64,000 nucleotides of DNA from Alistipes sp. ZOR0009 (GTDB lineage: Bacteria > Bacteroidota > Bacteroidia > Bacteroidales > ZOR0009): assembly GCF_000798815.1 (NCBI RefSeq), contig NZ_JTLD01000031.1, positions 1 through 64,000 of the forward strand, given 5' to 3'. The notes beneath the pieces are model-generated. The model made no database searches and was not told where the DNA came from. It worked only from the letters and a program-made list of their open reading frames with translations. The translations under genes and the position numbers were made by a program. This document shows positions 1-64,000 of the stretch, one piece after another (position 1 is the first letter of the stretch; every line of letters starts with the position of its first letter).

Positions 1-1363
1 GCAGGAACTTTTTTATTGGCATTTTGTGCTATTGCAGAGTTGGGCTTGCTACTCGCTGCTATGACCTCTTTTTTTATGGTTAACTTTTGTCCTGCTACTA
101 GCCTGTTTTTACGTATTTTCCCTTTATTCCATTTTTTTATAGAGGCTACATCTACCCCAAATTTATCTGCAATAACAGAAAGAGTTTCTCCTTTGCGAAC
201 CTTGTGGTAGATGGTTTTATGTTCGTTAGTCGCGGAGTCTTCCCCATTCGAAGCCATTAGGGAAGGGAAGTTATTTTGGACAAAGTAGAGGGAGTCTCTC
301 TTATAAATTTCGTCCTCTTTAGCAATAAACTGCGAAGCAGAGCTTAGAGGTAAAATAAGGGTGTACGTTTTTTCAATTCCAGGAATAATATCTTTTTTAT
401 ACTGAGGATTGAGTTCTCGTAGTTGATCGACAGATACAGGGAGGACATCTGCTATTTGTTGAAAATGGAGCATTCTATTTACCTGAATGGAATCTGTCGC
501 TCTAGGAACAGTCATTGTACGAGGGGTAAGGTTATGCTCTCTGTAGTATTTTACAAGGTACGCCGCAGCAATAAAGTTGGGCACATAGCCTCGGGTTTCT
601 TTGGGCAGATAGTTGTAAATAGCCCAGTAGTTCTTACTTCCTCCAGCCTTACGTATTGCTTTATTTACGTTGCGAGGACCGCAGTTGTAGGCGGCAATTA
701 CAAGAGTCCAGTCTTTGTATACCTTATACAAATCTTTTAGAAATTTGGCGGCAGCTTCGCTTGCCGCAATAGGGTCGCGGCGCTCGTCAATAAATGAAGT
801 TATGTTCAGGTTGTACTGCTTGCCAGTACCATACATAAACTGCCACAGGCCTGTTGCACCAACTCTCGATACCGCAATAGGGTTTAGTGCGGACTCTATA
901 ATTGGAAGATACCTTAATTCTATGGGGAGATCGTACTTGTCAAGTGTTTGTTCGAAAATGGGGAAGTAGTAATCGGTTAACCCTAATATCTTCTCGGCTA
1001 CATGGCGACGTCTTATGGTGTACCATAGAATTGATGCTCTAACAACATTGTTGTAAGGGAGATCAATAAGGGATGGAACCTTCGCTAATCTTTTTATGAA
1101 AACGGAATCGGGAATATCAGAAGGAATTACGGCGTCGTTACCTAAGAAGTCTGCCGCAAGATTTGTCGTGTCTAAGGCGCTTTTGCTTGACCAAGCAAGA
1201 ATTAAGCTATCCGCACTTTTTTCGTAGTGTTTTAATTTAACTTCATCAGGAGTGTGATACTTGTCAGGAATTTGCTCTGCCGATAAAGTTTTACTCGGCA
1301 ATGCAGTCAAGCCACCAATCGTAATGGAGGTAGCAAGGATCAGAACACTCTTGAAGGTTGGCA
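1..1363 (-). CDS. Membrane-bound lytic murein transglycosylase with LysM (MltD-like), C-terminus cut by window edge
   Basis: About 454 residues are visible; the 3' end lies outside the window. An N-terminal signal sequence (residues 1-29, hydrophobic core ILATSITIGGLTAL) leads to a soluble-transglycosylase fold at about 130-270: the catalytic Glu is E157 in the IIESALNP motif, followed by GATGLWQFM (169-177) and AYNCGPRNV (225-233, usual form AYNAGPGNV). A LysM module (YHKVRKGETLSVIADKFGV) lies at about 380-428 and a degenerate LysM-like stretch precedes it at 300-340. The family cleaves the MurNAc-GlcNAc bond of peptidoglycan in the periplasm, forming 1,6-anhydro ends. It is the last visible gene of the leftward parA-parB-DUF5683 run, starting 22 bp after DUF5683. 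Family assignment is firm; MltD orthology is inferred from the SLT plus LysM architecture. Confidence 0.9.
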
Positions 1364-1385
1364 TAAAAGGTAAATTAAAAAGTTT

Positions 1386-2333
1386 CTAAAATTTGAAGGT
1401 TAGCTTCATTCCTGGAGCAAAAGGGTTGCTTTGTTGAGCTACCCAATAGCCATCGTTGACAAAAGTTGGTTCTATTTTTACTGAAAGGTTGTCGTCTATT
1501 TCGTAATCGTACAGGCTGGCATCTACGTTAGCATCAATAATGTTTAGAACGTAAAGTGCAGCACATCCGATTATTGCGTAATCTCGATTTCGCCTGTAGT
1601 AATCTCTTACAGATTTAAGCTGATCCGGAGAGCGTTTCCCGTTAAACTCATCAACTGTGTTTGCATCATTATCTGTTGCATAGTTGTAGGCTCTCTTGTA
1701 TCTTTTGTATTCGCTTCCTGTAAACGATATGGCATAGCCAAAAGCAGTAAAACCTCCATATAGGATCGGTACTTTCCAGTATTTCCCGTTGTAGACTTGT
1801 CCAAGTCCCGGGAAAATGGTGGAAAGGATGGTTGCTTTTGTGGGCGAATGCTCTTGGTTGTCCTTAAAGTTAACAACGGCATCAGCAATGCTCAGTAAGT
1901 ATATTGCGCTGGCGGCTCCGTAAGAAATATTTCGATATTGCTTATACCTGATGTAATGATTCTGTAGATCATTAAGGTTGTTGGCATCAGGAAGCCTGCC
2001 TCCAATGCTGCTGAAATTGCCATTAAAAGCAGCAAAGTTGGCTGGATCTGTTGTCGCTATTTTGTAGCGATTGTAGGTTTCCTTGTAAAGCTGATTGCTT
2101 CTATAGCCAATGTATCCAAATCCAGCGATACCCGCATAAAAAATGGGGATCTTGTAGTACTGCTTGTTGATAAATTGACCAGAACCTGGCAAAATAGCAG
2201 AAAGCCCCCACACCTTTATGGCTGTAAGGGAATCTTTTTTAGGTTGCTCTACGTTCTTGGCCTTTTGTGCAAATACCGGATTTTGCATCAGCAGGATGGT
2301 CAACCAAATAAGTCCTAAGATACTCTTTTTCAA
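1386..2333 (-). CDS. DUF5683 domain protein, internally duplicated
   Basis: 315 residues with a signal peptide (ends near VFAQ, residue 23). The protein contains the same module twice: SAILPGSGQFINKQYYKIP...GFGYIGY at about 46-80 and STIFPGLGQVYNGKYWKVP...AFGYAIS at about 170-205. Each copy is followed by a Tyr/Arg-rich helix and then by a second hydrophobic segment (AIYLLSIADAVV and ALYVLNIIDANVDA). The P-G-x-G-Q-x-Y/I-N signature is the DUF5683 hallmark in Bacteroidota, found in predicted envelope proteins of unknown function. It lies 17 bp downstream of parB and upstream of the lytic transglycosylase, a common Bacteroidales arrangement. No enzymatic motif is visible, so only envelope association can be proposed. 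Confidence 0.85.
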   Translation of the reverse strand: MKKSILGLIWLTILLMQNPVFAQKAKNVEQPKKDSLTAIKVWGLSAILPGSGQFINKQYYKIPIFYAGIAGFGYIGYRSNQLYKETYNRYKIATTDPANFAAFNGNFSSIGGRLPDANNLNDLQNHYIRYKQYRNISYGAASAIYLLSIADAVVNFKDNQEHSPTKATILSTIFPGLGQVYNGKYWKVPILYGGFTAFGYAISFTGSEYKRYKRAYNYATDNDANTVDEFNGKRSPDQLKSVRDYYRRNRDYAIIGCAALYVLNIIDANVDASLYDYEIDDNLSVKIEPTFVNDGYWVAQQSNPFAPGMKLTFKF

Positions 2334-2350
2334 TGTTCGTATGTTAAGCC

Positions 2351-3265
2351 CTAAAGCAAGCCGTCTAGTTGTTCTAATTTCTTTAGGATTGTATTAATCT
2401 CTTTTTCAGATTTGAATCCTATGATAATCTTTCCACTTCCTTTTGCACCTTTTTTTATGTTGATGTCTGAAGTGAACATTTTTTCGAGGTGCTCCACAAC
2501 TCTAAAGTAGGAGTCTGGGAGGTCTTCTTCTCCGTTTTTATCTTCTTCGTCCTTTTTGCCTTCTGCAATCTTTTTTACAAGCTGCTCTATCTGTCGAACC
2601 GATAGATCCTCCTCTATAATCTTACGAAGAAGATCCAGCTGCAATTCTTGATCATCAATGTTTACCAGAGCTCTCGCATGTCCCATTGAAAGAAGACGTT
2701 TGCGGATGGCAAGCTGCACTTCTGCTGGTAGTTTTAGGAGGCGGAGGTAGTTGGTTACGGTACTCCGTTTTTTTCCAACTCTTTCACCCAAAACTTCCTG
2801 GGTTAGCGAGCATTCATCAACAAGACGCTGGTAGCTTATGGCAACTTCGATAGCATCAAGATCTTCACGCTGAATGTTTTCAACCAACGCCATTTCCAGC
2901 ATACCTTGGTCGTCGGCAGTGCGGACGTAGGCGGGAATAGCCTTTAAACCAGCAATTTTAGACGCTCTGAAACGGCGTTCTCCGCTGATGATTTGGTATT
3001 GGTTGTCGTCAACCTTACGTACGGTAATAGGCTGTATAATCCCAAGTTCTTTGATCGAAGCAGCTAACTCGTTGAGCGCATCTTCGTCAAAATGGGTACG
3101 AGGTTGGTACGGATTGGTTACGATTTTCTCGATTTCAATCTCGTTAATCAGCTCAGATTTTGGTAAAACGCTTTCGGTCGTTGGGGCTGGTGCCGTATTC
3201 TGGGTTGTAGAAGCCTCCTCTATAAGAGCGCCAAGACCGCGACCTAATGCCATTTTTTTACTCAT
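2351..3265 (-). CDS. parB: Chromosome-partitioning protein ParB (Spo0J)
   Basis: 304 residues. The N-terminus carries the LGRGLGALI signature (residues 7-15). The ParB/sulfiredoxin CTP-binding domain follows with NPYQPRTHFDE, the GERRFRA box (about 104-110) and ALVENIQREDL. A helix-turn-helix sits at about 152-182 (LTQEVLGERVGKKRSTVTNY), then GHARALV, and a charged linker with a C-terminal dimerisation segment rich in Lys. ParB binds parS, clamps and slides on DNA using CTP, and with ParA segregates the origin region. It lies 33 bp downstream of parA. No sequence close to the canonical parS palindrome (GTTTCACGTGAAAC) was noticed in this window. Length and motif order are normal for the family. 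Confidence 0.96.
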   Translation of the reverse strand: MSKKMALGRGLGALIEEASTTQNTAPAPTTESVLPKSELINEIEIEKIVTNPYQPRTHFDEDALNELAASIKELGIIQPITVRKVDDNQYQIISGERRFRASKIAGLKAIPAYVRTADDQGMLEMALVENIQREDLDAIEVAISYQRLVDECSLTQEVLGERVGKKRSTVTNYLRLLKLPAEVQLAIRKRLLSMGHARALVNIDDQELQLDLLRKIIEEDLSVRQIEQLVKKIAEGKKDEEDKNGEEDLPDSYFRVVEHLEKMFTSDINIKKGAKGSGKIIIGFKSEKEINTILKKLEQLDGLL

Positions 3266-3298
3266 GCTATCTTTGTAGAATTATTGATTGATAACGAA

Positions 3299-4099
3299 TT
3301 ATACGGTTTCTTTTTCTTGCTTTTTGGCCATAGCGGGATCGTTCTTTTGAAGAAGTTCCTTGGCCAAATTTAGGTAGTTGGTTGTTCCTGTTGAGGATGC
3401 GTCGTACAGAACAACTGGCTTTCCGAAACTTGGAGCCTCGCTAAGCTTAATGTTGCGCTGAATGATTGTTTCAAATACCATTTGCTGGAAGTGCTTCTTT
3501 ACTTCGTCTACAACTTGGTTGGAGAGTCTTAAACGAGCATCATACATGGTTAAAAGGAAACCTTCGATGGCAAGCTGTGGGTTTAGTCTGCTTTGGATAA
3601 TCTTAATGGTATTAAGCAGTTTACCTAAACCTTCAAGCGCAAAGTACTCGCATTGCACAGGAATGATAACAGAGTCGGCGGCAGTTAGCGCGTTAACGGT
3701 AATCAAACCAAGTGAAGGAGAGCAATCTATAAGTATGTAATCGTACTGATCTCTTACCTTTTCGATTACCGATTTGAGCATTTTCTCCCGATTAGGAAGG
3801 TTGAGCATTTCTATTTCAGCACCAACTAAATCAATATGAGATGGGATTAGGTCAAGTCCGCCTATCTCGCAGTTAAGTATTACGTCTTTGGCTTCCGCTT
3901 CATCAACCAAACATTCGTAAATGCTTGTTTTAATGGTGCGAAGGTCAAAACCGTTGCCTGACGTTGCGTTTGCCTGAGGATCGGCATCGATCAGTAAGAC
4001 CTTTTTCTCAAGTACAGCAAGGCTTGCAGCGAGGTTTATCGCAGAGGTTGTTTTACCAACCCCTCCCTTTTGATTTGCTAATGCAATAACTTTGGCCAT
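3299..4099 (-). CDS. parA: Chromosome-partitioning ATPase ParA (Soj)
   Basis: 266 residues. The deviant Walker A motif KGGVGKTT is at residues 11-18 right after MAKVIALANQ, the switch region includes DADPQANAT (about 39-47), and Walker B is DYILIDCSPSLG (about 120-131). This is the small Soj-type form without an N-terminal DNA-binding domain. It binds nucleoid DNA in the ATP state and is stimulated by ParB. First gene of the leftward run; a Bacteroidota -7 box (TACCTTTG on the minus strand, 4215-4222) would give a leader of about 105 nt. Assignment is secure from motifs and from adjacency to parB. Confidence 0.96.
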   Translation of the reverse strand: MAKVIALANQKGGVGKTTSAINLAASLAVLEKKVLLIDADPQANATSGNGFDLRTIKTSIYECLVDEAEAKDVILNCEIGGLDLIPSHIDLVGAEIEMLNLPNREKMLKSVIEKVRDQYDYILIDCSPSLGLITVNALTAADSVIIPVQCEYFALEGLGKLLNTIKIIQSRLNPQLAIEGFLLTMYDARLRLSNQVVDEVKKHFQQMVFETIIQRNIKLSEAPSFGKPVVLYDASSTGTTNYLNLAKELLQKNDPAMAKKQEKETV

Positions 4100-4214
4100 T
4101 CCCTAATATTTTTATATTACTGACTGCAATAATAGCAATAAAACTCTAAAATATGAGGTTGGCATTTCTACACTTTCATATTTTACAGCGATTGCTTAGA
4201 AATAGTTTCCAGGG

Positions 4215-4222
4215 CAAAGGTA
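4215..4222 (-). promoter_or_regulatory. Putative -7 box for parA operon
   Basis: The minus strand reads TACCTTTG, matching the Bacteroidota primary-sigma -7 consensus TAnnTTTG, about 115 bp upstream of parA. No clear -33 TTG was found, so this is moderate evidence. Confidence 0.5.
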
Positions 4223-4282
4223 TTACTTTTTTTGAGCCCAGAATCAGTTGTGGATTTTGTGTTGATAACTCATCTTTTATTT

Positions 4283-4290
4283 TAACTTTG
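4283..4290 (+). promoter_or_regulatory. Putative promoter of the lipid kinase gene
   Basis: TAACTTTG matches TAnnTTTG; a TTG at 4262-4264 lies 18 bp upstream as a candidate -33 element. The start codon follows 30 bp downstream of the box. Confidence 0.6.
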
Positions 4291-4320
4291 CTCGGGCTGT
4301 ATTTAATACTGTTTTAAAAG

Positions 4321-5268
4321 ATGGCAAATGACAAGTGGTTTGCGATAGTGAACCCTAAAGCTGGTAAGGGGCGTGCCGTGGTAGACTGGCCCCGGATTTC
4401 GTGGATGCTAACCGATGCTGGAATCGATTTTGACCACGTTTTTACTCAAAAAAAGTACCATGCTGTAGAGCTAACGGTGAGGGCAATTCGCAACGGCTAC
4501 CGAAAAATCATATCGGTTGGTGGAGATGGTACGCTCAATGAAATTGTAAATGGAATTTTTATTCAGCAGGAGGTTAAGACGACAGACGTTCTGCTGGCGA
4601 TGATGCCTTTGGGTATTGGAAACGACTGGATCCGCATGTACGGTATCCCTCGCACTTATGCAGATGCAACAATTGCTATAAAGGAGAGCCACTCCTTTCT
4701 CCAGGATGTGGGAATGGTGAAGTATTACGAGGCGAAGGTTCATCATACTCGCTATTTTGCCAATGCGGTGGGTATTGGGTTTGATGGGTATGTCGCTATT
4801 GGGTTTAATAGGTTGAAAGAGGCCGGGAAGAAAAGTAAGTGGCTTTATGTGATAAGCATGATCAAGTCGGTGCTTAGGTATAGGGCAACGAAGGTTGCTC
4901 TAAGAATCGATGATGAGAAAATCTCTGATGATGTCTATAGCATAACGTTGGGGATTGGTAAGTATAACGGGGGAGGTATGATTCAGCTCCCTAATGCTGT
5001 TGCCAACGACGGCTTGCTTGATCTTACTTTAATTCGAAAAATTAGCGGGCTGAACGTTCTTTGGAATATGCCTATATTATATAATGGTACTATCCATAAG
5101 CATTCTCGGATTACGGGGCATCGAGGTAAGGAGATTAGCATTCATTCAATCCCTCAAATTCCTATTGAGGTTGATGGCGAAAGTGTCGGTTATTCTCCTT
5201 TTGATATCTCCGTAGTGCCACGAGGAATAAACGTTGTTGTTGGTAAAGATTTTAATCCAGCCTTGTAA
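4321..5268 (+). CDS. Diacylglycerol/lipid kinase family protein (DagK/YegS-like)
   Basis: 315 residues. N-terminal NPKAGKG (residues 11-17) and GGDGTLNEIVNGI (about 67-79) are the nucleotide-binding signatures of the DAGK catalytic domain. PLGIGNDWIRM (about 97-107) replaces the usual PLGTANDFAR. The C-terminal half forms the beta-sandwich lid, ending with a VDGE motif (IEVDGESVGYSPFDISVVP). Members phosphorylate diacylglycerol, sphingosine-type or related lipids at the inner membrane; Bacteroidota make sphingolipids, so a sphingoid-lipid substrate is possible but cannot be read from sequence. It is single, divergent from parA, has its own promoter and ends in a terminator overlapping the convergent neighbour. 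Confidence 0.88.
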   Translation: MANDKWFAIVNPKAGKGRAVVDWPRISWMLTDAGIDFDHVFTQKKYHAVELTVRAIRNGYRKIISVGGDGTLNEIVNGIFIQQEVKTTDVLLAMMPLGIGNDWIRMYGIPRTYADATIAIKESHSFLQDVGMVKYYEAKVHHTRYFANAVGIGFDGYVAIGFNRLKEAGKKSKWLYVISMIKSVLRYRATKVALRIDDEKISDDVYSITLGIGKYNGGGMIQLPNAVANDGLLDLTLIRKISGLNVLWNMPILYNGTIHKHSRITGHRGKEISIHSIPQIPIEVDGESVGYSPFDISVVPRGINVVVGKDFNPAL

Positions 5269-5275
5269 TAAAGGT

Positions 5276-5307
5276 GCCATTACTCGGGTTGCTGTAATGG
5301 CGTTTTT
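5276..5307 (+). terminator. Rho-independent terminator of the lipid kinase gene
   Basis: GCCATTAC (5276-5283) pairs perfectly with GTAATGGC (5294-5301), followed by GTTTTT. The stem doubles as the last codons of the convergent membrane-protein gene. Confidence 0.75.
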
Positions 5308-6248
5308 CCTAATACTTCCTCTTTGAATGTTTTGAGCTCCTCAAGCGATATCCCATGGGAAATAAGAAATAGCATTCCTGGTATTGCTGGAATCATCATG
5401 TTGACGAACCAGAGTAAAACAGTTGCTAAGGCGGCAAGTGTTGCATCAATACCAAACATGGGAAAGAAAAGGGATGCTCCTGCGGCCCGTACGCCTAATT
5501 CTGTGAAGGAAAAGGACGGGATTGCTGCGTTTGCTAAAAAGGTAAGCGCGATGGCAAAAAACATTGGTTCGAACCTGACGCTAGGAGAAAAAAGTAGGAA
5601 TATAAGCCAAAGCTGAGTGCAAAAAACGAAGTATCGGACTAAGGAGAGCGCAACAACGAGTAGCGCTCTGCTCATTCGAAGTTTTCCAATTCTGTTTTCG
5701 AAGAATCGCATGGCAAACCAAATGAGAATGGCGGCTAGCGCTACGATTATGAGTTGTGATATGGCCAATTTGAAAATGCCAGGAAGAGTGCTGCTGCTTA
5801 TATGAATTAGCGCTAGAGAACCAAAAATGGCGGTCGCTAGCAGCTGCGAAAAAGAGCAGAATGTGGCTGGTAGCAGCCCTCTAACCCTGAATTTTTGGGG
5901 CAGCATGTAGCTTCTGGTGAAAGGATCGCCAATGCGGTTAGGCGAAACGAAGCCCCCTGCAATGCCACCAAGTACCTGTTTGAATGAATTTTTAAATTTC
6001 CCTCCGTATTGAGATACAAGTAGATGCCATTTTACCGTTTCTATAGTTAAATTTGCCGCTAGAAAAAGGGCTATTGCCGTGGTTAAGAAAATAATCACCC
6101 AGCCTTTAGTTGCCGTTATTTTGCTAAATGCAGCAAGAAGGCTGGCCGTTTTAATATTGTACACAAGCAGAACGATGCATAGAAGTGCGAATAAAAGTTT
6201 TATAGAAATGAGTATTAGCTGCTTTTTTTTATCTTTTGCAACGTTCAT
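5280..6248 (-). CDS. Flippase-like / lysylphosphatidylglycerol synthase TM-region family membrane protein
   Basis: 322 residues from the start chosen at MNVAKDKKKQ (6248); an in-frame upstream ATG at 6287 would add 13 residues but lies only 19 bp from the divergent rsmA start, and AGGA sits just before the 6248 ATG. The protein is almost all hydrophobic with about eight predicted membrane segments. It carries the GGIAGGFVSPNRIGDPFTRSY region and a FSFTELGVRAAGASLFFP motif near residue 260, both typical of the YbhN/AglD/MprF N-terminal (UPF0104) family. Members are integral membrane proteins implicated in lipid translocation; the enzymatic MprF domain is absent. Substrate is unknown. Convergent with the lipid kinase gene. 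Confidence 0.8.
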   Translation of the reverse strand: MNVAKDKKKQLILISIKLLFALLCIVLLVYNIKTASLLAAFSKITATKGWVIIFLTTAIALFLAANLTIETVKWHLLVSQYGGKFKNSFKQVLGGIAGGFVSPNRIGDPFTRSYMLPQKFRVRGLLPATFCSFSQLLATAIFGSLALIHISSSTLPGIFKLAISQLIIVALAAILIWFAMRFFENRIGKLRMSRALLVVALSLVRYFVFCTQLWLIFLLFSPSVRFEPMFFAIALTFLANAAIPSFSFTELGVRAAGASLFFPMFGIDATLAALATVLLWFVNMMIPAIPGMLFLISHGISLEELKTFKEEVLGKTPLQQPE

Positions 6249-6306
6249 ATGTCCTACTTGTGGGTTAATTGGCGTAATTTGCCACAAATTAAGTAAAAGA
6301 ATTTAG

Positions 6307-7086
6307 ATGAACTACGTTCGCCCTAAAAAGAATCTAGGTCAACACTTCCTTAAAGATTTGGGTATTGCCCAGCAAATTGTAGAGGGATTGAAGGCTGAAA
6401 CTTATCAGCAAGTAATTGAGATTGGCCCAGGGATGGGGGTGCTTACTGATATTTTGTTGCAGCGTAACGATATTGAGCTGTTTGCTGCGGAGGTCGATGG
6501 AGAATCGGTCGAATATTTGAAGGTAAGGCATCCTGAATTTGCAAAGGAGCATCTGCTATTTGGCGATTTTCTTAAGATGAAGTTGGACGATTTATTTCCT
6601 CAAAAATTTGGGGTGATTGGAAATTTTCCGTACAACATTTCGTCGCAAATATTTTTTAAGGTGCTCGATTATAAGTATCAGGTAGACGAGGTGGTTTGCA
6701 TGCTACAAAAGGAGGTTGCGGAACGGCTTGCCGAGCCCCCAGGAACAAAAACATACGGTATTCTTAGCGTTCTTTTGCAGGCTTACTACGATATAGAGTA
6801 CCTGTTTACGGTTCATGAGCATGTCTTTAATCCACCTCCGAAGGTTAAAAGCGCCGTTATTAGGTTAAAACGAAATGGGGTAGCTAGTCTTGATTGCGAC
6901 GAGGTGCTATTTAAGAAAGTTGTTAAGGCAACATTTAACCATCGCCGGAAAACAATTAGAAATACAGTTAAACAGTTTGTGGGTAAAGATTCTCCCGAGC
7001 ACGAGCTGTACAATGAGCGTCCGGAGCAGCTCTCCGTGGAGCAGTTTGTGGCGTTAACGAACCATGTTTCGAAGTATATGATATAG
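6307..7086 (+). CDS. rsmA: 16S rRNA dimethyladenosine transferase RsmA (KsgA)
   Basis: 259 residues. N-terminal KKNLGQHFLKD (residues 7-17), SAM-binding EIGPGMGVLT (about 38-47), and the catalytic NFPYNISS motif (about 103-110; NLPYNIS in most relatives). The C-terminal domain contains FNPPPKVKSAVIRL and the FNHRRKTIRN rRNA-binding segment. RsmA dimethylates two adjacent adenines in helix 45 of 16S rRNA during late 30S assembly. Length is normal. It is divergent from the flippase-like gene with a 58-bp spacer and ends at a strong hairpin. Confidence 0.96.
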   Translation: MNYVRPKKNLGQHFLKDLGIAQQIVEGLKAETYQQVIEIGPGMGVLTDILLQRNDIELFAAEVDGESVEYLKVRHPEFAKEHLLFGDFLKMKLDDLFPQKFGVIGNFPYNISSQIFFKVLDYKYQVDEVVCMLQKEVAERLAEPPGTKTYGILSVLLQAYYDIEYLFTVHEHVFNPPPKVKSAVIRLKRNGVASLDCDEVLFKKVVKATFNHRRKTIRNTVKQFVGKDSPEHELYNERPEQLSVEQFVALTNHVSKYMI

Positions 7087-7108
7087 AAAAAGCCCCTAGG
7101 GGCTTTTT
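7087..7108. terminator. Bidirectional terminator between rsmA and the ABC permease gene
   Basis: Perfect palindrome AAAAAGCCCC-TA-GGGGCTTTTT immediately after the rsmA stop. Because the arms end in A and T tracts it can serve both converging genes; the permease stop codon starts on its last base. Confidence 0.85.
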
Positions 7109-8376
7109 TATTTTGTGTTAATGGCAACTACCGGGTCTAGGTTTGCTGCATTCATTGCGGGTAAAAGTCCGGATATGAATCCAATGACAGCAGATATCGT
7201 TAACCCTTTTACTAGATTGTAAATGGTGAGGGATATTGTAAAATCGGTGAATACTTGGTTTATGATCAAGGTGCCTAGGAATACCAAGAGAAGTCCGATG
7301 GCTCCTCCTGCAACCGCAAGAAGAACCGCCTCATAGACAAATTGAAGGAGTATAAATGATTTTTTAGCGCCAAGAGCCTTTTGGATACCTATGATATTTG
7401 TTCTTTCTCGCACCGACACAAACATGATGTTGGCAATGCCAAATCCTCCAACAATAATTGATAGCCCCCCAATGATGATTCCTCCTATGTTGATAGATGC
7501 AAAGATGGCATCTGCCGATTGGGTTATGGTTGCCATTTCGTTTAAAGAAAAATCGTCTTTTTTTATTGGAGGAGTGCGCCTTATTTTACGCATAAGCATT
7601 CTTATTTCATCCTTTAATTCTCTTAGGGCGATGTTTTGTTTGCCTTTAATTACAATATTAACGCCTCCTTCGTAGGTTTTTAAGTTTACCAGCTTTTGGG
7701 CGAACATTACGGGTATGATTAGCTCATCGTCGATGGAACTGCTGAACGGCATTTTACCTTCACGCTTGAAAACACCTATTATGGATACTTTTTGAGCTCC
7801 TATTTTGATGCTTTTACCAAGAGGATTTTCACCCTCAAAAAGATCTTTTACGATATTGGTTCCTACAATTGCAACGCCCTTACCGCTTCTTGATTCTAGT
7901 TCTGTGAAGTATCGGCCATTTTGGATGTCGAACGAGCGTACTTTGTTGTATGAGTAGCTGACTCCTGTGATGGTTGAGTTGCTGGTTGCGTTTTTTTTGT
8001 ACTTAACGGGGAAAGATAGGCTCGCGGTGAAGCAAACCGCATCGGCAGTTTGCGACATCTCCTCTATTTTGCGGGCTTCCTCTATTTTGGGAAGTGGGCG
8101 CCTCATGTACTCCCACCAAGGGTAATCTTGGCCACCAACCCAATCCCACTTATCTATATAAAGCGTATTTTCACCTAAAGTAGCTATAGACTGTTTTACG
8201 TTGGATTCAAGCGAATCTAAAAGAGTGGATACGGAGATAATTGCAAAAATGCCAATGGTGATACCAAATAAGGATAAGAAAGTGCGTAGTTTATTGACAG
8301 ATACAGATGAAATGGCAAAAAGGAAACTTTCTTTTATGATGTTTGCTTGTTTACGATATGCTGTTTTATACGACAT
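7108..8376 (-). CDS. MacB/FtsX-type ABC transporter permease
   Basis: 422 residues. An N-terminal transmembrane helix (about 28-50, TFLSLFGITIGIFAIISV) is followed by a large periplasmic MacB_PCD domain (about 55-270), then three C-terminal helices forming the FtsX domain (GGIIIGGLSIIVGGFGIANIM at about 290, then AVLLAVAGGAIGLLLVFLG and LTISAVIGFISGLLPA). The junction VRERTNIIGIQKALGAKK is characteristic of MacB-like permeases. These work by mechanotransmission rather than classical transport, in lipoprotein, peptide or antibiotic export. The cognate ATPase and periplasmic adaptor are not adjacent, which is common in Bacteroidota. Substrate unknown. Confidence 0.9.
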   Translation of the reverse strand: MSYKTAYRKQANIIKESFLFAISSVSVNKLRTFLSLFGITIGIFAIISVSTLLDSLESNVKQSIATLGENTLYIDKWDWVGGQDYPWWEYMRRPLPKIEEARKIEEMSQTADAVCFTASLSFPVKYKKNATSNSTITGVSYSYNKVRSFDIQNGRYFTELESRSGKGVAIVGTNIVKDLFEGENPLGKSIKIGAQKVSIIGVFKREGKMPFSSSIDDELIIPVMFAQKLVNLKTYEGGVNIVIKGKQNIALRELKDEIRMLMRKIRRTPPIKKDDFSLNEMATITQSADAIFASINIGGIIIGGLSIIVGGFGIANIMFVSVRERTNIIGIQKALGAKKSFILLQFVYEAVLLAVAGGAIGLLLVFLGTLIINQVFTDFTISLTIYNLVKGLTISAVIGFISGLLPAMNAANLDPVVAINTK

Positions 8377-8564
8377 GTTAAATCGTTCTTTGTTGAGTTC
8401 CCCAATTTAGTATAAAAGTTTTGAAAATTAACATTGCTATGGCATATTGAGTGTTAATGGAAGAAAACATAATCAGTAGGCGTTGAAACTCATAAAAGTT
8501 TGAATTACATGGTAAAAATTACGAAAAAAGATTCTTTAAAATCGTTTTAAAAAGGACAGATAAT

Positions 8565-8572
8565 TATCTTTG
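8565..8572 (+). promoter_or_regulatory. Putative promoter of purH
   Basis: TATCTTTG matches TAnnTTTG and lies 18 bp upstream of the GTG start, giving a leader of only about 10 nt. No obvious purine riboswitch or hairpin fits in the leader. Confidence 0.65.
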
Positions 8573-8590
8573 CGAAAAAATTACTAAGCT

Positions 8591-10111
8591 GTGGAAAGTA
8601 AGAAAATTCGTAGTGCACTAATTTCGGTCTTTTACAAAGACAAACTCGATTTAATTGTTAAAGAACTATCTAGGCTGGGTGTTGAGATCTATTCTACAGG
8701 AGGAACGCTCTCGTTCATTAATGATTTAGGGGTAGAAGCAAAGTCGGTGGAATCGCTTACAAGCTACCCTTCGATTTTGGGAGGTAGGGTTAAAACTCTT
8801 CACCCTAAGGTTTTTGGAGGAATTCTTGCTCGAAGAGAAAACCCCAACGATATCCAACAGCTTGGTGAGTATCAAATTCCAGAAATTGACCTTGTAATAG
8901 TTGACTTGTACCCTTTTGAGGAGACTGTTGCATCTGGCGCACCCGATCAGGACATCATCGAAAAAATTGATATAGGTGGTATTTCGCTTATTCGTGCAGC
9001 GGCTAAGAATCATAAGGATGTACTAATTGTAGCATCTCGCGATCAGTACGACGATTTACTAGAAGTTTTAAAAAATGGAGGAGAAACTACTTACGAGCAG
9101 CGTCGTAAGCATGCCGCATTGGCTTTTAGCGTTTCTTCGCACTACGATACTGCTATATTCTCTTACTTTAATGGAGAATTTGGGCTTCCTGTCTTTAAGC
9201 AAAGTTTAGAGGGGGGTAAGCCTCTTCGCTACGGAGAAAATCCTCATCAAAAGGCGGCGTTCTTTGGTAACTTTGCAGATATGTTCGAGCAGCTGAATGG
9301 TAAGGAGGTTTCTTACAATAATATGCTTGATATCGATGCTGCAGTAGGCTTGATAAATGAATTTAATGAACCTACCTTTGCAATCCTTAAGCATACCAAC
9401 GCTTGTGGCCTAGCAACTCGCGAGACAATTGAAAAGGCGTATGTTGATGCGTTTGCTTGCGATCCAGTATCTGCATTTGGAGGCGTGCTGATTGCGAATA
9501 GGCCAATAAACAAGGAAGCAGCGGAGGAAATAAATAAGTTGTTCTTTGAAGTTATTATTTCCGAAGAATATTCTCCAGAGGCATTGGATTTGTTAAAATC
9601 GAAGAAGAATAGAATTATACTAAAAGCAAAAACGTTTGCTCTTCCTGAGTTGCAATTCCGCTCGTTGTTAAATGGTACGGTGGTTCAGGAACGCGATACG
9701 GCCGTGGAAGAGTTGGGCGATATGAAGGTCGTTACCAATGTTGCTCCTGCCAAATCGGATGTAGACGATCTTATTTTCGCGAATAAGGTGGTTAAGCATT
9801 GCAAGTCTAACGCTATTGTTTTAGCAAAGAATGGACAGCTGTTTGCGTCGGGTATTGGCCAGACTTCGAGGGTTGACTCGTTAAAACAAGCTATAGAAAA
9901 AGCTAAATCGTTTGGATTTTCGCTCGAAGGTGCCGTACTTGCATCGGATGCGTTCTTCCCATTTGCCGACTGTGTCGAGATCGCTCACAAGGAAGGCATT
10001 CGTTCGGTAATTCAGCCAGGAGGTTCGGTAAGAGATAACGACTCTATCGAATACTGCGACGCCAACGGCTTGGCAATGGTATTTACCGGCGTAAGACATT
10101 TTAAACACTAA
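8591..10111 (+). CDS. purH: Bifunctional AICAR transformylase / IMP cyclohydrolase PurH
   Basis: 506 residues beginning with GTG. The N-terminal MGS-like IMP cyclohydrolase domain (about 1-185) shows ALISVFYKDKL, STGGTLSFI and GGRVKTLHPKVFGGIL. The C-terminal AICAR formyltransferase domain (about 190-506) shows LRYGENPHQKAAF, ILKHTNACGLA and DAFACDPVSAFGGV, ending with FTGVRHFKH. It performs the last two steps of IMP synthesis in the cytoplasm. Length is normal. mreB follows after 28 bp without a recognisable terminator, so purH may be cotranscribed with the mre cluster, an arrangement frequent in Bacteroidales. Confidence 0.97.
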   Translation: MESKKIRSALISVFYKDKLDLIVKELSRLGVEIYSTGGTLSFINDLGVEAKSVESLTSYPSILGGRVKTLHPKVFGGILARRENPNDIQQLGEYQIPEIDLVIVDLYPFEETVASGAPDQDIIEKIDIGGISLIRAAAKNHKDVLIVASRDQYDDLLEVLKNGGETTYEQRRKHAALAFSVSSHYDTAIFSYFNGEFGLPVFKQSLEGGKPLRYGENPHQKAAFFGNFADMFEQLNGKEVSYNNMLDIDAAVGLINEFNEPTFAILKHTNACGLATRETIEKAYVDAFACDPVSAFGGVLIANRPINKEAAEEINKLFFEVIISEEYSPEALDLLKSKKNRIILKAKTFALPELQFRSLLNGTVVQERDTAVEELGDMKVVTNVAPAKSDVDDLIFANKVVKHCKSNAIVLAKNGQLFASGIGQTSRVDSLKQAIEKAKSFGFSLEGAVLASDAFFPFADCVEIAHKEGIRSVIQPGGSVRDNDSIEYCDANGLAMVFTGVRHFKH

Positions 10112-10139
10112 AGTCAGAACAAAATAAAGAGAGTAAAAT

Positions 10140-11162
10140 ATGGGTTTGTTTTCATTCCTAACACCTGAAATCGCTATAGATCTTGGTACTGCAAATACCA
10201 TTATCTACTATAACGATAAGATTGTTGTGGACGAGCCCTCAATTGTTGCCATCGACCAAAACACTGGTCGATTAGTAGGAATTGGGAACTCTGCTCGACA
10301 GATGCATGGAAAGACTCACGAGAATATCAGAACAATTCGTCCTCTTCGCGATGGCGTTATTGCAGACTTTAAGGCTGCAGAGATGATGATTCGTGGGATG
10401 ATTAAGATGATTAATCACCGTAGCCGTCTATTCCCCAACAACCTTCGTATTGTAGTTTGTATTCCTTCAGGGTCTACCGAAGTGGAGGTACGTGCGGTTC
10501 GCGACTCAGCAGAGCATGCTGGTGGTCGTGATGTTTACATGATTTATGAGCCAATGGCAGCCGCAATTGGTATTGGACTCGATGTAGAGGCTCCCGAAGG
10601 CTGCATGGTTGTAGACATAGGTGGAGGAACAACTGAGATTGCTGTTATTGCACTTGGTGGTATTGTTTGCAATAAGAGTATTCGTGTTGCAGGGGATGGA
10701 TTTACCTACGACATTCAGGCATACATGCGCTACCAGCACAATATTAAGGTGGGTGAGCGTACTGCCGAGGATATTAAAATCGCTGTAGGTTCGGCTCTTC
10801 CTGAGCTTGAGCATGCCCCAGACGATTTTATAGTTCGTGGTCCAAACATTATGACTGCACTTCCAATTGAGGTACCGGTTTCGTACCAGGAGGTTGCTCA
10901 TTGCTTGGATAAATCTATAATGAAGATAGAAACAGCAATTCTGGAAGTGTTGGAGAAGACTCCACCCGAATTGTATGCCGATATTGTAAATCGTGGTATC
11001 TATCTTGCAGGTGGCGGTGCGCTACTTAAGGGCTTAGATAAGCGCTTGACAGATAAGATTAACATTCCTTTCCACGTGGCAGAAGATCCACTTCACGCAG
11101 TGGCCAGAGGAACAAGCATCGCTCTTAAAAACGTAAATAGGTTCTCATTCTTGATGAGATAG
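10140..11162 (+). CDS. mreB: Rod-shape-determining actin homologue MreB
   Basis: 340 residues. The actin-fold phosphate-1 motif IAIDLGTANTIIYY is at residues 11-24, phosphate-2 VVDIGGGTTEIAVI at about 156-169, and the adenosine motif YLAGGGALLKGLDKRL near 285-300. The amphipathic N-terminus (MGLFSFLTPE) fits membrane attachment. MreB filaments orient the elongasome (RodA-PBP2, MreC, MreD) for lateral wall growth. It heads a contiguous mreB-mreC-mreD-mrdA-rodA cluster with 15 bp to mreC. Near-universal length. Confidence 0.97.
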   Translation: MGLFSFLTPEIAIDLGTANTIIYYNDKIVVDEPSIVAIDQNTGRLVGIGNSARQMHGKTHENIRTIRPLRDGVIADFKAAEMMIRGMIKMINHRSRLFPNNLRIVVCIPSGSTEVEVRAVRDSAEHAGGRDVYMIYEPMAAAIGIGLDVEAPEGCMVVDIGGGTTEIAVIALGGIVCNKSIRVAGDGFTYDIQAYMRYQHNIKVGERTAEDIKIAVGSALPELEHAPDDFIVRGPNIMTALPIEVPVSYQEVAHCLDKSIMKIETAILEVLEKTPPELYADIVNRGIYLAGGGALLKGLDKRLTDKINIPFHVAEDPLHAVARGTSIALKNVNRFSFLMR

Positions 11163-11177
11163 AACTTCAAATAAGCT

Positions 11178-12005
11178 ATGGGTAACTTACTGAGGTTCTT
11201 TTTAAAATATCAGGTTTTTTTACTTTTTCTGCTGTTAGAGGTTTTATCAGTAGTTTTATTAGTAAACAACTCCTATTTCCAAAGAGCAAAGGTAGTAAGA
11301 TATACAAGTGATATGGCCAGTGTTATCAATGGCCATATCACTAGTTTTACACAGTACCTTCATCTGAAGGAGGTAAATACCTCTTTAGCCGAAGAAAATG
11401 CTCGCTTAAAAAATAAGCTCGATTGGTATTTGTCGAAGGACACAACCATTCGTGGAAACAGGATTGACTCTACAAGAGGGTTAAACTACTCGTACCTTAA
11501 AGCTGAGGTTATTAACAACTCAATTAATAAGCAGCATAACTATCTCGTTATAGATAAGGGACAGGTAGATGGAATTAAGCCCGAAATGGGAATCGTGACA
11601 AGCGACGGTATTGTTGGAGTTGTTTTGTCTACATCAAAAAATTATGCGAATGTAGTTTCCATGCTTAACCAAAATTTTAGGGCCAGCGCCCGGTTGAAGC
11701 ATTCGGAGTACTTTGGCTCTCTAGCATGGGATGGCAAAGATTACCGCTACATGAATCTTTCTGATATACCACAACACGTCAAAATTAAGGTTGGAGATAC
11801 CGTCGAAACGAGCGGCTACTCTTCCCTGTTTCCTCCGGGGGTATTTATCGGATTGGTGGAGTCGTATAAAGTACAGGGAGGTAACTTCCTTCAGCTTAGG
11901 GTTAGGCTGAAGATCGACTTTAAAAAGCTTCGCTATGTGGATGTGGTTACCAGCTATCGTAAGGAAGAAATTCAAAAGTTAGAAAGCGCTGTTCCAAATG
12001 AATAA
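11178..12005 (+). CDS. mreC: Rod-shape-determining protein MreC
   Basis: 275 residues. One N-terminal membrane helix (about 10-30, FLLFLLLEVLSVVLLVN), a coiled coil (about 60-90, SLAEENARLKNKLDW), then the two beta-barrel domains with VIDKGQVDGIKPEMGIVTSDGIVGVV. The C-terminal end overlaps the mreD start by 8 bp, implying translational coupling. MreC is a periplasmic bitopic protein that activates PBP2. Typical size and context. Confidence 0.93.
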   Translation: MGNLLRFFLKYQVFLLFLLLEVLSVVLLVNNSYFQRAKVVRYTSDMASVINGHITSFTQYLHLKEVNTSLAEENARLKNKLDWYLSKDTTIRGNRIDSTRGLNYSYLKAEVINNSINKQHNYLVIDKGQVDGIKPEMGIVTSDGIVGVVLSTSKNYANVVSMLNQNFRASARLKHSEYFGSLAWDGKDYRYMNLSDIPQHVKIKVGDTVETSGYSSLFPPGVFIGLVESYKVQGGNFLQLRVRLKIDFKKLRYVDVVTSYRKEEIQKLESAVPNE

Positions 12006-12504
12006 TAATATCGTAAAATATTCGCTTGTTTTTGTGGCATTGGTGCTGGTGCAGGAGTTTGTATTCAACAATATCGAGCTCAACACCTACATGAATCCTT
12101 ACGTTTACGTACTTTTTATTTTGATTCTGCCGTTTAGCATCAACCGCTCGGTGATGCTGCTTCTCTCTTTTTTGCTTGGGTTTTCTATCGATATGATGTC
12201 TGGAACATTGGGATTGCATTCGGCCGCATGCGTGGCGATTGGCTACATACGTCCTTTTATCCTTTCGATATTCATATCGCGCGAAGATTTTGAGCAGGAG
12301 GTGGCGCCAACAATTTCGGCCTACGGGCTAATGTGGTTTATTCGCTATGCTGCAGTGCTGGTGGTGATACATCACTTTATACTATTCTCGTTGGAGGCAT
12401 TTACGTTTGTTGGATATTTCACAACGCTTGTAAGAATTTTTCTAAGCTCGTTGTTATCGCTATTCTTTGTGGTGCTTAGTGCGTACGCTTTCTCAAAACA
12501 GTAA
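11998..12504 (+). CDS. mreD: Rod-shape-determining protein MreD
   Basis: 168 residues, with five to six predicted membrane helices and almost no soluble part. Sequence conservation of MreD is low across phyla, so the call rests on size, hydrophobicity (PYVYVLFILILPFSINRS, LLGFSIDMMSGTLGLHSA) and position between mreC and mrdA. The SIDMMSGTLGLHSAA segment resembles the FxxD...G..G motif of MreD/RodZ-associated proteins. Overlaps mreC by 8 bp. Confidence 0.9.
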   Translation: MNNNIVKYSLVFVALVLVQEFVFNNIELNTYMNPYVYVLFILILPFSINRSVMLLLSFLLGFSIDMMSGTLGLHSAACVAIGYIRPFILSIFISREDFEQEVAPTISAYGLMWFIRYAAVLVVIHHFILFSLEAFTFVGYFTTLVRIFLSSLLSLFFVVLSAYAFSKQ

Positions 12505-12522
12505 TTTAGGAGAGGTTATAGA

Positions 12523-14544
12523 ATGATAGGTGGAAGCTTCAATAGGAAGTATGTTATTGGCATGATGATTACCGTAGTTTCACTGGCAATCATCTTGCGT
12601 CTTTTTTATATTCAAGTTGTCGATCCGTCCTACAAGGTTACCGCCTCCAATAACGTGCTGCGTTATATCACCCAGTATCCATCGCGCGGTTTGATTTACG
12701 ACCGTAAAGGGGAGCTGCTGGTATGCAACGAGGCAGCCTACGATTTGATGGTAATTCCGCAGCAGCTAAAAAGTTTCGATACGCTGGAGCTTAGCCGCAT
12801 TATTGCAATGCCAATAGACCAGATCAGAACAACTATAAAGGCGGCAAAGAAGGATTCCTACTACCGCCCTTACGTTTTTGCCAAGCAGGTATCTGCATTT
12901 ACCTATGCAACCTTGCAGGAACGGCTTTACAAATTTCCCGGATTCTTCGTTCAACCACGTACGTTGCGTACCTACCCGCTTCGCATGGCCGGCAATCTGC
13001 TCGGTTATGTTGGCGAAGTAAACGACGCTATCATCCAAAAGGATTCCTACTACAAAATGGGAGACTACATTGGCGTATCGGGGCTAGAGAAGGGGTACGA
13101 GGAGGTTTTGAGAGGAAGAAAAGGCGTTACCATTTCGTTGGTTGACGTGCACAATAGGATTAAAGGATCGTACCAGAACGGGCGTTTTGATACGCTTGCC
13201 ATACTGGGAAAAAATTTGGTAGCTTCGATTGATGCGCAGCTACAGAATTACGGCGAAAAGCTGATGAAGGATAAGGTGGGGAGCATTATTGCCATCGAAC
13301 CTTCGACTGGGGAGATTTTGGCAATGGTGTCGAGTCCGGATTACGACCCAACCGACTTAACAGGACGAAATAGAAGGAAAAACTGGGCTAGATTGGCACT
13401 CGATCCGCTAAACCCAATGTTTAACAGGGCAACGCAGGCGATGTATCCTCCCGGATCGACCTTTAAGCTGCTTAATGCGCTAATTGGTTTGCAGGAGGGG
13501 ATTATTGACGAGAATACCAGCTGGGGTTGCGGCGGCGGTTTTGCCTACGGAGGCCGGGTGCTTAAGTGCCACGCCCACTACTCGCCCGTAAATGTGCTAG
13601 GGTCGATACAGGTTTCGTGCAACACCTTTTATGCACGCGAGTTTGTAACCATGATTAACCATCCCAAATACGGTTCGTCGCACCACGCGTACGAGGTTTG
13701 GACGAAGTACCTAAACGAATTTGGTTTGGGACGCCATCTCAATTCCGACATGAAGTTCGAAAAGACGGGGATTGTACCAAGTGCGGGCTACTTCGACAAG
13801 CTGCACAAGGGAAGATGGAACGGATATACCATCGTTTCGATGGGGATTGGACAGGGAGAGCTTGGGGTTACGCTGCTACAGCTTGCCAACATGACATCAA
13901 TAATAGCCAACCGAGGCTACTACTATATCCCTCACGTAGTAAAAGGAATTGAGGGGCACGAAATTGATAAGCGATTTAAGGAAAAGCATTACGTGAGCAT
14001 CGACCAGTCGCACTTTAACACCGTAGTGCAGGGTATGCGCATGTCGGCTACGGGCGGAACATCCCGAATAGCAGACATCCCCGGCTTAGAGGTTTGCGGA
14101 AAGACTGGAACGGCTCAAAATCCAACCGGAACGAAAAAAGACCACTCGGTGTTTGTTGGGTTTGCCCCCATGAACAACCCGAAGATTGCCATTGCCGTTT
14201 ACGTGGAGAACGCAGGGTTTGGAGCCACCTACGCGGCGCCAATTGCCAGCTTGATGATGGAAAAATACCTGAAGGATAGCGTTTCTCGACCTGCATTGGA
14301 GGAGAGAGTTACGGCATTGAACTTGGCAAACGATATCAGGGCGGTATTTGCAGCCCAAAAGGCAAAGTACGACGCCAAGATGAAGGCCCGCAAGGAGCGT
14401 GAAGACTCGATAAAGCGTGCTCAGTCTCAAAAAAATCAGTTCATTCGTCCTGTAAAACAGGAGGTGGCACCTCAAAAGAGGCAAATATTCCCCGGTGTAA
14501 AGCGAAATCCAACTCCAAAAGTAGTGAGCGGTGAGAAAAAATAA
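12523..14544 (+). CDS. mrdA: Penicillin-binding protein 2 (elongasome transpeptidase)
   Basis: 673 residues. One N-terminal helix (about 10-28), a PBP dimerisation/pedestal domain (about 40-225), then the transpeptidase domain with the SxxK motif S312-T-F-K315 (PPGSTFKLL), the SxN motif S365-C-N367, and K527-T-G-T530 (CGKTGTAQNP). It crosslinks peptidoglycan during cell elongation in the periplasm and is the beta-lactam target for rod shape. A purine-rich AGGAGAGG stretch sits 7 nt before the ATG. The C-terminal tail of about 70 residues is Lys/Arg/Gln-rich and of low complexity. It overlaps rodA by 14 bp. Confidence 0.96.
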   Translation: MIGGSFNRKYVIGMMITVVSLAIILRLFYIQVVDPSYKVTASNNVLRYITQYPSRGLIYDRKGELLVCNEAAYDLMVIPQQLKSFDTLELSRIIAMPIDQIRTTIKAAKKDSYYRPYVFAKQVSAFTYATLQERLYKFPGFFVQPRTLRTYPLRMAGNLLGYVGEVNDAIIQKDSYYKMGDYIGVSGLEKGYEEVLRGRKGVTISLVDVHNRIKGSYQNGRFDTLAILGKNLVASIDAQLQNYGEKLMKDKVGSIIAIEPSTGEILAMVSSPDYDPTDLTGRNRRKNWARLALDPLNPMFNRATQAMYPPGSTFKLLNALIGLQEGIIDENTSWGCGGGFAYGGRVLKCHAHYSPVNVLGSIQVSCNTFYAREFVTMINHPKYGSSHHAYEVWTKYLNEFGLGRHLNSDMKFEKTGIVPSAGYFDKLHKGRWNGYTIVSMGIGQGELGVTLLQLANMTSIIANRGYYYIPHVVKGIEGHEIDKRFKEKHYVSIDQSHFNTVVQGMRMSATGGTSRIADIPGLEVCGKTGTAQNPTGTKKDHSVFVGFAPMNNPKIAIAVYVENAGFGATYAAPIASLMMEKYLKDSVSRPALEERVTALNLANDIRAVFAAQKAKYDAKMKARKEREDSIKRAQSQKNQFIRPVKQEVAPQKRQIFPGVKRNPTPKVVSGEKK

Positions 14545-15946
14545 TACAATAACAGGAAAGCTCGATTGGACGACCATATTTATCTACCTATTCCTCGTAT
14601 TTTTTGGATGGTTGAATATTTATGCGGCTGTTTACAACGAGGAGCATGCAAGCATATTCGATGTTACGCAGAAGTATGGCGTTCAGATGATCTGGATTGG
14701 TGCCGCATTCGTTATTGCGCTTGTGATAATGCTGCTGGATACGCGGCTTTTTTACGCCTTCTCCGAAATTTTTTATGGATTTACCATATTACTCCTGCTG
14801 CTGGTGCTAGTATTGGGAAAGGAGGTTAACGGGCAGCGCGCTTGGTTCGAGTTGGGAAGCTTAAAGATTCAGCCGGCCGAGTTTGCCAAGGTGGCAACCG
14901 TGCTGTTGCTCTCGCGGGTGATGAGCGCGCACAATTTTGTGCTCAATACGCTTGGCGGATACCTAAAAGTGGCTGCCGTATTGCTACCTCCTGCCGCATT
15001 AATCATGCTTCAGCCCGATACAGGATCGACGCTTGTTTATGGAGCGCTTATTATCCTACTATATAAGGAAGGAATGCCCGGATGGGTGCTGGCCGTTACC
15101 ATTTCGACCGCCGCTCTGTTCATATTTTCGCTGCTGTTTGATAAGGTTTACATAGTAATTGCCTTAACGGTTGGAGCGTTGATGTTTTCGGGCTACGTGT
15201 ACCGTCGGAACGGCGTTGCGGCGTCTATTGCGCTGGCTATTGCGGCCTTATCGGCGGGCACATACTTTATTGCAGAGGCATTGGGCTACCCAATAGAGCT
15301 GTACTATGCCATTGCAGGCTGGTCGGTGCTGGCCGCATTGGTAATGCTGGTGCTTAGCTTTACGCGCCACATCAAGCGCCTTTGGCTGGTTATCGTTATT
15401 GTAATAGGCTCGATAGGGGTAAACTACTCGGTTGACCTTGTTTTTCATAAGGTGCTAGCTCTTCACCAGCAGAAGCGTATTAACGATCTGCTCGGAATAG
15501 AAAGCGATCCGTTGGGATGGGGTTACAACGTGAACCAAAGTAAAATCGCCATCGGTTCGGGAGGTTTAATTGGCAAAGGATTCCTTCAGGGAACGCAAAC
15601 CAAGTACAACTTTGTGCCCGAACAGAGCACCGACTTCATCTTCTGCACAATTGGCGAGGAGTGGGGCTTTGTAGGATCGCTGGTTATTGTTGGATTGTTT
15701 ACGCTGCTATTATTTCGCATAATGCTTATTGCCGACAGGCAAAGGGAGCCCTTTGCACGGATATTTGGCTACGGCGTACTCGCGATATTCTTCTTCCACT
15801 TTGCCGTAAACGTGAGCATGACCATCGGATTGGCGCCCGTAATTGGGATTCCGTTGCCGTTTATTAGCTACGGAGGTTCGTCGTTATGGTCGTTTACGAT
15901 GTTGCTCTTTATTCTTCTGAAATTTGACTCTTCGCGATTTGAGTAG
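14531..15946 (+). CDS. rodA: Rod-shape-determining SEDS glycosyltransferase RodA
   Basis: 471 residues from a GTG inside the end of mrdA (14-bp overlap). Multiple membrane helices. SEDS hallmarks: NGQRAWFELGSLKIQPAEFAK, QPDTGSTLVYG, and the C-terminal FVPEQSTDFIFCTIGEEWG and GIPLPFISYGGSS motifs. It is about 100 residues longer than the Escherichia coli protein because of extra hydrophobic segments between about 190 and 290, a feature commonly seen in Bacteroidota RodA. It polymerises lipid II for cell elongation with PBP2. Its 3' end overlaps the convergent acpH-like gene by 38 bp. Confidence 0.95.
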   Translation: MRKNNTITGKLDWTTIFIYLFLVFFGWLNIYAAVYNEEHASIFDVTQKYGVQMIWIGAAFVIALVIMLLDTRLFYAFSEIFYGFTILLLLLVLVLGKEVNGQRAWFELGSLKIQPAEFAKVATVLLLSRVMSAHNFVLNTLGGYLKVAAVLLPPAALIMLQPDTGSTLVYGALIILLYKEGMPGWVLAVTISTAALFIFSLLFDKVYIVIALTVGALMFSGYVYRRNGVAASIALAIAALSAGTYFIAEALGYPIELYYAIAGWSVLAALVMLVLSFTRHIKRLWLVIVIVIGSIGVNYSVDLVFHKVLALHQQKRINDLLGIESDPLGWGYNVNQSKIAIGSGGLIGKGFLQGTQTKYNFVPEQSTDFIFCTIGEEWGFVGSLVIVGLFTLLLFRIMLIADRQREPFARIFGYGVLAIFFFHFAVNVSMTIGLAPVIGIPLPFISYGGSSLWSFTMLLFILLKFDSSRFE

Positions 15947-16544
15947 CCGCCAGCTCATTTATTGGTAGCGCATACTTCTTATTAAGATATACGGACAGAT
16001 CGCCCAGCAGCTGGTAAAAGTGTTGGGCGATTTCCTTTTCATGGCTTTTCAGCACCATTATTGCCTGCTGATGGTTGTCCGGAAGCGACGTATAGGTGGA
16101 CATGATGGAAAGCGCCTTTTCGATACCTTTAAGATTGGAGTACGAGTAGAGCCGATTGCTCTGTATCATGAATGGCAGGAACTCCTTAACCGGTGTAGGC
16201 AGCACCCGGAAGTTTTTTATGAGGATCTTGTAAAAGTTTCGGGTAAAGCGGCGAAGCGGGGTAGGGTGCCAGTCGTTCCAATTCTTGGTAAGTATATGAT
16301 CAAAGGCCATATCCACAATAACACCGGCATATCGGCCATAATCTTTGCGGAAAAGCTCGCGCGTAGCCAAGAAGGCGGGGTGAGCATCCATCGTGGCGTC
16401 GATATCGCGGTGGATGAGGATGCCTTTTTGCACCTCGTCGGGGTACGATTCGTGCTTTCGGCCCTTTACATAGTCGCCAATAAAGTTGCCAATGGCAAGC
16501 TTCTCATTTTCGCCCGAGAGGTAGATGTGTCCAACAAAATTCAT
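15909..16544 (-). CDS. ACP phosphodiesterase family protein (AcpH / DUF479)
   Basis: 211 residues. N-terminal MNFVGHIYLSG and GNFIGDYVKGR, then GILIHRDIDATMDAHP and GVIVDMAFDHILTKNW; these His/Asp-rich motifs form the HD-like metal site of the DUF479 family. The E. coli member removes 4'-phosphopantetheine from acyl carrier protein; whether Bacteroidota members do the same is inferred. The 3' end overlaps rodA on the other strand by 38 bp, so the two genes share coding DNA at their termini. Confidence 0.82.
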   Translation of the reverse strand: MNFVGHIYLSGENEKLAIGNFIGDYVKGRKHESYPDEVQKGILIHRDIDATMDAHPAFLATRELFRKDYGRYAGVIVDMAFDHILTKNWNDWHPTPLRRFTRNFYKILIKNFRVLPTPVKEFLPFMIQSNRLYSYSNLKGIEKALSIMSTYTSLPDNHQQAIMVLKSHEKEIAQHFYQLLGDLSVYLNKKYALPINELAATQIAKSQISEE

Positions 16545-16618
16545 GGCCTATTTTTAGGTATCGAAACGGAAAAAGTGGCGAAAGGTTTAAAGGCAGCCGG
16601 TACGGGCGTGCTGTTTTG

Positions 16619-16643
16619 GCCTGCTGGCGTAAAATCAGCAGGC
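16619..16643. other. Hairpin between the acyltransferase and acpH-like genes
   Basis: GCCTGCTG (16619-16626) and CAGCAGGC (16636-16643) form a perfect 8-bp stem without a following T tract on either strand, so it is a weak terminator candidate at best. Confidence 0.4.
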
Positions 16644-16663
16644 ACCGGGATAAAATTTCTCCC

Positions 16664-17233
16664 CTAATCGAGGGCTGCACGTAGCTTCTGCTCCCAATCG
16701 AGGACGTTTCGGCTTCGTTCCTTGAGCCTTTTGGCTGGCGTTCCGGAGTAAATGAAAAATTCGTCGCAATCGCGGTTAACTAAGCTCATGGCGCCTACTG
16801 CGCAGCCCGCACCAAGGGTAACACCAGGAAGAATGATGGAGTTGGAACCCACAATAACGTGCTTGCAAAGCGTAACGTCGGCATGTTTTACGTTGGTGTA
16901 CTCCGACGAAACGGTTGGGTTGGTTAAAAAGTTGCCCGAATAGTCGTCGTTGCTCGAGTAAATGGCCACCCGCGACGAGATGCCCGAAAAATCTTCGAAG
17001 GTAACCTTTCCCTCGCCCATGATGGAGGAGTAAACGGCAATGTGCACGTAATCGCCAATCTCGATGCCGCCTTTACCCGCCGAAAGGACGCAAAAATCGT
17101 CGATGCGCACGTTATTTCCGATGGAGATTCTCGAAATACCGTAGAGGCTTGCCTTTCTGCTTAGCTGCACGTTGTTTCCAACCGACTTAAAGCCCAATTC
17201 TGCCAGCTCTTCTGCACTGTAAAATGATGTCAT
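16664..17233 (-). CDS. Hexapeptide-repeat acyltransferase (sugar O-acetyltransferase-like)
   Basis: 189 residues. Left-handed beta-helix hexapeptide repeats run through about 30-165, for example ISIGNNVRIDDFCVLSAGKG and VIVGSNSIILPGVTLGAGCA, with a C-terminal cap KSGTPAKRLKER-type segment (here YSGTPAKRLKERSRN). This architecture occurs in LacA/WbbJ/CysE-like O- and N-acetyltransferases that use acetyl-CoA. The usual catalytic His is not obvious to me, so the acceptor is undetermined. It is a single gene next to a repeat-bearing gap; an LPS or surface polysaccharide substrate is possible. Confidence 0.8.
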   Translation of the reverse strand: MTSFYSAEELAELGFKSVGNNVQLSRKASLYGISRISIGNNVRIDDFCVLSAGKGGIEIGDYVHIAVYSSIMGEGKVTFEDFSGISSRVAIYSSNDDYSGNFLTNPTVSSEYTNVKHADVTLCKHVIVGSNSIILPGVTLGAGCAVGAMSLVNRDCDEFFIYSGTPAKRLKERSRNVLDWEQKLRAALD

Positions 17234-17900
17234 GGTAGCTACTATGTATTGCGTTAACTTTTTTTGTAAAGTTAGCGTATTGCATCGAAAAAAGGAGAAT
17301 TTTATGGCGTTAAATATTACGTGGTTACGCCTACAACCTGCTAATATTGGGCTACGAATGCGAAATTTTAGATAACGAGCTATCTGGTTGAGCCGTATGT
17401 AGCGTTGGGGTGGAGGTTAGAGACTCTACAATGACTATAAATGAGGTTGGTGTGTTGTAATGTGTTGAAAAACAATAGTTAGTGTGCTATTTTGAACTTG
17501 CTGGTAAAAAATAAATGATACGAGTGTATAAGTAAATGGATGAAGTGAATATATAAACGGTATAGCTGCTCGAGTAAATATAAAAGAAGCATAAAGAGGA
17601 GAGCCAGTATAGAATATTAATGAGCAGGTGCATAAAATAAATGGTTTGATATTATAAATAAGTGAGGCAGGTGAATATATAAATGAGCAGGGTGAGCGAA
17701 TAAATAGGTACTATGTGTAAAGAGATGAAGAAAAAAGGGATATAATCAAACAAAATGAGATAGTCGGAAGTTACTAGTAGTAAGTAATTCGAGCAAAAGG
17801 CCTTGGTATTAACGGCAACTGATGCAGAAACGAGGACGCGAAGCTAATACTTGCAGTAAGGGCAATGCTCGGAAGTAGGAATCCTAAAAAAGGGGAGCTT
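17234..17900. repeat. Gene-poor segment with degenerate AT-rich repeats
   Basis: No credible coding frame. A hairpin (CGTTAACTTT near 17262 against AAAGTTAGCG near 17277) lies just upstream of the acyltransferase start. From about 17505 to 17735 the sequence is a degenerate repeat: the 13-mer GTGAATATATAAA occurs at 17545-17557 and 17671-17683, AATGAGCAGG at 17619-17628 and 17682-17691, and AATAAATG-like words recur throughout. No transposase or att site is seen. Confidence 0.6.
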
Positions 17901-18875
17901 ATGAAACGAAGAATGAGGACAACCTTAGACCTTTGTAAGCGGGTAGTAGCCATTGCAACGTACGATGCAAAAATTGCCAGCAATCCAGGTGTTAGGCTTT
18001 CGGTGGGGCGTATAGAAATGCTGCTAGGCACAACAGATAGCGCACAACCCTACCTTGCAGGCAGCAAGCACTGTTTTACCGCGCAGCGGCGGGCGCTGCG
18101 AAGCGAGCTGCTCGGAGAACTTTTTCTTTTCGGTACCCATCTTAAGTCGTACGCGCTTCAAATTTCGGATAAAAAGATGCAGGGGGTGGCGCATATGACA
18201 AAAACATCGCTGCTTAAGCTTCGCGACGACAAGCTGCTGGAAAAAAGCAGCAGCATTAGGGCTTTGGCAGCGCAGCATATGGAGGCGCTAAAGGAGCAGG
18301 GCATAACCGATGCCGACGTGGAGCGCCTTACCAGTGCCGCCGATAATATATCGAGGTGCTTTGCCGAAAAAAGAGAGCACAACACTAGCTTCGGGTTGGG
18401 GCGGCAGTTTTCCGTAACCTTAATACAGCAATTAAAGGAGGAACTACGGCTGTTAGATGTCCACATGCTGGCCGCCAAGGCAAACAATGAGGCCGTTTAC
18501 CAGGAGTATGCCGCCATCCGATCCCAGATGCGCCATCAAAAGCGGGGCGGGCTAAGCCTCCGAATGAAGGTGGTCGACAGCCAGATGCAAAACCCCTTAA
18601 GCAACGCAAGCATTCAAATTTTCAAGGACGAGAAGGGGCTACTTTTTGATAACCTAAAGGCCGGAAACGCTGAGGTTGATCTTGCCGAAGCGTTAGCGTA
18701 CAAAAAAGTAACCACGCCTAACGGTCTTGCCTACTGCCGAACGATGGAAGATGGCAGCTATACCGCGCTGGTATCGATGTTTGGCTACAATCCGGAGGCG
18801 GTGCGGATTTTTATCAACCAAAACAACACGTTTGTGCTGCAAGTGGAGCTGCAGCGCAGTAGCATAGTTAGCTAG
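17901..18875 (+). CDS. Hypothetical protein: helical N-terminal domain plus carboxypeptidase-regulatory-like C-terminal domain
   Basis: 324 residues from ATG 17901, preceded by AAGGGGAG; an in-frame start at 17865 is less likely. I do not recognise a named family. Residues 1-215 are helical and charged (long heptad-like stretches, e.g. RDDKLLEKSSSIRALAAQHM and VTLIQQLKEELRLLDVHML). Residues about 225-320 look like a carboxypeptidase-regulatory/transthyretin-like beta domain (RMKVVDSQMQNPLSNASIQI, then DGSYTALVSMFGY and an FVLQVEL ending). No signal peptide or enzyme motif is visible. Bacteroidota genomes carry several proteins of this general architecture. It stands alone between two long non-coding segments, suggesting a lineage-specific or recently acquired locus. 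Confidence 0.65.
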   Translation: MKRRMRTTLDLCKRVVAIATYDAKIASNPGVRLSVGRIEMLLGTTDSAQPYLAGSKHCFTAQRRALRSELLGELFLFGTHLKSYALQISDKKMQGVAHMTKTSLLKLRDDKLLEKSSSIRALAAQHMEALKEQGITDADVERLTSAADNISRCFAEKREHNTSFGLGRQFSVTLIQQLKEELRLLDVHMLAAKANNEAVYQEYAAIRSQMRHQKRGGLSLRMKVVDSQMQNPLSNASIQIFKDEKGLLFDNLKAGNAEVDLAEALAYKKVTTPNGLAYCRTMEDGSYTALVSMFGYNPEAVRIFINQNNTFVLQVELQRSSIVS

Positions 18876-19677
18876 CGGTAAGCTATGGCTTGTAGGGCTG
18901 CAGGTAGTTGTAAAAAATGGTGATGCACGAGCAAGTTTTGTGAGCTGCGTACTGGTAATGGCTCTTGTATGCTCTATTTACGGCTACTGGGAGCAGCTTG
19001 TGGGCGTCTTCCTCTTCGGTATACGCCTAAACTGACATATTGGCATGTGCTTGTAGTAGATTTTAGCTTAGGTTTTATGCCGTGGTGCGGCAATTGGATA
19101 GGACAAATTGTCCGAGCTGTTTTTCGCTGCCTGCTGTTGAGCTGGCATGGGGTGCGGGCACTTTAGAATCATCGTTATCATATAAAAAATACTACTCGTA
19201 GCCCATCGTGGATTAAGGCGGAGGGTAAGCAATGGGCACGCAGCAGCTATATCCTGCAGCGCGGTATTAAAAATTGGTCACCCAGCCGCTGTTTTGGGCG
19301 TATTGCGGTAGGTTGGCCGTAGCAGGCGCTGCTGCAGCTTCCATGCAGGCGGCAGCATGGGGCGCGCTCATCAAATCAAAAGCAACATCAAGGGCGTATA
19401 TGTATTGATAAGCTAAAGTAGTTAGTACATATTACGTATTATGAAAACAGGCGTATACGTATTTTACGGGTGTTTTTATGTTTTCTTTTATTCGATACTA
19501 AGCATGGTAATCAGCCGATAGCTTTAAGACTACATCGAACATATTTGGATCGACATCGTATGGTGAAAAAAAATATGAGGGGTTTGATTAAAAAATGTGC
19601 GTTAAAATATTGGTGTTTGGTTAACAATTTTTACATTTAGGAATCTTTTTAAAACATATTGTAAGGAGGATAAAACC
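18876..19677. other. 802-bp gap without a supported gene
   Basis: Short frames exist (for example + 18969-19166, and a 34-codon minus frame 19267-19371 ending GWVTNF) but none resembles a known protein or has a convincing start. The segment 19200-19370 is richer in G and C with GCTGCTGCAGC and CATGCAG/GCAGCATG self-complementarity; the segment 19380-19660 is AT-rich. It may hold decayed coding sequence and the upstream control region of the next gene. Confidence 0.5.
19663..19670 (+). promoter_or_regulatory. Unusually strong Shine-Dalgarno sequence
   Basis: AAGGAGGA lies 7 nt before the ATG at 19678, a near-complete match to the anti-SD. Most Bacteroidota genes, including most in this window, have no SD, so this site is distinctive and also fixes the start codon. 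Confidence 0.75.
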
Positions 19678-21030
19678 ATGACTAAAAGAAATGTTATTAT
19701 TATCGGTGCCGCCGGTAGAGACTTTCACAACTTTAACACCTTTTTTCGGGATAATGAGCAGTACAATGTAGTTGCATTTACCGCTGCTCAGATTCCCGAT
19801 ATCGATGGAAGAGTTTACCCCTCAGAGCTAGCAGGAAAACTTTATCCCGCAGGTATTCCAATTCATCAGGAGCAGGATCTTCCTAAGCTCATCAAGGAGC
19901 TAAAAGCTGACGATTGCGTTTTCTCTTACAGCGATGTAACCTACAATAAGGTTATGGGAATGAGCGCGCTTGTTAATGCCAATGGCGCCAACTTCATGCT
20001 ACTCGGACCAAAGGAAACAATGATTAAAAGTACGAAGCCTGTGGTTGCCGTTGTTGCTACCCGTACCGGATGCGGCAAGTCTCAAACATCGCGTAAGGTG
20101 GTAGAGTATTTAATGGCAAAGGGATTGAAGGTTGTGGCCGTTCGTCACCCAATGCCTTACGGCAATCTTGTAGAGCAAAAGGTGCAACGCTTTGCAACGG
20201 TTGAAGATCTTAAAAAACATAAGTGTACGGTAGAAGAAATGGAGGAGTACGAGCCTCACGTAGTTAGAGGAAACGTAATTTATGCAGGCGTAGACTATGA
20301 AGCTATCCTCCGGGCAGCAGAAAACGATCCAGATGGCTGCGACGTTATCCTTTGGGATGGTGGAAATAACGACTTCGCCTTCTACAAGCCAGACCTAACT
20401 ATTACCGTGGCCGACCCACACCGTCCCGGCAACGAGCTAAGCTACTATCCAGGCGAGGTAAACCTTCGCATGGCCGAGGTAGTTGTTATCAATAAGATGG
20501 ATTCTGCCTCGCCAGAGGGAATTCAAACCGTACGCGAGAGCATCCGTAAAGTAAATCCCAACGCAATTGTTGTAGATGCCGCATCGCCAATTCAGGTAGA
20601 CAACCCAGAGCTAATCAGAGGCAAGCGCTGCCTAATCGTAGAGGATGGTCCAACATTAACCCACGGGGAGATGAAAATTGGAGCCGGAACCGTTGCCGCA
20701 CGCAAGTTTGGCGCTTCGGAAGAGGTGGATGCACGTCCATATATCGTTGGAAAGCTTAAGGAAACTTACGCAATCTATCCAAATATTGGCGCGATACTTC
20801 CAGCAATGGGTTACAGCGAGCAGCAGCTCAAGGATTTGGAAGAAACAATCAACAATACAAACTGCGACACTGTAATAATAGGTACGCCGATTGATTTACA
20901 GCGTATCATAAACATTAAGAAGCCTTGTACACGCGTTTACTACGATTTGGCTGAAATAGGCAAGCCAGATTTGAGTGGTGTACTAAGCCAATTTGTTACC
21001 GAGCGAGTAAACAAAAAGGTGATGGCTTAG
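19678..21030 (+). CDS. Cyclic 2,3-diphosphoglycerate synthetase homologue (P-loop GTPase-like)
   Basis: 450 residues. The N-terminal Rossmann-like part (1-125) begins KRNVIIIGAAGRDFHNFNTFF. A P-loop TRTGCGKSQTSRKVVEYL follows at about 129-146, then ILWDGGNNDFAFYKPDLTITVADPHRPG (about 222-249) and an NKMD motif (VVINKMDSA, about 269-277). This whole-length architecture is annotated as cyclic 2,3-diphosphoglycerate synthetase after the methanogen enzyme that makes the thermoprotectant cDPG. Bacterial homologues are widespread in anaerobes but I know of no demonstrated function, so cDPG synthesis here is only a family inference. Single gene with its own SD and terminator. Confidence 0.82.
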   Translation: MTKRNVIIIGAAGRDFHNFNTFFRDNEQYNVVAFTAAQIPDIDGRVYPSELAGKLYPAGIPIHQEQDLPKLIKELKADDCVFSYSDVTYNKVMGMSALVNANGANFMLLGPKETMIKSTKPVVAVVATRTGCGKSQTSRKVVEYLMAKGLKVVAVRHPMPYGNLVEQKVQRFATVEDLKKHKCTVEEMEEYEPHVVRGNVIYAGVDYEAILRAAENDPDGCDVILWDGGNNDFAFYKPDLTITVADPHRPGNELSYYPGEVNLRMAEVVVINKMDSASPEGIQTVRESIRKVNPNAIVVDAASPIQVDNPELIRGKRCLIVEDGPTLTHGEMKIGAGTVAARKFGASEEVDARPYIVGKLKETYAIYPNIGAILPAMGYSEQQLKDLEETINNTNCDTVIIGTPIDLQRIINIKKPCTRVYYDLAEIGKPDLSGVLSQFVTERVNKKVMA

Positions 21031-21050
21031 TGCGTTAGGTTAATAGGGCG

Positions 21051-21077
21051 AGGCACCGAGAAATCGGTGCCTTTTTT
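21051..21077 (+). terminator. Rho-independent terminator of the cDPG-synthetase homologue
   Basis: AGGCACCGA and TCGGTGCCT form a perfect 9-bp stem with a GAAA tetraloop, followed by TTTTT. Confidence 0.9.
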
Positions 21078-21128
21078 ACGACAAACGGCTTAGCATGGGC
21101 TACAACGGGTAAATTTTTCGCAACAAAT

Positions 21129-21183
21129 GGCTTTGCAAAGCCACAAATGTCGAAATATACTGCATTGATGGGCTTTGCGAAGG
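21129..21183. repeat. GGCTTTGC-containing palindromic repeat element
   Basis: A perfect 14-bp palindrome GGCTTTGCAAAGCC (21129-21142) is flanked by CAACAAAT and ACAAATG; a second GGCTTTGCGAAGGC-like copy is at 21170-21183. The word CAAAGCCACAAATG closely resembles the units of the tandem array at 58746-58997. Confidence 0.5.
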
Positions 21184-21241
21184 CATAAAGGGTTTTTGAG
21201 TTACCTCTTTTTTTATATTTTTATGCAAAACTTGTTAAGGG

Positions 21242-21811
21242 ATGAAACGCACTATTAACCTATACCTATTCTTCCTACTTCTGCTCTCGGGGGTAGGCGT
21301 TCAGGCACAAGATTCGTTAAGTATTTCGCCACCTAAAAGGCTAACATCTGATATGATTGCCTTTATTTGGGGAGATACCGTGCGTGTAAACATTCGTAAG
21401 GTAGATAAGGAGTATGTAACCTACTCGTTAGAGGGAGAAAGATATCGACAAAAGACACAAAAGACTAATATCACCTCGCTTTTCTACAAAGATGGGCGGG
21501 TGGAGAAGTATCCAAACCAAGTTTTTAAAAGAAAATTGAGTGAAGGCGCTTCGAAAATCAAGGTTACGAACTCGGATGAGGATGTGCAGATTTATCGGGA
21601 GATAGCAGAGGTGGAGGGACGCTATGTTGGGTACGAAAGCTTTACCTACACCAACTCTTTTTTAGAACGAATGGCAATTGATAACCTAAAGGAGATTGCG
21701 TTTAAGAATGATCCGGCTGTGCGGGTGCTGCTAATCAAAAAGGTAAGCATAACTAGAGGATATGGCGAGGGACCGTCGGCCGTGGTAACGGCAGTGGCCT
21801 ACACCCGATAG
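21242..21811 (+). CDS. Secreted hypothetical protein
   Basis: 189 residues with a clear signal peptide (MKRTINLYLFFLLLLSGVGVQAQ, cleavage after AQA or QAQ near residue 22). The mature part is mixed beta/alpha with a KRLTSDMIAFIWGDTVRVNIRKVD beginning, where a short beta-rich module is followed by a charged segment and a C-terminal region resembling a small DUF (LLIKKVSITRGYGEGPSAVVTAVAYTR). No named family is recognised and no catalytic motif seen. It is monocistronic, between two strong terminators. Confidence 0.7.
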   Translation: MKRTINLYLFFLLLLSGVGVQAQDSLSISPPKRLTSDMIAFIWGDTVRVNIRKVDKEYVTYSLEGERYRQKTQKTNITSLFYKDGRVEKYPNQVFKRKLSEGASKIKVTNSDEDVQIYREIAEVEGRYVGYESFTYTNSFLERMAIDNLKEIAFKNDPAVRVLLIKKVSITRGYGEGPSAVVTAVAYTR

Positions 21812-21917
21812 CTAGAGAGGCAGCTGCAAAGGGAACAAAGCATCAGAAAAACGAAGTAGGAAACAAAAATACTCGAAGAAGTATGGCCGCACGCCTAATG
21901 CGGTGCAAGGATATTTA

Positions 21918-21949
21918 AAAGGCCCATAGAGTTTGCTCTATGGGCCTTT
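21918..21949 (+). terminator. Strong terminator between the secreted protein and the cyd operon
   Basis: Perfect 14-bp stem AAAGGCCCATAGAG / CTCTATGGGCCTTT with a TTTG loop, flanked by A and T tracts; probably bidirectional. Confidence 0.88.
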
Positions 21950-22015
21950 CTGTTTTTACTATACGTATGCTGTAATACGTGATGTCGGATTCAGGGATTG
22001 CTTCTCCCGTGGTGT

Positions 22016-22138
22016 TTACTTCGCCTTGTCGGCAGGGTTTTTCTCGAACTTATGTATGGCCAGCTCGCTTAGCTTGTAGCTTAGGTATATCATTACCGGC
22101 CAGCTTAAGAACCAAAGAATTTCGCTTAGATATTCCAT
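22016..22138 (-). CDS. CydX-like single-helix small protein of the cytochrome bd operon
   Basis: A 40-codon ORF starts 11 bp after the cydB stop on the same strand. The peptide begins MEYLSEILWFLSWPVMIYL and ends KNPADKAK: one hydrophobic helix (about 4-25) with a charged C-terminal tail. This is the size, topology and genetic position of CydX/CydS-type subunits that stabilise the CydAB oxidase. Sequence identity to proteobacterial CydX is not evident, so subunit function is inferred from size, topology and context. Confidence 0.7.
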   Translation of the reverse strand: MEYLSEILWFLSWPVMIYLSYKLSELAIHKFEKNPADKAK

Positions 22139-22149
22139 CGCATTAATTG

Positions 22150-23301
22150 TTAGTAGGTGTGAGTTTCATCTTTCATCTCCTGAGCGGTAATCTGCTTCCT
22201 GTTCATGGCGCGCCAAGCATACCAAATGTAGGCAAGTACAAAAGGAACAAGAATGGAGACAATGCTCATGGCCTTAAGCGTGTATGGGCTCGAAGAGCTG
22301 TTTACTAAAGTAAGAGAACTTTGTAAATCGGCCTGCGAAGGGTAGTAAGCGGTGTTGTTGTAGCCAATGCTGAGCAGAAGTGCCAGCACGGTAAGTACGG
22401 TTCCTAGTCCTGCAAACCAGATTCCCTTAGTATTTTTTTGAGCGATTATGGTTGAGATGATGCCCCATAGTACCAAAACTACGCCAACTAGCAGAATAAC
22501 CAGCAAGATTGGCATCTGAATGAAGTTAAGGAAGTACTTGTATGGCTCCATGTATACAACTTGGGTGTCGGGGTTAACCGCAAAGCCCTTGCTTAGGAAA
22601 ATGGCAGCAAGGAAGCCCAAGAAAGTAAGTACAAATGGAATGGCATTGATAAGAACCTGCTTTTTGGAGCGCTCGAAGATGGTTTTATGATCGATGCTGT
22701 TGATTAGGTACAGCGCACCCAACGTACGAGCAAGGAAGAATACCGCCAAACCAAGAAGAACGTTACGGTAATCGGCCACGGCTTCTAGCCCATGCCAAGC
22801 GTTGGCCCAACGCGAGATGGTTGGGGCTCCAATATTAGCAAGGTTCATCTTATCTACAAAGAAGTTGCCTCCCGTAAATAGGGTTGCCACGGCAGCACCA
22901 AGCAGAATGGTTCCGAAGAATCCGTTAAGGAATAAAAATGCCTCGTAGGTTTTTTCGCCAAGGAAGTTGCCCGGTTTTTTTCTGTACTCGTACGAAACCG
23001 CTTGGATAACGAAGAAGAAAAGAATGGCCATCCATACCCAGTAGGCGCCACCAAAGCTGGTGGAGTAGAAAAGAGGGAAGGAGGCAAAGAAGGCACCACC
23101 AAAGGTAACCAGAGTGGTAAAGGTAAATTCCCACTTCCGACCAAGGGAGTTAACAATCATGGTCTTTTCCTCGTCAGTCTTACCAATTCGGAACATGAGC
23201 GTTTGGCCTCCCTGTACAAATAGAAGGAAAACCAAGATGCTTCCTAGAAGCGATACAATGAACCACCAGTATTGCTGTAAAAATGTATATGTAATTTCCA
23301 T
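22150..23301 (-). CDS. cydB: Cytochrome bd ubiquinol/menaquinol oxidase subunit II
   Basis: 383 residues with about eight to nine membrane helices. Begins MEITYTFLQQYWWFIVSLLGSILVFLLFVQGGQTL, typical for CydB; contains RKWEFTFTTLVTFGGAFFASFPLFY and YEYRKKPGN. CydB partners CydA in the inner membrane to reduce O2 to water without proton pumping. Directly follows cydA (1-bp gap) and precedes the CydX-like ORF. In an organism with HydF this oxidase likely provides O2 scavenging or microaerobic respiration. Confidence 0.95.
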   Translation of the reverse strand: MEITYTFLQQYWWFIVSLLGSILVFLLFVQGGQTLMFRIGKTDEEKTMIVNSLGRKWEFTFTTLVTFGGAFFASFPLFYSTSFGGAYWVWMAILFFFVIQAVSYEYRKKPGNFLGEKTYEAFLFLNGFFGTILLGAAVATLFTGGNFFVDKMNLANIGAPTISRWANAWHGLEAVADYRNVLLGLAVFFLARTLGALYLINSIDHKTIFERSKKQVLINAIPFVLTFLGFLAAIFLSKGFAVNPDTQVVYMEPYKYFLNFIQMPILLVILLVGVVLVLWGIISTIIAQKNTKGIWFAGLGTVLTVLALLLSIGYNNTAYYPSQADLQSSLTLVNSSSSPYTLKAMSIVSILVPFVLAYIWYAWRAMNRKQITAQEMKDETHTY

Positions 23302-23302
23302 A

Positions 23303-24862
23303 TTAATGTCCTCCTTCTGGTCCTTTTTTGATTTGCTTTAGCATGATGCGAATTTCGGCCACAAGCAGTAACGTGAAAATGGCTGCAAATAGCGAGAAGG
23401 TGATCATTACCGAGCTGGCATCGATGCGAGAAACAGCGGCAACGGTAGGCATGATATCTTGGATAACCCAAGGCTGGCGTCCAACCTCAGCAACGATCCA
23501 TCCAGACTGCGAAGCGATAAATGCGAGCAGGATGCTCCATGGACCAACCCACAAAAACCATTTTTGCTTGGTGATGGTATCCTTAAGTGCGAAGATAAGC
23601 GCAAGCAGGAAGAATAGGATGAAGAAAAATCCTAACGCAACCATTATATGGAAGGTGTAGAAGGTTAGCGGAACATGGGGGACTATTTCTTTTGGATTGT
23701 TTAGGTAGCCATACCCAAAGTTCTTGAAATTATCCGACAGGATCTTCTTTTCTACGGCCGCTTGCGTAGTATCACCAGCCTTAACTGCTTTACGATAGTT
23801 GCCAAAAGCTGTAATTGCGGCCTTACCGCTGGCAATTTTCTCTTCGGTTGATTGCGCAATGACGCTATTGCCTTCGGTATTGGTGTGCATGTAGCCACCT
23901 TTAATAATATCGTTGATGCCAGGAACGTAGGCGCTCGAATTTCCGAAGCTTAAGATTGAAAGGGCGCTAGGAATCTCAACTTTAAACAGGAATGGATCTT
24001 TATTATCGCCAACCTGCTTGCTGTGATCTAGAATTCCGAATGCAACAAGACCAGCATTTGCTTTACCATCGTAAAGACCTTCCATTGCAGCAAGCTTCAT
24101 GGGTTGTTTATCGGCTACTTGCTTTGCCGAACCATCGCCTGTTAGCGCAATAAACACCGAAGTGATTAATCCAAACACGGCGGCAACAACAATACTCTTC
24201 TTGGCAAATACAATATCCCTTTTCTTTAGAAGATACCAGCAGCTGATGCCAATAACAAAGGCGGCGGCGGTTACATATCCCGAAGAAATGGTGTGTAAAA
24301 ACTTATTCATGGCAACGGGCGAGAAGAGCACGTCCCAGAAGTTGGCCATTTCATTTCGCGCGGTGTCTGGGTTAAAAGTCATACCTGCAGGATACTGCAT
24401 CCAGGCGTTGGCAACCAAAATCCAGAGTGCCGAAAGGTTTGCGCCGATGGCCGTAAGCCAGCTCGATACGAGGTGGGTCTTCTTCCCAACCTTATTCCAT
24501 CCAAAAAACATGATGGCAATAAAGGTCGACTCCATGAAGAAGGCCATAATTCCTTCGATGGCAAGCGGTGCTCCGAAGATGTCTCCCACAAACCAGGAGT
24601 AGTTAGACCAGTTTGTGCCAAACTCAAATTCGAGGATAATGCCGGTTGCAACTCCAATGGCGAAGTTGATGCCAAAAAGAGTCATCCAAAATTTGGTTGT
24701 CTTTTTCCAAAATTCATCACCAGTCTTTACGTAGAAAGTTTCCATTATGGCAACCAAAAACGATAATCCTAAGGTGAGAGGTACAAATATCCAATGGTAC
24801 ATAGCAGTAAGAGCAAATTGCGCTCTCGACCAATCTACCAATGATACGTCGATGTTCTCCAT
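23303..24862 (-). CDS. cydA: Cytochrome bd ubiquinol/menaquinol oxidase subunit I
   Basis: 519 residues from MENIDVSLVD (24862); an upstream ATG at 24898 would run into DUF4492. Heme ligand His is H23 in QFALTAMYHWIFVPLTLG; the conserved GRQPWVI motif lies near the C-terminus (EVGRQPWVIQDIMPT). The region around residues 250-330, the quinol-binding Q-loop, is present and not shortened. Function: quinol oxidation and O2 reduction with hemes b558, b595 and d. It is the second gene of the DUF4492-cydA-cydB-cydX-like operon. Confidence 0.95.
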   Translation of the reverse strand: MENIDVSLVDWSRAQFALTAMYHWIFVPLTLGLSFLVAIMETFYVKTGDEFWKKTTKFWMTLFGINFAIGVATGIILEFEFGTNWSNYSWFVGDIFGAPLAIEGIMAFFMESTFIAIMFFGWNKVGKKTHLVSSWLTAIGANLSALWILVANAWMQYPAGMTFNPDTARNEMANFWDVLFSPVAMNKFLHTISSGYVTAAAFVIGISCWYLLKKRDIVFAKKSIVVAAVFGLITSVFIALTGDGSAKQVADKQPMKLAAMEGLYDGKANAGLVAFGILDHSKQVGDNKDPFLFKVEIPSALSILSFGNSSAYVPGINDIIKGGYMHTNTEGNSVIAQSTEEKIASGKAAITAFGNYRKAVKAGDTTQAAVEKKILSDNFKNFGYGYLNNPKEIVPHVPLTFYTFHIMVALGFFFILFFLLALIFALKDTITKQKWFLWVGPWSILLAFIASQSGWIVAEVGRQPWVIQDIMPTVAAVSRIDASSVMITFSLFAAIFTLLLVAEIRIMLKQIKKGPEGGH

Positions 24863-24869
24863 AGTTCTT

Positions 24870-25103
24870 CTATTTTTTAGGTGTCGTAAGCTGTTCAATT
24901 ACATACTCGCTGCGCTCTTTGTCGCTGCGGAAATTCTTTTTCAAGATGTTCGGAAAGAAAAAAATCTTCATAACAGCAAACATTATGAAGAGCTTAAGCA
25001 AAATTATAGCCCAAAGCGTCTTTCCCAACTGCATATTCCTAAATCCATCGTAGTAGAACCTGAATATTCTCATCAGCACGTTGCCTCTACTTGATGATTC
25101 CAT
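24870..25103 (-). CDS. DUF4492 family small membrane protein
   Basis: 77 residues; one membrane helix (about 30-50, LWAIILLKLFIMFAVMKIFFFP) between an Arg/Tyr-rich start (MRIFRFYYDGFRNM) and a charged C-terminus (FRSDKERSEYVIEQL). DUF4492 proteins lie immediately upstream of cydA in Bacteroidota and some Campylobacterota, implying a role in bd oxidase assembly or function that is not established. Gap to cydA is 7 bp, so it is cotranscribed. Confidence 0.88.
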   Translation of the reverse strand: MESSSRGNVLMRIFRFYYDGFRNMQLGKTLWAIILLKLFIMFAVMKIFFFPNILKKNFRSDKERSEYVIEQLTTPKK

Positions 25104-25392
25104 ACAATTTGTGTGTTAATTAGTGTTAGACTAAAATAACACTTAATTGGGATGTTTGTTTTATGAAGGAATAAATTTTTGTATAAAAATTTTCGGATGC
25201 AAAAGGGAGTAGGGGACGGGCTAAATATTTAGCGGAGAATTCGTAAAGCATTTCGCAGGCTGGCGAATGAAAAAGTTTCTCTAGATTGGATCTAAACAAT
25301 AGTAGCGTCTTCTTTTTTCTTAACAACAAATGGCTGTAAAAGGGAGGCTTGTAAGCCTTCGCGAGCCACTGCTGCTATCGCTAGCCGCAGAT

Positions 25393-25421
25393 CGACAAAA
25401 TTTAAGATGTTAAATTTGTCG
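25393..25421 (+). promoter_or_regulatory. Operator-like dyad upstream of the APS/PAPS-reductase-like gene
   Basis: CGACAAAATTTAA (25393-25405) is complementary to TTAAATTTGTCG (25410-25421) apart from one extra A. The dyad directly abuts the -7 box, so a dimeric regulator bound here would block the promoter. Confidence 0.55.
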
Positions 25422-25429
25422 TATCTTTG
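25422..25429 (+). promoter_or_regulatory. Putative promoter of the APS/PAPS-reductase-like gene
   Basis: TATCTTTG matches TAnnTTTG. An upstream TTG codon that could be read as a start lies inside this box, so the true start must be the ATG at 25448. Confidence 0.65.
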
Positions 25430-25447
25430 AACCTCGAACGATTTTTT

Positions 25448-26116
25448 ATGACGATTGATAAAATAGAGCGCACGATTCGCGAATTTTCGGAGGCGGGAAA
25501 GAAGATGTTTGCAACATCATCATTTCAGACGCACAGCATTCCGTTGTTGCATATCATTAGCCAAATAGATAGTACGATTCCGGTTTACTTTATTAATACA
25601 GGCTTCCTGTTTGCAGAGACGGTTGCTTATAAAAATGAGATTGCGGATAGGTTGCAACTGAATATTCTGGATACAACGCCAGTTGTGACGAAAGCAGAGC
25701 AGAAGGATCGTATGGGAAGGTTCTTCTTTGCCAGCGATCCGGATCATTGCTGCTTTTTGAACAAGGTGCAGCCGCTGGAACCGGTGATTGCTAAGCACGA
25801 TGTTTGGATAAATGGGGTGCGAGCCGATCAAACCGACGTACGGAAGTCGTTTAAGGATATAGAGCAGGTACGGAGCAACTTTGTACGCTTTCATCCAATG
25901 CTAGATTGGACGAAGCAGGATATTTATAGGTACATAAGGGAGAATAATCTGCCACGCCATCCGCTGGATATGTTGGGTTACTCGAGTATTGGATGTGAAC
26001 CCTGCACGCATAAGCCTCGTTTTGATGATGACGAGCGGAATTCGAGATGGTTTGGGTTAAAGAAGACGGAGTGTGGGCTTAATACCACTTTAATAAACAA
26101 GGAGGAAAGTAGGTGA
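25448..26116 (+). CDS. Phosphoadenosine/adenosine phosphosulfate reductase family protein with [4Fe-4S] cysteines
   Basis: 222 residues. The PP-loop-like reductase fold includes FATSSFQTHSIPLLHIISQ, VYFINTGFLFAETVAYKNEI, and INGVRADQTDVRKSF. Two Cys pairs, C-C in DHCCFLNKVQPL and CxxC in SIGCEPCTHKP, are those that bind the [4Fe-4S] cluster in APS reductases (assimilatory, plant/bacterial type), and the catalytic ECGLN motif is near the C-terminus. The family reduces activated sulfate to sulfite with thioredoxin or glutaredoxin. Sulfate-activation genes are not in the window. It overlaps the following epimerase-like gene by 4 bp (GTGA). Whether APS or PAPS is used follows from the cluster: APS is favoured. 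Confidence 0.85.
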   Translation: MTIDKIERTIREFSEAGKKMFATSSFQTHSIPLLHIISQIDSTIPVYFINTGFLFAETVAYKNEIADRLQLNILDTTPVVTKAEQKDRMGRFFFASDPDHCCFLNKVQPLEPVIAKHDVWINGVRADQTDVRKSFKDIEQVRSNFVRFHPMLDWTKQDIYRYIRENNLPRHPLDMLGYSSIGCEPCTHKPRFDDDERNSRWFGLKKTECGLNTTLINKEESR

Positions 26117-26994
26117 AGGTAGTAATTACAGGCGCAGCAGGTTTTGTTGGCTCATTGCTTGTTGTGGAGCTGGCAAAAAATAGAAATGTACACGAGGTTG
26201 TAGCCTACGATAATCTTTCGAGCGGCTCTTTCGACTATTTATTTTCATCCTTCGAAGGAAAAAGCAAAGTTAGAGTTGTTTTGGGGGATATTTTGGATGG
26301 TCGGAGCTTAGATGCTGCTTGTTTAGGGGCAGATGTGGTTGTGCATTCGGCAAATATAAAGCTGGCAGCCGACCCTCATCAGTTCGATCAGGTAAACTGC
26401 TGGGGAACTGCCGAGGTTGTTGCTGCTTTTGAACGCAGTAAGGCTTCGAAGCTGCTAATGGTAAGTAGCATTGCAATATTTGGAACGGTAAACAATGCGG
26501 ATGATCTTAAGCCAAACCCAGCGTCGCCCTACGAGTGGTCGTTGCTAAGAGCGGAAGAGCATGTGATGCGATTGGTTAAGCAGGAAAGGGCCGTAATCCT
26601 ACGACTTGGCGATTTGTGTGGAGTTGTTCCTTCGCGGATGGCCTCATCGCGCATAAACTCGTTGGTGTTTAGGGCTGCAATTGGCGATAAGCTGGATATT
26701 TTTGGAAGTGGCGATGCTGTAGTAAATATTACCGACGCAGAATCGGTAGCTGCTGAAGTAAATTGCTTTTTGGAAGGAAAACTGAAAAGTGGAGCGTACA
26801 ATCTAGTTGACTACACGCTGTCGTCGTTGGAGTTGGTAGATTCTATTAGAAACGAATACCCTGAGTTGGAGGTGATATTTGTTAGCCATCACTACGATTC
26901 GAAAGGAATACCAGTGGCAAAGTCGGGAGAGTTGTGTAGCTCTTCTGGTGAAATATCAGCCGCTATAAAAAAAATAAAGAAAGCCCTTTTGTAG
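26113..26994 (+). CDS. NAD-dependent epimerase/dehydratase family protein (extended SDR), atypical active site
   Basis: 293 residues from GTG. The Rossmann motif GAAGFVGSL (residues 7-15) and the Ser of the catalytic region (LLMVSSIAIFG) are intact. The YxxxK motif reads Y-E-W-S-L, so the catalytic Lys is replaced by Leu while the flanking context (SPYEWSLLRAE) is otherwise standard. The C-terminal half carries a variable substrate domain. It may be a catalytically weak or cofactor-binding member. It is translationally coupled to the upstream sulfate-reductase-like gene; a link to sulfur or nucleotide-sugar metabolism cannot be decided. Confidence 0.8.
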   Translation: MKVVITGAAGFVGSLLVVELAKNRNVHEVVAYDNLSSGSFDYLFSSFEGKSKVRVVLGDILDGRSLDAACLGADVVVHSANIKLAADPHQFDQVNCWGTAEVVAAFERSKASKLLMVSSIAIFGTVNNADDLKPNPASPYEWSLLRAEEHVMRLVKQERAVILRLGDLCGVVPSRMASSRINSLVFRAAIGDKLDIFGSGDAVVNITDAESVAAEVNCFLEGKLKSGAYNLVDYTLSSLELVDSIRNEYPELEVIFVSHHYDSKGIPVAKSGELCSSSGEISAAIKKIKKALL

Positions 26995-27004
26995 GGCTTT
27001 CTTT
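26976..27004. terminator. Bidirectional terminator
   Basis: AAAGAAAGCCC pairs perfectly with GGGCTTTCTTT around loop TTTTGTA. The epimerase stop codon lies at the loop/stem border and the lipoprotein stop begins at the far end, so both convergent genes use it. Confidence 0.88.
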
Positions 27005-27327
27005 TATTTATCAGAAACGATGTAGATTATTCCGTCTTTTGATTTTCCTGTGTTATCTTTAAGAACGAAGGTGTACATTCCTGCTGCTAGCTTATTCCCA
27101 TCGGTAGTTTCTCCATTCCATTCGAAGGGTGTTTTTTCAAACTTCTCCTCAAAAACAGGGCTGCCACTTTTACTGAAAACATTTAGGGTAAATGGAGCTG
27201 TTCCATTTGTAATCGCGAAACTGTAGTTGTCAGAAGGTTTTGTAATCGTAACTGTTAAATCAGATTTTTCCTCTTTAGAGCATGCAAACATAGCAATGCT
27301 TAATAGTATGAATAGCAGCTTTTTCAT
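27004..27327 (-). CDS. Small lipoprotein with FlgD/gliding-motility-type Ig-like domain
   Basis: 107 residues. Lipobox IAMFACSK places the lipidated Cys at residue 16; positions after it (SKEEKS) are acidic/charged as in Bacteroidota surface-exposed lipoproteins. The rest is a single beta-sandwich with the pattern EWNGETTDGNKLAAGMYTFVL, reminiscent of FlgD Ig-like and CHU_C/T9SS C-terminal domains, which extract structural loops of Trp-x-G. It is downstream of, and likely cotranscribed with, the AI-2E gene (18-bp gap). Function unknown. Confidence 0.75.
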   Translation of the reverse strand: MKKLLFILLSIAMFACSKEEKSDLTVTITKPSDNYSFAITNGTAPFTLNVFSKSGSPVFEEKFEKTPFEWNGETTDGNKLAAGMYTFVLKDNTGKSKDGIIYIVSDK

Positions 27328-27345
27328 TGTTCTCTTTTTAGGTTG

Positions 27346-28446
27346 TTAAATGTTTTCTGTAAGCTTCTGGACGACCCTAAAGTTATTGAAAAATTCTTTT
27401 GCAAAAACACGCAATACCGTATATGTCGGAATGGCAAGGAGCATTCCCAAAACACCAGCAATGCTTCCCGCAATAAGAATTACAATAAAAATTTCGAGCG
27501 GATGCGCGTGTACGCTGTTAGAGTATATAAGCGGTTGGAAGACGATGTTGTCGATAAGGTGGACGATTGAGAAAACAATGGCAATGTAGATGATATGGTG
27601 TACCATCTCGGCCATTGTAAATACATCGATGTTGGTGGTAATAACGAGGAATATCCCAACAAAGGTTCCTATAAGAGGACCAATGTAGGGAACAACATTG
27701 AGTACTCCTGCGATTAATCCAATAACCAACCCTTGGCTCATCGGAACGCCAATAATTCTTAATCCTAGCGTAACGAGAATCATTATTAAAAACGATTCTG
27801 TTACAATTCCAATAAAGTAGCGCATCAGCAGCTGCGATACGGCATTTAGGGCACGAGTTACATTTTCCTCGTACTTGGTGGGGAAAACAAGAATAACTCC
27901 CTCGAAAAATAGGCTTTCGTCTTTAAGGAAAAAGAAGGTGATGAAGGATATGGAGAAAATGGCTATAAAAACGCTACCAACAAACCCTGTAAATCCGCTA
28001 AAAATGCTCGAAATGGAGCCAATGCTTACTACCGATTTAACCTGATCGGTTAGTGATTGCTCTAGATTCAAGTTTTTTGCATCGGGAAGGTATCTGGCAA
28101 GTCCGTCTTGGAAACTTTTTAAAGTTGGCTGGAACTCCTCGATAAGTGAGGAGACATCCAAATTCGATAGCTTGTTGGCTTCTTCGACAAGAAGGGGAAT
28201 GAACGTTTTAAAAAAGATGACGACAACGAGCCATATTAGCGCGAGGGTTGCTCCTGCACAAAGCCATTTAGGAATTTTGAATTTCCCGAGCTTAATCTTC
28301 ATTAGTAAGTTTACGAGCGGCTTTCCAATGATGGATAGGACTGCAGCAATAAGTACGTAGGCAACAATTGCTTTAAAGTACCAAAGTAAAAAGATGATGA
28401 TAGATGCTACGGCAGCAATTAGGATATACCTCGCAAGTTTATTCAT
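27346..28446 (-). CDS. AI-2E family membrane transporter
   Basis: 366 residues; the family's membrane layout is visible: two N-terminal helices pairs (5-40), a soluble segment (about 75-145), and C-terminal helices with the conserved PYIGPLIGTFVGIFL (about 245-259) and HLIDNIVFQPLIYS (about 300-313) motifs. Originally linked to autoinducer-2 export (TqsA); other members are Na+/H+ antiporters, so substrate is undetermined. A -7 box TATATTTG lies 17 bp upstream on the minus strand. Confidence 0.9.
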   Translation of the reverse strand: MNKLARYILIAAVASIIIFLLWYFKAIVAYVLIAAVLSIIGKPLVNLLMKIKLGKFKIPKWLCAGATLALIWLVVVIFFKTFIPLLVEEANKLSNLDVSSLIEEFQPTLKSFQDGLARYLPDAKNLNLEQSLTDQVKSVVSIGSISSIFSGFTGFVGSVFIAIFSISFITFFFLKDESLFFEGVILVFPTKYEENVTRALNAVSQLLMRYFIGIVTESFLIMILVTLGLRIIGVPMSQGLVIGLIAGVLNVVPYIGPLIGTFVGIFLVITTNIDVFTMAEMVHHIIYIAIVFSIVHLIDNIVFQPLIYSNSVHAHPLEIFIVILIAGSIAGVLGMLLAIPTYTVLRVFAKEFFNNFRVVQKLTENI

Positions 28447-28462
28447 CGTGAGTAGTTTTGTA

Positions 28463-28470
28463 CAAATATA
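28463..28470 (-). promoter_or_regulatory. Putative promoter of the AI-2E/lipoprotein unit
   Basis: The minus strand reads TATATTTG (TAnnTTTG), 17 bp upstream of the start codon. Confidence 0.6.
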
Positions 28471-28510
28471 CGAATTAACCGTCTAAGGAGCTAACTATTT
28501 CAGGGAGCAT

Positions 28511-28540
28511 AAAAAAAGGGAGATTGCTCTCCCTTACTTT
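28511..28540 (-). terminator. Terminator downstream of psd
   Basis: AAGGGAGA (28516-28523) and TCTCCCTT (28528-28535) form a perfect stem; on the minus strand it is followed by a run of T, ending the rsfS-ftsH-cdsA-psd unit. Confidence 0.8.
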
Positions 28541-28555
28541 TTATGCGTTTAAACG

Positions 28556-29206
28556 TTACTTCAACTTTGCAATAACCGTTTGGCCGCCTGTTGTCTTTTG
28601 GTTTAACTCTACGTTTATTTCAGTCCCAATGGGGAAGAAAAGATCGACACGTGAGCCAAATTTGATGAAGCCCATTTGTTGGTTTTGCTCAATCTTTTCG
28701 CCCTCTTTTGCATAACAAACGATGCGGCGAGCAAGAAATCCAGCAATCTGACGGAGAAGGATCTGCGACTTGCCGTTGTTTAGCACGACGGTTGTTCTTT
28801 CATTCTCGGTAGATGATTTAGGATGCCAAGCAACCAAAAACTTGCCATGGTGATGTCTGAAGTAATCAACAACACCTTTGATGGGATACCAGTTGATGTG
28901 CACATTCCAAACGGACATGAAAATCGAAACCTGTATTCTTTCATCCTTGAAGTATTCGCCCTCAAAAGTCTTCTCAATAACAACAACCGTTCCGTCAGCA
29001 GGAGCATACACAACGCCATCATCGGTTAGTTGTGGACGGTTTGGGAAGCGGAAGAAGCGAAGTAAAAATAGGTATAGCAGAGAAAAAACTACTATTCCCG
29101 CTCCGTATACGTAGATAGGAGTAAAAAAGTAGAGCAGAACCAAGGCCACGACTACTAAAATTAGCGTCTTAAGCAGCATTGAATGTCCCTCTTTGTGAAT
29201 GCGCAT
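28556..29206 (-). CDS. psd: Phosphatidylserine decarboxylase (pyruvoyl-type, short form)
   Basis: 216 residues. Begins with MRIHKEGHS, conserved in short archaeal/Bacteroidota-type Psd. One to two N-terminal membrane helices (10-45), then VYAPADGTVVVIE and SVWNVHINWYPIKGVV. The self-cleavage site is G184-S185 in FIKFGSRVDLFFP (canonical LGST), from which the pyruvoyl group forms. Makes phosphatidylethanolamine in the membrane; cdsA, the enzyme for CDP-diacylglycerol, is 9 bp upstream, so the two are a phospholipid cassette. Confidence 0.93.
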   Translation of the reverse strand: MRIHKEGHSMLLKTLILVVVALVLLYFFTPIYVYGAGIVVFSLLYLFLLRFFRFPNRPQLTDDGVVYAPADGTVVVIEKTFEGEYFKDERIQVSIFMSVWNVHINWYPIKGVVDYFRHHHGKFLVAWHPKSSTENERTTVVLNNGKSQILLRQIAGFLARRIVCYAKEGEKIEQNQQMGFIKFGSRVDLFFPIGTEINVELNQKTTGGQTVIAKLK

Positions 29207-29215
29207 ATACTACGG

Positions 29216-30094
29216 CTATAATTGGTTAAACATAAACATAAGATAAACAAACGCGGCGGGTGCAGCTAATAAAATTGCATCAAATCGATCGAGCATTCCA
29301 CCATGTCCTGGGATAATGTTACCAGAATCTTTAATGCCTAAACTTCTTTTAAGCATAGATTCTACCAAATCTCCAAGGTCTGCAAATATAGAAACAACTA
29401 CGCCAAGTCCAACCCATACTTGCAAAGTTAATCCAGAAAAGCCTAATTTTCCAAGTGGCGCAACGTGAGGGTATAAGTAGAATAGCGCTACGCTCATTCC
29501 AGCCGTAAAAACAATTCCTCCAATAATTCCTTCCCAGGTCTTTTTGGGCGAAATTCGTTCGAAAAATTTGTGTTTACCAATGGCCATCCCTGTAAGGTAG
29601 GCGAAGGTATCGTTGGTCCAAACTAGAATAAAAAGCGCTAGTATGTAGTAGTAGTCAAAAATAACGCCATCTAAGTTGGAGAACTGAAGGAAAACCAAAA
29701 AATTAAGAATGGAAAAGGGGATTGCAATATAGAATACCCCCAGCAGAGTCATCGCAACGTTGGTAAAGGGGTTGGATTTATTTCTAAATAGTTCGGAAAT
29801 AAATATCCCAATGTAAATAAGAAGCGGGAAGGCTAGGTATACCACATCCTGATACCCTCCGAATGCAAATACGAAGAAGGAGATGAAGGTCCCAAGGCCT
29901 GCGATTAGTCCCAATGAAAAGTTGGGTGCAACGCCACTCTTCTTTACTATATTGAAAAATTCATTGAGCGTTAACCCAATGATTATAAGCATGAGAAGAA
30001 GGTAAGTTTCGTACCCTATTATTATTCCTGAAACCAAAATTGCTACAAAAACAGCCCCACTTAGGGTTCTTGTTGTAAGGTTGTTAATTTTCAA
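29216..30094 (-). CDS. cdsA: Phosphatidate cytidylyltransferase
   Basis: 292 residues with about eight membrane helices. The C-terminal CDS signature KRSLGIKDSGNIIPGHGG followed by MLDRFDAIL is fully intact, and SPKKTWEGIIGG precedes it. Condenses phosphatidic acid with CTP to CDP-diacylglycerol at the inner membrane, feeding phosphatidylserine and cardiolipin/PG synthesis. Placed between ftsH and psd, with a hairpin in the gap to ftsH. Confidence 0.95.
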   Translation of the reverse strand: MKINNLTTRTLSGAVFVAILVSGIIIGYETYLLLMLIIIGLTLNEFFNIVKKSGVAPNFSLGLIAGLGTFISFFVFAFGGYQDVVYLAFPLLIYIGIFISELFRNKSNPFTNVAMTLLGVFYIAIPFSILNFLVFLQFSNLDGVIFDYYYILALFILVWTNDTFAYLTGMAIGKHKFFERISPKKTWEGIIGGIVFTAGMSVALFYLYPHVAPLGKLGFSGLTLQVWVGLGVVVSIFADLGDLVESMLKRSLGIKDSGNIIPGHGGMLDRFDAILLAAPAAFVYLMFMFNQL

Positions 30095-30154
30095 AACGGT
30101 TAACTATTATTTTGCTGTTCAACATTATCTTTCTAAAGGTAAAGAACGAAAAGA

Positions 30155-30180
30155 GGTGATATGGCTAAAGCCATATCACC
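30155..30180 (-). terminator. Hairpin/terminator downstream of ftsH
   Basis: GGTGATATGGCT (30155-30166) is complementary to AGCCATATCACC (30169-30180); on the minus strand it precedes TCTTTTCG. It may attenuate read-through into cdsA. Confidence 0.7.
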
Positions 30181-30187
30181 AGTTATG

Positions 30188-32302
30188 TTACTCTTCTTTT
30201 GATTCTTCTACACTTGAAGTTCCTTCTGCTAACTCTGCAGGCTTGCTTTCTTCTGCAGGCTTTACGCTTAGGATTTCTTTGGCTCCTTTTCTTTTGCCAA
30301 AGATGTTTTCGAGGTCTTCGCTAAATATTACCTCTTTTTCAAGAAGGAGTTCGGCAAGTTTATTCAAGCCTTCTCTATTTTGTTCTAGAACCTCTTTTGC
30401 CTTGACATAAGCAACTTCTATAATGTGCTTTGCTTCGGAATCTATGAGCTCTGCGGTTTTTTCGCTATATGGCTTTGCTAAGGCGTATTCATTTTGTCCC
30501 GACGAGTCGTAGAAGCTGATGTTGCCTAGTTCCTTGTTCATTCCGTAGTAGGTAACCATTGCGTATGCTTGTTTGGTTACTCTTTCAAGGTCGTTAAGGG
30601 CACCTGTTGATATTTTTCCAAATACGATCTCTTCAGAAGCTCTACCTCCTAAGGTGGCCGACAGTTCGTCCATTATTTGCTCGGTCGTGGTAATTTGTCG
30701 CTCTTCTGGTAAGTACCATGCAGCACCCAAAGCACGTCCTCGAGGAACAATGGTTACCTTGAGAAGAGGGTTGGCATATTCTAGAAGCCAAGATACCGTT
30801 GCATGGCCTGCTTCGTGGTAGGCGATGGTTTTTTTCTCATCCTGAGAAATTATCTTGTTCTTTTTTTCGAGTCCTCCGATGATGCGATCAACGGCATCGA
30901 GAAAGTCTTGTTTGTCTACCTGCGCCTTGTTTTTGCGAGCTGCAATTAACGCTGCCTCATTGCATACGTTGGCGATATCTGCACCTGAAAATCCAGGCGT
31001 TTGCTTTGCTAGAAAGCTGGTGTCTAATTTGGCATCGAGCTTTAGCGGGCGAAGGTGTACCTTAAAAATCTCCTCGCGCCCATTAAGATCTGGGAGTTCT
31101 ACGTAGATCTGCCTGTCAAAACGACCTGCACGAAGTAGCGCCCTGTCTAAAATATCTGCACGGTTAGTTGCAGCAAGGATAATTACACCGACATTTGTGC
31201 CAAAACCATCCATTTCAGTTAGAAGTTGATTTAGCGTATTCTCGCGCTCATCATTTCCTGAAAAGTTGGCATTTTTACCTCTAGCACGTCCAATCGCATC
31301 AATTTCGTCAATAAAAACGATACATGGAGCCTTTTCCTTTGCTTGCTTAAACAGATCGCGAACACGTGACGCTCCTACACCTACGAACATTTCCACAAAG
31401 TCGGAACCCGAAAGAGAGAAGAATGGTACGTTTGCCTCGCCAGCAACTGCTTTAGCCAGCAATGTTTTTCCTGTACCAGGAGGTCCTACAAGCAGAGCTC
31501 CTTTAGGAATCTTTCCTCCCAGTTCGGTATACTTTTGAGGGTTCTTTAGGAAATCGACAATTTCCATGATTTCAACTTTCGCTTCATCTAGGCCAGCAAC
31601 ATCGTTGAAATTAACTCTTACATGGTTTTCTTTATCAAAAAGTTGTGCTCTCGATTTTCCTACGCTGAAGATGTTTCCACCACCACCGCCAGCACCCTTG
31701 GACATGCGTCTGAAAAGGAAAATCCATACCAGAACAATTAATCCAACGTACAGGAGGATAGAAATGACATCGCCAGTCCAGTTTTTACTGTTGTCGAATG
31801 TTATGGTAACTTGCTTATCAGCTGGTAATGTTTTTTGGTACTCGTCCAAACTCTTTTGGAACTCGTCTGGAGATCCAATTGAGAAGTAGAATTGCGGGCC
31901 TGCTTTTGAGGGCGACTTGTAGGAATTTGTGGATTCAAAGTCCTTTTTGTAGTTGGCAATTCGATCTTTTTTTAGGTAAACATCAACTCTACGCTGATTG
32001 CTAACGATTACCATTTTTTCGACATCGCCTTTGGCGAGCATCTGGATTTTTACTTTTTGAAAGTTGGTTTCTATTGGACCACCTCCGCTGTAAAATAGGT
32101 TTAGCCCAACAAATGCTAGCGCAATTATGGCGTAAATCCAGTAAATACTAAATTTAGGACGAGGTAGCTTGCTGTTACCTCCCGATTTGCTGTTGTTACT
32201 CATGTTGTCTTTGTCATCGGTGTCAAAAAACGCCTTGAATCTACCAAATATGGGTAGTAAAGCCGTGGTCTCTTTTTCTATTGTTTTCCTAGTTTTGTTC
32301 AT
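30188..32302 (-). CDS. ftsH: ATP-dependent zinc metalloprotease FtsH
   Basis: 704 residues from ATG 32302, which overlaps rsfS by 14 bp; an internal ATG at 32200 ([10 protein letters not shown]) gives the length and start usual for the family and is a strong alternative. After a 34-residue extension and a hydrophobic segment ([16 protein letters not shown]), a periplasmic domain and second helix lead to the AAA+ module: Walker A GPPGTGKT, Walker [26 protein letters not shown]. The protease site is HEAGH (YHEAGHATV). Degrades membrane proteins and misassembled complexes. C-terminus is Glu/Lys-rich. Transcribed after rsfS. Confidence 0.95.
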
Positions 32303-32666
32303 AGCTTACCCTTTTGGCATCTGCCCAAAGCTCTTCTAGTTTATAAAAATCTCGCTGTTCGGTCTGGAAAACGTGAAGAACGACATCTCCGTAATCCAGC
32401 AATACCCATAAGCAATTTTCGTACCCTTCGCTATGCCATGGTGTTTCTCCAAGTTTTTCGAACACTTTGTCATGAACTCCGTCGGCAATTGCGCCAACTT
32501 GTGTTGTAGAGTTGGCATTGCAAACAATGAAATACTGGCAAACTGCATTTTCCAACTCTTTTAGATCAAGGCAGACAATAGAATCTGCCTTTTTGTCATC
32601 TGCGGCTTCTATGATAGCATTCACTAAATCGCGGGTAGTGTGATTGGCTATAGGGCTTTTTACCAT
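32289..32666 (-). CDS. rsfS: Ribosomal silencing factor RsfS
   Basis: 125 residues. The DUF143 fold shows DSIVCLDLKELENAVCQYFIV (about 33-53), WHSEGYENCLWVLLDYGDVVLHVF (about 77-100) and a tail FYKLEELWADAKRV. RsfS binds L14 (uL14) of the 50S subunit and prevents subunit joining when nutrients are scarce. The C-terminal end overlaps the ftsH start as annotated here. Preceded by a TACATTTG -7 box on the minus strand. Confidence 0.92.
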   Translation of the reverse strand: MVKSPIANHTTRDLVNAIIEAADDKKADSIVCLDLKELENAVCQYFIVCNANSTTQVGAIADGVHDKVFEKLGETPWHSEGYENCLWVLLDYGDVVLHVFQTEQRDFYKLEELWADAKRVSYEQN

Positions 32667-32695
32667 TAAACAACCTTCTTATTTATTTTAACTTA

Positions 32696-32703
32696 CAAAT
32701 GTA
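32696..32703 (-). promoter_or_regulatory. Putative promoter of the rsfS-ftsH-cdsA-psd unit
   Basis: The minus strand reads TACATTTG (TAnnTTTG), 30 bp upstream of the rsfS start. Confidence 0.6.
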
Positions 32704-32791
32704 CTGATTTATAATTTAAAAATGCCTGAGGGCATCGTACTATACCCCCATTAATCGACAAAGAAACAAAAAAAAACAAAATAAAGTTTAA

Positions 32792-32799
32792 TACTTTTG
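32792..32799 (+). promoter_or_regulatory. Putative promoter of birA
   Basis: TACTTTTG matches TAnnTTTG; its last bases would be the TTG start of a longer reading of birA, so translation must start downstream at 32818. Confidence 0.6.
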
Positions 32800-32817
32800 T
32801 TCGACCAAATATGTTAT

Positions 32818-33585
32818 ATGGCTAGTTATTTTACCAATATGGACAATAGTGTAATCGGATGTGAGGTAGTTTACAACCCGATTACCGAGTCGACCAACTC
32901 TTTAGCAACAAATGCTTTAGCAGGAAAAGTGGCTGAAGGAATAACCTTTGTCGCTGATTATCAATCGAAGGGCAGAGGACAACGAGGAAACTTTTGGGAA
33001 AGTGAAGCAGGGAAAAATCTTACATTCTCGGTGTTAGCTTACCCTTCTTTCTTGGAGATATATGATCACTTTTACCTTTCAAAGGTTGTTGCAAATGGGG
33101 TTACTGAAGCTCTTCTTGGTTTGAATGTCGAGGCGCGAATAAAGTGGCCTAACGATATTTATGTTGGAGATCTCAAAATTGCCGGTATTTTAATTGAAAA
33201 TGGGCTGATGGGGATCTCTCACTCGCATAGCATTTGGGGGGTTGGCTTAAATGTTAATCAGAGAATTTTTAGAAGTGACGCTCCTAATCCAACTTCGCTA
33301 GTAAATTTGTTGGGAGAGGAGTTGGATAGAAATGAAGTGCTTCATGCAGTGCTCAGGTGCATGAATGGCTGGTATGAGCGGTTAAAAAAGGGTCTGAAAT
33401 CGGAAATTGATGAATTTTACTTTGCAACTCTTTTCCGAAAGGACGGTTTTTACGAGTTTGAGGTTGACGGCATTCCGTTTAAAGCAAAAATTAGTTCGAT
33501 AGAGCATACCGGTGAGCTCATTCTAGAAACGGAAGAAGGCGAACTTAGATCGTTCGCCTTCAAAGAAGTTTCGTTTATTATTTAG
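32818..33585 (+). CDS. birA: Biotin-[acetyl-CoA carboxylase] ligase (monofunctional BirA)
   Basis: 255 residues from ATG 32818. The biotin-binding GRGQRGNFW motif (usual GRGRxGR; about residues 47-55) and KWPNDIYVGDLKIAGILIE (about 107-125) define class I biotin protein ligase. There is no N-terminal HTH, so it is a ligase only, not a repressor. The C-terminal SH3-like domain closes with the GELRSFAFKEVSFII end. Biotinylates carboxylases in the cytoplasm. Convergent with the SRPBCC gene with a 1-bp gap and no terminator. Confidence 0.94.
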   Translation: MASYFTNMDNSVIGCEVVYNPITESTNSLATNALAGKVAEGITFVADYQSKGRGQRGNFWESEAGKNLTFSVLAYPSFLEIYDHFYLSKVVANGVTEALLGLNVEARIKWPNDIYVGDLKIAGILIENGLMGISHSHSIWGVGLNVNQRIFRSDAPNPTSLVNLLGEELDRNEVLHAVLRCMNGWYERLKKGLKSEIDEFYFATLFRKDGFYEFEVDGIPFKAKISSIEHTGELILETEEGELRSFAFKEVSFII

Positions 33586-33586
33586 G

Positions 33587-34000
33587 CTATCGGCTAAAGG
33601 CCATTGCAATTTGATCGGCCATTTGGTCGATGCCTGTTTGTAACTTGCCTTTTAGCATCATTTTCATCATGAAGTTTAAATCGGCATGAACTGTTAGCTT
33701 CATACGGAGGTCGTATGGGGCTACCTCTTTGAGCTGGATCCAGAAGAAAAATTCAAAGGGGACTTTCCCATCACCTGTAATTTTTAGTGTTTTGAAAGGC
33801 TCTTTTTCTACAAATTTTAGTCCAACATCAAACCCTTTAATTTTAAAGTGGCAGGAGTCCTCGTCGGCGGTCCAGTCGGTTAGCTGGCCATCTGGAACCA
33901 TGGTTGCCATCTGGTTGAAGTTTCTGAAATCCGAGAGGGTCCGAAAAACGACCTCGGCCGAATTTCTTATCGAAACAACTTTGCTTTCAATCTCTGTCAT
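33587..34000 (-). CDS. SRPBCC (START-like) family protein
   Basis: 137 residues. Begins MTEIESKVVSIRNSAEVVFRTLSDFRNFNQM, a START/Bet v 1-like beginning, with an internal hydrophobic cavity pattern (IKGFDVGLKFVEKEPFKTLKI) and terminal amphipathic helix (LQTGIDQMADQIAMAFSR). Members bind hydrophobic ligands or are cyclase-like. No catalytic residues can be assigned. It sits 7 bp downstream of pyrE on the same strand, an arrangement I associate with Bacteroidales; its job there is unknown. Confidence 0.8.
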   Translation of the reverse strand: MTEIESKVVSIRNSAEVVFRTLSDFRNFNQMATMVPDGQLTDWTADEDSCHFKIKGFDVGLKFVEKEPFKTLKITGDGKVPFEFFFWIQLKEVAPYDLRMKLTVHADLNFMMKMMLKGKLQTGIDQMADQIAMAFSR

Positions 34001-34007
34001 TTTTTTC

Positions 34008-34640
34008 TTACTTTCTCCATTTATCGGGGGCTGTTCGCCACTCCTTTAGGTCGTTTAAATCTTTATCTTGGATATAATTCGATTCTAGTGCGGCGTCAAT
34101 AAGCGCGTTGTAGCAGCTTAAGGTATCTACTTTAAGATTTGCCTTTTGGAAGTTTGCTTCTGCGGTGGCGAATCCGTAGGTAAAAATGGCAACCATTCCG
34201 AGTACCTCAACGCCTGCTTCTTTAAGAGCTTCTACTGCGCTTAGGCTGCTTCCTCCTGTAGAAATAAGGTCTTCTATGACTACTACCTTTTGCCCTTTGC
34301 TGTACTGTCCTTCAATTTGATTACCTAGCCCATGCCCTTTGGGCGCAGAGCGAACATAGATGAATGGTTTTTGCATTTCTTCGGCAACGAGCACCCCGTG
34401 AGCAATAGCACCAGTGGCAACCCCTGCAATAAGTTCTGCCTCGGGATACTTTTCGTTGATAAGTTGCGCGAAAGATTGGTAAATTTGCTTGCGGATAGTT
34501 GGGTATGAAAGGGTAACCCTGTTGTCGCAGTATATTGGCGAATTCCAGCCAGAAGCCCAAGTGAAGGGCTCGTTGGGGCTTAATTTTACCGCCTTGATTT
34601 TGAGTAAACTCTGGGCGATTTCTTTTTCAACGCTTGTCAT
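34008..34640 (-). CDS. pyrE: Orotate phosphoribosyltransferase
   Basis: 210 residues. The PRPP-binding motif VVVIEDLISTGGSS (about 114-127), the N-terminal AVKLSPNEPFTWASGWNSPIYCDNR (about 18-42, quoted in part) and the ATGAIAHGVLVAEEM region are characteristic. Converts orotate plus PRPP to OMP in pyrimidine synthesis. The start codon lies 1 bp from the divergent NUDIX start, so its promoter must lie inside the NUDIX gene. Cotranscribed with the SRPBCC gene. Confidence 0.96.
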   Translation of the reverse strand: MTSVEKEIAQSLLKIKAVKLSPNEPFTWASGWNSPIYCDNRVTLSYPTIRKQIYQSFAQLINEKYPEAELIAGVATGAIAHGVLVAEEMQKPFIYVRSAPKGHGLGNQIEGQYSKGQKVVVIEDLISTGGSSLSAVEALKEAGVEVLGMVAIFTYGFATAEANFQKANLKVDTLSCYNALIDAALESNYIQDKDLNDLKEWRTAPDKWRK

Positions 34641-34641
34641 T

Positions 34642-35256
34642 ATGAAGAAAATTTATTTTAATAATCGCTTTATAGGGATTACAGATCTAGATGATTGCAC
34701 GCAGGACTGTAGCGTGGAGCAAATTACTGTAACCGACTACAAAGATATTCCAAATCTTATAAAATACTTTGAAGAAAGTCCAAGCAAGGAGGCGCTAATT
34801 TTAAAAAGTGCCGACAAGAAGGCTTTGTTTGAGGCTTTTTCTGGTAGTTTTAAAAGAATTGACGCCGCTGGTGGCGTCGTTTTTAATGGTAAGGGCGAGA
34901 TATTAATGATTAATCGCCTTGAAAAATGGGATCTTCCTAAGGGAAAAGTTGAGAAAAAGGAGACGGTTGAAGTTGCCGCAGTTCGAGAGGTGGAGGAGGA
35001 GTGCGGTATTTCTAACGTGATATTGGAAGATTCTATTACCACTACGTATCATGTGTATTTTTTTAAAAATGTGAGTGTTTTAAAGAAAACCTATTGGTAT
35101 CAAATGCGGTATGAAGGAGTAGAACCGTTAGTCCCTCAAATTGCGGAAGATATAGTTGAGGCAGTATGGGTAGATAAAAATGAAGTTGACCAATATTTGC
35201 AAAATACTTACGAAACTATTAGAGATGTCTTTAGGCAATTGAATGTTCGAAAATGA
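34642..35256 (+). CDS. NUDIX hydrolase
   Basis: 204 residues from ATG 34642 (a longer frame reading into pyrE is rejected because it has no supported start). A perfect Nudix box G-x5-E-x7-REVxEExGI is present from GKVEKKE to EECGI (about residues 95-117). The N-terminal about 70 residues form an additional domain (KKIYFNNRFIGITDLDDC) typical of Bacteroidota NUDIX proteins next to pyrE. Likely hydrolyses a nucleoside-diphosphate derivative; substrate not predictable. Divergent from pyrE with a single intervening base. Confidence 0.9.
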   Translation: MKKIYFNNRFIGITDLDDCTQDCSVEQITVTDYKDIPNLIKYFEESPSKEALILKSADKKALFEAFSGSFKRIDAAGGVVFNGKGEILMINRLEKWDLPKGKVEKKETVEVAAVREVEEECGISNVILEDSITTTYHVYFFKNVSVLKKTYWYQMRYEGVEPLVPQIAEDIVEAVWVDKNEVDQYLQNTYETIRDVFRQLNVRK

Positions 35257-35301
35257 GAAGATTGGAGAGTAAATGATTTAACAAAAGGATTTCGTAACCA
35301 T

Positions 35302-35337
35302 AAAAAGAAAGCCAGAATAAAATCTGGCTTTCTTTTT
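35302..35337. terminator. Terminator between the NUDIX and thioredoxin-like genes
   Basis: Perfect 15-bp stem AAAAAGAAAGCCAGA / TCTGGCTTTCTTTTT with a 6-nt loop; serves both convergent genes, the stop codon of the leftward gene lying at its edge. Confidence 0.9.
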
Positions 35338-36739
35338 ATAGCATGTCCTTATTTTTTAGCTGATTTATGAGTAGGATCTCTAGTTTTTCTCGAGGAGATG
35401 GTGCTGGTGATACCTCCATTTTTCCTTCTGGGTTGATAAGAAAGTAGGTCGGGTAGGCTCTGACGTCATATCTTGTAATAATGTCGGGGTTGGTGCCATA
35501 ATGGACAAACTTCCACTTGTAAGGCTTGTTTTTTACAAAATATTTTAGGTCTTCTATGTCTGGGTCAGTGGAGATGGATATAATCTCTACTTTGTTTCCG
35601 TACTTTTCGTGAATTTTCTGCAGTAATGCAAAATCTTGTAGGCAGGTGTAGCTGTTGATAGAGCAAAAATTCAGATAAATGAATTTGCCTTTAAATTGAT
35701 CTAGTGATACTGCTTTTCCTTCAACATCGTACAGCTTAAGCATAGGAGGGAAGTAGCCTGGTAGAAGTTGTATTACCTTGTCTCTTATGTTGGTTGCAAT
35801 GTACTTATGTTCAGGAATTGTTGATGAAAAGTAAAGCGAATCGAGTAGGATTAGTAGGTTTTTGCGAGAGAAGTTGTCTTCGTAAAATCCGTCATGAATT
35901 CCCTTCAGGATAACTAACTCTTGGAGCTTGTTATCCCTTAAGATGCTGTCCTTTGCTAATACTTTTTTCAATCGGGTTAGGCTTGCAGCCCCAATGCTAG
36001 AGCCTACATTGTCTTCTTTAGAAGGATTGTTAAAAAAGAGGAAGTATCTATCGTATATCTGGTTAAATAGTTCCATGTACGACGGATTTTGGTATAGTAT
36101 TGGCTTTTGGCTAAAGTACTTATCCGAAATCCTCTTCGATTTATACATCATGGTTAGATGTTGAATGAGCCCGAATCGGTATTTTTTGTAGGCATTAAAA
36201 TAGGGGTTGTTTTCTTTTCTACCTATTGTGTCGAGGCTATAGATCGAGGTGTCTGGAGTTGCTTTCCCTTTCTTCTTATAAATTTCTTGGGCTATTGCAC
36301 TAAACTCTTGGTTAAAGTTATCGTCGAAGATAGCCGTTAGGTAGTTGATGTCATTTTTCGGGCAGTTTGCAATTCCTAACTGTATGCTTTCCTCCTTGAA
36401 AAATGGGTTTAGGCGATCCTCTTCGGTTTTGGGGATTTTAGGAGGTAAGATGAGGGTGTAGCTTTTGCCAGGTTCCGCAAAAAAATAGCCACGTTGTGCT
36501 CCTAACCCAACAAAAACGAAGGTTGGCTCAACAACCTTAAGCGTAGTGCTGAAGGTTCCTTTCGAATCAACTTTTATTCTGCTAAGGCTTTCTTCGCTAT
36601 AGGTGATATAGTCGCTGTAGGTTTTAAAGAAGAGGCTGTCGCCTGCATAGGTAGCGGCACTACCTTCAACTCTAGTTTTTTGCGCATAACCTATAGCCGA
36701 GAGGAGTGTCAATCCTCCAAGAAAAATTATTTTAAGCAT
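35336..36739 (-). CDS. Thioredoxin-fold (TlpA/AhpC-TSA-like) protein with altered CxxC
   Basis: 467 residues with a signal peptide (IIFLGGLTLLSAIGYAQ, about 4-20). A long N-terminal region resembles the DUF4369/TlpA N-terminal domains of Bacteroidota. The C-terminal thioredoxin fold starts near 338 (VEGKAVSLDQFKGKFIYLNF) and has a cis-Pro (RAYPTYFLI). The active-site CGPC is replaced by S363-Y-T-C366 with an extra C359, so the resolving N-terminal Cys is missing. It is periplasmic or lipoprotein-like thiol-disulfide machinery; with one Cys, it may be redox-inactive, peroxiredoxin-like, or use C359. It lies 1 bp after coaD and is likely cotranscribed. Confidence 0.8.
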   Translation of the reverse strand: MLKIIFLGGLTLLSAIGYAQKTRVEGSAATYAGDSLFFKTYSDYITYSEESLSRIKVDSKGTFSTTLKVVEPTFVFVGLGAQRGYFFAEPGKSYTLILPPKIPKTEEDRLNPFFKEESIQLGIANCPKNDINYLTAIFDDNFNQEFSAIAQEIYKKKGKATPDTSIYSLDTIGRKENNPYFNAYKKYRFGLIQHLTMMYKSKRISDKYFSQKPILYQNPSYMELFNQIYDRYFLFFNNPSKEDNVGSSIGAASLTRLKKVLAKDSILRDNKLQELVILKGIHDGFYEDNFSRKNLLILLDSLYFSSTIPEHKYIATNIRDKVIQLLPGYFPPMLKLYDVEGKAVSLDQFKGKFIYLNFCSINSYTCLQDFALLQKIHEKYGNKVEIISISTDPDIEDLKYFVKNKPYKWKFVHYGTNPDIITRYDVRAYPTYFLINPEGKMEVSPAPSPREKLEILLINQLKNKDML

Positions 36740-37215
36740 TACTCTTTTAGGTATTTTTTTATGTCTAGAGCAGTTGGAACCAGCTGACTAACATCTCCTT
36801 CGTTTTTGATAATTTCACGAACGATGGTGGAGGTGATAGGCGTGTGATTGGTAGATGTAAGTAGGAATACAGTCTCTAATTCGTTGTTTAGCATTTTGTT
36901 GACCTGACCTATTGCTCTTTCAAATTCAAAATCGGCCGAAGTCCTTAAGCCTCGAAGAATAAACTTCGCGTTGATTTTTTTGCAAAAATCGACGGTTAAT
37001 CCTTCAAAGGTTACAATTTCAACACGGGGTTCATCTTGAAAAATATCCTGAAGCATTCTCATCCGTTGATCAAATGAAAATAGGTTGTTTTTACTTGTAT
37101 TCTGACCTACGGCTACAACTATTTTATCGAAAAGTTTTAGGCCTCGAAGCACAATAGACTCATGTCCAACTGTAAAAGGGTCAAAAGACCCTGGGAATAC
37201 GGCAATTTTTTCCAT
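36739..37215 (-). CDS. coaD: Phosphopantetheine adenylyltransferase
   Basis: 158 residues. The nucleotidyltransferase signature PGSFDPFTVGHESIVLRGLKLFD (T/HxGH form TVGH, about 9-20), and FILRGLRTSADFEFE (about 86-100) with the SSTIVREI-type ISSTIVREIIKNEGDV (here ITSTIVREI) are intact. Adenylates 4'-phosphopantetheine to dephospho-CoA. Its -7 box (TACATTTG, minus strand) lies just after the lon terminator, so it begins a new unit together with the thioredoxin-like gene. Confidence 0.95.
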   Translation of the reverse strand: MEKIAVFPGSFDPFTVGHESIVLRGLKLFDKIVVAVGQNTSKNNLFSFDQRMRMLQDIFQDEPRVEIVTFEGLTVDFCKKINAKFILRGLRTSADFEFERAIGQVNKMLNNELETVFLLTSTNHTPITSTIVREIIKNEGDVSQLVPTALDIKKYLKE

Positions 37216-37238
37216 TATTTTACGTATGGTGACTCCTA

Positions 37239-37246
37239 CAAATGTA
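37239..37246 (-). promoter_or_regulatory. Putative promoter of coaD
   Basis: The minus strand reads TACATTTG (TAnnTTTG), 24 bp upstream of the coaD start and directly after the lon hairpin. Confidence 0.6.
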
Positions 37247-37275
37247 AAAAGTTCGAAGATAATCCTCGAACTTTT
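37247..37275 (-). terminator. Terminator of lon
   Basis: AAAAGTTCGA (37247-37256) and TCGAACTTTT (37266-37275) are perfectly complementary; on the minus strand this follows the lon stop. Confidence 0.8.
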
Positions 37276-37296
37276 CTATTTTTTTAAGCCTAGCGG

Positions 37297-39753
37297 CTAA
37301 TCCAACTTTTTAGGTTTTTTTACTTGTTCGTTGATAAGTGCAAACTCTAGCGCTTCATCAATCGTTTCCATATAGTGGAAGGTTAATCCTTTAATGTACT
37401 CATCCTTAATTTCATCTATGTCTTTTCTGTTTTCGACAGAAAGCATGATGTCGGTAATTCCTGCTCGTTTGGCCGCAAGTATTTTTTCTTTTATGCCACC
37501 AACTGCAAGTATTTTTCCTCTAAGGGTAATTTCGCCAGTCATTGCTAGCGATTTGCGCACCTTACGTTGGGTAAAGGCGGATGCCAGAGCAACGGACATG
37601 GTTATACCTGCCGATGGGCCGTCTTTAGGAATTGCACCTTCAGGTACGTGAATGTGTATATTCCATTTTTCGAAGATTTCGGGGTTAATGCCCAACTCGT
37701 TGCTGTGCGATTTGATGTACTCAAGTGCAATAACCGCGGATTCTTTCATCACATCGCCAAGGTTTCCTGTTAGAGTTAACCCTCCTTTTCCTGGGCTTAG
37801 GCTTGTCTCTATGAAAAGAATCTCTCCCCCAACTTCTGTCCAGGCTAGTCCGGTAACGACACCTGCAAACTCGTTTCCTTGGTATAGGTCTTTCTGGAAT
37901 CGGGATGCACCTAGTATTTTTCTGATATCCTCAACAGAAAGGGTTGTGTTGTACTCCTCTTCGAATGCAATATGCTTAGCCACGTTACGAACAACCTTTG
38001 CGATGGTTTTATCTAAAGATCGAACTCCAGATTCGCGAGTGTATTCATCGATTATTGTTTCAACCACCTTTTTAGGGAATTTCACCTGCGATTTTTCCAC
38101 TCCGTGCGCTTCAAGTTGTCGAGGGATAAGGTGCTGCTTGGTTATCTCGTACTTTTCTTCAGCAAGATATCCGCTAACTTCAATCATTTCCATCCTATCT
38201 CGGAGTGCTGGTGCAATGGTTCCAATGTTGTTGGCCGTTGTAATAAATAGCACTTTAGAAAGATCAAAATCGACTTCTAAGTAGTTGTCGTGAAACGAAA
38301 AATTTTGTTCAGGATCAAGAACTTCGAGTAATGCAGATGCAGGATCTCCATGGAAATCTTTCCCTATTTTGTCAATCTCGTCAAGAATAATGACAGGATT
38401 GGCATACTTGGATTTTTTTATTGTTTGGATAATGCGACCGGGCATTGCTCCTATGTAGGTTTTTCTATGACCTCTTATTTCTGCTTCGTCGTGCAAGCCT
38501 CCCAGTGAAATTCTGCCATATTCGCGGCCTAGCGCCTTGGCTACGGATTTTCCTAGTGAGGTTTTTCCAACTCCAGGAGGTCCGTAAAGGCATATTATGG
38601 GAGATTTTAAATCTTTTTTAAGTTTTAAAACGGCAAGATGTTCTAAAATTCGTTCCTTGACTTGATCTAAGCCAAAATGATCTTCATCAAGTACCTTTTT
38701 AGCTCGTTTTAGATCAAAATTGTCTTTCGAATATTCGTTCCATGGTAAATCGAGCATAAGTTGGAGGTAGTTCAACTGGATCGAATACTCCCCAACGGCA
38801 GGGTTCATGCGCTCAATTTTTGCAATCTCTTTGTCGAAATGCGCTTGTACTTCTGCGTTCCACTTTTTGGTTTCGGCTCGCATCCTTAGATCTTCTATCT
38901 CCTGATCTGTTGGGCTACCTCCCAGCTCATCTTGGATGGTTTTCATCTGCTGATGAAGGAAGTATTCTCGCTGCTGTTGATCTAGGTCGAACTTAACTTT
39001 TGCCTGAATGTCATTTTTTAGTTCGATCATTTTAACCTCCTTAGAGAGGTACTGAAGTAGCGTCAGGGCGCGCTCTTTTAGCGCGTTTATTTCTAGCAAT
39101 CTTTGCTTATCCTCATTTTGAAAATCGGAGTTGGAACAAATGAAGTTCACTAAAAAATGGGGATTGTCTATATTCTTTATTGCAAAAGAAGCTTCGTTGG
39201 GAATATTGGGCGATAGCTTTATGACTTTAAGTGCAAGGTCTTTTACGGAGCTTACAATGGCATCGTAATCAGTCGCAGGAGGTTCTGGTTTAGATTCCTC
39301 TACCGGAGTTATATTTCCTAGTAAGTATGGAGATTGTTGCACTAGCTCGTTTAGAACAAATCGCTTAACTCCTTGTAAAATAACGGTCGTACTACCGTCT
39401 GGCATTTCAAGAATCTTGATGATCTGCCCAATTGTTCCAATTTTGTATAGATCTTCAAATTCCGGATCTTCAACTTTTGCGTCAATTTGAGAAATGGCTC
39501 CAACCAGCTTGTCTTTAGTGTACTGCTCGCGAACAAGTTTTAGTGATTTTTCGCGACCAACGCTAATTGGTATTACAACTCCAGGAAATAGGACTGCATT
39601 TCTCAACGCCAAAATTGGCAGAGGTGAAGGGATATCGGCGCTTTCTATTTGCATTTCGCTATCGTTTGCGATAAACGGAATGAACTCATTGTTATCTTCG
39701 GTTGCGCTTGAAAGCAGCAAACTTTCGAGCGATATATCTATTTTGTTACTCAT
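37297..39753 (-). CDS. lon: ATP-dependent Lon protease
   Basis: 818 residues. LON N-terminal domain (about 40-250, LPILALRNAVLFPGVVIPI), coiled segment, AAA+ domain with Walker A GPPGVGKTSLGKSVA, Walker B VIILDEIDKIG, then the S16 protease domain with catalytic Ser in KDGPSAGITM and Lys in GGIKEKILAAKRAG. Degrades damaged and regulatory proteins in the cytoplasm. Length is close to the family norm. It is monocistronic. Confidence 0.96.
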   Translation of the reverse strand: MSNKIDISLESLLLSSATEDNNEFIPFIANDSEMQIESADIPSPLPILALRNAVLFPGVVIPISVGREKSLKLVREQYTKDKLVGAISQIDAKVEDPEFEDLYKIGTIGQIIKILEMPDGSTTVILQGVKRFVLNELVQQSPYLLGNITPVEESKPEPPATDYDAIVSSVKDLALKVIKLSPNIPNEASFAIKNIDNPHFLVNFICSNSDFQNEDKQRLLEINALKERALTLLQYLSKEVKMIELKNDIQAKVKFDLDQQQREYFLHQQMKTIQDELGGSPTDQEIEDLRMRAETKKWNAEVQAHFDKEIAKIERMNPAVGEYSIQLNYLQLMLDLPWNEYSKDNFDLKRAKKVLDEDHFGLDQVKERILEHLAVLKLKKDLKSPIICLYGPPGVGKTSLGKSVAKALGREYGRISLGGLHDEAEIRGHRKTYIGAMPGRIIQTIKKSKYANPVIILDEIDKIGKDFHGDPASALLEVLDPEQNFSFHDNYLEVDFDLSKVLFITTANNIGTIAPALRDRMEMIEVSGYLAEEKYEITKQHLIPRQLEAHGVEKSQVKFPKKVVETIIDEYTRESGVRSLDKTIAKVVRNVAKHIAFEEEYNTTLSVEDIRKILGASRFQKDLYQGNEFAGVVTGLAWTEVGGEILFIETSLSPGKGGLTLTGNLGDVMKESAVIALEYIKSHSNELGINPEIFEKWNIHIHVPEGAIPKDGPSAGITMSVALASAFTQRKVRKSLAMTGEITLRGKILAVGGIKEKILAAKRAGITDIMLSVENRKDIDEIKDEYIKGLTFHYMETIDEALEFALINEQVKKPKKLD

Positions 39754-39839
39754 ATCGTGTTATTACGGTTGCTGACAATTTGTCTGTAATGCGATGCTTT
39801 TATTTGATGGTATTAACAAGGTCAATCACCATGCCAAAC

Positions 39840-41027
39840 TTAAAAGGAACGATCGGATTTTGTCATTTCAAAAATGGAGTCTAATATCTCCTTGTCTTCA
39901 TCGGTGAGTTCCCTTTTTCGGCGTGCTAAGGTAGCGCTAATTGCTGGCAGGAAGTTGCATTTCTTGTACGTGATAAATCCTTGGGTTCCACCCCATGCAA
40001 AGGATGGTATTATGTTACGAGGGAATCCAGAACCAAAAAAGTTGGTGCAAACACCAATTGAAGTTCCTGTGCTGAACATGGAATTTATGCCACTTTTGCT
40101 ATAATCTCCCATTATGATGCCGCAAAATTGAAGACCTGTTTGAATAAATCGTTTTTGGGAGTAGCTCCACACCTTTACTAGCGCGAAGTTATTTTTAAGA
40201 TTTGAAATGTTGGTGTTGGCTCCAAGGTTGCACCATTCTCCTATTACGGAGTTTCCTAGATATCCGTCGTGAGCTTTATTGGAGTAGCCTAGGATGACAC
40301 TTTCAGATATCTCTCCTCCAACTTTGGAGTGTGGCCCTATAGTTGTGCCTCCATATATTTTAGCTCCCATTTTGACGCTAGAGCCATCGCAAAGAGCAAA
40401 AGGGCCGCGAATTAAAGAGCCTTCCATTATTTCTGTAGATTTCCCAACGTAAATTGGACCTGTAGTGCTGTTTAATGTAGCACAGGTTATTGTTGCGCCT
40501 TCTTCAACAAAAATGTTGTTGCCAATTACTTTGTTAGATGGGCATATTGCTGCGCTTGTTCTGCCTTTTGTCAGAAGTTGGAAATCTGCCTGTATCTCCT
40601 GGCTATTTAACGCGAAAATATCCCAAGGATGGGTGATTTTTGAAATTTCGCCATCAAAAGTCTTAGGTTGAAATTCGTGAGTTTGGTCAAATTTGAAATT
40701 GGAGGCTTGACTTTTAGTGCATTTTGCAGCAATAACAATGTTTCCCTTGGTAAGGATCTGTCCAAGTTCGAGTGTTTTGATGGTACTAACTAGTGACGCA
40801 GATGGCAGTATAGACCCATTAACCAGCAGATTTTCTTCTTCCACTACTGGGACATACTTTTTTGAAAGGTACTCTTGCGTTAGATACGATGATGTTGGAC
40901 TGCTAAGATGTAGTTCCCATTTTTCTTGAATGGTAAGAATCCCTATTCGGATATTCGCCACAGGACGAGTAAAAGAAAGAGGCTTAAGTGTTTGCCAAGA
41001 GTTGTCGTCAAATAGAATAATTCCCAT
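39840..41027 (-). CDS. GlmU-like putative sugar nucleotidyltransferase/acyltransferase
   Basis: 395 residues from ATG 41027 (MGIILFDDNS), chosen because a TACCTTTG -7 box lies at 41046-41053, making the upstream in-frame ATG at 41048 untranslated. The N-terminal half resembles a nucleotidyltransferase fold; the C-terminal half (about 150-350) contains left-handed beta-helix hexapeptide repeats such as IYVGKSTEIMEGSLIRGPF and VILGYSNKAHDGYLGNSVIG. Bacteroidota homologues are annotated as GlmU-family protein or DUF4954-like; the exact activity is not known to me. Function in UDP-GlcNAc synthesis is possible but unproven. Confidence 0.75.
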   Translation of the reverse strand: MGIILFDDNSWQTLKPLSFTRPVANIRIGILTIQEKWELHLSSPTSSYLTQEYLSKKYVPVVEEENLLVNGSILPSASLVSTIKTLELGQILTKGNIVIAAKCTKSQASNFKFDQTHEFQPKTFDGEISKITHPWDIFALNSQEIQADFQLLTKGRTSAAICPSNKVIGNNIFVEEGATITCATLNSTTGPIYVGKSTEIMEGSLIRGPFALCDGSSVKMGAKIYGGTTIGPHSKVGGEISESVILGYSNKAHDGYLGNSVIGEWCNLGANTNISNLKNNFALVKVWSYSQKRFIQTGLQFCGIIMGDYSKSGINSMFSTGTSIGVCTNFFGSGFPRNIIPSFAWGGTQGFITYKKCNFLPAISATLARRKRELTDEDKEILDSIFEMTKSDRSF

Positions 41028-41045
41028 ATTTTCAAAACTTAGAGA

Positions 41046-41053
41046 CAAAGGTA
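41046..41053 (-). promoter_or_regulatory. Putative promoter of the GlmU-like gene
   Basis: The minus strand reads TACCTTTG (TAnnTTTG) 19 bp before the ATG at 41027. Confidence 0.6.
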
Positions 41054-41057
41054 AACA

Positions 41058-41085
41058 AAAAAAGCCCCGCGAGCGGAGCTTTTTT
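41058..41085 (-). terminator. Terminator of rpmE2
   Basis: AAAAAAGC-C-CCGC pairs with GCGG-A-GCTTTTTT with one internal mismatch; on the minus strand it is followed by T residues. Confidence 0.75.
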
Positions 41086-41102
41086 GACGTATAGAGTAAA
41101 TA

Positions 41103-41363
41103 CTACTTCTTGTTGTCGTAGTGCTTCTTGTAACGGTTCATGAACTTATCTACGCGACCAGCAGTATCGATAAGCTTCATCTTTCCGGTAAAGAAGGGGT
41201 GAGATGCGCTCGAAATTTCAAGTTTGTAAAGTGGGTACTCTACACCATCAATTTCGATGGTTTCTTTTGTGTTGATAGTTGACTTAGTCAAAAATACCTG
41301 CTCGTTTGACATGTCTTTGAATGCCACAACGCGGTAGTTCTCAGGATGGATACCTTGTTTCAT
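41103..41363 (-). CDS. rpmE2: 50S ribosomal protein L31 type B
   Basis: 86 residues beginning [20 protein letters not shown] and containing the [20 protein letters not shown] core. There are no cysteines, so this is the zinc-independent (C-) form. It binds at the interface of 50S and 30S subunits. In organisms with both L31 types, the C- form is Zur-controlled; no Zur-like site was recognised and no second copy is in this window. A TAACTTTG box on the minus strand lies 45 bp upstream. Confidence 0.95.
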
Positions 41364-41407
41364 TGTATAAATCTTTTTTACTCTTCTCTGTCTTTTCTAA
41401 CGGCTTG

Positions 41408-41415
41408 CAAAGTTA
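41408..41415 (-). promoter_or_regulatory. Putative promoter of rpmE2
   Basis: The minus strand reads TAACTTTG; a TTTG (plus CAAA 41435-41438) lies 19 bp further upstream as a -33 candidate. Confidence 0.65.
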
Positions 41416-41507
41416 TATACTTATTTCCAAATAACAAAACAATTAATGGCTGTTTTGTTTTATCTCGAAAAGAAGCTCGTTTTTTGCCTTAGTAGAATGG
41501 TTTAATG

Positions 41508-42257
41508 CTAGTCCCTACGTGAAAGTTTTGCTAAAAGTTTTAGTATTTCAAGGTAAAGCCAGATTAGGGTTACCATTAGTCCAAATGCGCCATACCATTC
41601 CATGTACTTTGGTGCACCTGCTTGCTCTCCTTTTTGAATGAAATCAAAATCTAAAAGTAGGTTTAGAGCTGCCACAATTACGATTACAACGCTAATTCCA
41701 ATGCTTAGTGCGCTGCTGTCCATCATAAAGCTGGTGTTGCCTCCAAATAGGCTAACAATCCATGTTATTAAATAAAATAGCGCTATTGCTCCTGTTGCTG
41801 CAATAATTCCAACTCGTAACTTATCCGTAACCTTTATAATTCCTGTCCTATAAATGAAGAATAGGAGGAATGCAACGGCAAGTGTTAGTCCTACAGCATT
41901 AATTACAATTCCGTGAAACTGAGCTTCGAAAACTGCAGATATGGCGCCTAGGAATAGTCCCTGCAAGATAGAGTAGATTGGCGATAGCCAGCTGGCTGTT
42001 TTGGGGACAAATGAAATGATTAGTCCTGTAACTAGACCTCCGATAGCCCCACCAATCATCCAGCCCATGGCTGCGTTTGTCGTTTCGAGACCAAAAAACA
42101 TCTTCCATGTATAAGAAGCACCCAGAACAACCAATGCTAGCATTAGCAGGGCTTTTCCCATGGTTCCTTTCACAGTCATGGTATTCGATGAGGTGAAATC
42201 TCTGGCGGTGTTTTCGAAAATATTGCGTCCAAAGACCGGATTCGATGAATTGAACAT
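41508..42257 (-). CDS. Bax inhibitor-1 / YccA family membrane protein
   Basis: 249 residues with seven predicted membrane helices. Family landmarks: GKALLMLALVVLGASYTW, the SFVPKTASWLSPIYSILQGLFLGAISAVFE segment (quoted in part) and the C-terminal SIGISVVIVIVAALNLLLDFDFI. The conserved aspartates of BI-1 proton/calcium channels lie near DFDFIQKG. Bacterial members may act as pH-sensitive Ca2+ leaks; physiological role here unknown. Stands alone. Confidence 0.88.
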   Translation of the reverse strand: MFNSSNPVFGRNIFENTARDFTSSNTMTVKGTMGKALLMLALVVLGASYTWKMFFGLETTNAAMGWMIGGAIGGLVTGLIISFVPKTASWLSPIYSILQGLFLGAISAVFEAQFHGIVINAVGLTLAVAFLLFFIYRTGIIKVTDKLRVGIIAATGAIALFYLITWIVSLFGGNTSFMMDSSALSIGISVVIVIVAALNLLLDFDFIQKGEQAGAPKYMEWYGAFGLMVTLIWLYLEILKLLAKLSRRD

Positions 42258-42310
42258 ATTCTTTAGTTTTAAATTATAATCGAGTTTGTTTTTTCCAGCA
42301 ATTCGCGTGC

Positions 42311-42994
42311 CTAAGATAATTTTTTACGCAGCTCTTCGTCTGTAAGGATCCATGTAACTTCCTCTGCAATCCATTTTGCTGAAAAGTTGTCGCTTTTTGC
42401 TAGCCTTTCGGACAAATTGACGGCAGCACCGTTTAGGCTCCGATTGCGCTTCCCTATTTCACGGAGAGCATAGGCTGCGGCATTTCTGACATGCGGAGAA
42501 CTTGTTGTAGAGGCATTTTCGATAATGTCAAAGTAGGGCTCGAATATCTCATCTCTAATGGTTGGCTTCTCTGCTGCTATTTTGGCAATTGTCATCAACC
42601 CGGCCTTTTGTAAGAATACATCAGCGCCTAACGACCATTCTGTAGCTTTGAATAGCGCATATTTGCTTTTCCAAAACAAAGTCATAACCGCTTGCTCTAC
42701 AATTTCGCTGTTGATAAAATCTGTAGCCCAACGGTTCATTTGTTCTGCCGAAACATTTTCTGGAGTTTCAATGAATATGGCAGCAAGTTTAGCCTCGCGA
42801 TAGTCTAGTGCAAAAAGCTCTTCGGCGAGTTCATGGTTGCCAATAAATGGGGCTGTGATTTTTTTTATGGTATGAGTTGAGACCCCATAGTTTAACTTGT
42901 ATATAATCCCTTTCTTAAACATGCTGTCAACAACCTCGCCATTTTTGTGTTTTAGAATGAGGGAAAGGAGTTCTAGTGCAATGCTGTTTTCCAT
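42311..42994 (-). CDS. HEAT-repeat DNA alkylation repair (AlkD-like) protein
   Basis: 227 residues from MENSIALELL; an ATG 13 codons upstream overlaps the TATTTTTG promoter box at 43031-43038. Tandem amphipathic helix pairs are visible (FIGNHELAEELFALDYREAKLAAIF, MNRWATDFINSEIVEQAVM). AlkD-type proteins excise alkylated purines with a HEAT-repeat cradle and active-site Trp/Asp; a Trp and acidic residues exist (TPEN..., RWATDF) but I cannot assign the catalytic pair. Small Bacteroidota members of this family are often annotated simply as DNA alkylation repair protein. Confidence 0.75.
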   Translation of the reverse strand: MENSIALELLSLILKHKNGEVVDSMFKKGIIYKLNYGVSTHTIKKITAPFIGNHELAEELFALDYREAKLAAIFIETPENVSAEQMNRWATDFINSEIVEQAVMTLFWKSKYALFKATEWSLGADVFLQKAGLMTIAKIAAEKPTIRDEIFEPYFDIIENASTTSSPHVRNAAAYALREIGKRNRSLNGAAVNLSERLAKSDNFSAKWIAEEVTWILTDEELRKKLS

Positions 42995-43030
42995 AGTTTG
43001 TGATTTGGCATCTCCGTTTCGTTGAATTGA

Positions 43031-43038
43031 CAAAAATA
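43031..43038 (-). promoter_or_regulatory. Putative promoter of the AlkD-like gene
   Basis: The minus strand reads TATTTTTG (TAnnTTTG), 37 bp upstream of the chosen start codon. Confidence 0.6.
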
Positions 43039-43075
43039 AGGAATTAACTATAACTTATAAACGTAATGCTCTAAT

Positions 43076-43083
43076 TAGCTTTG
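43076..43083 (+). promoter_or_regulatory. Putative promoter of the Wzx-like gene
   Basis: TAGCTTTG matches TAnnTTTG, 38 bp before the ATG; divergent with the AlkD-like promoter, both within about 90 bp. Confidence 0.6.
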
Positions 43084-43120
43084 TTGTTGAGAACTGTATT
43101 TACTTTTAAATAAAATACGG

Positions 43121-44392
43121 ATGGTTAGTGCGGCTGAACTTCAACATCTTGTTAAGTTTGACTTTAAAAAAGGCATTGTTTCGCTATTTACAGGAACAGG
43201 GCTTGCCTTGTTGGTAAATATAGCCGCATTGCCTATTTTATCTCGATTGTACACCCCTGCGGAATTTGGTGAGTTCGCTCTTTATTTGGCCATCGTTCAG
43301 GCTATTGTTGTAACTGTTACAGGGAATTTTAATTATGCGCTTTTGCAGCCAAAGAAGAATAGCGACGCGTTGGAACTTACTCTGGGCGGTGTGGTGTTCT
43401 CTTTTTGCATGTCAATTTTTGTAGCGGTTGCGATATATATTGAACGCAGTCGGTTGTCTCTTTTTTTTGAAGAGCCAATTTATGAAAGTTTGGTGTGGAT
43501 TCTTCCTGTTGTTGGTTTTGTTCTTTCTATTAGGCAATTACTTGTTATGTGGGAAGCACGGAGAAGGCGCTCCCGGAGTATTTCTGCCGGTAAGGTATTT
43601 TATTCTATCGTTTTAAATGGAACTCGTTTGCCTAGATATTCATATTCGAGTGGAAGTGCTGGTTTGTGGTTTGGTTTTGTAGTTTCGGAATTGCTCTTTT
43701 TCTTTTGGGGTGTGATTTCTGTCTTTAAAAAAGACAGGAAGTTACTCGGATCGGTAACCGTTAGCGGAATTAAGCAGAATTTGCTTAAATACTTGAATTT
43801 CCCGATTCTTTCGATGCCATTTTCGTTGCTTAATAATCTGTCTTCAAACTTACTTGTTTTTGTTCTTGCCTTTAATTTTTCAGCTGGATTTGTAGGCTTA
43901 TATGACCGTTCTTCAAAACTTATAGGTGCGCCGATGGATGTGCTTAGTTCTTTTTTGGGGACCATTTTTTATAAAGTGCATCAAAAAAAAGGAGCTGAAC
44001 GAAAGCTATATCTCCAAATATATGCCTTAGCATTGCTCCTTGGTTTGCTGCTTTACCTGCCTGTGATTTTTTACGGTCCGCTTATATTTAAGTTTGTGTT
44101 AGGGGATGGATGGATATTGGGAGGTGTTATTGCTCGTTATTTGGCTCCGATGGTTGTTTTGAGTTTTGGTACTAAATGTGTCGGTTTGGTGTTTTTGCAG
44201 GATAGCAAGAATAGAGTAATGCTCATTTGGCAGCTTGCTTACTTATTTATGTCAATCAGCTGGATTCTTCTTTTTCATGATCATGGTGTTCTTTTTATTG
44301 TAAAAACTTATGCCGTCCTTACAGGGCTTTCACAATTCCTATTGGCTGTATATGTATTTTTCTCTTTAAAAGGGGAAGGGCGCAATGAATAG
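43121..44392 (+). CDS. Wzx-type polysaccharide/O-antigen flippase-like membrane protein
   Basis: 423 residues, all hydrophobic, about ten to twelve membrane helices. N-terminal LPILSRLYTPAEFGEFALYLAI is the polysaccharide biosynthesis (Polysacc_synt, MATE-superfamily) signature, and FSAGFVGLYDRSSKLIGAPM the second. Such proteins flip lipid-linked oligosaccharides across the inner membrane. It is alone, not in a glycosyltransferase cluster, which is unusual for Wzx. Cys/Arg-rich segment (EARRRRSRS) at about 144-152 follows helix 4. Codon use and T-richness of the region are noticeably high in T. Confidence 0.82.
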   Translation: MVSAAELQHLVKFDFKKGIVSLFTGTGLALLVNIAALPILSRLYTPAEFGEFALYLAIVQAIVVTVTGNFNYALLQPKKNSDALELTLGGVVFSFCMSIFVAVAIYIERSRLSLFFEEPIYESLVWILPVVGFVLSIRQLLVMWEARRRRSRSISAGKVFYSIVLNGTRLPRYSYSSGSAGLWFGFVVSELLFFFWGVISVFKKDRKLLGSVTVSGIKQNLLKYLNFPILSMPFSLLNNLSSNLLVFVLAFNFSAGFVGLYDRSSKLIGAPMDVLSSFLGTIFYKVHQKKGAERKLYLQIYALALLLGLLLYLPVIFYGPLIFKFVLGDGWILGGVIARYLAPMVVLSFGTKCVGLVFLQDSKNRVMLIWQLAYLFMSISWILLFHDHGVLFIVKTYAVLTGLSQFLLAVYVFFSLKGEGRNE

Positions 44393-44535
44393 GTGAATGA
44401 AGATGTTGTTTTAATATTTGTTTTGTCGTGTGTTATTTGTTTGTTTTTTTAGCGATTAGAGTTGTTGAATGCCGTTTTGAATCTGGATGGCCGGAAAAAA
44501 AAGAATGAAGGTATTGCTAGTAAAGAAAAAGAACG

Positions 44536-44543
44536 TATCTTTG
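44536..44543 (+). promoter_or_regulatory. Putative promoter of tRNA-His
   Basis: TATCTTTG (TAnnTTTG) with a TTG at 44514-44516, spacing 19 bp, 17 bp upstream of the tRNA gene. Confidence 0.7.
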
Positions 44544-44560
44544 CACACGAATTACAAAAC

Positions 44561-44635
44561 GGTGGATGTAGCTCAGTTGGTTAGAGCATCAGATTGTGGT
44601 TCTGAGGGTCGTCGGTTCGAGACCGATCTTCCACC
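44561..44635 (+). tRNA. tRNA-His (anticodon GTG)
   Basis: A cloverleaf folds: D arm GCTC...GAGC, anticodon arm TCAGA-TTGTGGT-TCTGA with GTG anticodon, T arm GTCGG-TTCGAGA-CCGAT. The extra 5' G (position -1, 44561) opposite C73 is the histidine identity element. The acceptor stem GTGGATG/CTTCCAC has one T-T mismatch at pair 6-67. CCA is not encoded. Confidence 0.93.
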
Positions 44636-44637
44636 CT

Positions 44638-44664
44638 AAAAAGGCAGCATAACGCTGCCTTTTT
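44638..44664 (+). terminator. Terminator of tRNA-His
   Basis: AAAAAGGCAGC pairs with GCTGCCTTTTT around ATAAC; strong hairpin with T tract immediately after the tRNA. Confidence 0.9.
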
Positions 44665-44810
44665 TGTTTTCATAAAACTGGGAAAAACGACCAGAAAACG
44701 GCCTGTATCGACCATTTATCCTCTTTTTTTGACCAGTTAACTAATAAAGCGTCACTTTTTTCGAGCGAGCATTGATTTTTTGTTTCTTTAATCGTAGAAA
44801 AACAGCCGTT

Positions 44811-45227
44811 ATGAGTGATAACATATCTTCTGCAGCCAAATTAAATTGCGCTACATCTAGTTCAGATGTGTCTGTAATAGCATCCTGTGAGACAGATGGT
44901 TCTGCTTTTAATCAGATGAAAAGGAATTTATTGATGACAAGTGAGTTGCGTTACTTTATTGATATGGTTTACCTTCACGCGTCATCGAGTAATCTGTTTC
45001 CTCCTTATATCGAAAAGGAGGAGTTCAAAATATGTATTGAAAACATTAGAAAAGTTGATTGGGATTTAGTTGATCCTAATGGTATATTAGAGTATGTAGC
45101 CGTGCGAGATGCATATGTTTGTGCTCTAATTGTGTATGGTTTTATAAAGGAATTGGCGGTTAAGGGCGATAGCTCTGCAGCCTCATCTTATGGGGTGCTA
45201 AGCCTGCTGATGCCTTTTAAAATCTAA
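44811..45227 (+). CDS. Orphan hypothetical protein
   Basis: 138 residues from MSDNISSAAK; a longer in-frame start at 44772 is less likely. Ser/Ala-rich N-terminus (1-30) followed by a helical, mildly hydrophobic C-terminal region (SELRYFIDMVYLHASSSNLF, AYVCALIVYGFIKELAV). No signal peptide or known motif; not recognised. It lies directly downstream of tRNA-His, a common insertion point for acquired DNA, but no integrase or att repeat is seen. Ends at a terminator. Possibly lineage-specific; could be a short helical cytosolic protein. Confidence 0.55.
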   Translation: MSDNISSAAKLNCATSSSDVSVIASCETDGSAFNQMKRNLLMTSELRYFIDMVYLHASSSNLFPPYIEKEEFKICIENIRKVDWDLVDPNGILEYVAVRDAYVCALIVYGFIKELAVKGDSSAASSYGVLSLLMPFKI

Positions 45228-45246
45228 ATTTGGAGAAAGTGAAGAG

Positions 45247-45276
45247 CGGGACTGTATTATTGCAGTCCCGTTTCTA
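45247..45276 (+). terminator. Terminator of the orphan gene
   Basis: CGGGACTG (45247-45254) pairs with CAGTCCCG (45263-45270), followed by TTTCTA; convergent with hydF. Confidence 0.75.
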
Positions 45277-45277
45277 T

Positions 45278-46480
45278 TTATAGCGGTTTAAAGGGCGCCA
45301 CAGCTCTATTAAAAATGCCTTTCATATATGCGATAGCCATGCCGTAGTTGGTGATAGGGATTCCAGCTTCGATGGCTGGCCGGAGTCTGTTGAAGACTTG
45401 TTTGCGAGTTATCATGCAGCCTCCGCATTGTATAATAAGTGAGTAATCTGTAATGGGTCTTGATATGGCGCTCAGTCCTGCAACTATGTCAAAATCAGGA
45501 TTCTTTCCAGAGAATTCTTTTAGCCAACGAGGTATTTTATATCTTCCGATATCATCGCAGCTGGTGTGGTGCGTGCAGCTTTCTAGGATCAAAATTCTAT
45601 CTCCTTCCTTTATTGTTCCAATTTTGGGTGTGCCTTTTAAGTATTCGTCAAAAGGGCCTTTTAGTCTAGATAAGGTGATGCTGAAGGATGTTAGAGGGAT
45701 GTCTAGAGGGATCATCCTATCGGCTTTGTCGAATATTTGGCTGTCGGTTACTGCTAGGGCCGGTTTTATTTTATGCGAGGCAAGGAAGTGCTCTACTGCA
45801 TTTTCTTTTAATGTAATGGCAATGGCGTCGTTGTCTAGGACGTCTCTGATAGCTTGTACTTGTGGAAGTATCATGCGGCCTGCTGGTGCTTCTGTGTCTA
45901 TTGGGGTTATTAGGAGGACGATGTCGTTTTTCTTTACAATTCCCTTAAACATGGACGGTGTGGTATACGCAGATTCAGGCATGTGCGAAGTTATGGTTTT
46001 TACCAGCTCGTCAAACCCGTTCCCGTTTATTGCGCTTATTTCTGTAAACGCAAGATTTTTATACTTGAAAGAGGAGATAAGTTCGGAGGAGGGCGGGGTC
46101 GCATCTACCATGTTAAAGACAATGATGAAGGGGATGTCATTACGATTGAATTCGTTTATAAGCACTTCTTCATGTTCGCCAAACTGGTTGTGCGCAATAA
46201 CTAGCAGTGCCAGGTCTACCATTTTTATAGATTCTCGGGTTTTGCTAACCCTTTTTAATCCCAGCTCTCCTTCGTCATCAACGCCTGCCGTATCTACCAG
46301 AATAACTGGGCCTAAGTTTAGTATTTCTACTGATTTTTTTACTGGATCAGTGGTGGTTCCTGCATGGTTGGATACGATGGCTACCTCCTGTCCTGCAAGA
46401 AGGTTGATTAGGGTGCTTTTGCCGCTGTTCCTGCGGCCGTAAATGCCAATGTGAGGCTTGTTATCTCTAGTTACAGACAT
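45278..46480 (-). CDS. hydF: [FeFe]-hydrogenase H-cluster maturation GTPase HydF
   Basis: 400 residues from MSVTRDNKPH (a 10-codon longer start exists). N-terminal G domain: P-loop GRRNSGKST, DTAGVDDEGELG (G3), and a NMVD G4 motif. The C-terminal cluster-binding region has C302 in ESCTHHTSC and C352-x-x-C355 in IIQCGGCM. In relatives a His precedes the second Cys pair (HCxxC); here Gln occupies it. HydF is the scaffold that transfers the 2Fe subcluster to hydrogenase. HydE and HydG are not in the window. Indicates [FeFe]-hydrogenase and a fermentative or H2-producing lifestyle. Confidence 0.93.
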   Translation of the reverse strand: MSVTRDNKPHIGIYGRRNSGKSTLINLLAGQEVAIVSNHAGTTTDPVKKSVEILNLGPVILVDTAGVDDEGELGLKRVSKTRESIKMVDLALLVIAHNQFGEHEEVLINEFNRNDIPFIIVFNMVDATPPSSELISSFKYKNLAFTEISAINGNGFDELVKTITSHMPESAYTTPSMFKGIVKKNDIVLLITPIDTEAPAGRMILPQVQAIRDVLDNDAIAITLKENAVEHFLASHKIKPALAVTDSQIFDKADRMIPLDIPLTSFSITLSRLKGPFDEYLKGTPKIGTIKEGDRILILESCTHHTSCDDIGRYKIPRWLKEFSGKNPDFDIVAGLSAISRPITDYSLIIQCGGCMITRKQVFNRLRPAIEAGIPITNYGMAIAYMKGIFNRAVAPFKPL

Positions 46481-46767
46481 CGCTTTTGATTTAATGATGC
46501 TAATATACAAAGGTTTCAGAATATTGTAAGCGGTTTTTATAAATAGTGTCTAAGGGGCGTACGAAGCCACTTTTTTAGGGCTATAGTTTTAATTGTGAGA
46601 ATATTTGTTGTGATTTATTTAAAAATAGAACTAGAACCGTGTTTTCATCAAACTTTTTTCTCATTTTTGTGGGTCAACATTCTATAGATTAATTGCCACG
46701 TAGCTACTTCCTTTGATGGCAAATTTTGAATGCATTATTTCTTACGACATTTACGTGCACATTATTT

Positions 46768-47421
46768 ATGAGCCAAATCGATAGCAAAGAAGAGAACGAA
46801 TTTAAGGACTACAACTCTCAGCGCAGTAGGTTAATCCTTCCCGAGTATGGGCGCCATATTCAGAAAATGGTTGACTATGTTTCCGAAATTGACGACCCTG
46901 TAGAGAGGGATAGGATGGCAAGGATTTTGATTTCTGTAATGGGAAATTTGAATCCACACCTGCGTGATATTAATGATTTTAAGCATAAGTTGTGGGATCA
47001 CCTTCATGTGATTTCTGATTTTAAAATTGATATTAATTCACCGTATCCCAAGCCTAGCCGAGAATCGATAAGTGAGCCGCCCAAGCGTATCGACTATCCT
47101 TCGCATCCTATAAAGATAAAGCATTATGGTCGTGTGATAGAGCAGATGGTTAAGGATGTTGCAGATATGGAGGAAGGTCCGATAAAAACCTTCTATATAA
47201 CATCTGTAGCAAACCAAATGAAGAAGGCTTATCTTACTTGGAATAAGGATGCTGTAAATGATGAAACTATTATTAAAGATTTGAAGGTGCTTTCGGGCGG
47301 GAAGATTCAGCTTAGCCTTACGACAAAGTTGATGGATACTAGAGAGTTTAAGCCTAGCAATGCTTCAAATACTTCTAATAACAATAAGCGGAAGCACCAA
47401 AAGGGTGGCCGAAAAAAATAG
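46768..47421 (+). CDS. DUF4290 family protein
   Basis: 217 residues from MSQIDSKEEN (46768); a frame extending upstream to a TTG at 46726 is not supported. The family signature YNSQRSRLILPEYGRHIQKMV (about 13-33, quoted in part) and NPHLRDINDFKHKLWDHL are present; the C-terminus is basic (NNNKRKHQKGGRKK). DUF4290 proteins are Bacteroidota-specific, of unknown function, often encoded next to murA; the gap to murA here is 26 bp. The basic tail suggests nucleic-acid or anionic-surface binding, but this is inference. Confidence 0.85.
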   Translation: MSQIDSKEENEFKDYNSQRSRLILPEYGRHIQKMVDYVSEIDDPVERDRMARILISVMGNLNPHLRDINDFKHKLWDHLHVISDFKIDINSPYPKPSRESISEPPKRIDYPSHPIKIKHYGRVIEQMVKDVADMEEGPIKTFYITSVANQMKKAYLTWNKDAVNDETIIKDLKVLSGGKIQLSLTTKLMDTREFKPSNASNTSNNNKRKHQKGGRKK

Positions 47422-47447
47422 TTGATTAACCTACGAAATCTTACGTT

Positions 47448-48755
47448 ATGAGCACTTTTGTAGTAAAAGGTGGAAAACCTTTAAAGGGAGAAATTACGCC
47501 TCAAGGTGCAAAAAATGAAGCGCTTCAAGTTATTAGCGCTGTTTTGCTTACTTCAGAAAAGGTTACCATTTCGAATATACCTAACATTCTTGATGTTGTT
47601 AAGCTGATACAGCTGCTTAGCAAAATGGGGGTGATTGTAGACAAAATTGACGAGTCTACTTATTCCTTTGAAGCAAAGAATATCAATTTTGACTACTTGT
47701 CAGGCGAAGACTTTAAAAAGGATGCTTCTAGTTTAAGAGGTTCTATAATGATTGTTGGACCATTGTTGTCCCGCTTTGGAAAGGGGTATATTCCTCGTCC
47801 AGGAGGCGACAAAATAGGAAGACGTAGGTTAGATACCCATTTTTTAGGTTTTGAAAAGTTAGGAGCCAAGTTTAATTTTGACAAAGGTGAAAGCTTCTTT
47901 ACCGTTGAGGCAGAGGAGTTGAAAGGAACTTATATGCTTTTGGATGAGGCATCCGTGACAGGAACCGCGAATATTGTGATGGCGGCCTCGTTGGCTAAAG
48001 GCACAACAACCATCTATAATGCAGCCTGCGAACCATATCTACAGCAGCTTTGTAAGATGCTGAATAGAATGGGGGCTAAAATTTCTGGGATTGGCTCAAA
48101 TCTATTGACTATAGAGGGTGTTGATTCGTTGGGAGGAACAACCCATCGCTTGCTACCTGATATGATTGAAATAGGAAGCTTTATTGGTCTTGCTGCAATG
48201 ACTGGAAGTGAGATAACGATAAAGGATGTATCTTATCCAGAGCTGGGTATTATACCTGAAAGTTTTCGACGAATGGGTATAAAGATGGAGCTGAGAGGCG
48301 ATGATATCTACATCCCAGCACAAGAACATTACGAAATAGATACTTTCATCGATGGTTCGATACTTACCATTGCAGATGCGCCTTGGCCTGGGTTAACTCC
48401 CGATTTATTAAGTGTTTTTCTGGTTATTGCTACTCAAGCGAAAGGGAGTGTGCTTATTCATCAAAAAATGTTTGAAAGCCGCTTGTTTTTTGTCGATAAG
48501 TTAATCGATATGGGGGCTCAGATCATTCTTTGCGATCCGCATCGGGCAACCGTTATTGGCCACGATAACAAGATTAAGTTGCGCCCTACAGTAATGACTT
48601 CACCCGATATTCGTGCAGGGGTTGCACTACTTATTGCAGCACTTTCTGCTGATGGAACTAGCGTTATTCATAATATCGATCAGATAGATAGAGGCTACCA
48701 AAATATAGATTTAAGGTTGAATGCTCTTGGGGCTAATATAACACGTGGAATATAG
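47448..48755 (+). CDS. murA: UDP-N-acetylglucosamine 1-carboxyvinyltransferase MurA, Asp variant
   Basis: 435 residues. Start STFVVKGGKPLKGEITPQGAKNEALQ; the EPSP-synthase-like fold is complete through ALSADGTSVIHNIDQIDRGY. The catalytic loop reads RPGGDKIGRRRLDTHFLGF, so D121 occupies the position of the Cys of E. coli MurA (Cys115). Cys-to-Asp variants keep activity but are intrinsically resistant to fosfomycin, and are found in Bacteroidota and chlamydiae. It commits UDP-GlcNAc to peptidoglycan. Follows DUF4290 closely. Confidence 0.95.
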   Translation: MSTFVVKGGKPLKGEITPQGAKNEALQVISAVLLTSEKVTISNIPNILDVVKLIQLLSKMGVIVDKIDESTYSFEAKNINFDYLSGEDFKKDASSLRGSIMIVGPLLSRFGKGYIPRPGGDKIGRRRLDTHFLGFEKLGAKFNFDKGESFFTVEAEELKGTYMLLDEASVTGTANIVMAASLAKGTTTIYNAACEPYLQQLCKMLNRMGAKISGIGSNLLTIEGVDSLGGTTHRLLPDMIEIGSFIGLAAMTGSEITIKDVSYPELGIIPESFRRMGIKMELRGDDIYIPAQEHYEIDTFIDGSILTIADAPWPGLTPDLLSVFLVIATQAKGSVLIHQKMFESRLFFVDKLIDMGAQIILCDPHRATVIGHDNKIKLRPTVMTSPDIRAGVALLIAALSADGTSVIHNIDQIDRGYQNIDLRLNALGANITRGI

Positions 48756-48865
48756 GGCGTAAAAGAAGTTGGAAGGCTTGTAGTTGCGACATTCTGTCAT
48801 AAAAGTAGGATGTGGCAAGCAATTTGCAAACAACAGGCATTAGTTAGAAAGAAAAATCCACAATT

Positions 48866-49456
48866 ATGAGTAAATCGAAGCATACAGCAGAGAAAGATAT
48901 AGAAAAACAACAATCAGAGGAGGTTAAGGAAAATCAAGAACAGCAGGTTGCGGCAGAAGATACTGTTGCGGCTGATGAAAAAGAGAATGTTTCTGCTGAC
49001 AGTACGTCTGAAGAGATTGACCGCATGAATGCCACTATTGCAGAGTGGAAAGACAAGTATTTGCGCCTAACCGCCGAGTATGATAACTACAGAAAGCGCA
49101 CTCGCAATGAGATGGATGAGCTTAGAAAGACGGCTGGCGAAAGTACAATAAAAGATATTCTAGGGGTTGTTGACGATTTTGAAAGAGCCCTACAAGCTCT
49201 TGAGAAATTGGAAGATACCGCAGGCTTTGATGGCGTTAAACTTATTTACGATAAGTTTATGTCTACCTTAAAAGGAAAGGGTGTTGAGGCAATCGACCGT
49301 GTGAATGAAGATTTTGATACGGATTTCGAGGAGGCTATTACCAAATTTCCGGCGCCAACACCCGAACTAAAGGGTAAAGTGATTGAGGTTATCCAAAAAG
49401 GATATACCCTAAATGGCAAAGTAATTCGTTTCGCCAAAGTTGTAGTAGGCGAATAG
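48866..49456 (+). CDS. grpE: Nucleotide exchange factor GrpE
   Basis: 196 residues. Acidic, Gln/Glu-rich disordered N-terminus (1-55), long coiled-coil helix (about 60-105, [20 protein letters not shown]), then [17 protein letters not shown] and the C-terminal beta domain [23 protein letters not shown]. Partner of DnaK. The family role is ADP release from DnaK in protein folding. dnaJ follows after 26 bp. No heat-shock promoter element was recognised; dnaK is outside the window. Confidence 0.95.
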
Positions 49457-49482
49457 TAAATATTAAGCGTCATAAACCGACG

Positions 49483-50643
49483 ATGGCAAAAAGAGATTTC
49501 TACGAAGTGCTTGGTGTTTCGCGAAATGCAACCCAAGAGGAGTTAAAAAAGGCTTATCGAAAGATGGCCATAAAGTTTCACCCCGATAAGAATCCGGGCA
49601 ATAAGGAAGCTGAAGAAAAGTTTAAGGAGGCTGCCGAGGCATTTGGTGTTCTTAGCGATGAGAACAAGCGTGCTCGTTACGACCAGTTTGGTCATGCTGG
49701 AGTTGGCTCTTCTGATGCTGGTGGTGGATTTGGCGGATTCGGCGGAGGTGGAATGTCTATGGACGATATCTTCTCCCAGTTTGGCGATATCTTTGGTGGC
49801 CATTTTGGCGGATTTGGCGGGTTTGGTCGCAGTCAAGGACGCCGTACCAATAGAGGAGGCGATATTCGTGTTAAAGTTCGTCTGAACTTGCAGGAAGTTG
49901 CCCATGGTGTCGAAAAGAAGCTGAAGCTAAATAAGCAGGTAAAGTGTAACTCGTGTAATGGAACCGGTGCTGATAATGGTACCGCTTTTACAACTTGTTC
50001 TACTTGTAACGGTAACGGAACCGTTATAGGTGTTGCCAACTCTATATTTGGACGTATCCAAACACAAAATACGTGTCCAACCTGTAATGGTGCTGGAAAG
50101 ATTATAACTAAACCCTGTTCTTCATGTAGTGGGAATGGTGTTGTGAATGATTCGGAAGTTGTTTCATTCCGTATTCCAGCAGGTGTGTCCGAAGGAATGC
50201 AGCTAACTGTTTCGGGCAAAGGTAATGCCGCTCGTGGTGGTGGTGTGAATGGAGATTTGCTTGTGCTGATCGAGGAGGAGCCGGATGAGGATCTAATTCG
50301 TGATGGTAACGATTTGGTGTATACGCTGTTTTTAGGATTTCCAGAAGCGGTGCTTGGTGGCAATTCCGAAATTCCAACCGTAGATGGTAAGGCTCGAATC
50401 AAAATAGATCCAGGAACACAACCAGGACGCGTTTTTCGATTAAAAGGGAAAGGGATTCCTGATGTGGATGGCTATGGTCGAGGAGATCTTCTGGTTTACG
50501 TGAATGTTTGGGTTCCCAAAAATGTTACATCCGAAGAGAAAGCGATGATTGAAAAGATGAAATCATCAAGTAGCTTTGTTCCAAAACCAGATAAGGCTGA
50601 GAAAAATTTCTTCGAGAGAATTAAAGGAATGTTTAGCAGATAA
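49483..50643 (+). CDS. dnaJ: Chaperone DnaJ (type I Hsp40)
   Basis: 386 residues. J domain with HPD ([10 protein letters not shown], about residue 31), Gly/Phe-rich linker ([11 protein letters not shown]), four zinc-finger repeats [32 protein letters not shown] (about 150-230), and the C-terminal substrate-binding domain. Delivers substrates to DnaK and stimulates its ATPase. Directly follows grpE and ends at a strong hairpin. Confidence 0.96.
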
Positions 50644-50653
50644 GTCTAACGAA

Positions 50654-50687
50654 ATAAAAAGAGAGAAGTAATCTTCTCTCTTTTTAT
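50654..50687. terminator. Terminator of dnaJ
   Basis: ATAAAAAGAGAGAAG pairs perfectly with CTTCTCTCTTTTTAT (loop TAAT); bidirectional, also serving the convergent DUF6090 gene. Confidence 0.9.
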
Positions 50688-50694
50688 TTTATGG

Positions 50695-51435
50695 CTATTT
50701 GTCGTTTTCTGGGTAGTGCTGGTTTATTTGTTTTATAATTGTTTGCTCTAGTGTGAGTACCTCCTGATACCTTTCTAGTAGCTGATCCCATGGAATCAGC
50801 ACCGAGGTGTAGTTCTTCACCTTTCTTTGATTAAATATTTTATGGGCAACTGCCGTTTCGATGTTGTTAATATCGATGTCCGTTTCTTCCATTAGGTAGT
50901 TCATAAGTCTGTTGTGAGATGACAACCATGCATTTTCAGACAGGCCAAGGTTTTGTATCTTCTCCTGATAGAGCAGTAGTATGTTGTATAGAAGTTTTTG
51001 GTCTTCAATTTGGAGAAGTTTCCCACTCGATTTAAATCCTTCATATCTGCTGCTATGTGGCCTAAAGGAGCAGGATATGTTGATTCCAGATAAGCTGTAG
51101 TTTAGCCTTCCTTTATCCAATTCTGAAATGGAGGGTAGATTGTTAAGATAGCGGTAGCTAGAATCTGCTTCTTTGTAAAAGAGAATGTTTTCTTTGAGAG
51201 TGCTAATGTCTGCTTTAAGATCTTCTTTAAGGCCTTGTAGAAAAATTTTACATTCCTCTTCTTGATGTTTTCTTAGGCTGTAATTATGTAGCGCGTTGGC
51301 TAGGACTAAGGAGAAGACGATAATCGCAACTTCCACTGCTATGGCTCCTAGTTTTTTTAGCCAGCCTCCGTTGTTTGGGAGTTTAATGACACCGATAATT
51401 TTTTTGAGATGTTTTTTAACCTCTAACTCTGCCAT
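50695..51435 (-). CDS. DUF6090 family membrane protein (paralogue 1)
   Basis: 246 residues. N-terminal cytoplasmic stub, one membrane helix (about 27-46, LGAIAVEVAIIVFSLVLANAL), then a mainly helical extracytoplasmic domain with LKEDLKADISTLKENILFYKEAD and YEGFKSSGKLLQIEDQKLLYNILLLYQ (quoted in part). The YEGFKSSGKLxxIE motif recurs in the second copy at 53414. DUF6090 proteins are single-pass membrane proteins of unknown function in Bacteroidota. No catalytic motif. Separated from dnaJ by a terminator. Confidence 0.8.
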   Translation of the reverse strand: MAELEVKKHLKKIIGVIKLPNNGGWLKKLGAIAVEVAIIVFSLVLANALHNYSLRKHQEEECKIFLQGLKEDLKADISTLKENILFYKEADSSYRYLNNLPSISELDKGRLNYSLSGINISCSFRPHSSRYEGFKSSGKLLQIEDQKLLYNILLLYQEKIQNLGLSENAWLSSHNRLMNYLMEETDIDINNIETAVAHKIFNQRKVKNYTSVLIPWDQLLERYQEVLTLEQTIIKQINQHYPENDK

Positions 51436-51477
51436 GATTTTATTATTGTTTAGTCTTATCTGCTATTTAGCTAATGA

Positions 51478-51517
51478 AACAAAGCCTCCCTCTATAATTC
51501 TTGAGGGAGGCTTTGTT
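51478..51517. terminator. Terminator downstream of the small lipoprotein
   Basis: AACAAAGCCTCCCTC pairs perfectly (15 bp) with GAGGGAGGCTTTGTT across a 10-nt loop; strong hairpin between two leftward genes. Confidence 0.85.
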
Positions 51518-51519
51518 TT

Positions 51520-51789
51520 TTAAGGTTGAGTCTTAATGATATTAACAACCCTGCTGGCTGTAGAATCTGCCTTTATGCTTGTAACTTCTCCTTTGCAGTT
51601 GGTGAAATACACCCAGTGCCCCTGATCGTAAAAACGGTATACTTTGCAGCCGTCATGTTCGAAAAGGTAGCTAACCTCGTAGGTTTTGTTGTTTGCTGGA
51701 GGTGCTTCTGAAATAGGACGTTGAACAAAACATGATGTAAGCATTAATGCTACACCAAATGTTACTAAAATTAGGCAGGTTCTTTTCAT
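51520..51789 (-). CDS. Small lipoprotein (DUF4884-like)
   Basis: 89 residues. Lipobox MLTSCF puts the lipid Cys at residue 20. The mature part contains YEVSYLFEHDGCKVYRFYDQGHW and YFTNCKGEVTS (quoted in part), two Cys spaced as in DUF4884-like Bacteroides lipoproteins (D-G-C-K/R-V-Y-R-F). Its own TACATTTG -7 box on the minus strand lies 44 bp upstream. Function unknown. Confidence 0.72.
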   Translation of the reverse strand: MKRTCLILVTFGVALMLTSCFVQRPISEAPPANNKTYEVSYLFEHDGCKVYRFYDQGHWVYFTNCKGEVTSIKADSTASRVVNIIKTQP

Positions 51790-51832
51790 GGTATTTCTCT
51801 TTAAAGATACTTTTAGGACTAGGTTACTATCG

Positions 51833-51840
51833 CAAATGTA
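51833..51840 (-). promoter_or_regulatory. Putative promoter of the small lipoprotein
   Basis: The minus strand reads TACATTTG (TAnnTTTG), 44 bp upstream of the start. Confidence 0.6.
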
Positions 51841-51894
51841 CTATTTGGGATATGCCGTGCAATAGGTTTTAAAAGAACTATTACACGTTTTGAT

Positions 51895-52719
51895 TTATAA
51901 GTATAACCCAAATCCAACAGTTAGGAAGTTGTAGGATGGGGATGCTATCTTAAGATTTTCGTAGCCTATCGAAGTGTAGAACCAGCCGAAGTGGTACTTT
52001 AAATTTACATCAAACTGATTTACGTTGCATGCGTTTATAATGCTCCATCGTGTTACGCCGTTTAGGCTAAAGTTGCCCCCAAGGAAGGCCGATGCGTTGA
52101 GTCCAAAAGTGAACCCGGCTCTATTTACATCGTTGGCTACGTAGGTTACACCTATTGTCCAGCCTAAGTTAAACTGGCTAAAGCGAAGGCGGTCGTAGCA
52201 GAAGTCGAAGTTGAATACGGAGAGGCGCGAAAGTTTTGAACTGTTGCTGTAGACTTCTGCCAGCTGCAGGTAGTCGGCTTGTAGGTAGGCGTATTTGAAT
52301 GGGCGGAGGCTTATGTTTAGGCGGTTTCCTAGTACGTTGTCGTCTCCAATCATAAATTTGTTGTCTACATCAATTCTTACAGGCTTAGGAGGTGCCGTAT
52401 ATTCATCTAGCGTGAGATAATTACCCGCTGTTCCATTAAAATAGGGATACGGCGTTAAATCGTTGCCTAGATGCTCCTCTGCAGCGTAGTTGCCCACCAT
52501 GGAGTAGTAGGTAACGAACATAAATGCTTCGAAGAAGAACGGATCGAAGGATTCGTCTCGGTACGATCCGTGCCTGTGGGATGAGCTGTAGCTTTGCCTG
52601 CCAGAGCTTCTTTCCGACTTTAGCTCTGATTTTGATGAGTTGAGCTTGCTTTGACCGTAGATGCTACTTGCGAAGCTGGCTAAGAGGATTGTTGCGGCTG
52701 CTTTAAGAGAAAAATTCAT
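51895..52719 (-). CDS. Outer-membrane/secreted beta-rich protein
   Basis: 274 residues with a signal peptide (AAATILLASFASSIYGQ, about 7-23). A Ser/Arg-rich linker (SSGRQSYSSSHRHGSYRDE, 36-56) precedes the body. The rest has alternating hydrophobic and Tyr/Phe-rich strands (FKYAYLQADYLQLAEVY, LRFSQFNLGWTIGVTYV, NLKYHFGWFYTSIGYE), and ends FLTVGFGLYL, the aromatic end of outer-membrane barrels. Probably an outer-membrane beta-barrel of unknown function. Confidence 0.65.
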   Translation of the reverse strand: MNFSLKAAATILLASFASSIYGQSKLNSSKSELKSERSSGRQSYSSSHRHGSYRDESFDPFFFEAFMFVTYYSMVGNYAAEEHLGNDLTPYPYFNGTAGNYLTLDEYTAPPKPVRIDVDNKFMIGDDNVLGNRLNISLRPFKYAYLQADYLQLAEVYSNSSKLSRLSVFNFDFCYDRLRFSQFNLGWTIGVTYVANDVNRAGFTFGLNASAFLGGNFSLNGVTRWSIINACNVNQFDVNLKYHFGWFYTSIGYENLKIASPSYNFLTVGFGLYL

Positions 52720-52804
52720 GGGCCTGTTCTGTTTGATACCAGAGATGCTGGTTTTGATTACTTACTGATATTAACCTGTGTTGCTTTATTAAAAAGAGAT
52801 GCCT

Positions 52805-52869
52805 AAAGGTGCTTTGTACTTGCTTTTAGCACCTTTTTTGAGGTGTAAACCTGTGTTAGTTTTACACCT
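52805..52869. other. Two tandem hairpins in the gap between GNAT and outer-membrane-protein genes
   Basis: AAAGGTGCT (52805-52813)/AGCACCTTT (52828-52836) and AGGTGTAAA (52841-52849)/TTTACACCT (52861-52869) are perfect 9-bp stems with T tracts on the plus strand, opposite to the flanking minus-strand genes. The word AACCTGTGTT also repeats at about 52770 and 52849. Confidence 0.6.
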
Positions 52870-52892
52870 TTTATTCGAAAAATTACCATGTG

Positions 52893-53402
52893 CTATTTTA
52901 CAGCCCGCTCCCAGTAAAAGAGATCTTCGGTTTCGGCTACTATTTTAAAGTTGTTTCTTTCGAGCACCTTGGCGGAGGCTTCGTTTTCTTTTTCGTTTCT
53001 GGCTTTAATAACCTTTACCTCTTCGCGACCTTCCGCCCACCTAACCATCATTCCTACGGCCTCTGTCATGTAACCTTTGCCCTGATATTGGGGATAGGTT
53101 CCGTAGCCAATTTCTACTTTGCCCTTCTTGTTGGGCTCTCCGTAAAAGCAGAGGTCGGCTACCATTACGTTTTTTTCTGTATCGATTACAGTCCAAATGG
53201 TGGAGTATAGAACGTCGGTGCATAGCTCTGCAATGTTTGGCAGCAGCACCGACTCTACAGCCTCCCTAAGCTCAGGATCTACGCTTCGGGGGGCTATGTT
53301 TAGCGTTAGCTCCTTTTCGAGAGATCCATCGTTTTGGAGGTACTTGATGACCTGCCCGTAGGTAAGCGCTCGTACGATTAAACGTTGGGAGATGATTATC
53401 AT
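52893..53402 (-). CDS. GNAT family N-acetyltransferase
   Basis: 169 residues. Acetyl-CoA-binding motif A appears in VEIGYGTYPQYQGKGYMTEAVGMM (about 98-121: Q-x-x-G-x-G-Y/A), and the C-terminal ARNEKENEASAKVLERNNF is the RimJ/RimL-type motif B. The N-terminus RLIVRALTYGQVIKYL fits the RimJ-like subfamily that modifies small molecules or N-termini. Acceptor unknown. It follows the DUF6090 gene with a 11-bp gap, so probably cotranscribed. Confidence 0.85.
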   Translation of the reverse strand: MIIISQRLIVRALTYGQVIKYLQNDGSLEKELTLNIAPRSVDPELREAVESVLLPNIAELCTDVLYSTIWTVIDTEKNVMVADLCFYGEPNKKGKVEIGYGTYPQYQGKGYMTEAVGMMVRWAEGREEVKVIKARNEKENEASAKVLERNNFKIVAETEDLFYWERAVK

Positions 53403-53413
53403 TATAACCTGCT

Positions 53414-54121
53414 TTAGTTGGCCAACTCCTTGTCTATCATCTTTACTATTTTCTTTGCTGGATTTATGGCATACTTGTCGTACAGCGATTTGTTGTTTTG
53501 CGATAAAAATAGAAGGAAGTTGATCCTCATTCTAAACTCCGGATCGAGATATGTTGCCTTGTTGCTTTTTGAGGCCATACGCATAAACTGGTCGAAGGTG
53601 TTGGACGATGATTGATTGTAGAATCGATCGAGTTCTAGTATGGTTTGCGCGTAGTTTTGGTAGTAGAGTAGGATTTGTTTTTTAAGGGATTCGTTTTCGA
53701 TGAGTCCCAGCTTGCTGCTCGACTTGAAGCCCTCGTAGCTGGCGCTACTGTACTTGTCGGAGAATGCTTGCATGGCAAATTGCAGCTTCCCGTTTTGCTT
53801 GTCGTAGGCGTCGAGCTCCTTTTGGGTGAGCGCTAGCATCTTATTGTAGATGCTGTCAATCATTTTGTACTCTTTCTTATCATCTTCGAATAGCTTGATG
53901 TCTTTTTCTAAGTCTTCCTTTAGGTTGGCAAGAAATACCTTTACCTCTTTTTGCTCCTTGCGGTGCTCGTTCCATCCGTGGAGGTAAATGGAAAGGCTTA
54001 CGGCAAATACGATAATAAAAATCTCGATAAGAATATCCGTGATCTTGTTGCGGATAGAAAGCTTCTTTGATTTTGCAACGCTGTGTATTTTTCGAACATG
54101 CTTGCTTACCTCTTCTTGCAT
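53414..54121 (-). CDS. DUF6090 family membrane protein (paralogue 2)
   Basis: 235 residues. Same topology as the protein at 50695: helix about 26-47 (KITDILIEIFIIVFAVSLSIYL), and the shared motif YEGFKSSSKLGLIENESLKKQILLYYQ (quoted in part) with LANLKEDLEKDIKLFEDD. The two paralogues flank accessory genes (lipoprotein, outer-membrane protein, GNAT). Function unknown. Confidence 0.8.
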   Translation of the reverse strand: MQEEVSKHVRKIHSVAKSKKLSIRNKITDILIEIFIIVFAVSLSIYLHGWNEHRKEQKEVKVFLANLKEDLEKDIKLFEDDKKEYKMIDSIYNKMLALTQKELDAYDKQNGKLQFAMQAFSDKYSSASYEGFKSSSKLGLIENESLKKQILLYYQNYAQTILELDRFYNQSSSNTFDQFMRMASKSNKATYLDPEFRMRINFLLFLSQNNKSLYDKYAINPAKKIVKMIDKELAN

Positions 54122-54249
54122 TGTTTTAATTACGTTGTTATGGTTTATCTAATAGTTTTCAAGCCACATTTTAATGGTATTTTCCATTTTGTGTGAGGCG
54201 AAAATAGTCTTTTATTTAATTAAAATGCATTTTTTCCTTGCTATAGGAA

Positions 54250-54281
54250 TGAAGAAAGGAGAACTTTGCAGCTCTCCTTCT
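54250..54281 (-). terminator. Hairpin downstream of the EF-G-like gene
   Basis: AGAAAGGAGA near 54252 and TCTCCTTCTT near 54274 form an imperfect stem; on the minus strand it follows the stop, with a short T-rich segment. Confidence 0.5.
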
Positions 54282-54303
54282 TTGATTAGTATGGATACGT
54301 GGA

Positions 54304-56460
54304 TTAATCTTCTACAGCAACGGCCTCGTAAGCCTTTAGCAGCTTTTCTTGCACTTCGGAAGGAACCTGCTCGTAGCTAGAGAATTTCATGGAGTAGGTT
54401 GCGCTACCGCTAGTCAGCGAGCTGAGCGTGGTAGAGTACTTGTGCATTTCGGACAGAGGTACCTTAGCTACAATTTTCTCGAAGCTCTTGGCCGAACTCA
54501 TTCCTTCGATCATGGCACGGCGGTTCTGCAAGTCGCTCATCACGTCGCCCATTCTTTCGGCTGGGACAAGGATGGTGACATTGTAGATTGGCTCCATGAT
54601 TTTTGGTCCGGCGTTCTTGAAGGCATCCTTAAAGGCGTAGCGACCTGCCAGCTTAAACGAAAGTTCGTTGGAGTCTACCGGGTGCATCTTACCGTCGTAA
54701 ACGTAAACACGGATGTCGCGAGCGTAGGAGCCAGTAAGCGGTCCTTCTTCCATCTTTTCCATTATTCCTTTTTGGATGGCAGGAAGGAAGCGTGCGTCGA
54801 TTGCTCCGCCAACAATGCAGTTGTAGAATTCGAGGTGGCCGCCCCAGTCGAGAGGGTATACCTCCTTACCTTTAAGGTTGAGGTTAAGCTCTTTTCCGTC
54901 GATCTTAAACTTCGAGCGCGCCTCTACGCCTTCCACAATTGGTTCGATGATGATGTGCACCTCTCCGAACTGTCCGGCACCGCCCGACTGCTTCTTGTGG
55001 CGGTAGCTGGCGTTGGCTATTTTGGTTATGGTTTCCCTGTAAGGAATTTTGGGCGGATAGAACTCTATCTCGAGCTTGTTGATATTTGCCAGCTGCCACT
55101 TTAGGATGTTAAGGTGGTGTTCACCTTGTCCGGATACGATGGTTTGCTTTAGCTCCTTCGAGTATTCTACCAGTATGGTAGGATCTTCCTGGTGGGCCTT
55201 GTTTAGCAGCTCACCGAGCTTCTCCTCGTCGGCTTGGTTCTTGGGTCTGATTGCCGTTCTGAACTTTGCTTCGGGGAATGCCATAGGCGCAAATTCCCAA
55301 GTTTTGCCGTTGCCCGCAAGGGTGTGGCTGGTTTTGGTGTTTTTGAGCTTCACGGTACATCCTACGTCGCCAGCTACCAACTCGGGAACCTTTACGCGGT
55401 TCTTTCCGGCAGTTGCGAATATTTGCGAGATCTTCTCTCTTGTTCCGTTGTTGTTGTTGATAAGCTCCATGCCCTCCGAAATTTTTCCGGAGACTACCTT
55501 GAAGTAGCTGATTTCGCCCAAGTGCTGCTCTATCTGTGTCTTGAAAACAAATAGGCAAGGAGCACCAGCAGCATCAAAGGCTACTTCGGTGCCATCTATG
55601 GTGGTTGGCTTTGGTTTCTGGTTTGGACTAGGAGTATTGTTGATTAAAAACTCCATCATACGGCGAATTCCGACATCCTTCTTGGCCGAAAGGCAAAGAA
55701 CAGGGAATACGTCGCGGTGAGCGATTCCTGCTCGTAACCCGATGCGGATATCTTCTTCCGATAGCGTTCCTTTTTCGAAGAACATCTCCATTAGGGCGTC
55801 GTCGTTCTCGGCGGCAGCCTCTACGAGCGCGTTGTGCAGCTCGTTGGCGCGATCTTCCTCATCGGCGGGGATTGGTAATTCGTGTACCACGCCCGAATCG
55901 CCGTCGTGCTTGTACATTTTCATGGTTAGCACGTCGATGAAAGTGTCGAAGTCGGCTCCGGTGGTTAATGGGTACTGAATAATAACTACCTTCTTTCCAA
56001 AAGTTTTTTGTAGCGACTCGATGGTGTTATCCCAGTTCGCCTTGTCGTGGTCGAGCTGGTTAACTGCAAGGATAAACGGCTTCTCATTCTCCTCGGCGTA
56101 GCGCCCGAAGATTTGCGTGCCTACTTCAACACCATTTACGGCGTTGATAACCATTATGCCCGTGTCGGCAATACGGAAGGCGGAAAAAACTCCTCCCGAG
56201 AAGTCGTCGGAACCGGGAGTGTCTACGATGTTTAGCTTGTGGTCGAGATATTCTGTAAAGAGCACCGTAGAGTAGATAGAACGCTTGTAAATATGTTCCA
56301 CCTCTGTGTAATCTGATACGGTATTTTGGGCGTCAATACTACCTCTACGGTCGATGACTTTGCCTTCGTAAAGCATCCCTTCCGCCATGGTCGTTTTGCC
56401 CGAACCTGAGTTCCCAAGCAAAACAACATTTTTAATTTCGTTAGTTTGGTACGTTCTCAT
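54304..56460 (-). CDS. Elongation factor G paralogue lacking the catalytic His (EF-G2-like)
   Basis: 718 residues from the ATG at 56460 (MRTYQTNEIKN; a start three codons upstream exists). All five EF-G domains are present. The P-loop is GNSGSGKT (residues 16-23 in this numbering), but switch motifs differ: RSIYST instead of RGITI, DTPGSDDF instead of DTPGHVDF (the GTPase-activating His is Ser), and G4 is NQLD instead of NKMD. This set is that of the Bacteroides EF-G2 group, reported to support translocation without GTP hydrolysis and to aid colonisation under nutrient limitation. It is alone; the main fusA would be elsewhere with the str operon. Confidence 0.85.
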   Translation of the reverse strand: MRTYQTNEIKNVVLLGNSGSGKTTMAEGMLYEGKVIDRRGSIDAQNTVSDYTEVEHIYKRSIYSTVLFTEYLDHKLNIVDTPGSDDFSGGVFSAFRIADTGIMVINAVNGVEVGTQIFGRYAEENEKPFILAVNQLDHDKANWDNTIESLQKTFGKKVVIIQYPLTTGADFDTFIDVLTMKMYKHDGDSGVVHELPIPADEEDRANELHNALVEAAAENDDALMEMFFEKGTLSEEDIRIGLRAGIAHRDVFPVLCLSAKKDVGIRRMMEFLINNTPSPNQKPKPTTIDGTEVAFDAAGAPCLFVFKTQIEQHLGEISYFKVVSGKISEGMELINNNNGTREKISQIFATAGKNRVKVPELVAGDVGCTVKLKNTKTSHTLAGNGKTWEFAPMAFPEAKFRTAIRPKNQADEEKLGELLNKAHQEDPTILVEYSKELKQTIVSGQGEHHLNILKWQLANINKLEIEFYPPKIPYRETITKIANASYRHKKQSGGAGQFGEVHIIIEPIVEGVEARSKFKIDGKELNLNLKGKEVYPLDWGGHLEFYNCIVGGAIDARFLPAIQKGIMEKMEEGPLTGSYARDIRVYVYDGKMHPVDSNELSFKLAGRYAFKDAFKNAGPKIMEPIYNVTILVPAERMGDVMSDLQNRRAMIEGMSSAKSFEKIVAKVPLSEMHKYSTTLSSLTSGSATYSMKFSSYEQVPSEVQEKLLKAYEAVAVED

Positions 56461-56704
56461 AAGGAACATGTTTTAGTTATTTCAAACACGCCGCCCTCGT
56501 TTTTGGGGAAAATGAGGGGTTGGACGTCTCGAAAGTTATCAAAAAGAACGACTCGGTGAACTTTTTTCTTAAATAATTTGAAGGAATTTTGAAAATAATC
56601 TATTTGGATTAATAGAGCGCTTGTATTGCGGCGAAGCATCGCCTTATATTTTACTAAATTGCGCGTCAATTTTTAGGATTGATCACCCGTAACCTGCTGC
56701 TTTA

Positions 56705-57484
56705 ATGAAAACGTTGCTTTTTATCGTCGATATGCAGAACGATTTCTGCTCGCCACAGGGGGCTCTTTACGTTCCTAACGCCGAAGCCGACGTGGATAAC
56801 CTCGTTGCGTTTATCCAGAAGAACTCCGCGCAGATTGACGGGGTGGTTCTTACGCAGGATTCGCACCACGTGCTCGATATTTCGCATCCGTCGTTTTGGA
56901 TGGATGCCCAGGGCCATTCGCCAGCTCCGTTTACGGGGATTTCTTCGCAGGATATCGCCTCGGGACGATGGATGCCGCGCTTTGAGGCCGATCGGGTGCG
57001 CATTTACATCGAGCAGCTCGAGCTGCAGGGCGAGTATCCGCACACAATTTGGCCCGAGCACTGCCTGATTGGCAGCCAGGGCGCGGCGTTTGTTCCTGCG
57101 CTGATGGACGCGTTGGCCACTTGGGCGCGCGATGGCCGATACTACTCGGTTTTTGCCAAGGGTGCTAATCCGCTTACCGAACATTTTGGAGCATTAAGGG
57201 CCAACATCCCTTTAGAGGATGCCCCCGAGACTTGCTTAAACCAATCCTTGCTGGCCGAGCTCATGCGCTACGATCGTATTGTGGTTGCCGGTGAGGCTAA
57301 GTCGCACTGCGTGGCCAATACCATCCGCCAAATGGCCGATTTTCCGTCCGTCATCTCCAAAACCATTTTGTTGGCCGATTGTACCAGCAACGTGCCCTCC
57401 TTCGAGACCATTGCCGATCCAATTTACCAGAAGGCGCATGCGCTGGGCATGGTTTCCGTATTGTCTAACGACTTAACCCTGTAA
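56705..57484 (+). CDS. pncA: Nicotinamidase (isochorismatase family)
   Basis: 259 residues, longer than the usual about 200-220. LLFIVDMQNDFCSPQGAL (4-21) contains the catalytic Asp; TQDSHHVLDISHPSFW supplies the metal-ligand histidines; the nucleophilic Cys is in VVAGEAKSHCVANTIRQM. Converts nicotinamide to nicotinate. The downstream pncB, 3 bp away, uses the product, so the pair forms the first two steps of the Preiss-Handler salvage route. The extra length is mostly an insertion at about 70-120. Confidence 0.9.
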   Translation: MKTLLFIVDMQNDFCSPQGALYVPNAEADVDNLVAFIQKNSAQIDGVVLTQDSHHVLDISHPSFWMDAQGHSPAPFTGISSQDIASGRWMPRFEADRVRIYIEQLELQGEYPHTIWPEHCLIGSQGAAFVPALMDALATWARDGRYYSVFAKGANPLTEHFGALRANIPLEDAPETCLNQSLLAELMRYDRIVVAGEAKSHCVANTIRQMADFPSVISKTILLADCTSNVPSFETIADPIYQKAHALGMVSVLSNDLTL

Positions 57485-57487
57485 ACA

Positions 57488-58645
57488 ATGATTATTACCG
57501 AATTTTTAGACAACGATCTATATAAATTTACCACCATGAACGCCATTCAGAAGAAGTTTCCGAATGCCGAGGTGGTTTACCGCTTTGTTAATCGTGCGAA
57601 GACCAAATTTCCGGAGGGTTTTGACCGTGCGCTAAGGGCCGAGGTCGATTCTATGGCCAACCTGACGCTTTCTGACGAGGCTAAGTGCTACCTTCGCAGC
57701 AAATGCTACTTTTTCGAGCCTGTTTTCATCGATCTTTTAAAGGGATTTCGCTTCGATCCGTCGGAGGTGGTGATTACGCAGGTAGATGGCGATTTGGATA
57801 TCGAGATTCGTGGGCTTTGGTACCGCACCGTTCTTTGGGAGGTGCCGCTTCTGGCCATTGTTTCCGAGCTCTTCTTTATTATGACAGGCCAAAAGGCCAT
57901 TGAGGTGGAGGATAGGGCGCTTGCGAAGGCAAAAGCCTTTGCCGATTTGCAGGCCGAGGTCTCCGAATTTGGAACCCGTCGCCGTTTTTCCTTCGATGTG
58001 CAAGATCGGGTGGTGGGCGTGCTAAAGCAGGGCATGGGGTCCTTCTTTAAGGGCACCAGCAACCTATTTTTAGCCTACAAGCATGGCGTTACTCCTATTG
58101 GGACCCATCCGCACGAGTGGTTTATGTATCACGGCGCGCAGTTTGGCTACCGAATTGCCAACTCCATTGCTCTCGAAAACTGGGTGGACGTTTACCAGGG
58201 CCATCTGGGCATTGCGTTAACCGATACCTTCACTACCGACAACTTCTTTCAGCATTTTGGATCGAAGTACTCGAAACTTTTCGACGGCGTGCGCTGGGAT
58301 AGCGGCGATCCTATCGTTTTTACCGACAAGGCGCTTAAGCATTACGAGGCCATGAAGATTGATCCGAAGAGTAAGACCATTGTTTACAGCGATTCGCTCA
58401 ATGTTGAGAAGGTTCGTCAGATAAAGGAGCACGTTAATGGCCGAATTCACGACGTTTACGGCATTGGTACCTACCTAAGCAACGATGTGGGCGTCAATCC
58501 GCTTAACATTGTTATAAAGCTCTTCGAGGTGAAGCCCAATGGCGCAAAATCTTTTGTCCCCACCGTAAAACTTTCGGACGATAGGGGAAAATACACCGGC
58601 TCGGACAAGGAGGTGCAGCTCTGCCTGCTTACCATTAACCAGTAG
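57488..58645 (+). CDS. pncB: Nicotinate phosphoribosyltransferase
   Basis: 385 residues. N-terminal LDNDLYKFTTMNAIQKKFPNAEVVYRF (quoted in part), the central GTHPHEWFMYHGAQFG containing the active-site His, VRWDSGDP, and GIGTYLSNDVG complete the family pattern. Forms nicotinate mononucleotide from nicotinate, PRPP and ATP. Translationally next to pncA. No terminator is clear after the stop; the tandem-repeat gap follows. Confidence 0.96.
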   Translation: MIITEFLDNDLYKFTTMNAIQKKFPNAEVVYRFVNRAKTKFPEGFDRALRAEVDSMANLTLSDEAKCYLRSKCYFFEPVFIDLLKGFRFDPSEVVITQVDGDLDIEIRGLWYRTVLWEVPLLAIVSELFFIMTGQKAIEVEDRALAKAKAFADLQAEVSEFGTRRRFSFDVQDRVVGVLKQGMGSFFKGTSNLFLAYKHGVTPIGTHPHEWFMYHGAQFGYRIANSIALENWVDVYQGHLGIALTDTFTTDNFFQHFGSKYSKLFDGVRWDSGDPIVFTDKALKHYEAMKIDPKSKTIVYSDSLNVEKVRQIKEHVNGRIHDVYGIGTYLSNDVGVNPLNIVIKLFEVKPNGAKSFVPTVKLSDDRGKYTGSDKEVQLCLLTINQ

Positions 58646-58745
58646 AGCGGCGCGACATTTTCTGCGTGCTGCATGCGACGTTCTTCGAGCGCTTTGCAGT
58701 GCTCGATGTGCTATTTGAGAAGCTGTTTGGCTGTTGCTAGGGCTA

Positions 58746-58997
58746 ATTCGTTGGCTTTGTTTTATTATTTGTTGCTTTTGTTTAGCTAATCAACGGCTTT
58801 GTTTTATTGTTTGTTTTCTTTGTTTAGCTGTTGAGTAGCGTTGTTTTACTATTCGTTGCCTTTGTTTTGTCATTCGTTCCCTTTGTTTTAGTATTCGTTG
58901 CCTTTGTTTTGTCATTCGTTGCCTTTGCGAAACAATTCGTGGCTTTGCGGAAGTCATTCGTGGCTTTGCGGAAGTCATTCGTTGCTTTTGCAGAATG
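58746..58997. repeat. Tandem repeat, twelve consecutive 21-bp units
   Basis: Units begin at 58746 and every 21 bp to 58977, most with ATTCGTTG... at the start; all twelve are exactly 21 bp, together 252 bp. The middle copies (58851, 58872, 58893, 58914) are nearly identical, units 58935 and 58956 are identical, and the first five are more diverged, suggesting amplification from the centre or right. A related word occurs at 21129-21150. Confidence 0.93.
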
Positions 58998-59344
58998 GTT
59001 GGTAAGCTATGTTTAGCGCTTGGTGGTGGTTGATTTTTACGCTGTTTCTTATTTTTGCGGCGATGTGCTGGGTGCGGATTTGCTGGTGCCACTTGTGATG
59101 GCATCGGTTGGCGAGGCTGTCGCCTCCAGCTGTTTTTATTTGTCGTGCCTTGCAGCTGGGGTGTTCTTGGCTCTCTTTGATAATTTACCGCTTTTCTTGC
59201 AGGGCTTACTTTTCGCTTTAGGAAAAGCGGGCTTCACCTTTTTTTATTGGCTGATGGGGTTGCTGCGCTGCGGCTTCCTGTTGTTTTGTCGTTTATGGTA
59301 GTTGCCAGCGACAATGGTAGGATGTAAGGAGGCGCTGTAAAAGA

Positions 59345-59391
59345 AAATTCCACCACGGTGCCCATTACGGGGCCACCTACTGGTGGAATTT
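59345..59391 (-). terminator. Terminator of the ubiA-like gene
   Basis: AAATTCCACCA (59345-59355) pairs perfectly with TGGTGGAATTT (59381-59391), with further GC-rich inner pairing; on the minus strand it is followed by TTCTTTT. Confidence 0.8.
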
Positions 59392-59418
59392 CTGCTATTT
59401 GGAGCTTGCTTTTTACGG

Positions 59419-60390
59419 TTATACCAGCGATGTGTACGATAGGTAAAAAATTACCGTGTACAGCACCCCCGAGAGCATCAGCAGCTTGATTACAAAGCTG
59501 GCTCTGGTGTAATCTTTTTTGCTTTTGGCCGTCAATATTAGGGCTAATAGCAGCATAAAGGGAATGATTAGCGCTGCGGCTACATATCCTAGCGAAATCC
59601 AGAACAACGTAGGGTCCGAAATCCACTTTAGGTGCCTGTAAAAGATCACCGCAATGAATGCTACCTCGATAAAGGCGAGCAGGGCCACGATTGTTTGGCT
59701 ATTTTTTATGCCCCATGCAATGGGGACGGTCACTCTTCCGGTTTCCGAGTCGCCCTCGTAATCCTCCATATCCTTTACCACCTCCCTAATAAAGTTGGTG
59801 ATAAATGCAAAGAGCGCAAACCCGGCTACCCAGTAGTTTGCCACATTAAAGCTGATCAGATTGGCGTTTACGAAGGCCGCTTCTGTCTGTGCAATCTTCT
59901 CGGCCTCGAAAATTAGCACCATCATGGGCACCATTGCCGTTAATGCCGATATAATAATGTTGCCAATTAGCAGCTGTCCTTTAAACGTGGTGGAGTAGAA
60001 CCAAAGCATGGCGCTTACCAAAGGGAAGATGACGAATAATTTCCATTCGCCAACGTAAAATGCGGTTGCGATGCCCAGTAATGCGCCTGCGGTGCTTAGC
60101 GCAAAGTGTATCTTAATGGCGAATTGTCGGCTGAAGGTTTTTCCGACTAGCACGCGGCCGGGGCGATTTATTTGGTCGGTTTTGGTATCGAAGTAGTCGT
60201 TTATTGCGTAGCCACCTGCGGCAATTAGCACGGTGGATAGCACCAACATGGCAAACCATAGCTCCGACATCTGCAGGCTTAGCTTGTAGGAGTGGAGTAT
60301 TGGCGCCAACACGCAGAACCTTATGAGATACTGCGTGACGGCAATCATTGCCAGGTTGTTTATCCGTATTAATTTAAAGAGATTGTACAT
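59419..60390 (-). CDS. UbiA-family prenyltransferase (geranylgeranylglycerol-phosphate geranylgeranyltransferase-like)
   Basis: 323 residues, about eight to nine membrane helices. First Asp-rich motif N64-D65-x-x-D68-x-x-x-D72 (AINDYFDTKTDQINRPGR), second motif DMEDYEGDSETGRV. These bind the Mg-prenyl-diphosphate. The family transfers polyprenyl groups to quinone rings, heme, or glycerol phosphate; the acceptor here is unknown, and a role in menaquinone synthesis is one possibility, but its pairing with a KdsC-like phosphatase is common in Bacteroidota. Overlaps the upstream gene by 17 bp. Confidence 0.85.
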   Translation of the reverse strand: MYNLFKLIRINNLAMIAVTQYLIRFCVLAPILHSYKLSLQMSELWFAMLVLSTVLIAAGGYAINDYFDTKTDQINRPGRVLVGKTFSRQFAIKIHFALSTAGALLGIATAFYVGEWKLFVIFPLVSAMLWFYSTTFKGQLLIGNIIISALTAMVPMMVLIFEAEKIAQTEAAFVNANLISFNVANYWVAGFALFAFITNFIREVVKDMEDYEGDSETGRVTVPIAWGIKNSQTIVALLAFIEVAFIAVIFYRHLKWISDPTLFWISLGYVAAALIIPFMLLLALILTAKSKKDYTRASFVIKLLMLSGVLYTVIFYLSYTSLV

Positions 60391-60904
60391 TTTTTGTAGC
60401 GTCGTTTAGCCATTTTCCGTTGAGGCGGAGCACTTGCTCTATCACATCGCGCACGCAGCCCTTACCGCCTGGCTTGTCGGAGATGTATCTCGAAATTTCT
60501 TTTACTTCGGTTACCGCGTCGGCCGGGCAGGTGGCCATTCCAGCCTTTTGGAGCACGCAGATATCGGGTATGTCGTCGCCCATATATAGCACGTCGTCGG
60601 GTTGCAGGTCGTACTTGAAGCAAAAATCGGTGAAGTCGTCGAGCTTATCATGCGAGCCGAGGTAGATATCGGTAACGCCAAGACTTTTAAACCGAGGTAT
60701 CATAGAATCGCCCCTGCCTCCCGAAATAATAGCTACCGGAAAGCCCAGCTTAACAGCCAGCTGAACTGCGTAGCCATCGCGGGTATTTTGCGAGCGAAGC
60801 ATCTCGCCGCTAGGATGTATTAGAAGAGTTCCGTCAGTAAATACGCCGTCAATATCGAAGGCAAACGCCTTAACTTTTCGAAGATCCTCCTTAAAATTAG
60901 CCAT
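60374..60904 (-). CDS. HAD-family phosphatase, KdsC-like
   Basis: 176 residues. Catalytic DxD is D17-I-D19 (FAFDIDGVFTDGTLL); motif II VAIISGG and motif IV YMGDDIPDI follow. Size and layout match 3-deoxy-D-manno-octulosonate 8-phosphate phosphatase, which frees Kdo for lipid A assembly. The pairing with a UbiA-family gene suggests the true substrate might be a different phosphate; not resolved. Overlaps the downstream ubiA-like gene by 17 bp, coupling translation. Confidence 0.88.
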   Translation of the reverse strand: MANFKEDLRKVKAFAFDIDGVFTDGTLLIHPSGEMLRSQNTRDGYAVQLAVKLGFPVAIISGGRGDSMIPRFKSLGVTDIYLGSHDKLDDFTDFCFKYDLQPDDVLYMGDDIPDICVLQKAGMATCPADAVTEVKEISRYISDKPGGKGCVRDVIEQVLRLNGKWLNDATKNVQSL

Positions 60905-61129
60905 CTTAAAATAGTATTCTGTTTAGATGTGGAAAGATATAAATTTGTTTCGATAACTCGACTTTTTGTCTTCTATGCTTGGTTGGTTGTGGCTGCCCGT
61001 TTTTCTTTGCTGCGTATTTTAACATTCGTTTCAAGTATTATCTTCCCGATGTGCCCTCTTAGGGGCATAGGATCCAAAATTTTTAGGGGCAGCAATGCCC
61101 TACATTTTCTAATTTAAAAAAGAATTATC

Positions 61130-61741
61130 ATGAAAAAGTATTTTATTGGTTTAGGGATGATATTACTGGTGGCTAATGGCGCAATGGCGCAGTCTAAGAA
61201 GGGAGATTTTGAGGTGAATGCGAGCTGGGGTTATTTATCTATGCCCGAAATAGACGGTATTGCCTCTACAGCATTCTCCTATCTTGCTACTTTGGGTACC
61301 TATTGCAGCGATAGCAAGTCTTTTACTGGTGCAATAGCCGTAGCTGGCAAATACTACGTTACCAATCGGATTAATGTAGGACTTGCGCTTACCTACGAGC
61401 AGGAGAAGCGCGAACCTTGGTCAAGGATTGGTGGAACTCAAACGAAGCTTGGAGATATTCATGTCGATAGCTATTGTATTATGCCCAGCGCTTCTGTTAT
61501 TTACCTTAATAAGAAATATATTCAGCTTTATGGCGATGTTGCCGTTGGCGTCGGAATTCAAAACGAGCGCTTTACTCCGAAAAAGGGTACGTCTGCAAAA
61601 AGCGACTCCGATACGCGAACTCTTTTTGCTTTTCAGTTTTCTCCTGTAGGTGTTCGCGTTGGCGGTAAGCTTGCTGGTTTTGCTGAGTACGGCGTGGGTT
61701 ATAAAGGTTGTATCTTAACCGGGATTTCGTACCGGTTCTAA
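61130..61741 (+). CDS. Outer-membrane beta-barrel protein
   Basis: 203 residues with signal peptide (MILLVANGAMAQ, cleavage after about residue 21). The body has alternating strands (GDFEVNASWGYLSMPE, INVGLALTYEQEKRE, GVRVGGKLAGFAEYGVGYKGC) and ends ILTGISYRF, the terminal aromatic of outer-membrane barrels (OMP_b-brl type). Function unknown; small ion or ligand channel or structural. Its terminator follows directly, and a TonB receptor gene comes next. Confidence 0.75.
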   Translation: MKKYFIGLGMILLVANGAMAQSKKGDFEVNASWGYLSMPEIDGIASTAFSYLATLGTYCSDSKSFTGAIAVAGKYYVTNRINVGLALTYEQEKREPWSRIGGTQTKLGDIHVDSYCIMPSASVIYLNKKYIQLYGDVAVGVGIQNERFTPKKGTSAKSDSDTRTLFAFQFSPVGVRVGGKLAGFAEYGVGYKGCILTGISYRF

Positions 61742-61750
61742 AAAATAAGC

Positions 61751-61789
61751 AACGGGTTGCCTCTGCGAGCTGCTGCAACCCGTTTTTTA
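61751..61789 (+). terminator. Terminator of the outer-membrane protein gene
   Basis: AACGGGTTGC (61751-61760) and GCAACCCGTT (61775-61784) form a perfect stem followed by TTTTAT. Confidence 0.88.
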
Positions 61790-61917
61790 TTTCTCTTTTG
61801 GGCATTACTTTTATCTTGTTTGCCTTTTTTCGTCGTCTATAATCTACCATTCGTCGATTTTTTCTGGTGTTAGACAACCGATATTGTCAACTTTGTACAA
61901 ACCCATTCAATAAAAGG

Positions 61918-64000
61918 ATGAAGAATTACATTAAACTACTAGCTGCTGCAATTTTATTTATCACCACAGCGCAGCTACATGCTCAGGAGAGGTATACCAT
62001 GAGCGGTTACCTTAAGGATAAGAAAACGGGCGAGACGCTCATCGGAGCAACGATTTACATTAAAGAAATTAAGCACGGCGTGGTTACCAATCCCTACGGA
62101 TTTTTCTCCATTTCGCTTCCTAAGGGCGAGTACAGCGTCGATTTTACCTTCGTAGGCTACGATAAGCTATCGCAGCGGGTAAAGCTCACGTCCAACACCA
62201 CGCTTAACGCCGAGCTCGAGAGTAGCAGCGTTCAGCTCGAATCGGTTGTTGTTTCTAGCAAAAAAAAGGACGAGAATGTAAGCCGAACACAGCTTGGTAT
62301 GGCTAAAATCGACTCCAAGAAGCTTTCTTCGCTACCGGTGCTCATGGGCGAGTCGGATATCATGAAATCTATCCAGCTAATGCCCGGTGTGCAGGCTCCA
62401 GTCGAAGGTTCGAGCGGCTTTACCGTTCGTGGTGGATCATCCGACCAAAATCTTATTCTTTTGGACGAGGCTCCTGTTTACAACGCCTCGCACCTGCTGG
62501 GATTCTTCTCGGTATTTAATACCGATGCCATTAAAGATGCTACCTTATATAAAGGGGATATTCCCGCTGCTCATGGCGGACGCCTTTCTTCGCTTTTAGA
62601 CATCCGAATGAAGGATGGAAATAGTAAGGATTACCATTTATCGGGCGGAATTGGCCTTATTTCGAGCCGCCTAACGGTTGAGGGACCAATCAAGAAGGAT
62701 AAAGGATCATTCATCGTTTCTGCACGTCGCACCTACGCCGATATGTTTCTTGCGCTTTCGAGCGATTCCTCCATTCGCAAAAATAAGCTCTACTTTTACG
62801 ATGTAAATGTAAAGGGTAACTATACCATCAACGATAATAACCGTGTTTTTGTATCGGCCTACTTTGGTAGAGACGTTACGGGCTATGGCAACGACTTCTC
62901 CATGAAGTGGGGGAACGCCACGCTAACAACCCGATGGAATCACGTCTTCAATAGCCGCTTGTTCTCCAATTTTACGGTCATCTACTCCAACTACCAGTAC
63001 AACCTCGAGAATTCTGACACAAAACCAGAGTTTAAATGGCGCTCCAACCTTCAGGATATTGGGTTTAAGTACGATTTTTCGTTCTATCAGGGCACTTCCA
63101 ACACCATTAAGTTTGGTGTTAGCAGCACGCTTCACTACATCGAGCCTGGCAAGGTTACTGTCGATGGCAAGAGCAGCAGCTTTAACGCTACTGATAAGCG
63201 TGCGGTGGAGAATGGTGTCTATGTTTCGAACGAGCAAAAAATTGGTGATAAGCTTACCCTTAATTATGGGCTGAGATTCTCCTCTTTTCATAACTTCGGT
63301 CCTGCAACGGTTTACGTTGTTGATAAAAATAAAGGCTTTGCCGTTACTGATACCATCACCTACGGAAAAAATAACTTCTACAACAGCTCTTTTGGGTTCG
63401 AGCCTCGCTTTAGCGCCAACTACCGCATCAACGATAATTCGTCGGTGAAGGCTGCTTACAGCCGCACGCGTCAGTATTTGCAGCTGGCCTCCAACTCTTC
63501 GGCTGGTTCTCCTCTTGATATTTGGTTTCCAGCTTCGCAGTATGTCGAGCCTCAGATTTCCGATCAGGTAGGTGTTGGCTACTTCCGCAACTTTATGGAT
63601 AACTCGCTCGAGTTCTCCGTTGAGGGATTCTACAAGTGGATGCAAAATCAAATCGACTTTAAAGATAACGCCGACCTGCTGCTTAACGACCAGCTCGAAA
63701 AGGAGCTTCGCTTTGGTAAGGCTAGATCTTATGGCGTGGAGTTTTTTGTTAGAAAGAATACGGGGAATCTGACAGGATGGGTTAGCTATACGCTATCAAA
63801 GGCCATTCGTAAGTTTCCCGACATCAATGCAGGCAAGTCGTACAATGCCAACTACGACCACCCCAACAACCTAAACGTGGTGCTAACCTATAAGATTTCT
63901 CCTCGTACCGATTTTACGGCGTCGTGGGTTTACTATAGCGGAACGCCTATTACCTATCCCGCTATGCGCTTTAACTATGGTAACTCCAACCTTCCATATT
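61918..64000 (+). CDS. TonB-dependent receptor with carboxypeptidase-regulatory-like domain, cut at the right edge
   Basis: About 694 residues are visible. Signal peptide (residues 1-23), then a carboxypeptidase-regulatory-like domain (about 24-105, starting YTMSGYLKDKKTGETLIGA), then the plug domain (about 110-230) with ESDIMKSIQLMPGVQAP and GSSGFTVRGGSSDQNLILLD. The barrel follows (Tyr/Phe strands such as SSRLTVEGPIKKDKGSFIVSARR). Family role: TonB-energised uptake of a large or scarce substrate across the outer membrane. No SusD-like partner is visible before the edge; the substrate is unknown. A CAACTTTG near-miss of the -7 consensus lies 22 bp upstream. Confidence 0.92.
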   Translation, partial: MKNYIKLLAAAILFITTAQLHAQERYTMSGYLKDKKTGETLIGATIYIKEIKHGVVTNPYGFFSISLPKGEYSVDFTFVGYDKLSQRVKLTSNTTLNAELESSSVQLESVVVSSKKKDENVSRTQLGMAKIDSKKLSSLPVLMGESDIMKSIQLMPGVQAPVEGSSGFTVRGGSSDQNLILLDEAPVYNASHLLGFFSVFNTDAIKDATLYKGDIPAAHGGRLSSLLDIRMKDGNSKDYHLSGGIGLISSRLTVEGPIKKDKGSFIVSARRTYADMFLALSSDSSIRKNKLYFYDVNVKGNYTINDNNRVFVSAYFGRDVTGYGNDFSMKWGNATLTTRWNHVFNSRLFSNFTVIYSNYQYNLENSDTKPEFKWRSNLQDIGFKYDFSFYQGTSNTIKFGVSSTLHYIEPGKVTVDGKSSSFNATDKRAVENGVYVSNEQKIGDKLTLNYGLRFSSFHNFGPATVYVVDKNKGFAVTDTITYGKNNFYNSSFGFEPRFSANYRINDNSSVKAAYSRTRQYLQLASNSSAGSPLDIWFPASQYVEPQISDQVGVGYFRNFMDNSLEFSVEGFYKWMQNQIDFKDNADLLLNDQLEKELRFGKARSYGVEFFVRKNTGNLTGWVSYTLSKAIRKFPDINAGKSYNANYDHPNNLNVVLTYKISPRTDFTASWVYYSGTPITYPAMRFNYGNSNLPY

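Follow-up and report, generated by a model that had tools for sequence, protein, structure and literature searches.

A small ORF behind cydB in Alistipes sp. ZOR0009 is, by sequence, a Bacteroidales counterpart of CydY/CioY

CydY, a small ORF that follows cydB in Epsilon- and Deltaproteobacteria with long-Q-loop operons, was described by Allen et al. (2014, PMC4325964), and it has been reported from these two groups only (PMC4325964, PMC11955535). CioY, the Campylobacter jejuni form of CydY, has 34 residues, is translated, and conserves a W, a P and a Y (Froschauer et al. 2025, PMC11955535). It co-immunoprecipitates with CioA and has been modelled like CydX (PMC11955535). The name CydY has been used twice, for the downstream-of-cydB peptide of Allen et al. 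(2014) and for E. coli YnhF/CydH, a small bd-I subunit that some papers call CydY (PMC8951039). CydH/YnhF is a different protein from the peptide considered here: it is encoded away from cydAB, occupies another cleft of CydA (TM1/TM9) and blocks an oxygen path.

The window, a stretch of 64,000 nucleotides of Alistipes sp. ZOR0009, carries a cydW-cydA-cydB-ORF operon with gaps of 7, 1 and 11 bp, in which the ORF is the final gene (Table 1). The cydB gene, which is encoded on the same strand, has its end at 22150; the distance from its stop to the ATG of the ORF is therefore exactly 11 bp, and the initial annotation had placed this 40-codon ORF and its start correctly. The start of cydA was inferred to be the ATG at 24862; the listed ORF instead opens with a TTG at 24898. 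The closest solved structure to the window CydA is E. coli CydA (6rko), with a full-length match, and its Q-loop has 146 residues between motifs, compared with 136 in the long-loop E. coli CydA by the same motif measure. The inverted repeat beyond the ORF is terminator-like on the + strand, and its T tail is weaker on the operon strand. The + strand at 19678-21030 encodes a 450-aa protein that, by sequence, we take to resemble the cyclic 2,3-diphosphoglycerate synthetase-like GTPase family. The DUF4492 protein is called CydW in Porphyromonas gingivalis (PMC4668044), and oxidases of this class may have it as a second small partner.

Table 1. Features of the cytochrome bd locus in the window.
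Feature	Position	Strand	Remarks
cydY/cioY homologue, single-helix membrane peptide (predicted), 40 aa	22016..22138	-	ATG start, 40 codons, MEYLSEILWFLSWPVMIYLSYKLSELAIHKFEKNPADKAK
cydB, cytochrome bd subunit II, 383 aa	22150..23301	-	PF02322 E 1.6e-67; TIGR00203
cydA, cytochrome bd subunit I, long Q-loop type	23303..24862	-	PF01654 E 5e-169
cydW, DUF4492 membrane protein upstream of cydA	24870..25103	-	PF14899 E 3e-31
14-bp inverted repeat	21918..21949		67 bp past ORF stop, between convergent genes

The ORF had been noted as missed by gene annotation, and neither Pfam nor NCBIfam has a model for it; no convincing match was found for its relatives in these collections either, and no relative of the peptide was found among PDB chain sequences. 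When Bacteroidales relatives were searched, as the initial annotation had proposed, homologues were found behind cydB across the order. The first search, of 60 relatives, gave homologues in congeneric species and across many further families, with nearly all good matches behind cydB. Of the 294 Bacteroidales genomes sampled, 118 had a match at E below 1e-3 to the A1 profile, built from 23 members (consensus MxYxxxILWLLSWPxLIxxSYxxxxxAxKKxEK), and 216 encode CydB. Where the cydB of the genome was among the matches listed, 83 of 85 peptide matches lay directly behind it, usually 60-120 bp beyond the end of the cydB Pfam match; the other two were weak second matches in genomes that also hold a proper copy. 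No other convincing copy was found in a wider-phylum sample (296 genomes, 129 with cydB). Genome G531 has two cydB genes, with a separate CydY-like peptide behind each. In G521, there is more than one cydB and there are two strong peptide matches, on different contigs.

Codon changes were compared between related genomes in 15 pairs, with each genus or family contributing a single pair. Single-base codon differences were synonymous in 130 cases and non-synonymous in 54, with ∼24% synonymous expected without constraint (binomial p ∼1e-40). Conservation of the frame had been set beforehand as a point on which the proposal could fail, and it held: the proposed frame was stop-free in 15/15 sequences checked and was the sole such frame, the other five being broken in most, and dN/dS was 0-0.35 in pairs with unsaturated dS. 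We conclude that the ORF is a real, conserved gene under strong purifying selection. A chance ORF, or a regulatory leader-type peptide in the 3′ region of cydB, might be thought of for a short, unannotated reading frame known from DNA alone, but the amino acids are conserved over many families and two phyla, the helix is conserved and selection is purifying. Moreover, a leader would have no target, because the operon runs into the inverted repeat and no same-strand gene lies downstream to be regulated. We regard this explanation as exceedingly improbable.

AlphaFold, given 23 homologues, predicted one helix comprising residues 3-33 of the peptide, with a core pLDDT >90, in line with the single-helix peptide first proposed. 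The peptides are short, and outside WxxSWPxxIxxSY they vary; the W, P and Y that mark CydY/CioY are conserved within one predicted hydrophobic helix. Of 42 peptides, 40 carry a net positive charge in the C-terminal part and 39 are neutral or negative in the N-terminal part. Judged by charge, the N-terminus probably lies outside and the basic C-terminus inside. This is opposite to the older topology of CydX, in which the C-terminus is outside (PMC4325964).

Campylobacterota genomes were reached via a 16S rRNA word, and cydB was found in 11 of them. A profile made solely from Bacteroidales sequences matched right behind cydB in 8 of the 11, C. jejuni included (E 3.6e-12 to 1.7e-4). The C. jejuni ORF behind cydB, MFHALFLLTWPLVIYLSYKFIMLNIKQLEKDNKL (34 residues), is the published CioY by species, place and length; the text of the paper prints no sequence. 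The window peptide and this ORF share 52% identity over 27 residues (pairwise E 3e-9), and hhalign of the Bacteroidales against the Campylobacterota group gave a probability of 98.5% (2e-15), so that the initial view that sequence similarity was not evident does not hold. DUF4492 was found just upstream of cydAB, on the same contig and strand, in 11/11 Campylobacterota, hence the whole cydW-A-B-Y operon is common to the two phyla. As with CydY/CioY, the window peptide is encoded directly behind cydB on the same strand, its partner CydA has a long Q-loop and DUF4492 upstream, and the family is mostly of 30-47 aa with one helix, the conserved W, P and Y, and detectable sequence homology. Unlike the Campylobacterota proteins, the Bacteroidales members have an added N-terminal turn (MxYxxxILW) and often SWP, and they are known in Bacteroidota from genes alone. 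On these sequence comparisons, the window ORF is the Bacteroidales counterpart of CydY/CioY.

The initial annotation had also suggested a Bacteroidota-specific protein. An independent Bacteroidota-only analogue of CydX/CydS, of separate origin and in the same genetic place by coincidence, would fit with the lack of a Pfam, NCBIfam or PDB chain match and of detectable CydX kinship, but it is very unlikely given the strong match to Campylobacterota, where the four-gene operon and the position within it are the same. Since it is homologous to Campylobacterota CydY/CioY, the peptide is not an invention of Bacteroidota only; besides, many Bacteroidales, including Bacteroides and Prevotella, are without it. 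No description of CydY in Bacteroidota was found in the open-access literature searched: the family is known and the phylum is new.

Like CydX (E. coli bd-I) and AppX, the window peptide comes after cydB, is of similar length, has a single helix (predicted) and a long-Q-loop partner; unlike them, it has other conserved residues and another tail charge. One ancestor for CydX, CydY and the window peptide, the latter being a truly divergent CydX, could account for the position of all three after cydB in long-Q-loop operons, and for a common W-x3-W helix start (LWFLSW vs MWYFAW), the sole stretch aligned by hhalign. However, that alignment reached a probability of 18% over 7-9 columns only, with no significant similarity. 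No CydX match was found for the peptide in Pfam/NCBIfam, it lacks the CydX motif YxxWxxGx15E/D and the conserved Y3/G9/E25 pattern (PMC4325964), and the charge differs at the helix ends. We consider common ancestry with CydX rather unlikely. The peptide also resembles CydS (Geobacillus) and CydZ (DUF2474, PF10617), small single-helix proteins that accompany CydAB. CydZ accompanies short-Q-loop CydA (PMC4325964), whereas the partner of the window peptide is a long-Q-loop CydA and hence of another enzyme class, and PF10617 had no match in the peptide or its relatives. The initial proposal of a CydX/CydS-type third subunit is retained in so far as the peptide is a small membrane protein of the third-subunit type in cytochrome bd; homology to CydX was tested and not found.

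The peptide is absent from part of the order. In Bacteroides ovatus, Parabacteroides distasonis and Prevotella nigrescens, cydW-A-B is present with no such ORF behind cydB. A search of plasmid records for distant carriers of cydB yielded named Bacteroides, Parabacteroides and Prevotella loci that lack the ORF, and none from Campylobacterota. The ORF was also missing behind cydB in 39 of another 40 loci that had no strong profile match; the fortieth (L282), interrupted by a contig end, does carry it. The earlier report that no CydX/Y/Z was found in P. gingivalis (PMC4668044) agrees with this loss. In one lineage without the peptide (L104), a 4Fe-4S ferredoxin-like ORF lies 200 bp after cydB. 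In a CydA+CydB tree, rooted on CydX-type enzymes and built with a quick, site-homogeneous model and SH-aLRT support only, Bacteroidales formed a single clade (support 100). There, 32 loci without the peptide formed one clade (99), sister (97) to the three-species clade of the window (100), and the gain and loss of the peptide took nine changes in all, mostly losses. We conclude that: i) the peptide is ancestral in Bacteroidales, and ii) it was lost once in the Bacteroides/Parabacteroides/Prevotella clade and about eight more times elsewhere. Because many intact Bacteroidales cydAB operons are without it, it is not indispensable for this enzyme type. A tree of CydB only, which put Campylobacterota inside Bacteroidales, was discounted for its extremely distant outgroup; with CydA added and CydX-type outgroups, Campylobacterota fell at or near the base. 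Since their placement shifts with genes and outgroup, no direction of transfer is claimed.

Nine changes of presence, mostly losses, are as seen in dispensable factors, and a translated assembly factor that sits transiently on CydAB, rather than a stoichiometric subunit, would suit this pattern. CioY, though, is recovered with CioA in co-immunoprecipitation, and its model places it in the CydX seat (PMC11955535); we judge a transient factor to be unlikely. The reading we favour, with a probability of about 0.88, is that the ORF encodes the Bacteroidales orthologue of CydY/CioY, a single-helix subunit that packs on CydA and aids assembly or stability. CydX sits near heme b558 and contacts TM1, 4, 5, 6 and 7 of CydA (PMC8951039). 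By homology to CioY, CydY would be the final product translated from the cydW-cydA-cydB-cydY operon; its helix would enter the cytoplasmic membrane, probably N-out/C-in by charge, and would pack on CydA in the CydX/CydS groove beside heme b558. There, it may help to assemble or stabilise the heme-bearing subunit, as CydX does.

CydA columns that are conserved in loci keeping the peptide and altered in the big loss clade were commonest in TM4-TM7, with approximate helix boundaries. E. coli positions 134 and 185 were altered in this clade and also in scattered losses. At the same columns, the ten scattered losses showed a weak excess that is not significant, since 32 of 300 sets of keepers drawn at random gave one as high; as the excess is weak, the change of CydA with loss is a lead only. 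It is conceivable, though doubtful, that the Bacteroides/Parabacteroides/Prevotella oxidase became independent of CydY and that CydX-groove positions of CydA changed with the loss (in E. coli numbering, A134 of TM4 and 185 of TM5, which adjoins the heme b558 ligand H186, together with 138 and 217), perhaps filling the emptied seat.

These results take CioY, a respiratory subunit that was recently validated, beyond Campylobacter into a second phylum. They also call into question the idea of Allen et al. (2014) that CydY originated within Epsilon/Deltaproteobacteria. Annotators gain a family for which Pfam and NCBIfam have no model. Gut Bacteroidales, much studied for their use of oxygen, have a cytochrome bd that has lost a subunit still present in close relatives, and enzymes with and without CydY can now be paired for direct comparison.
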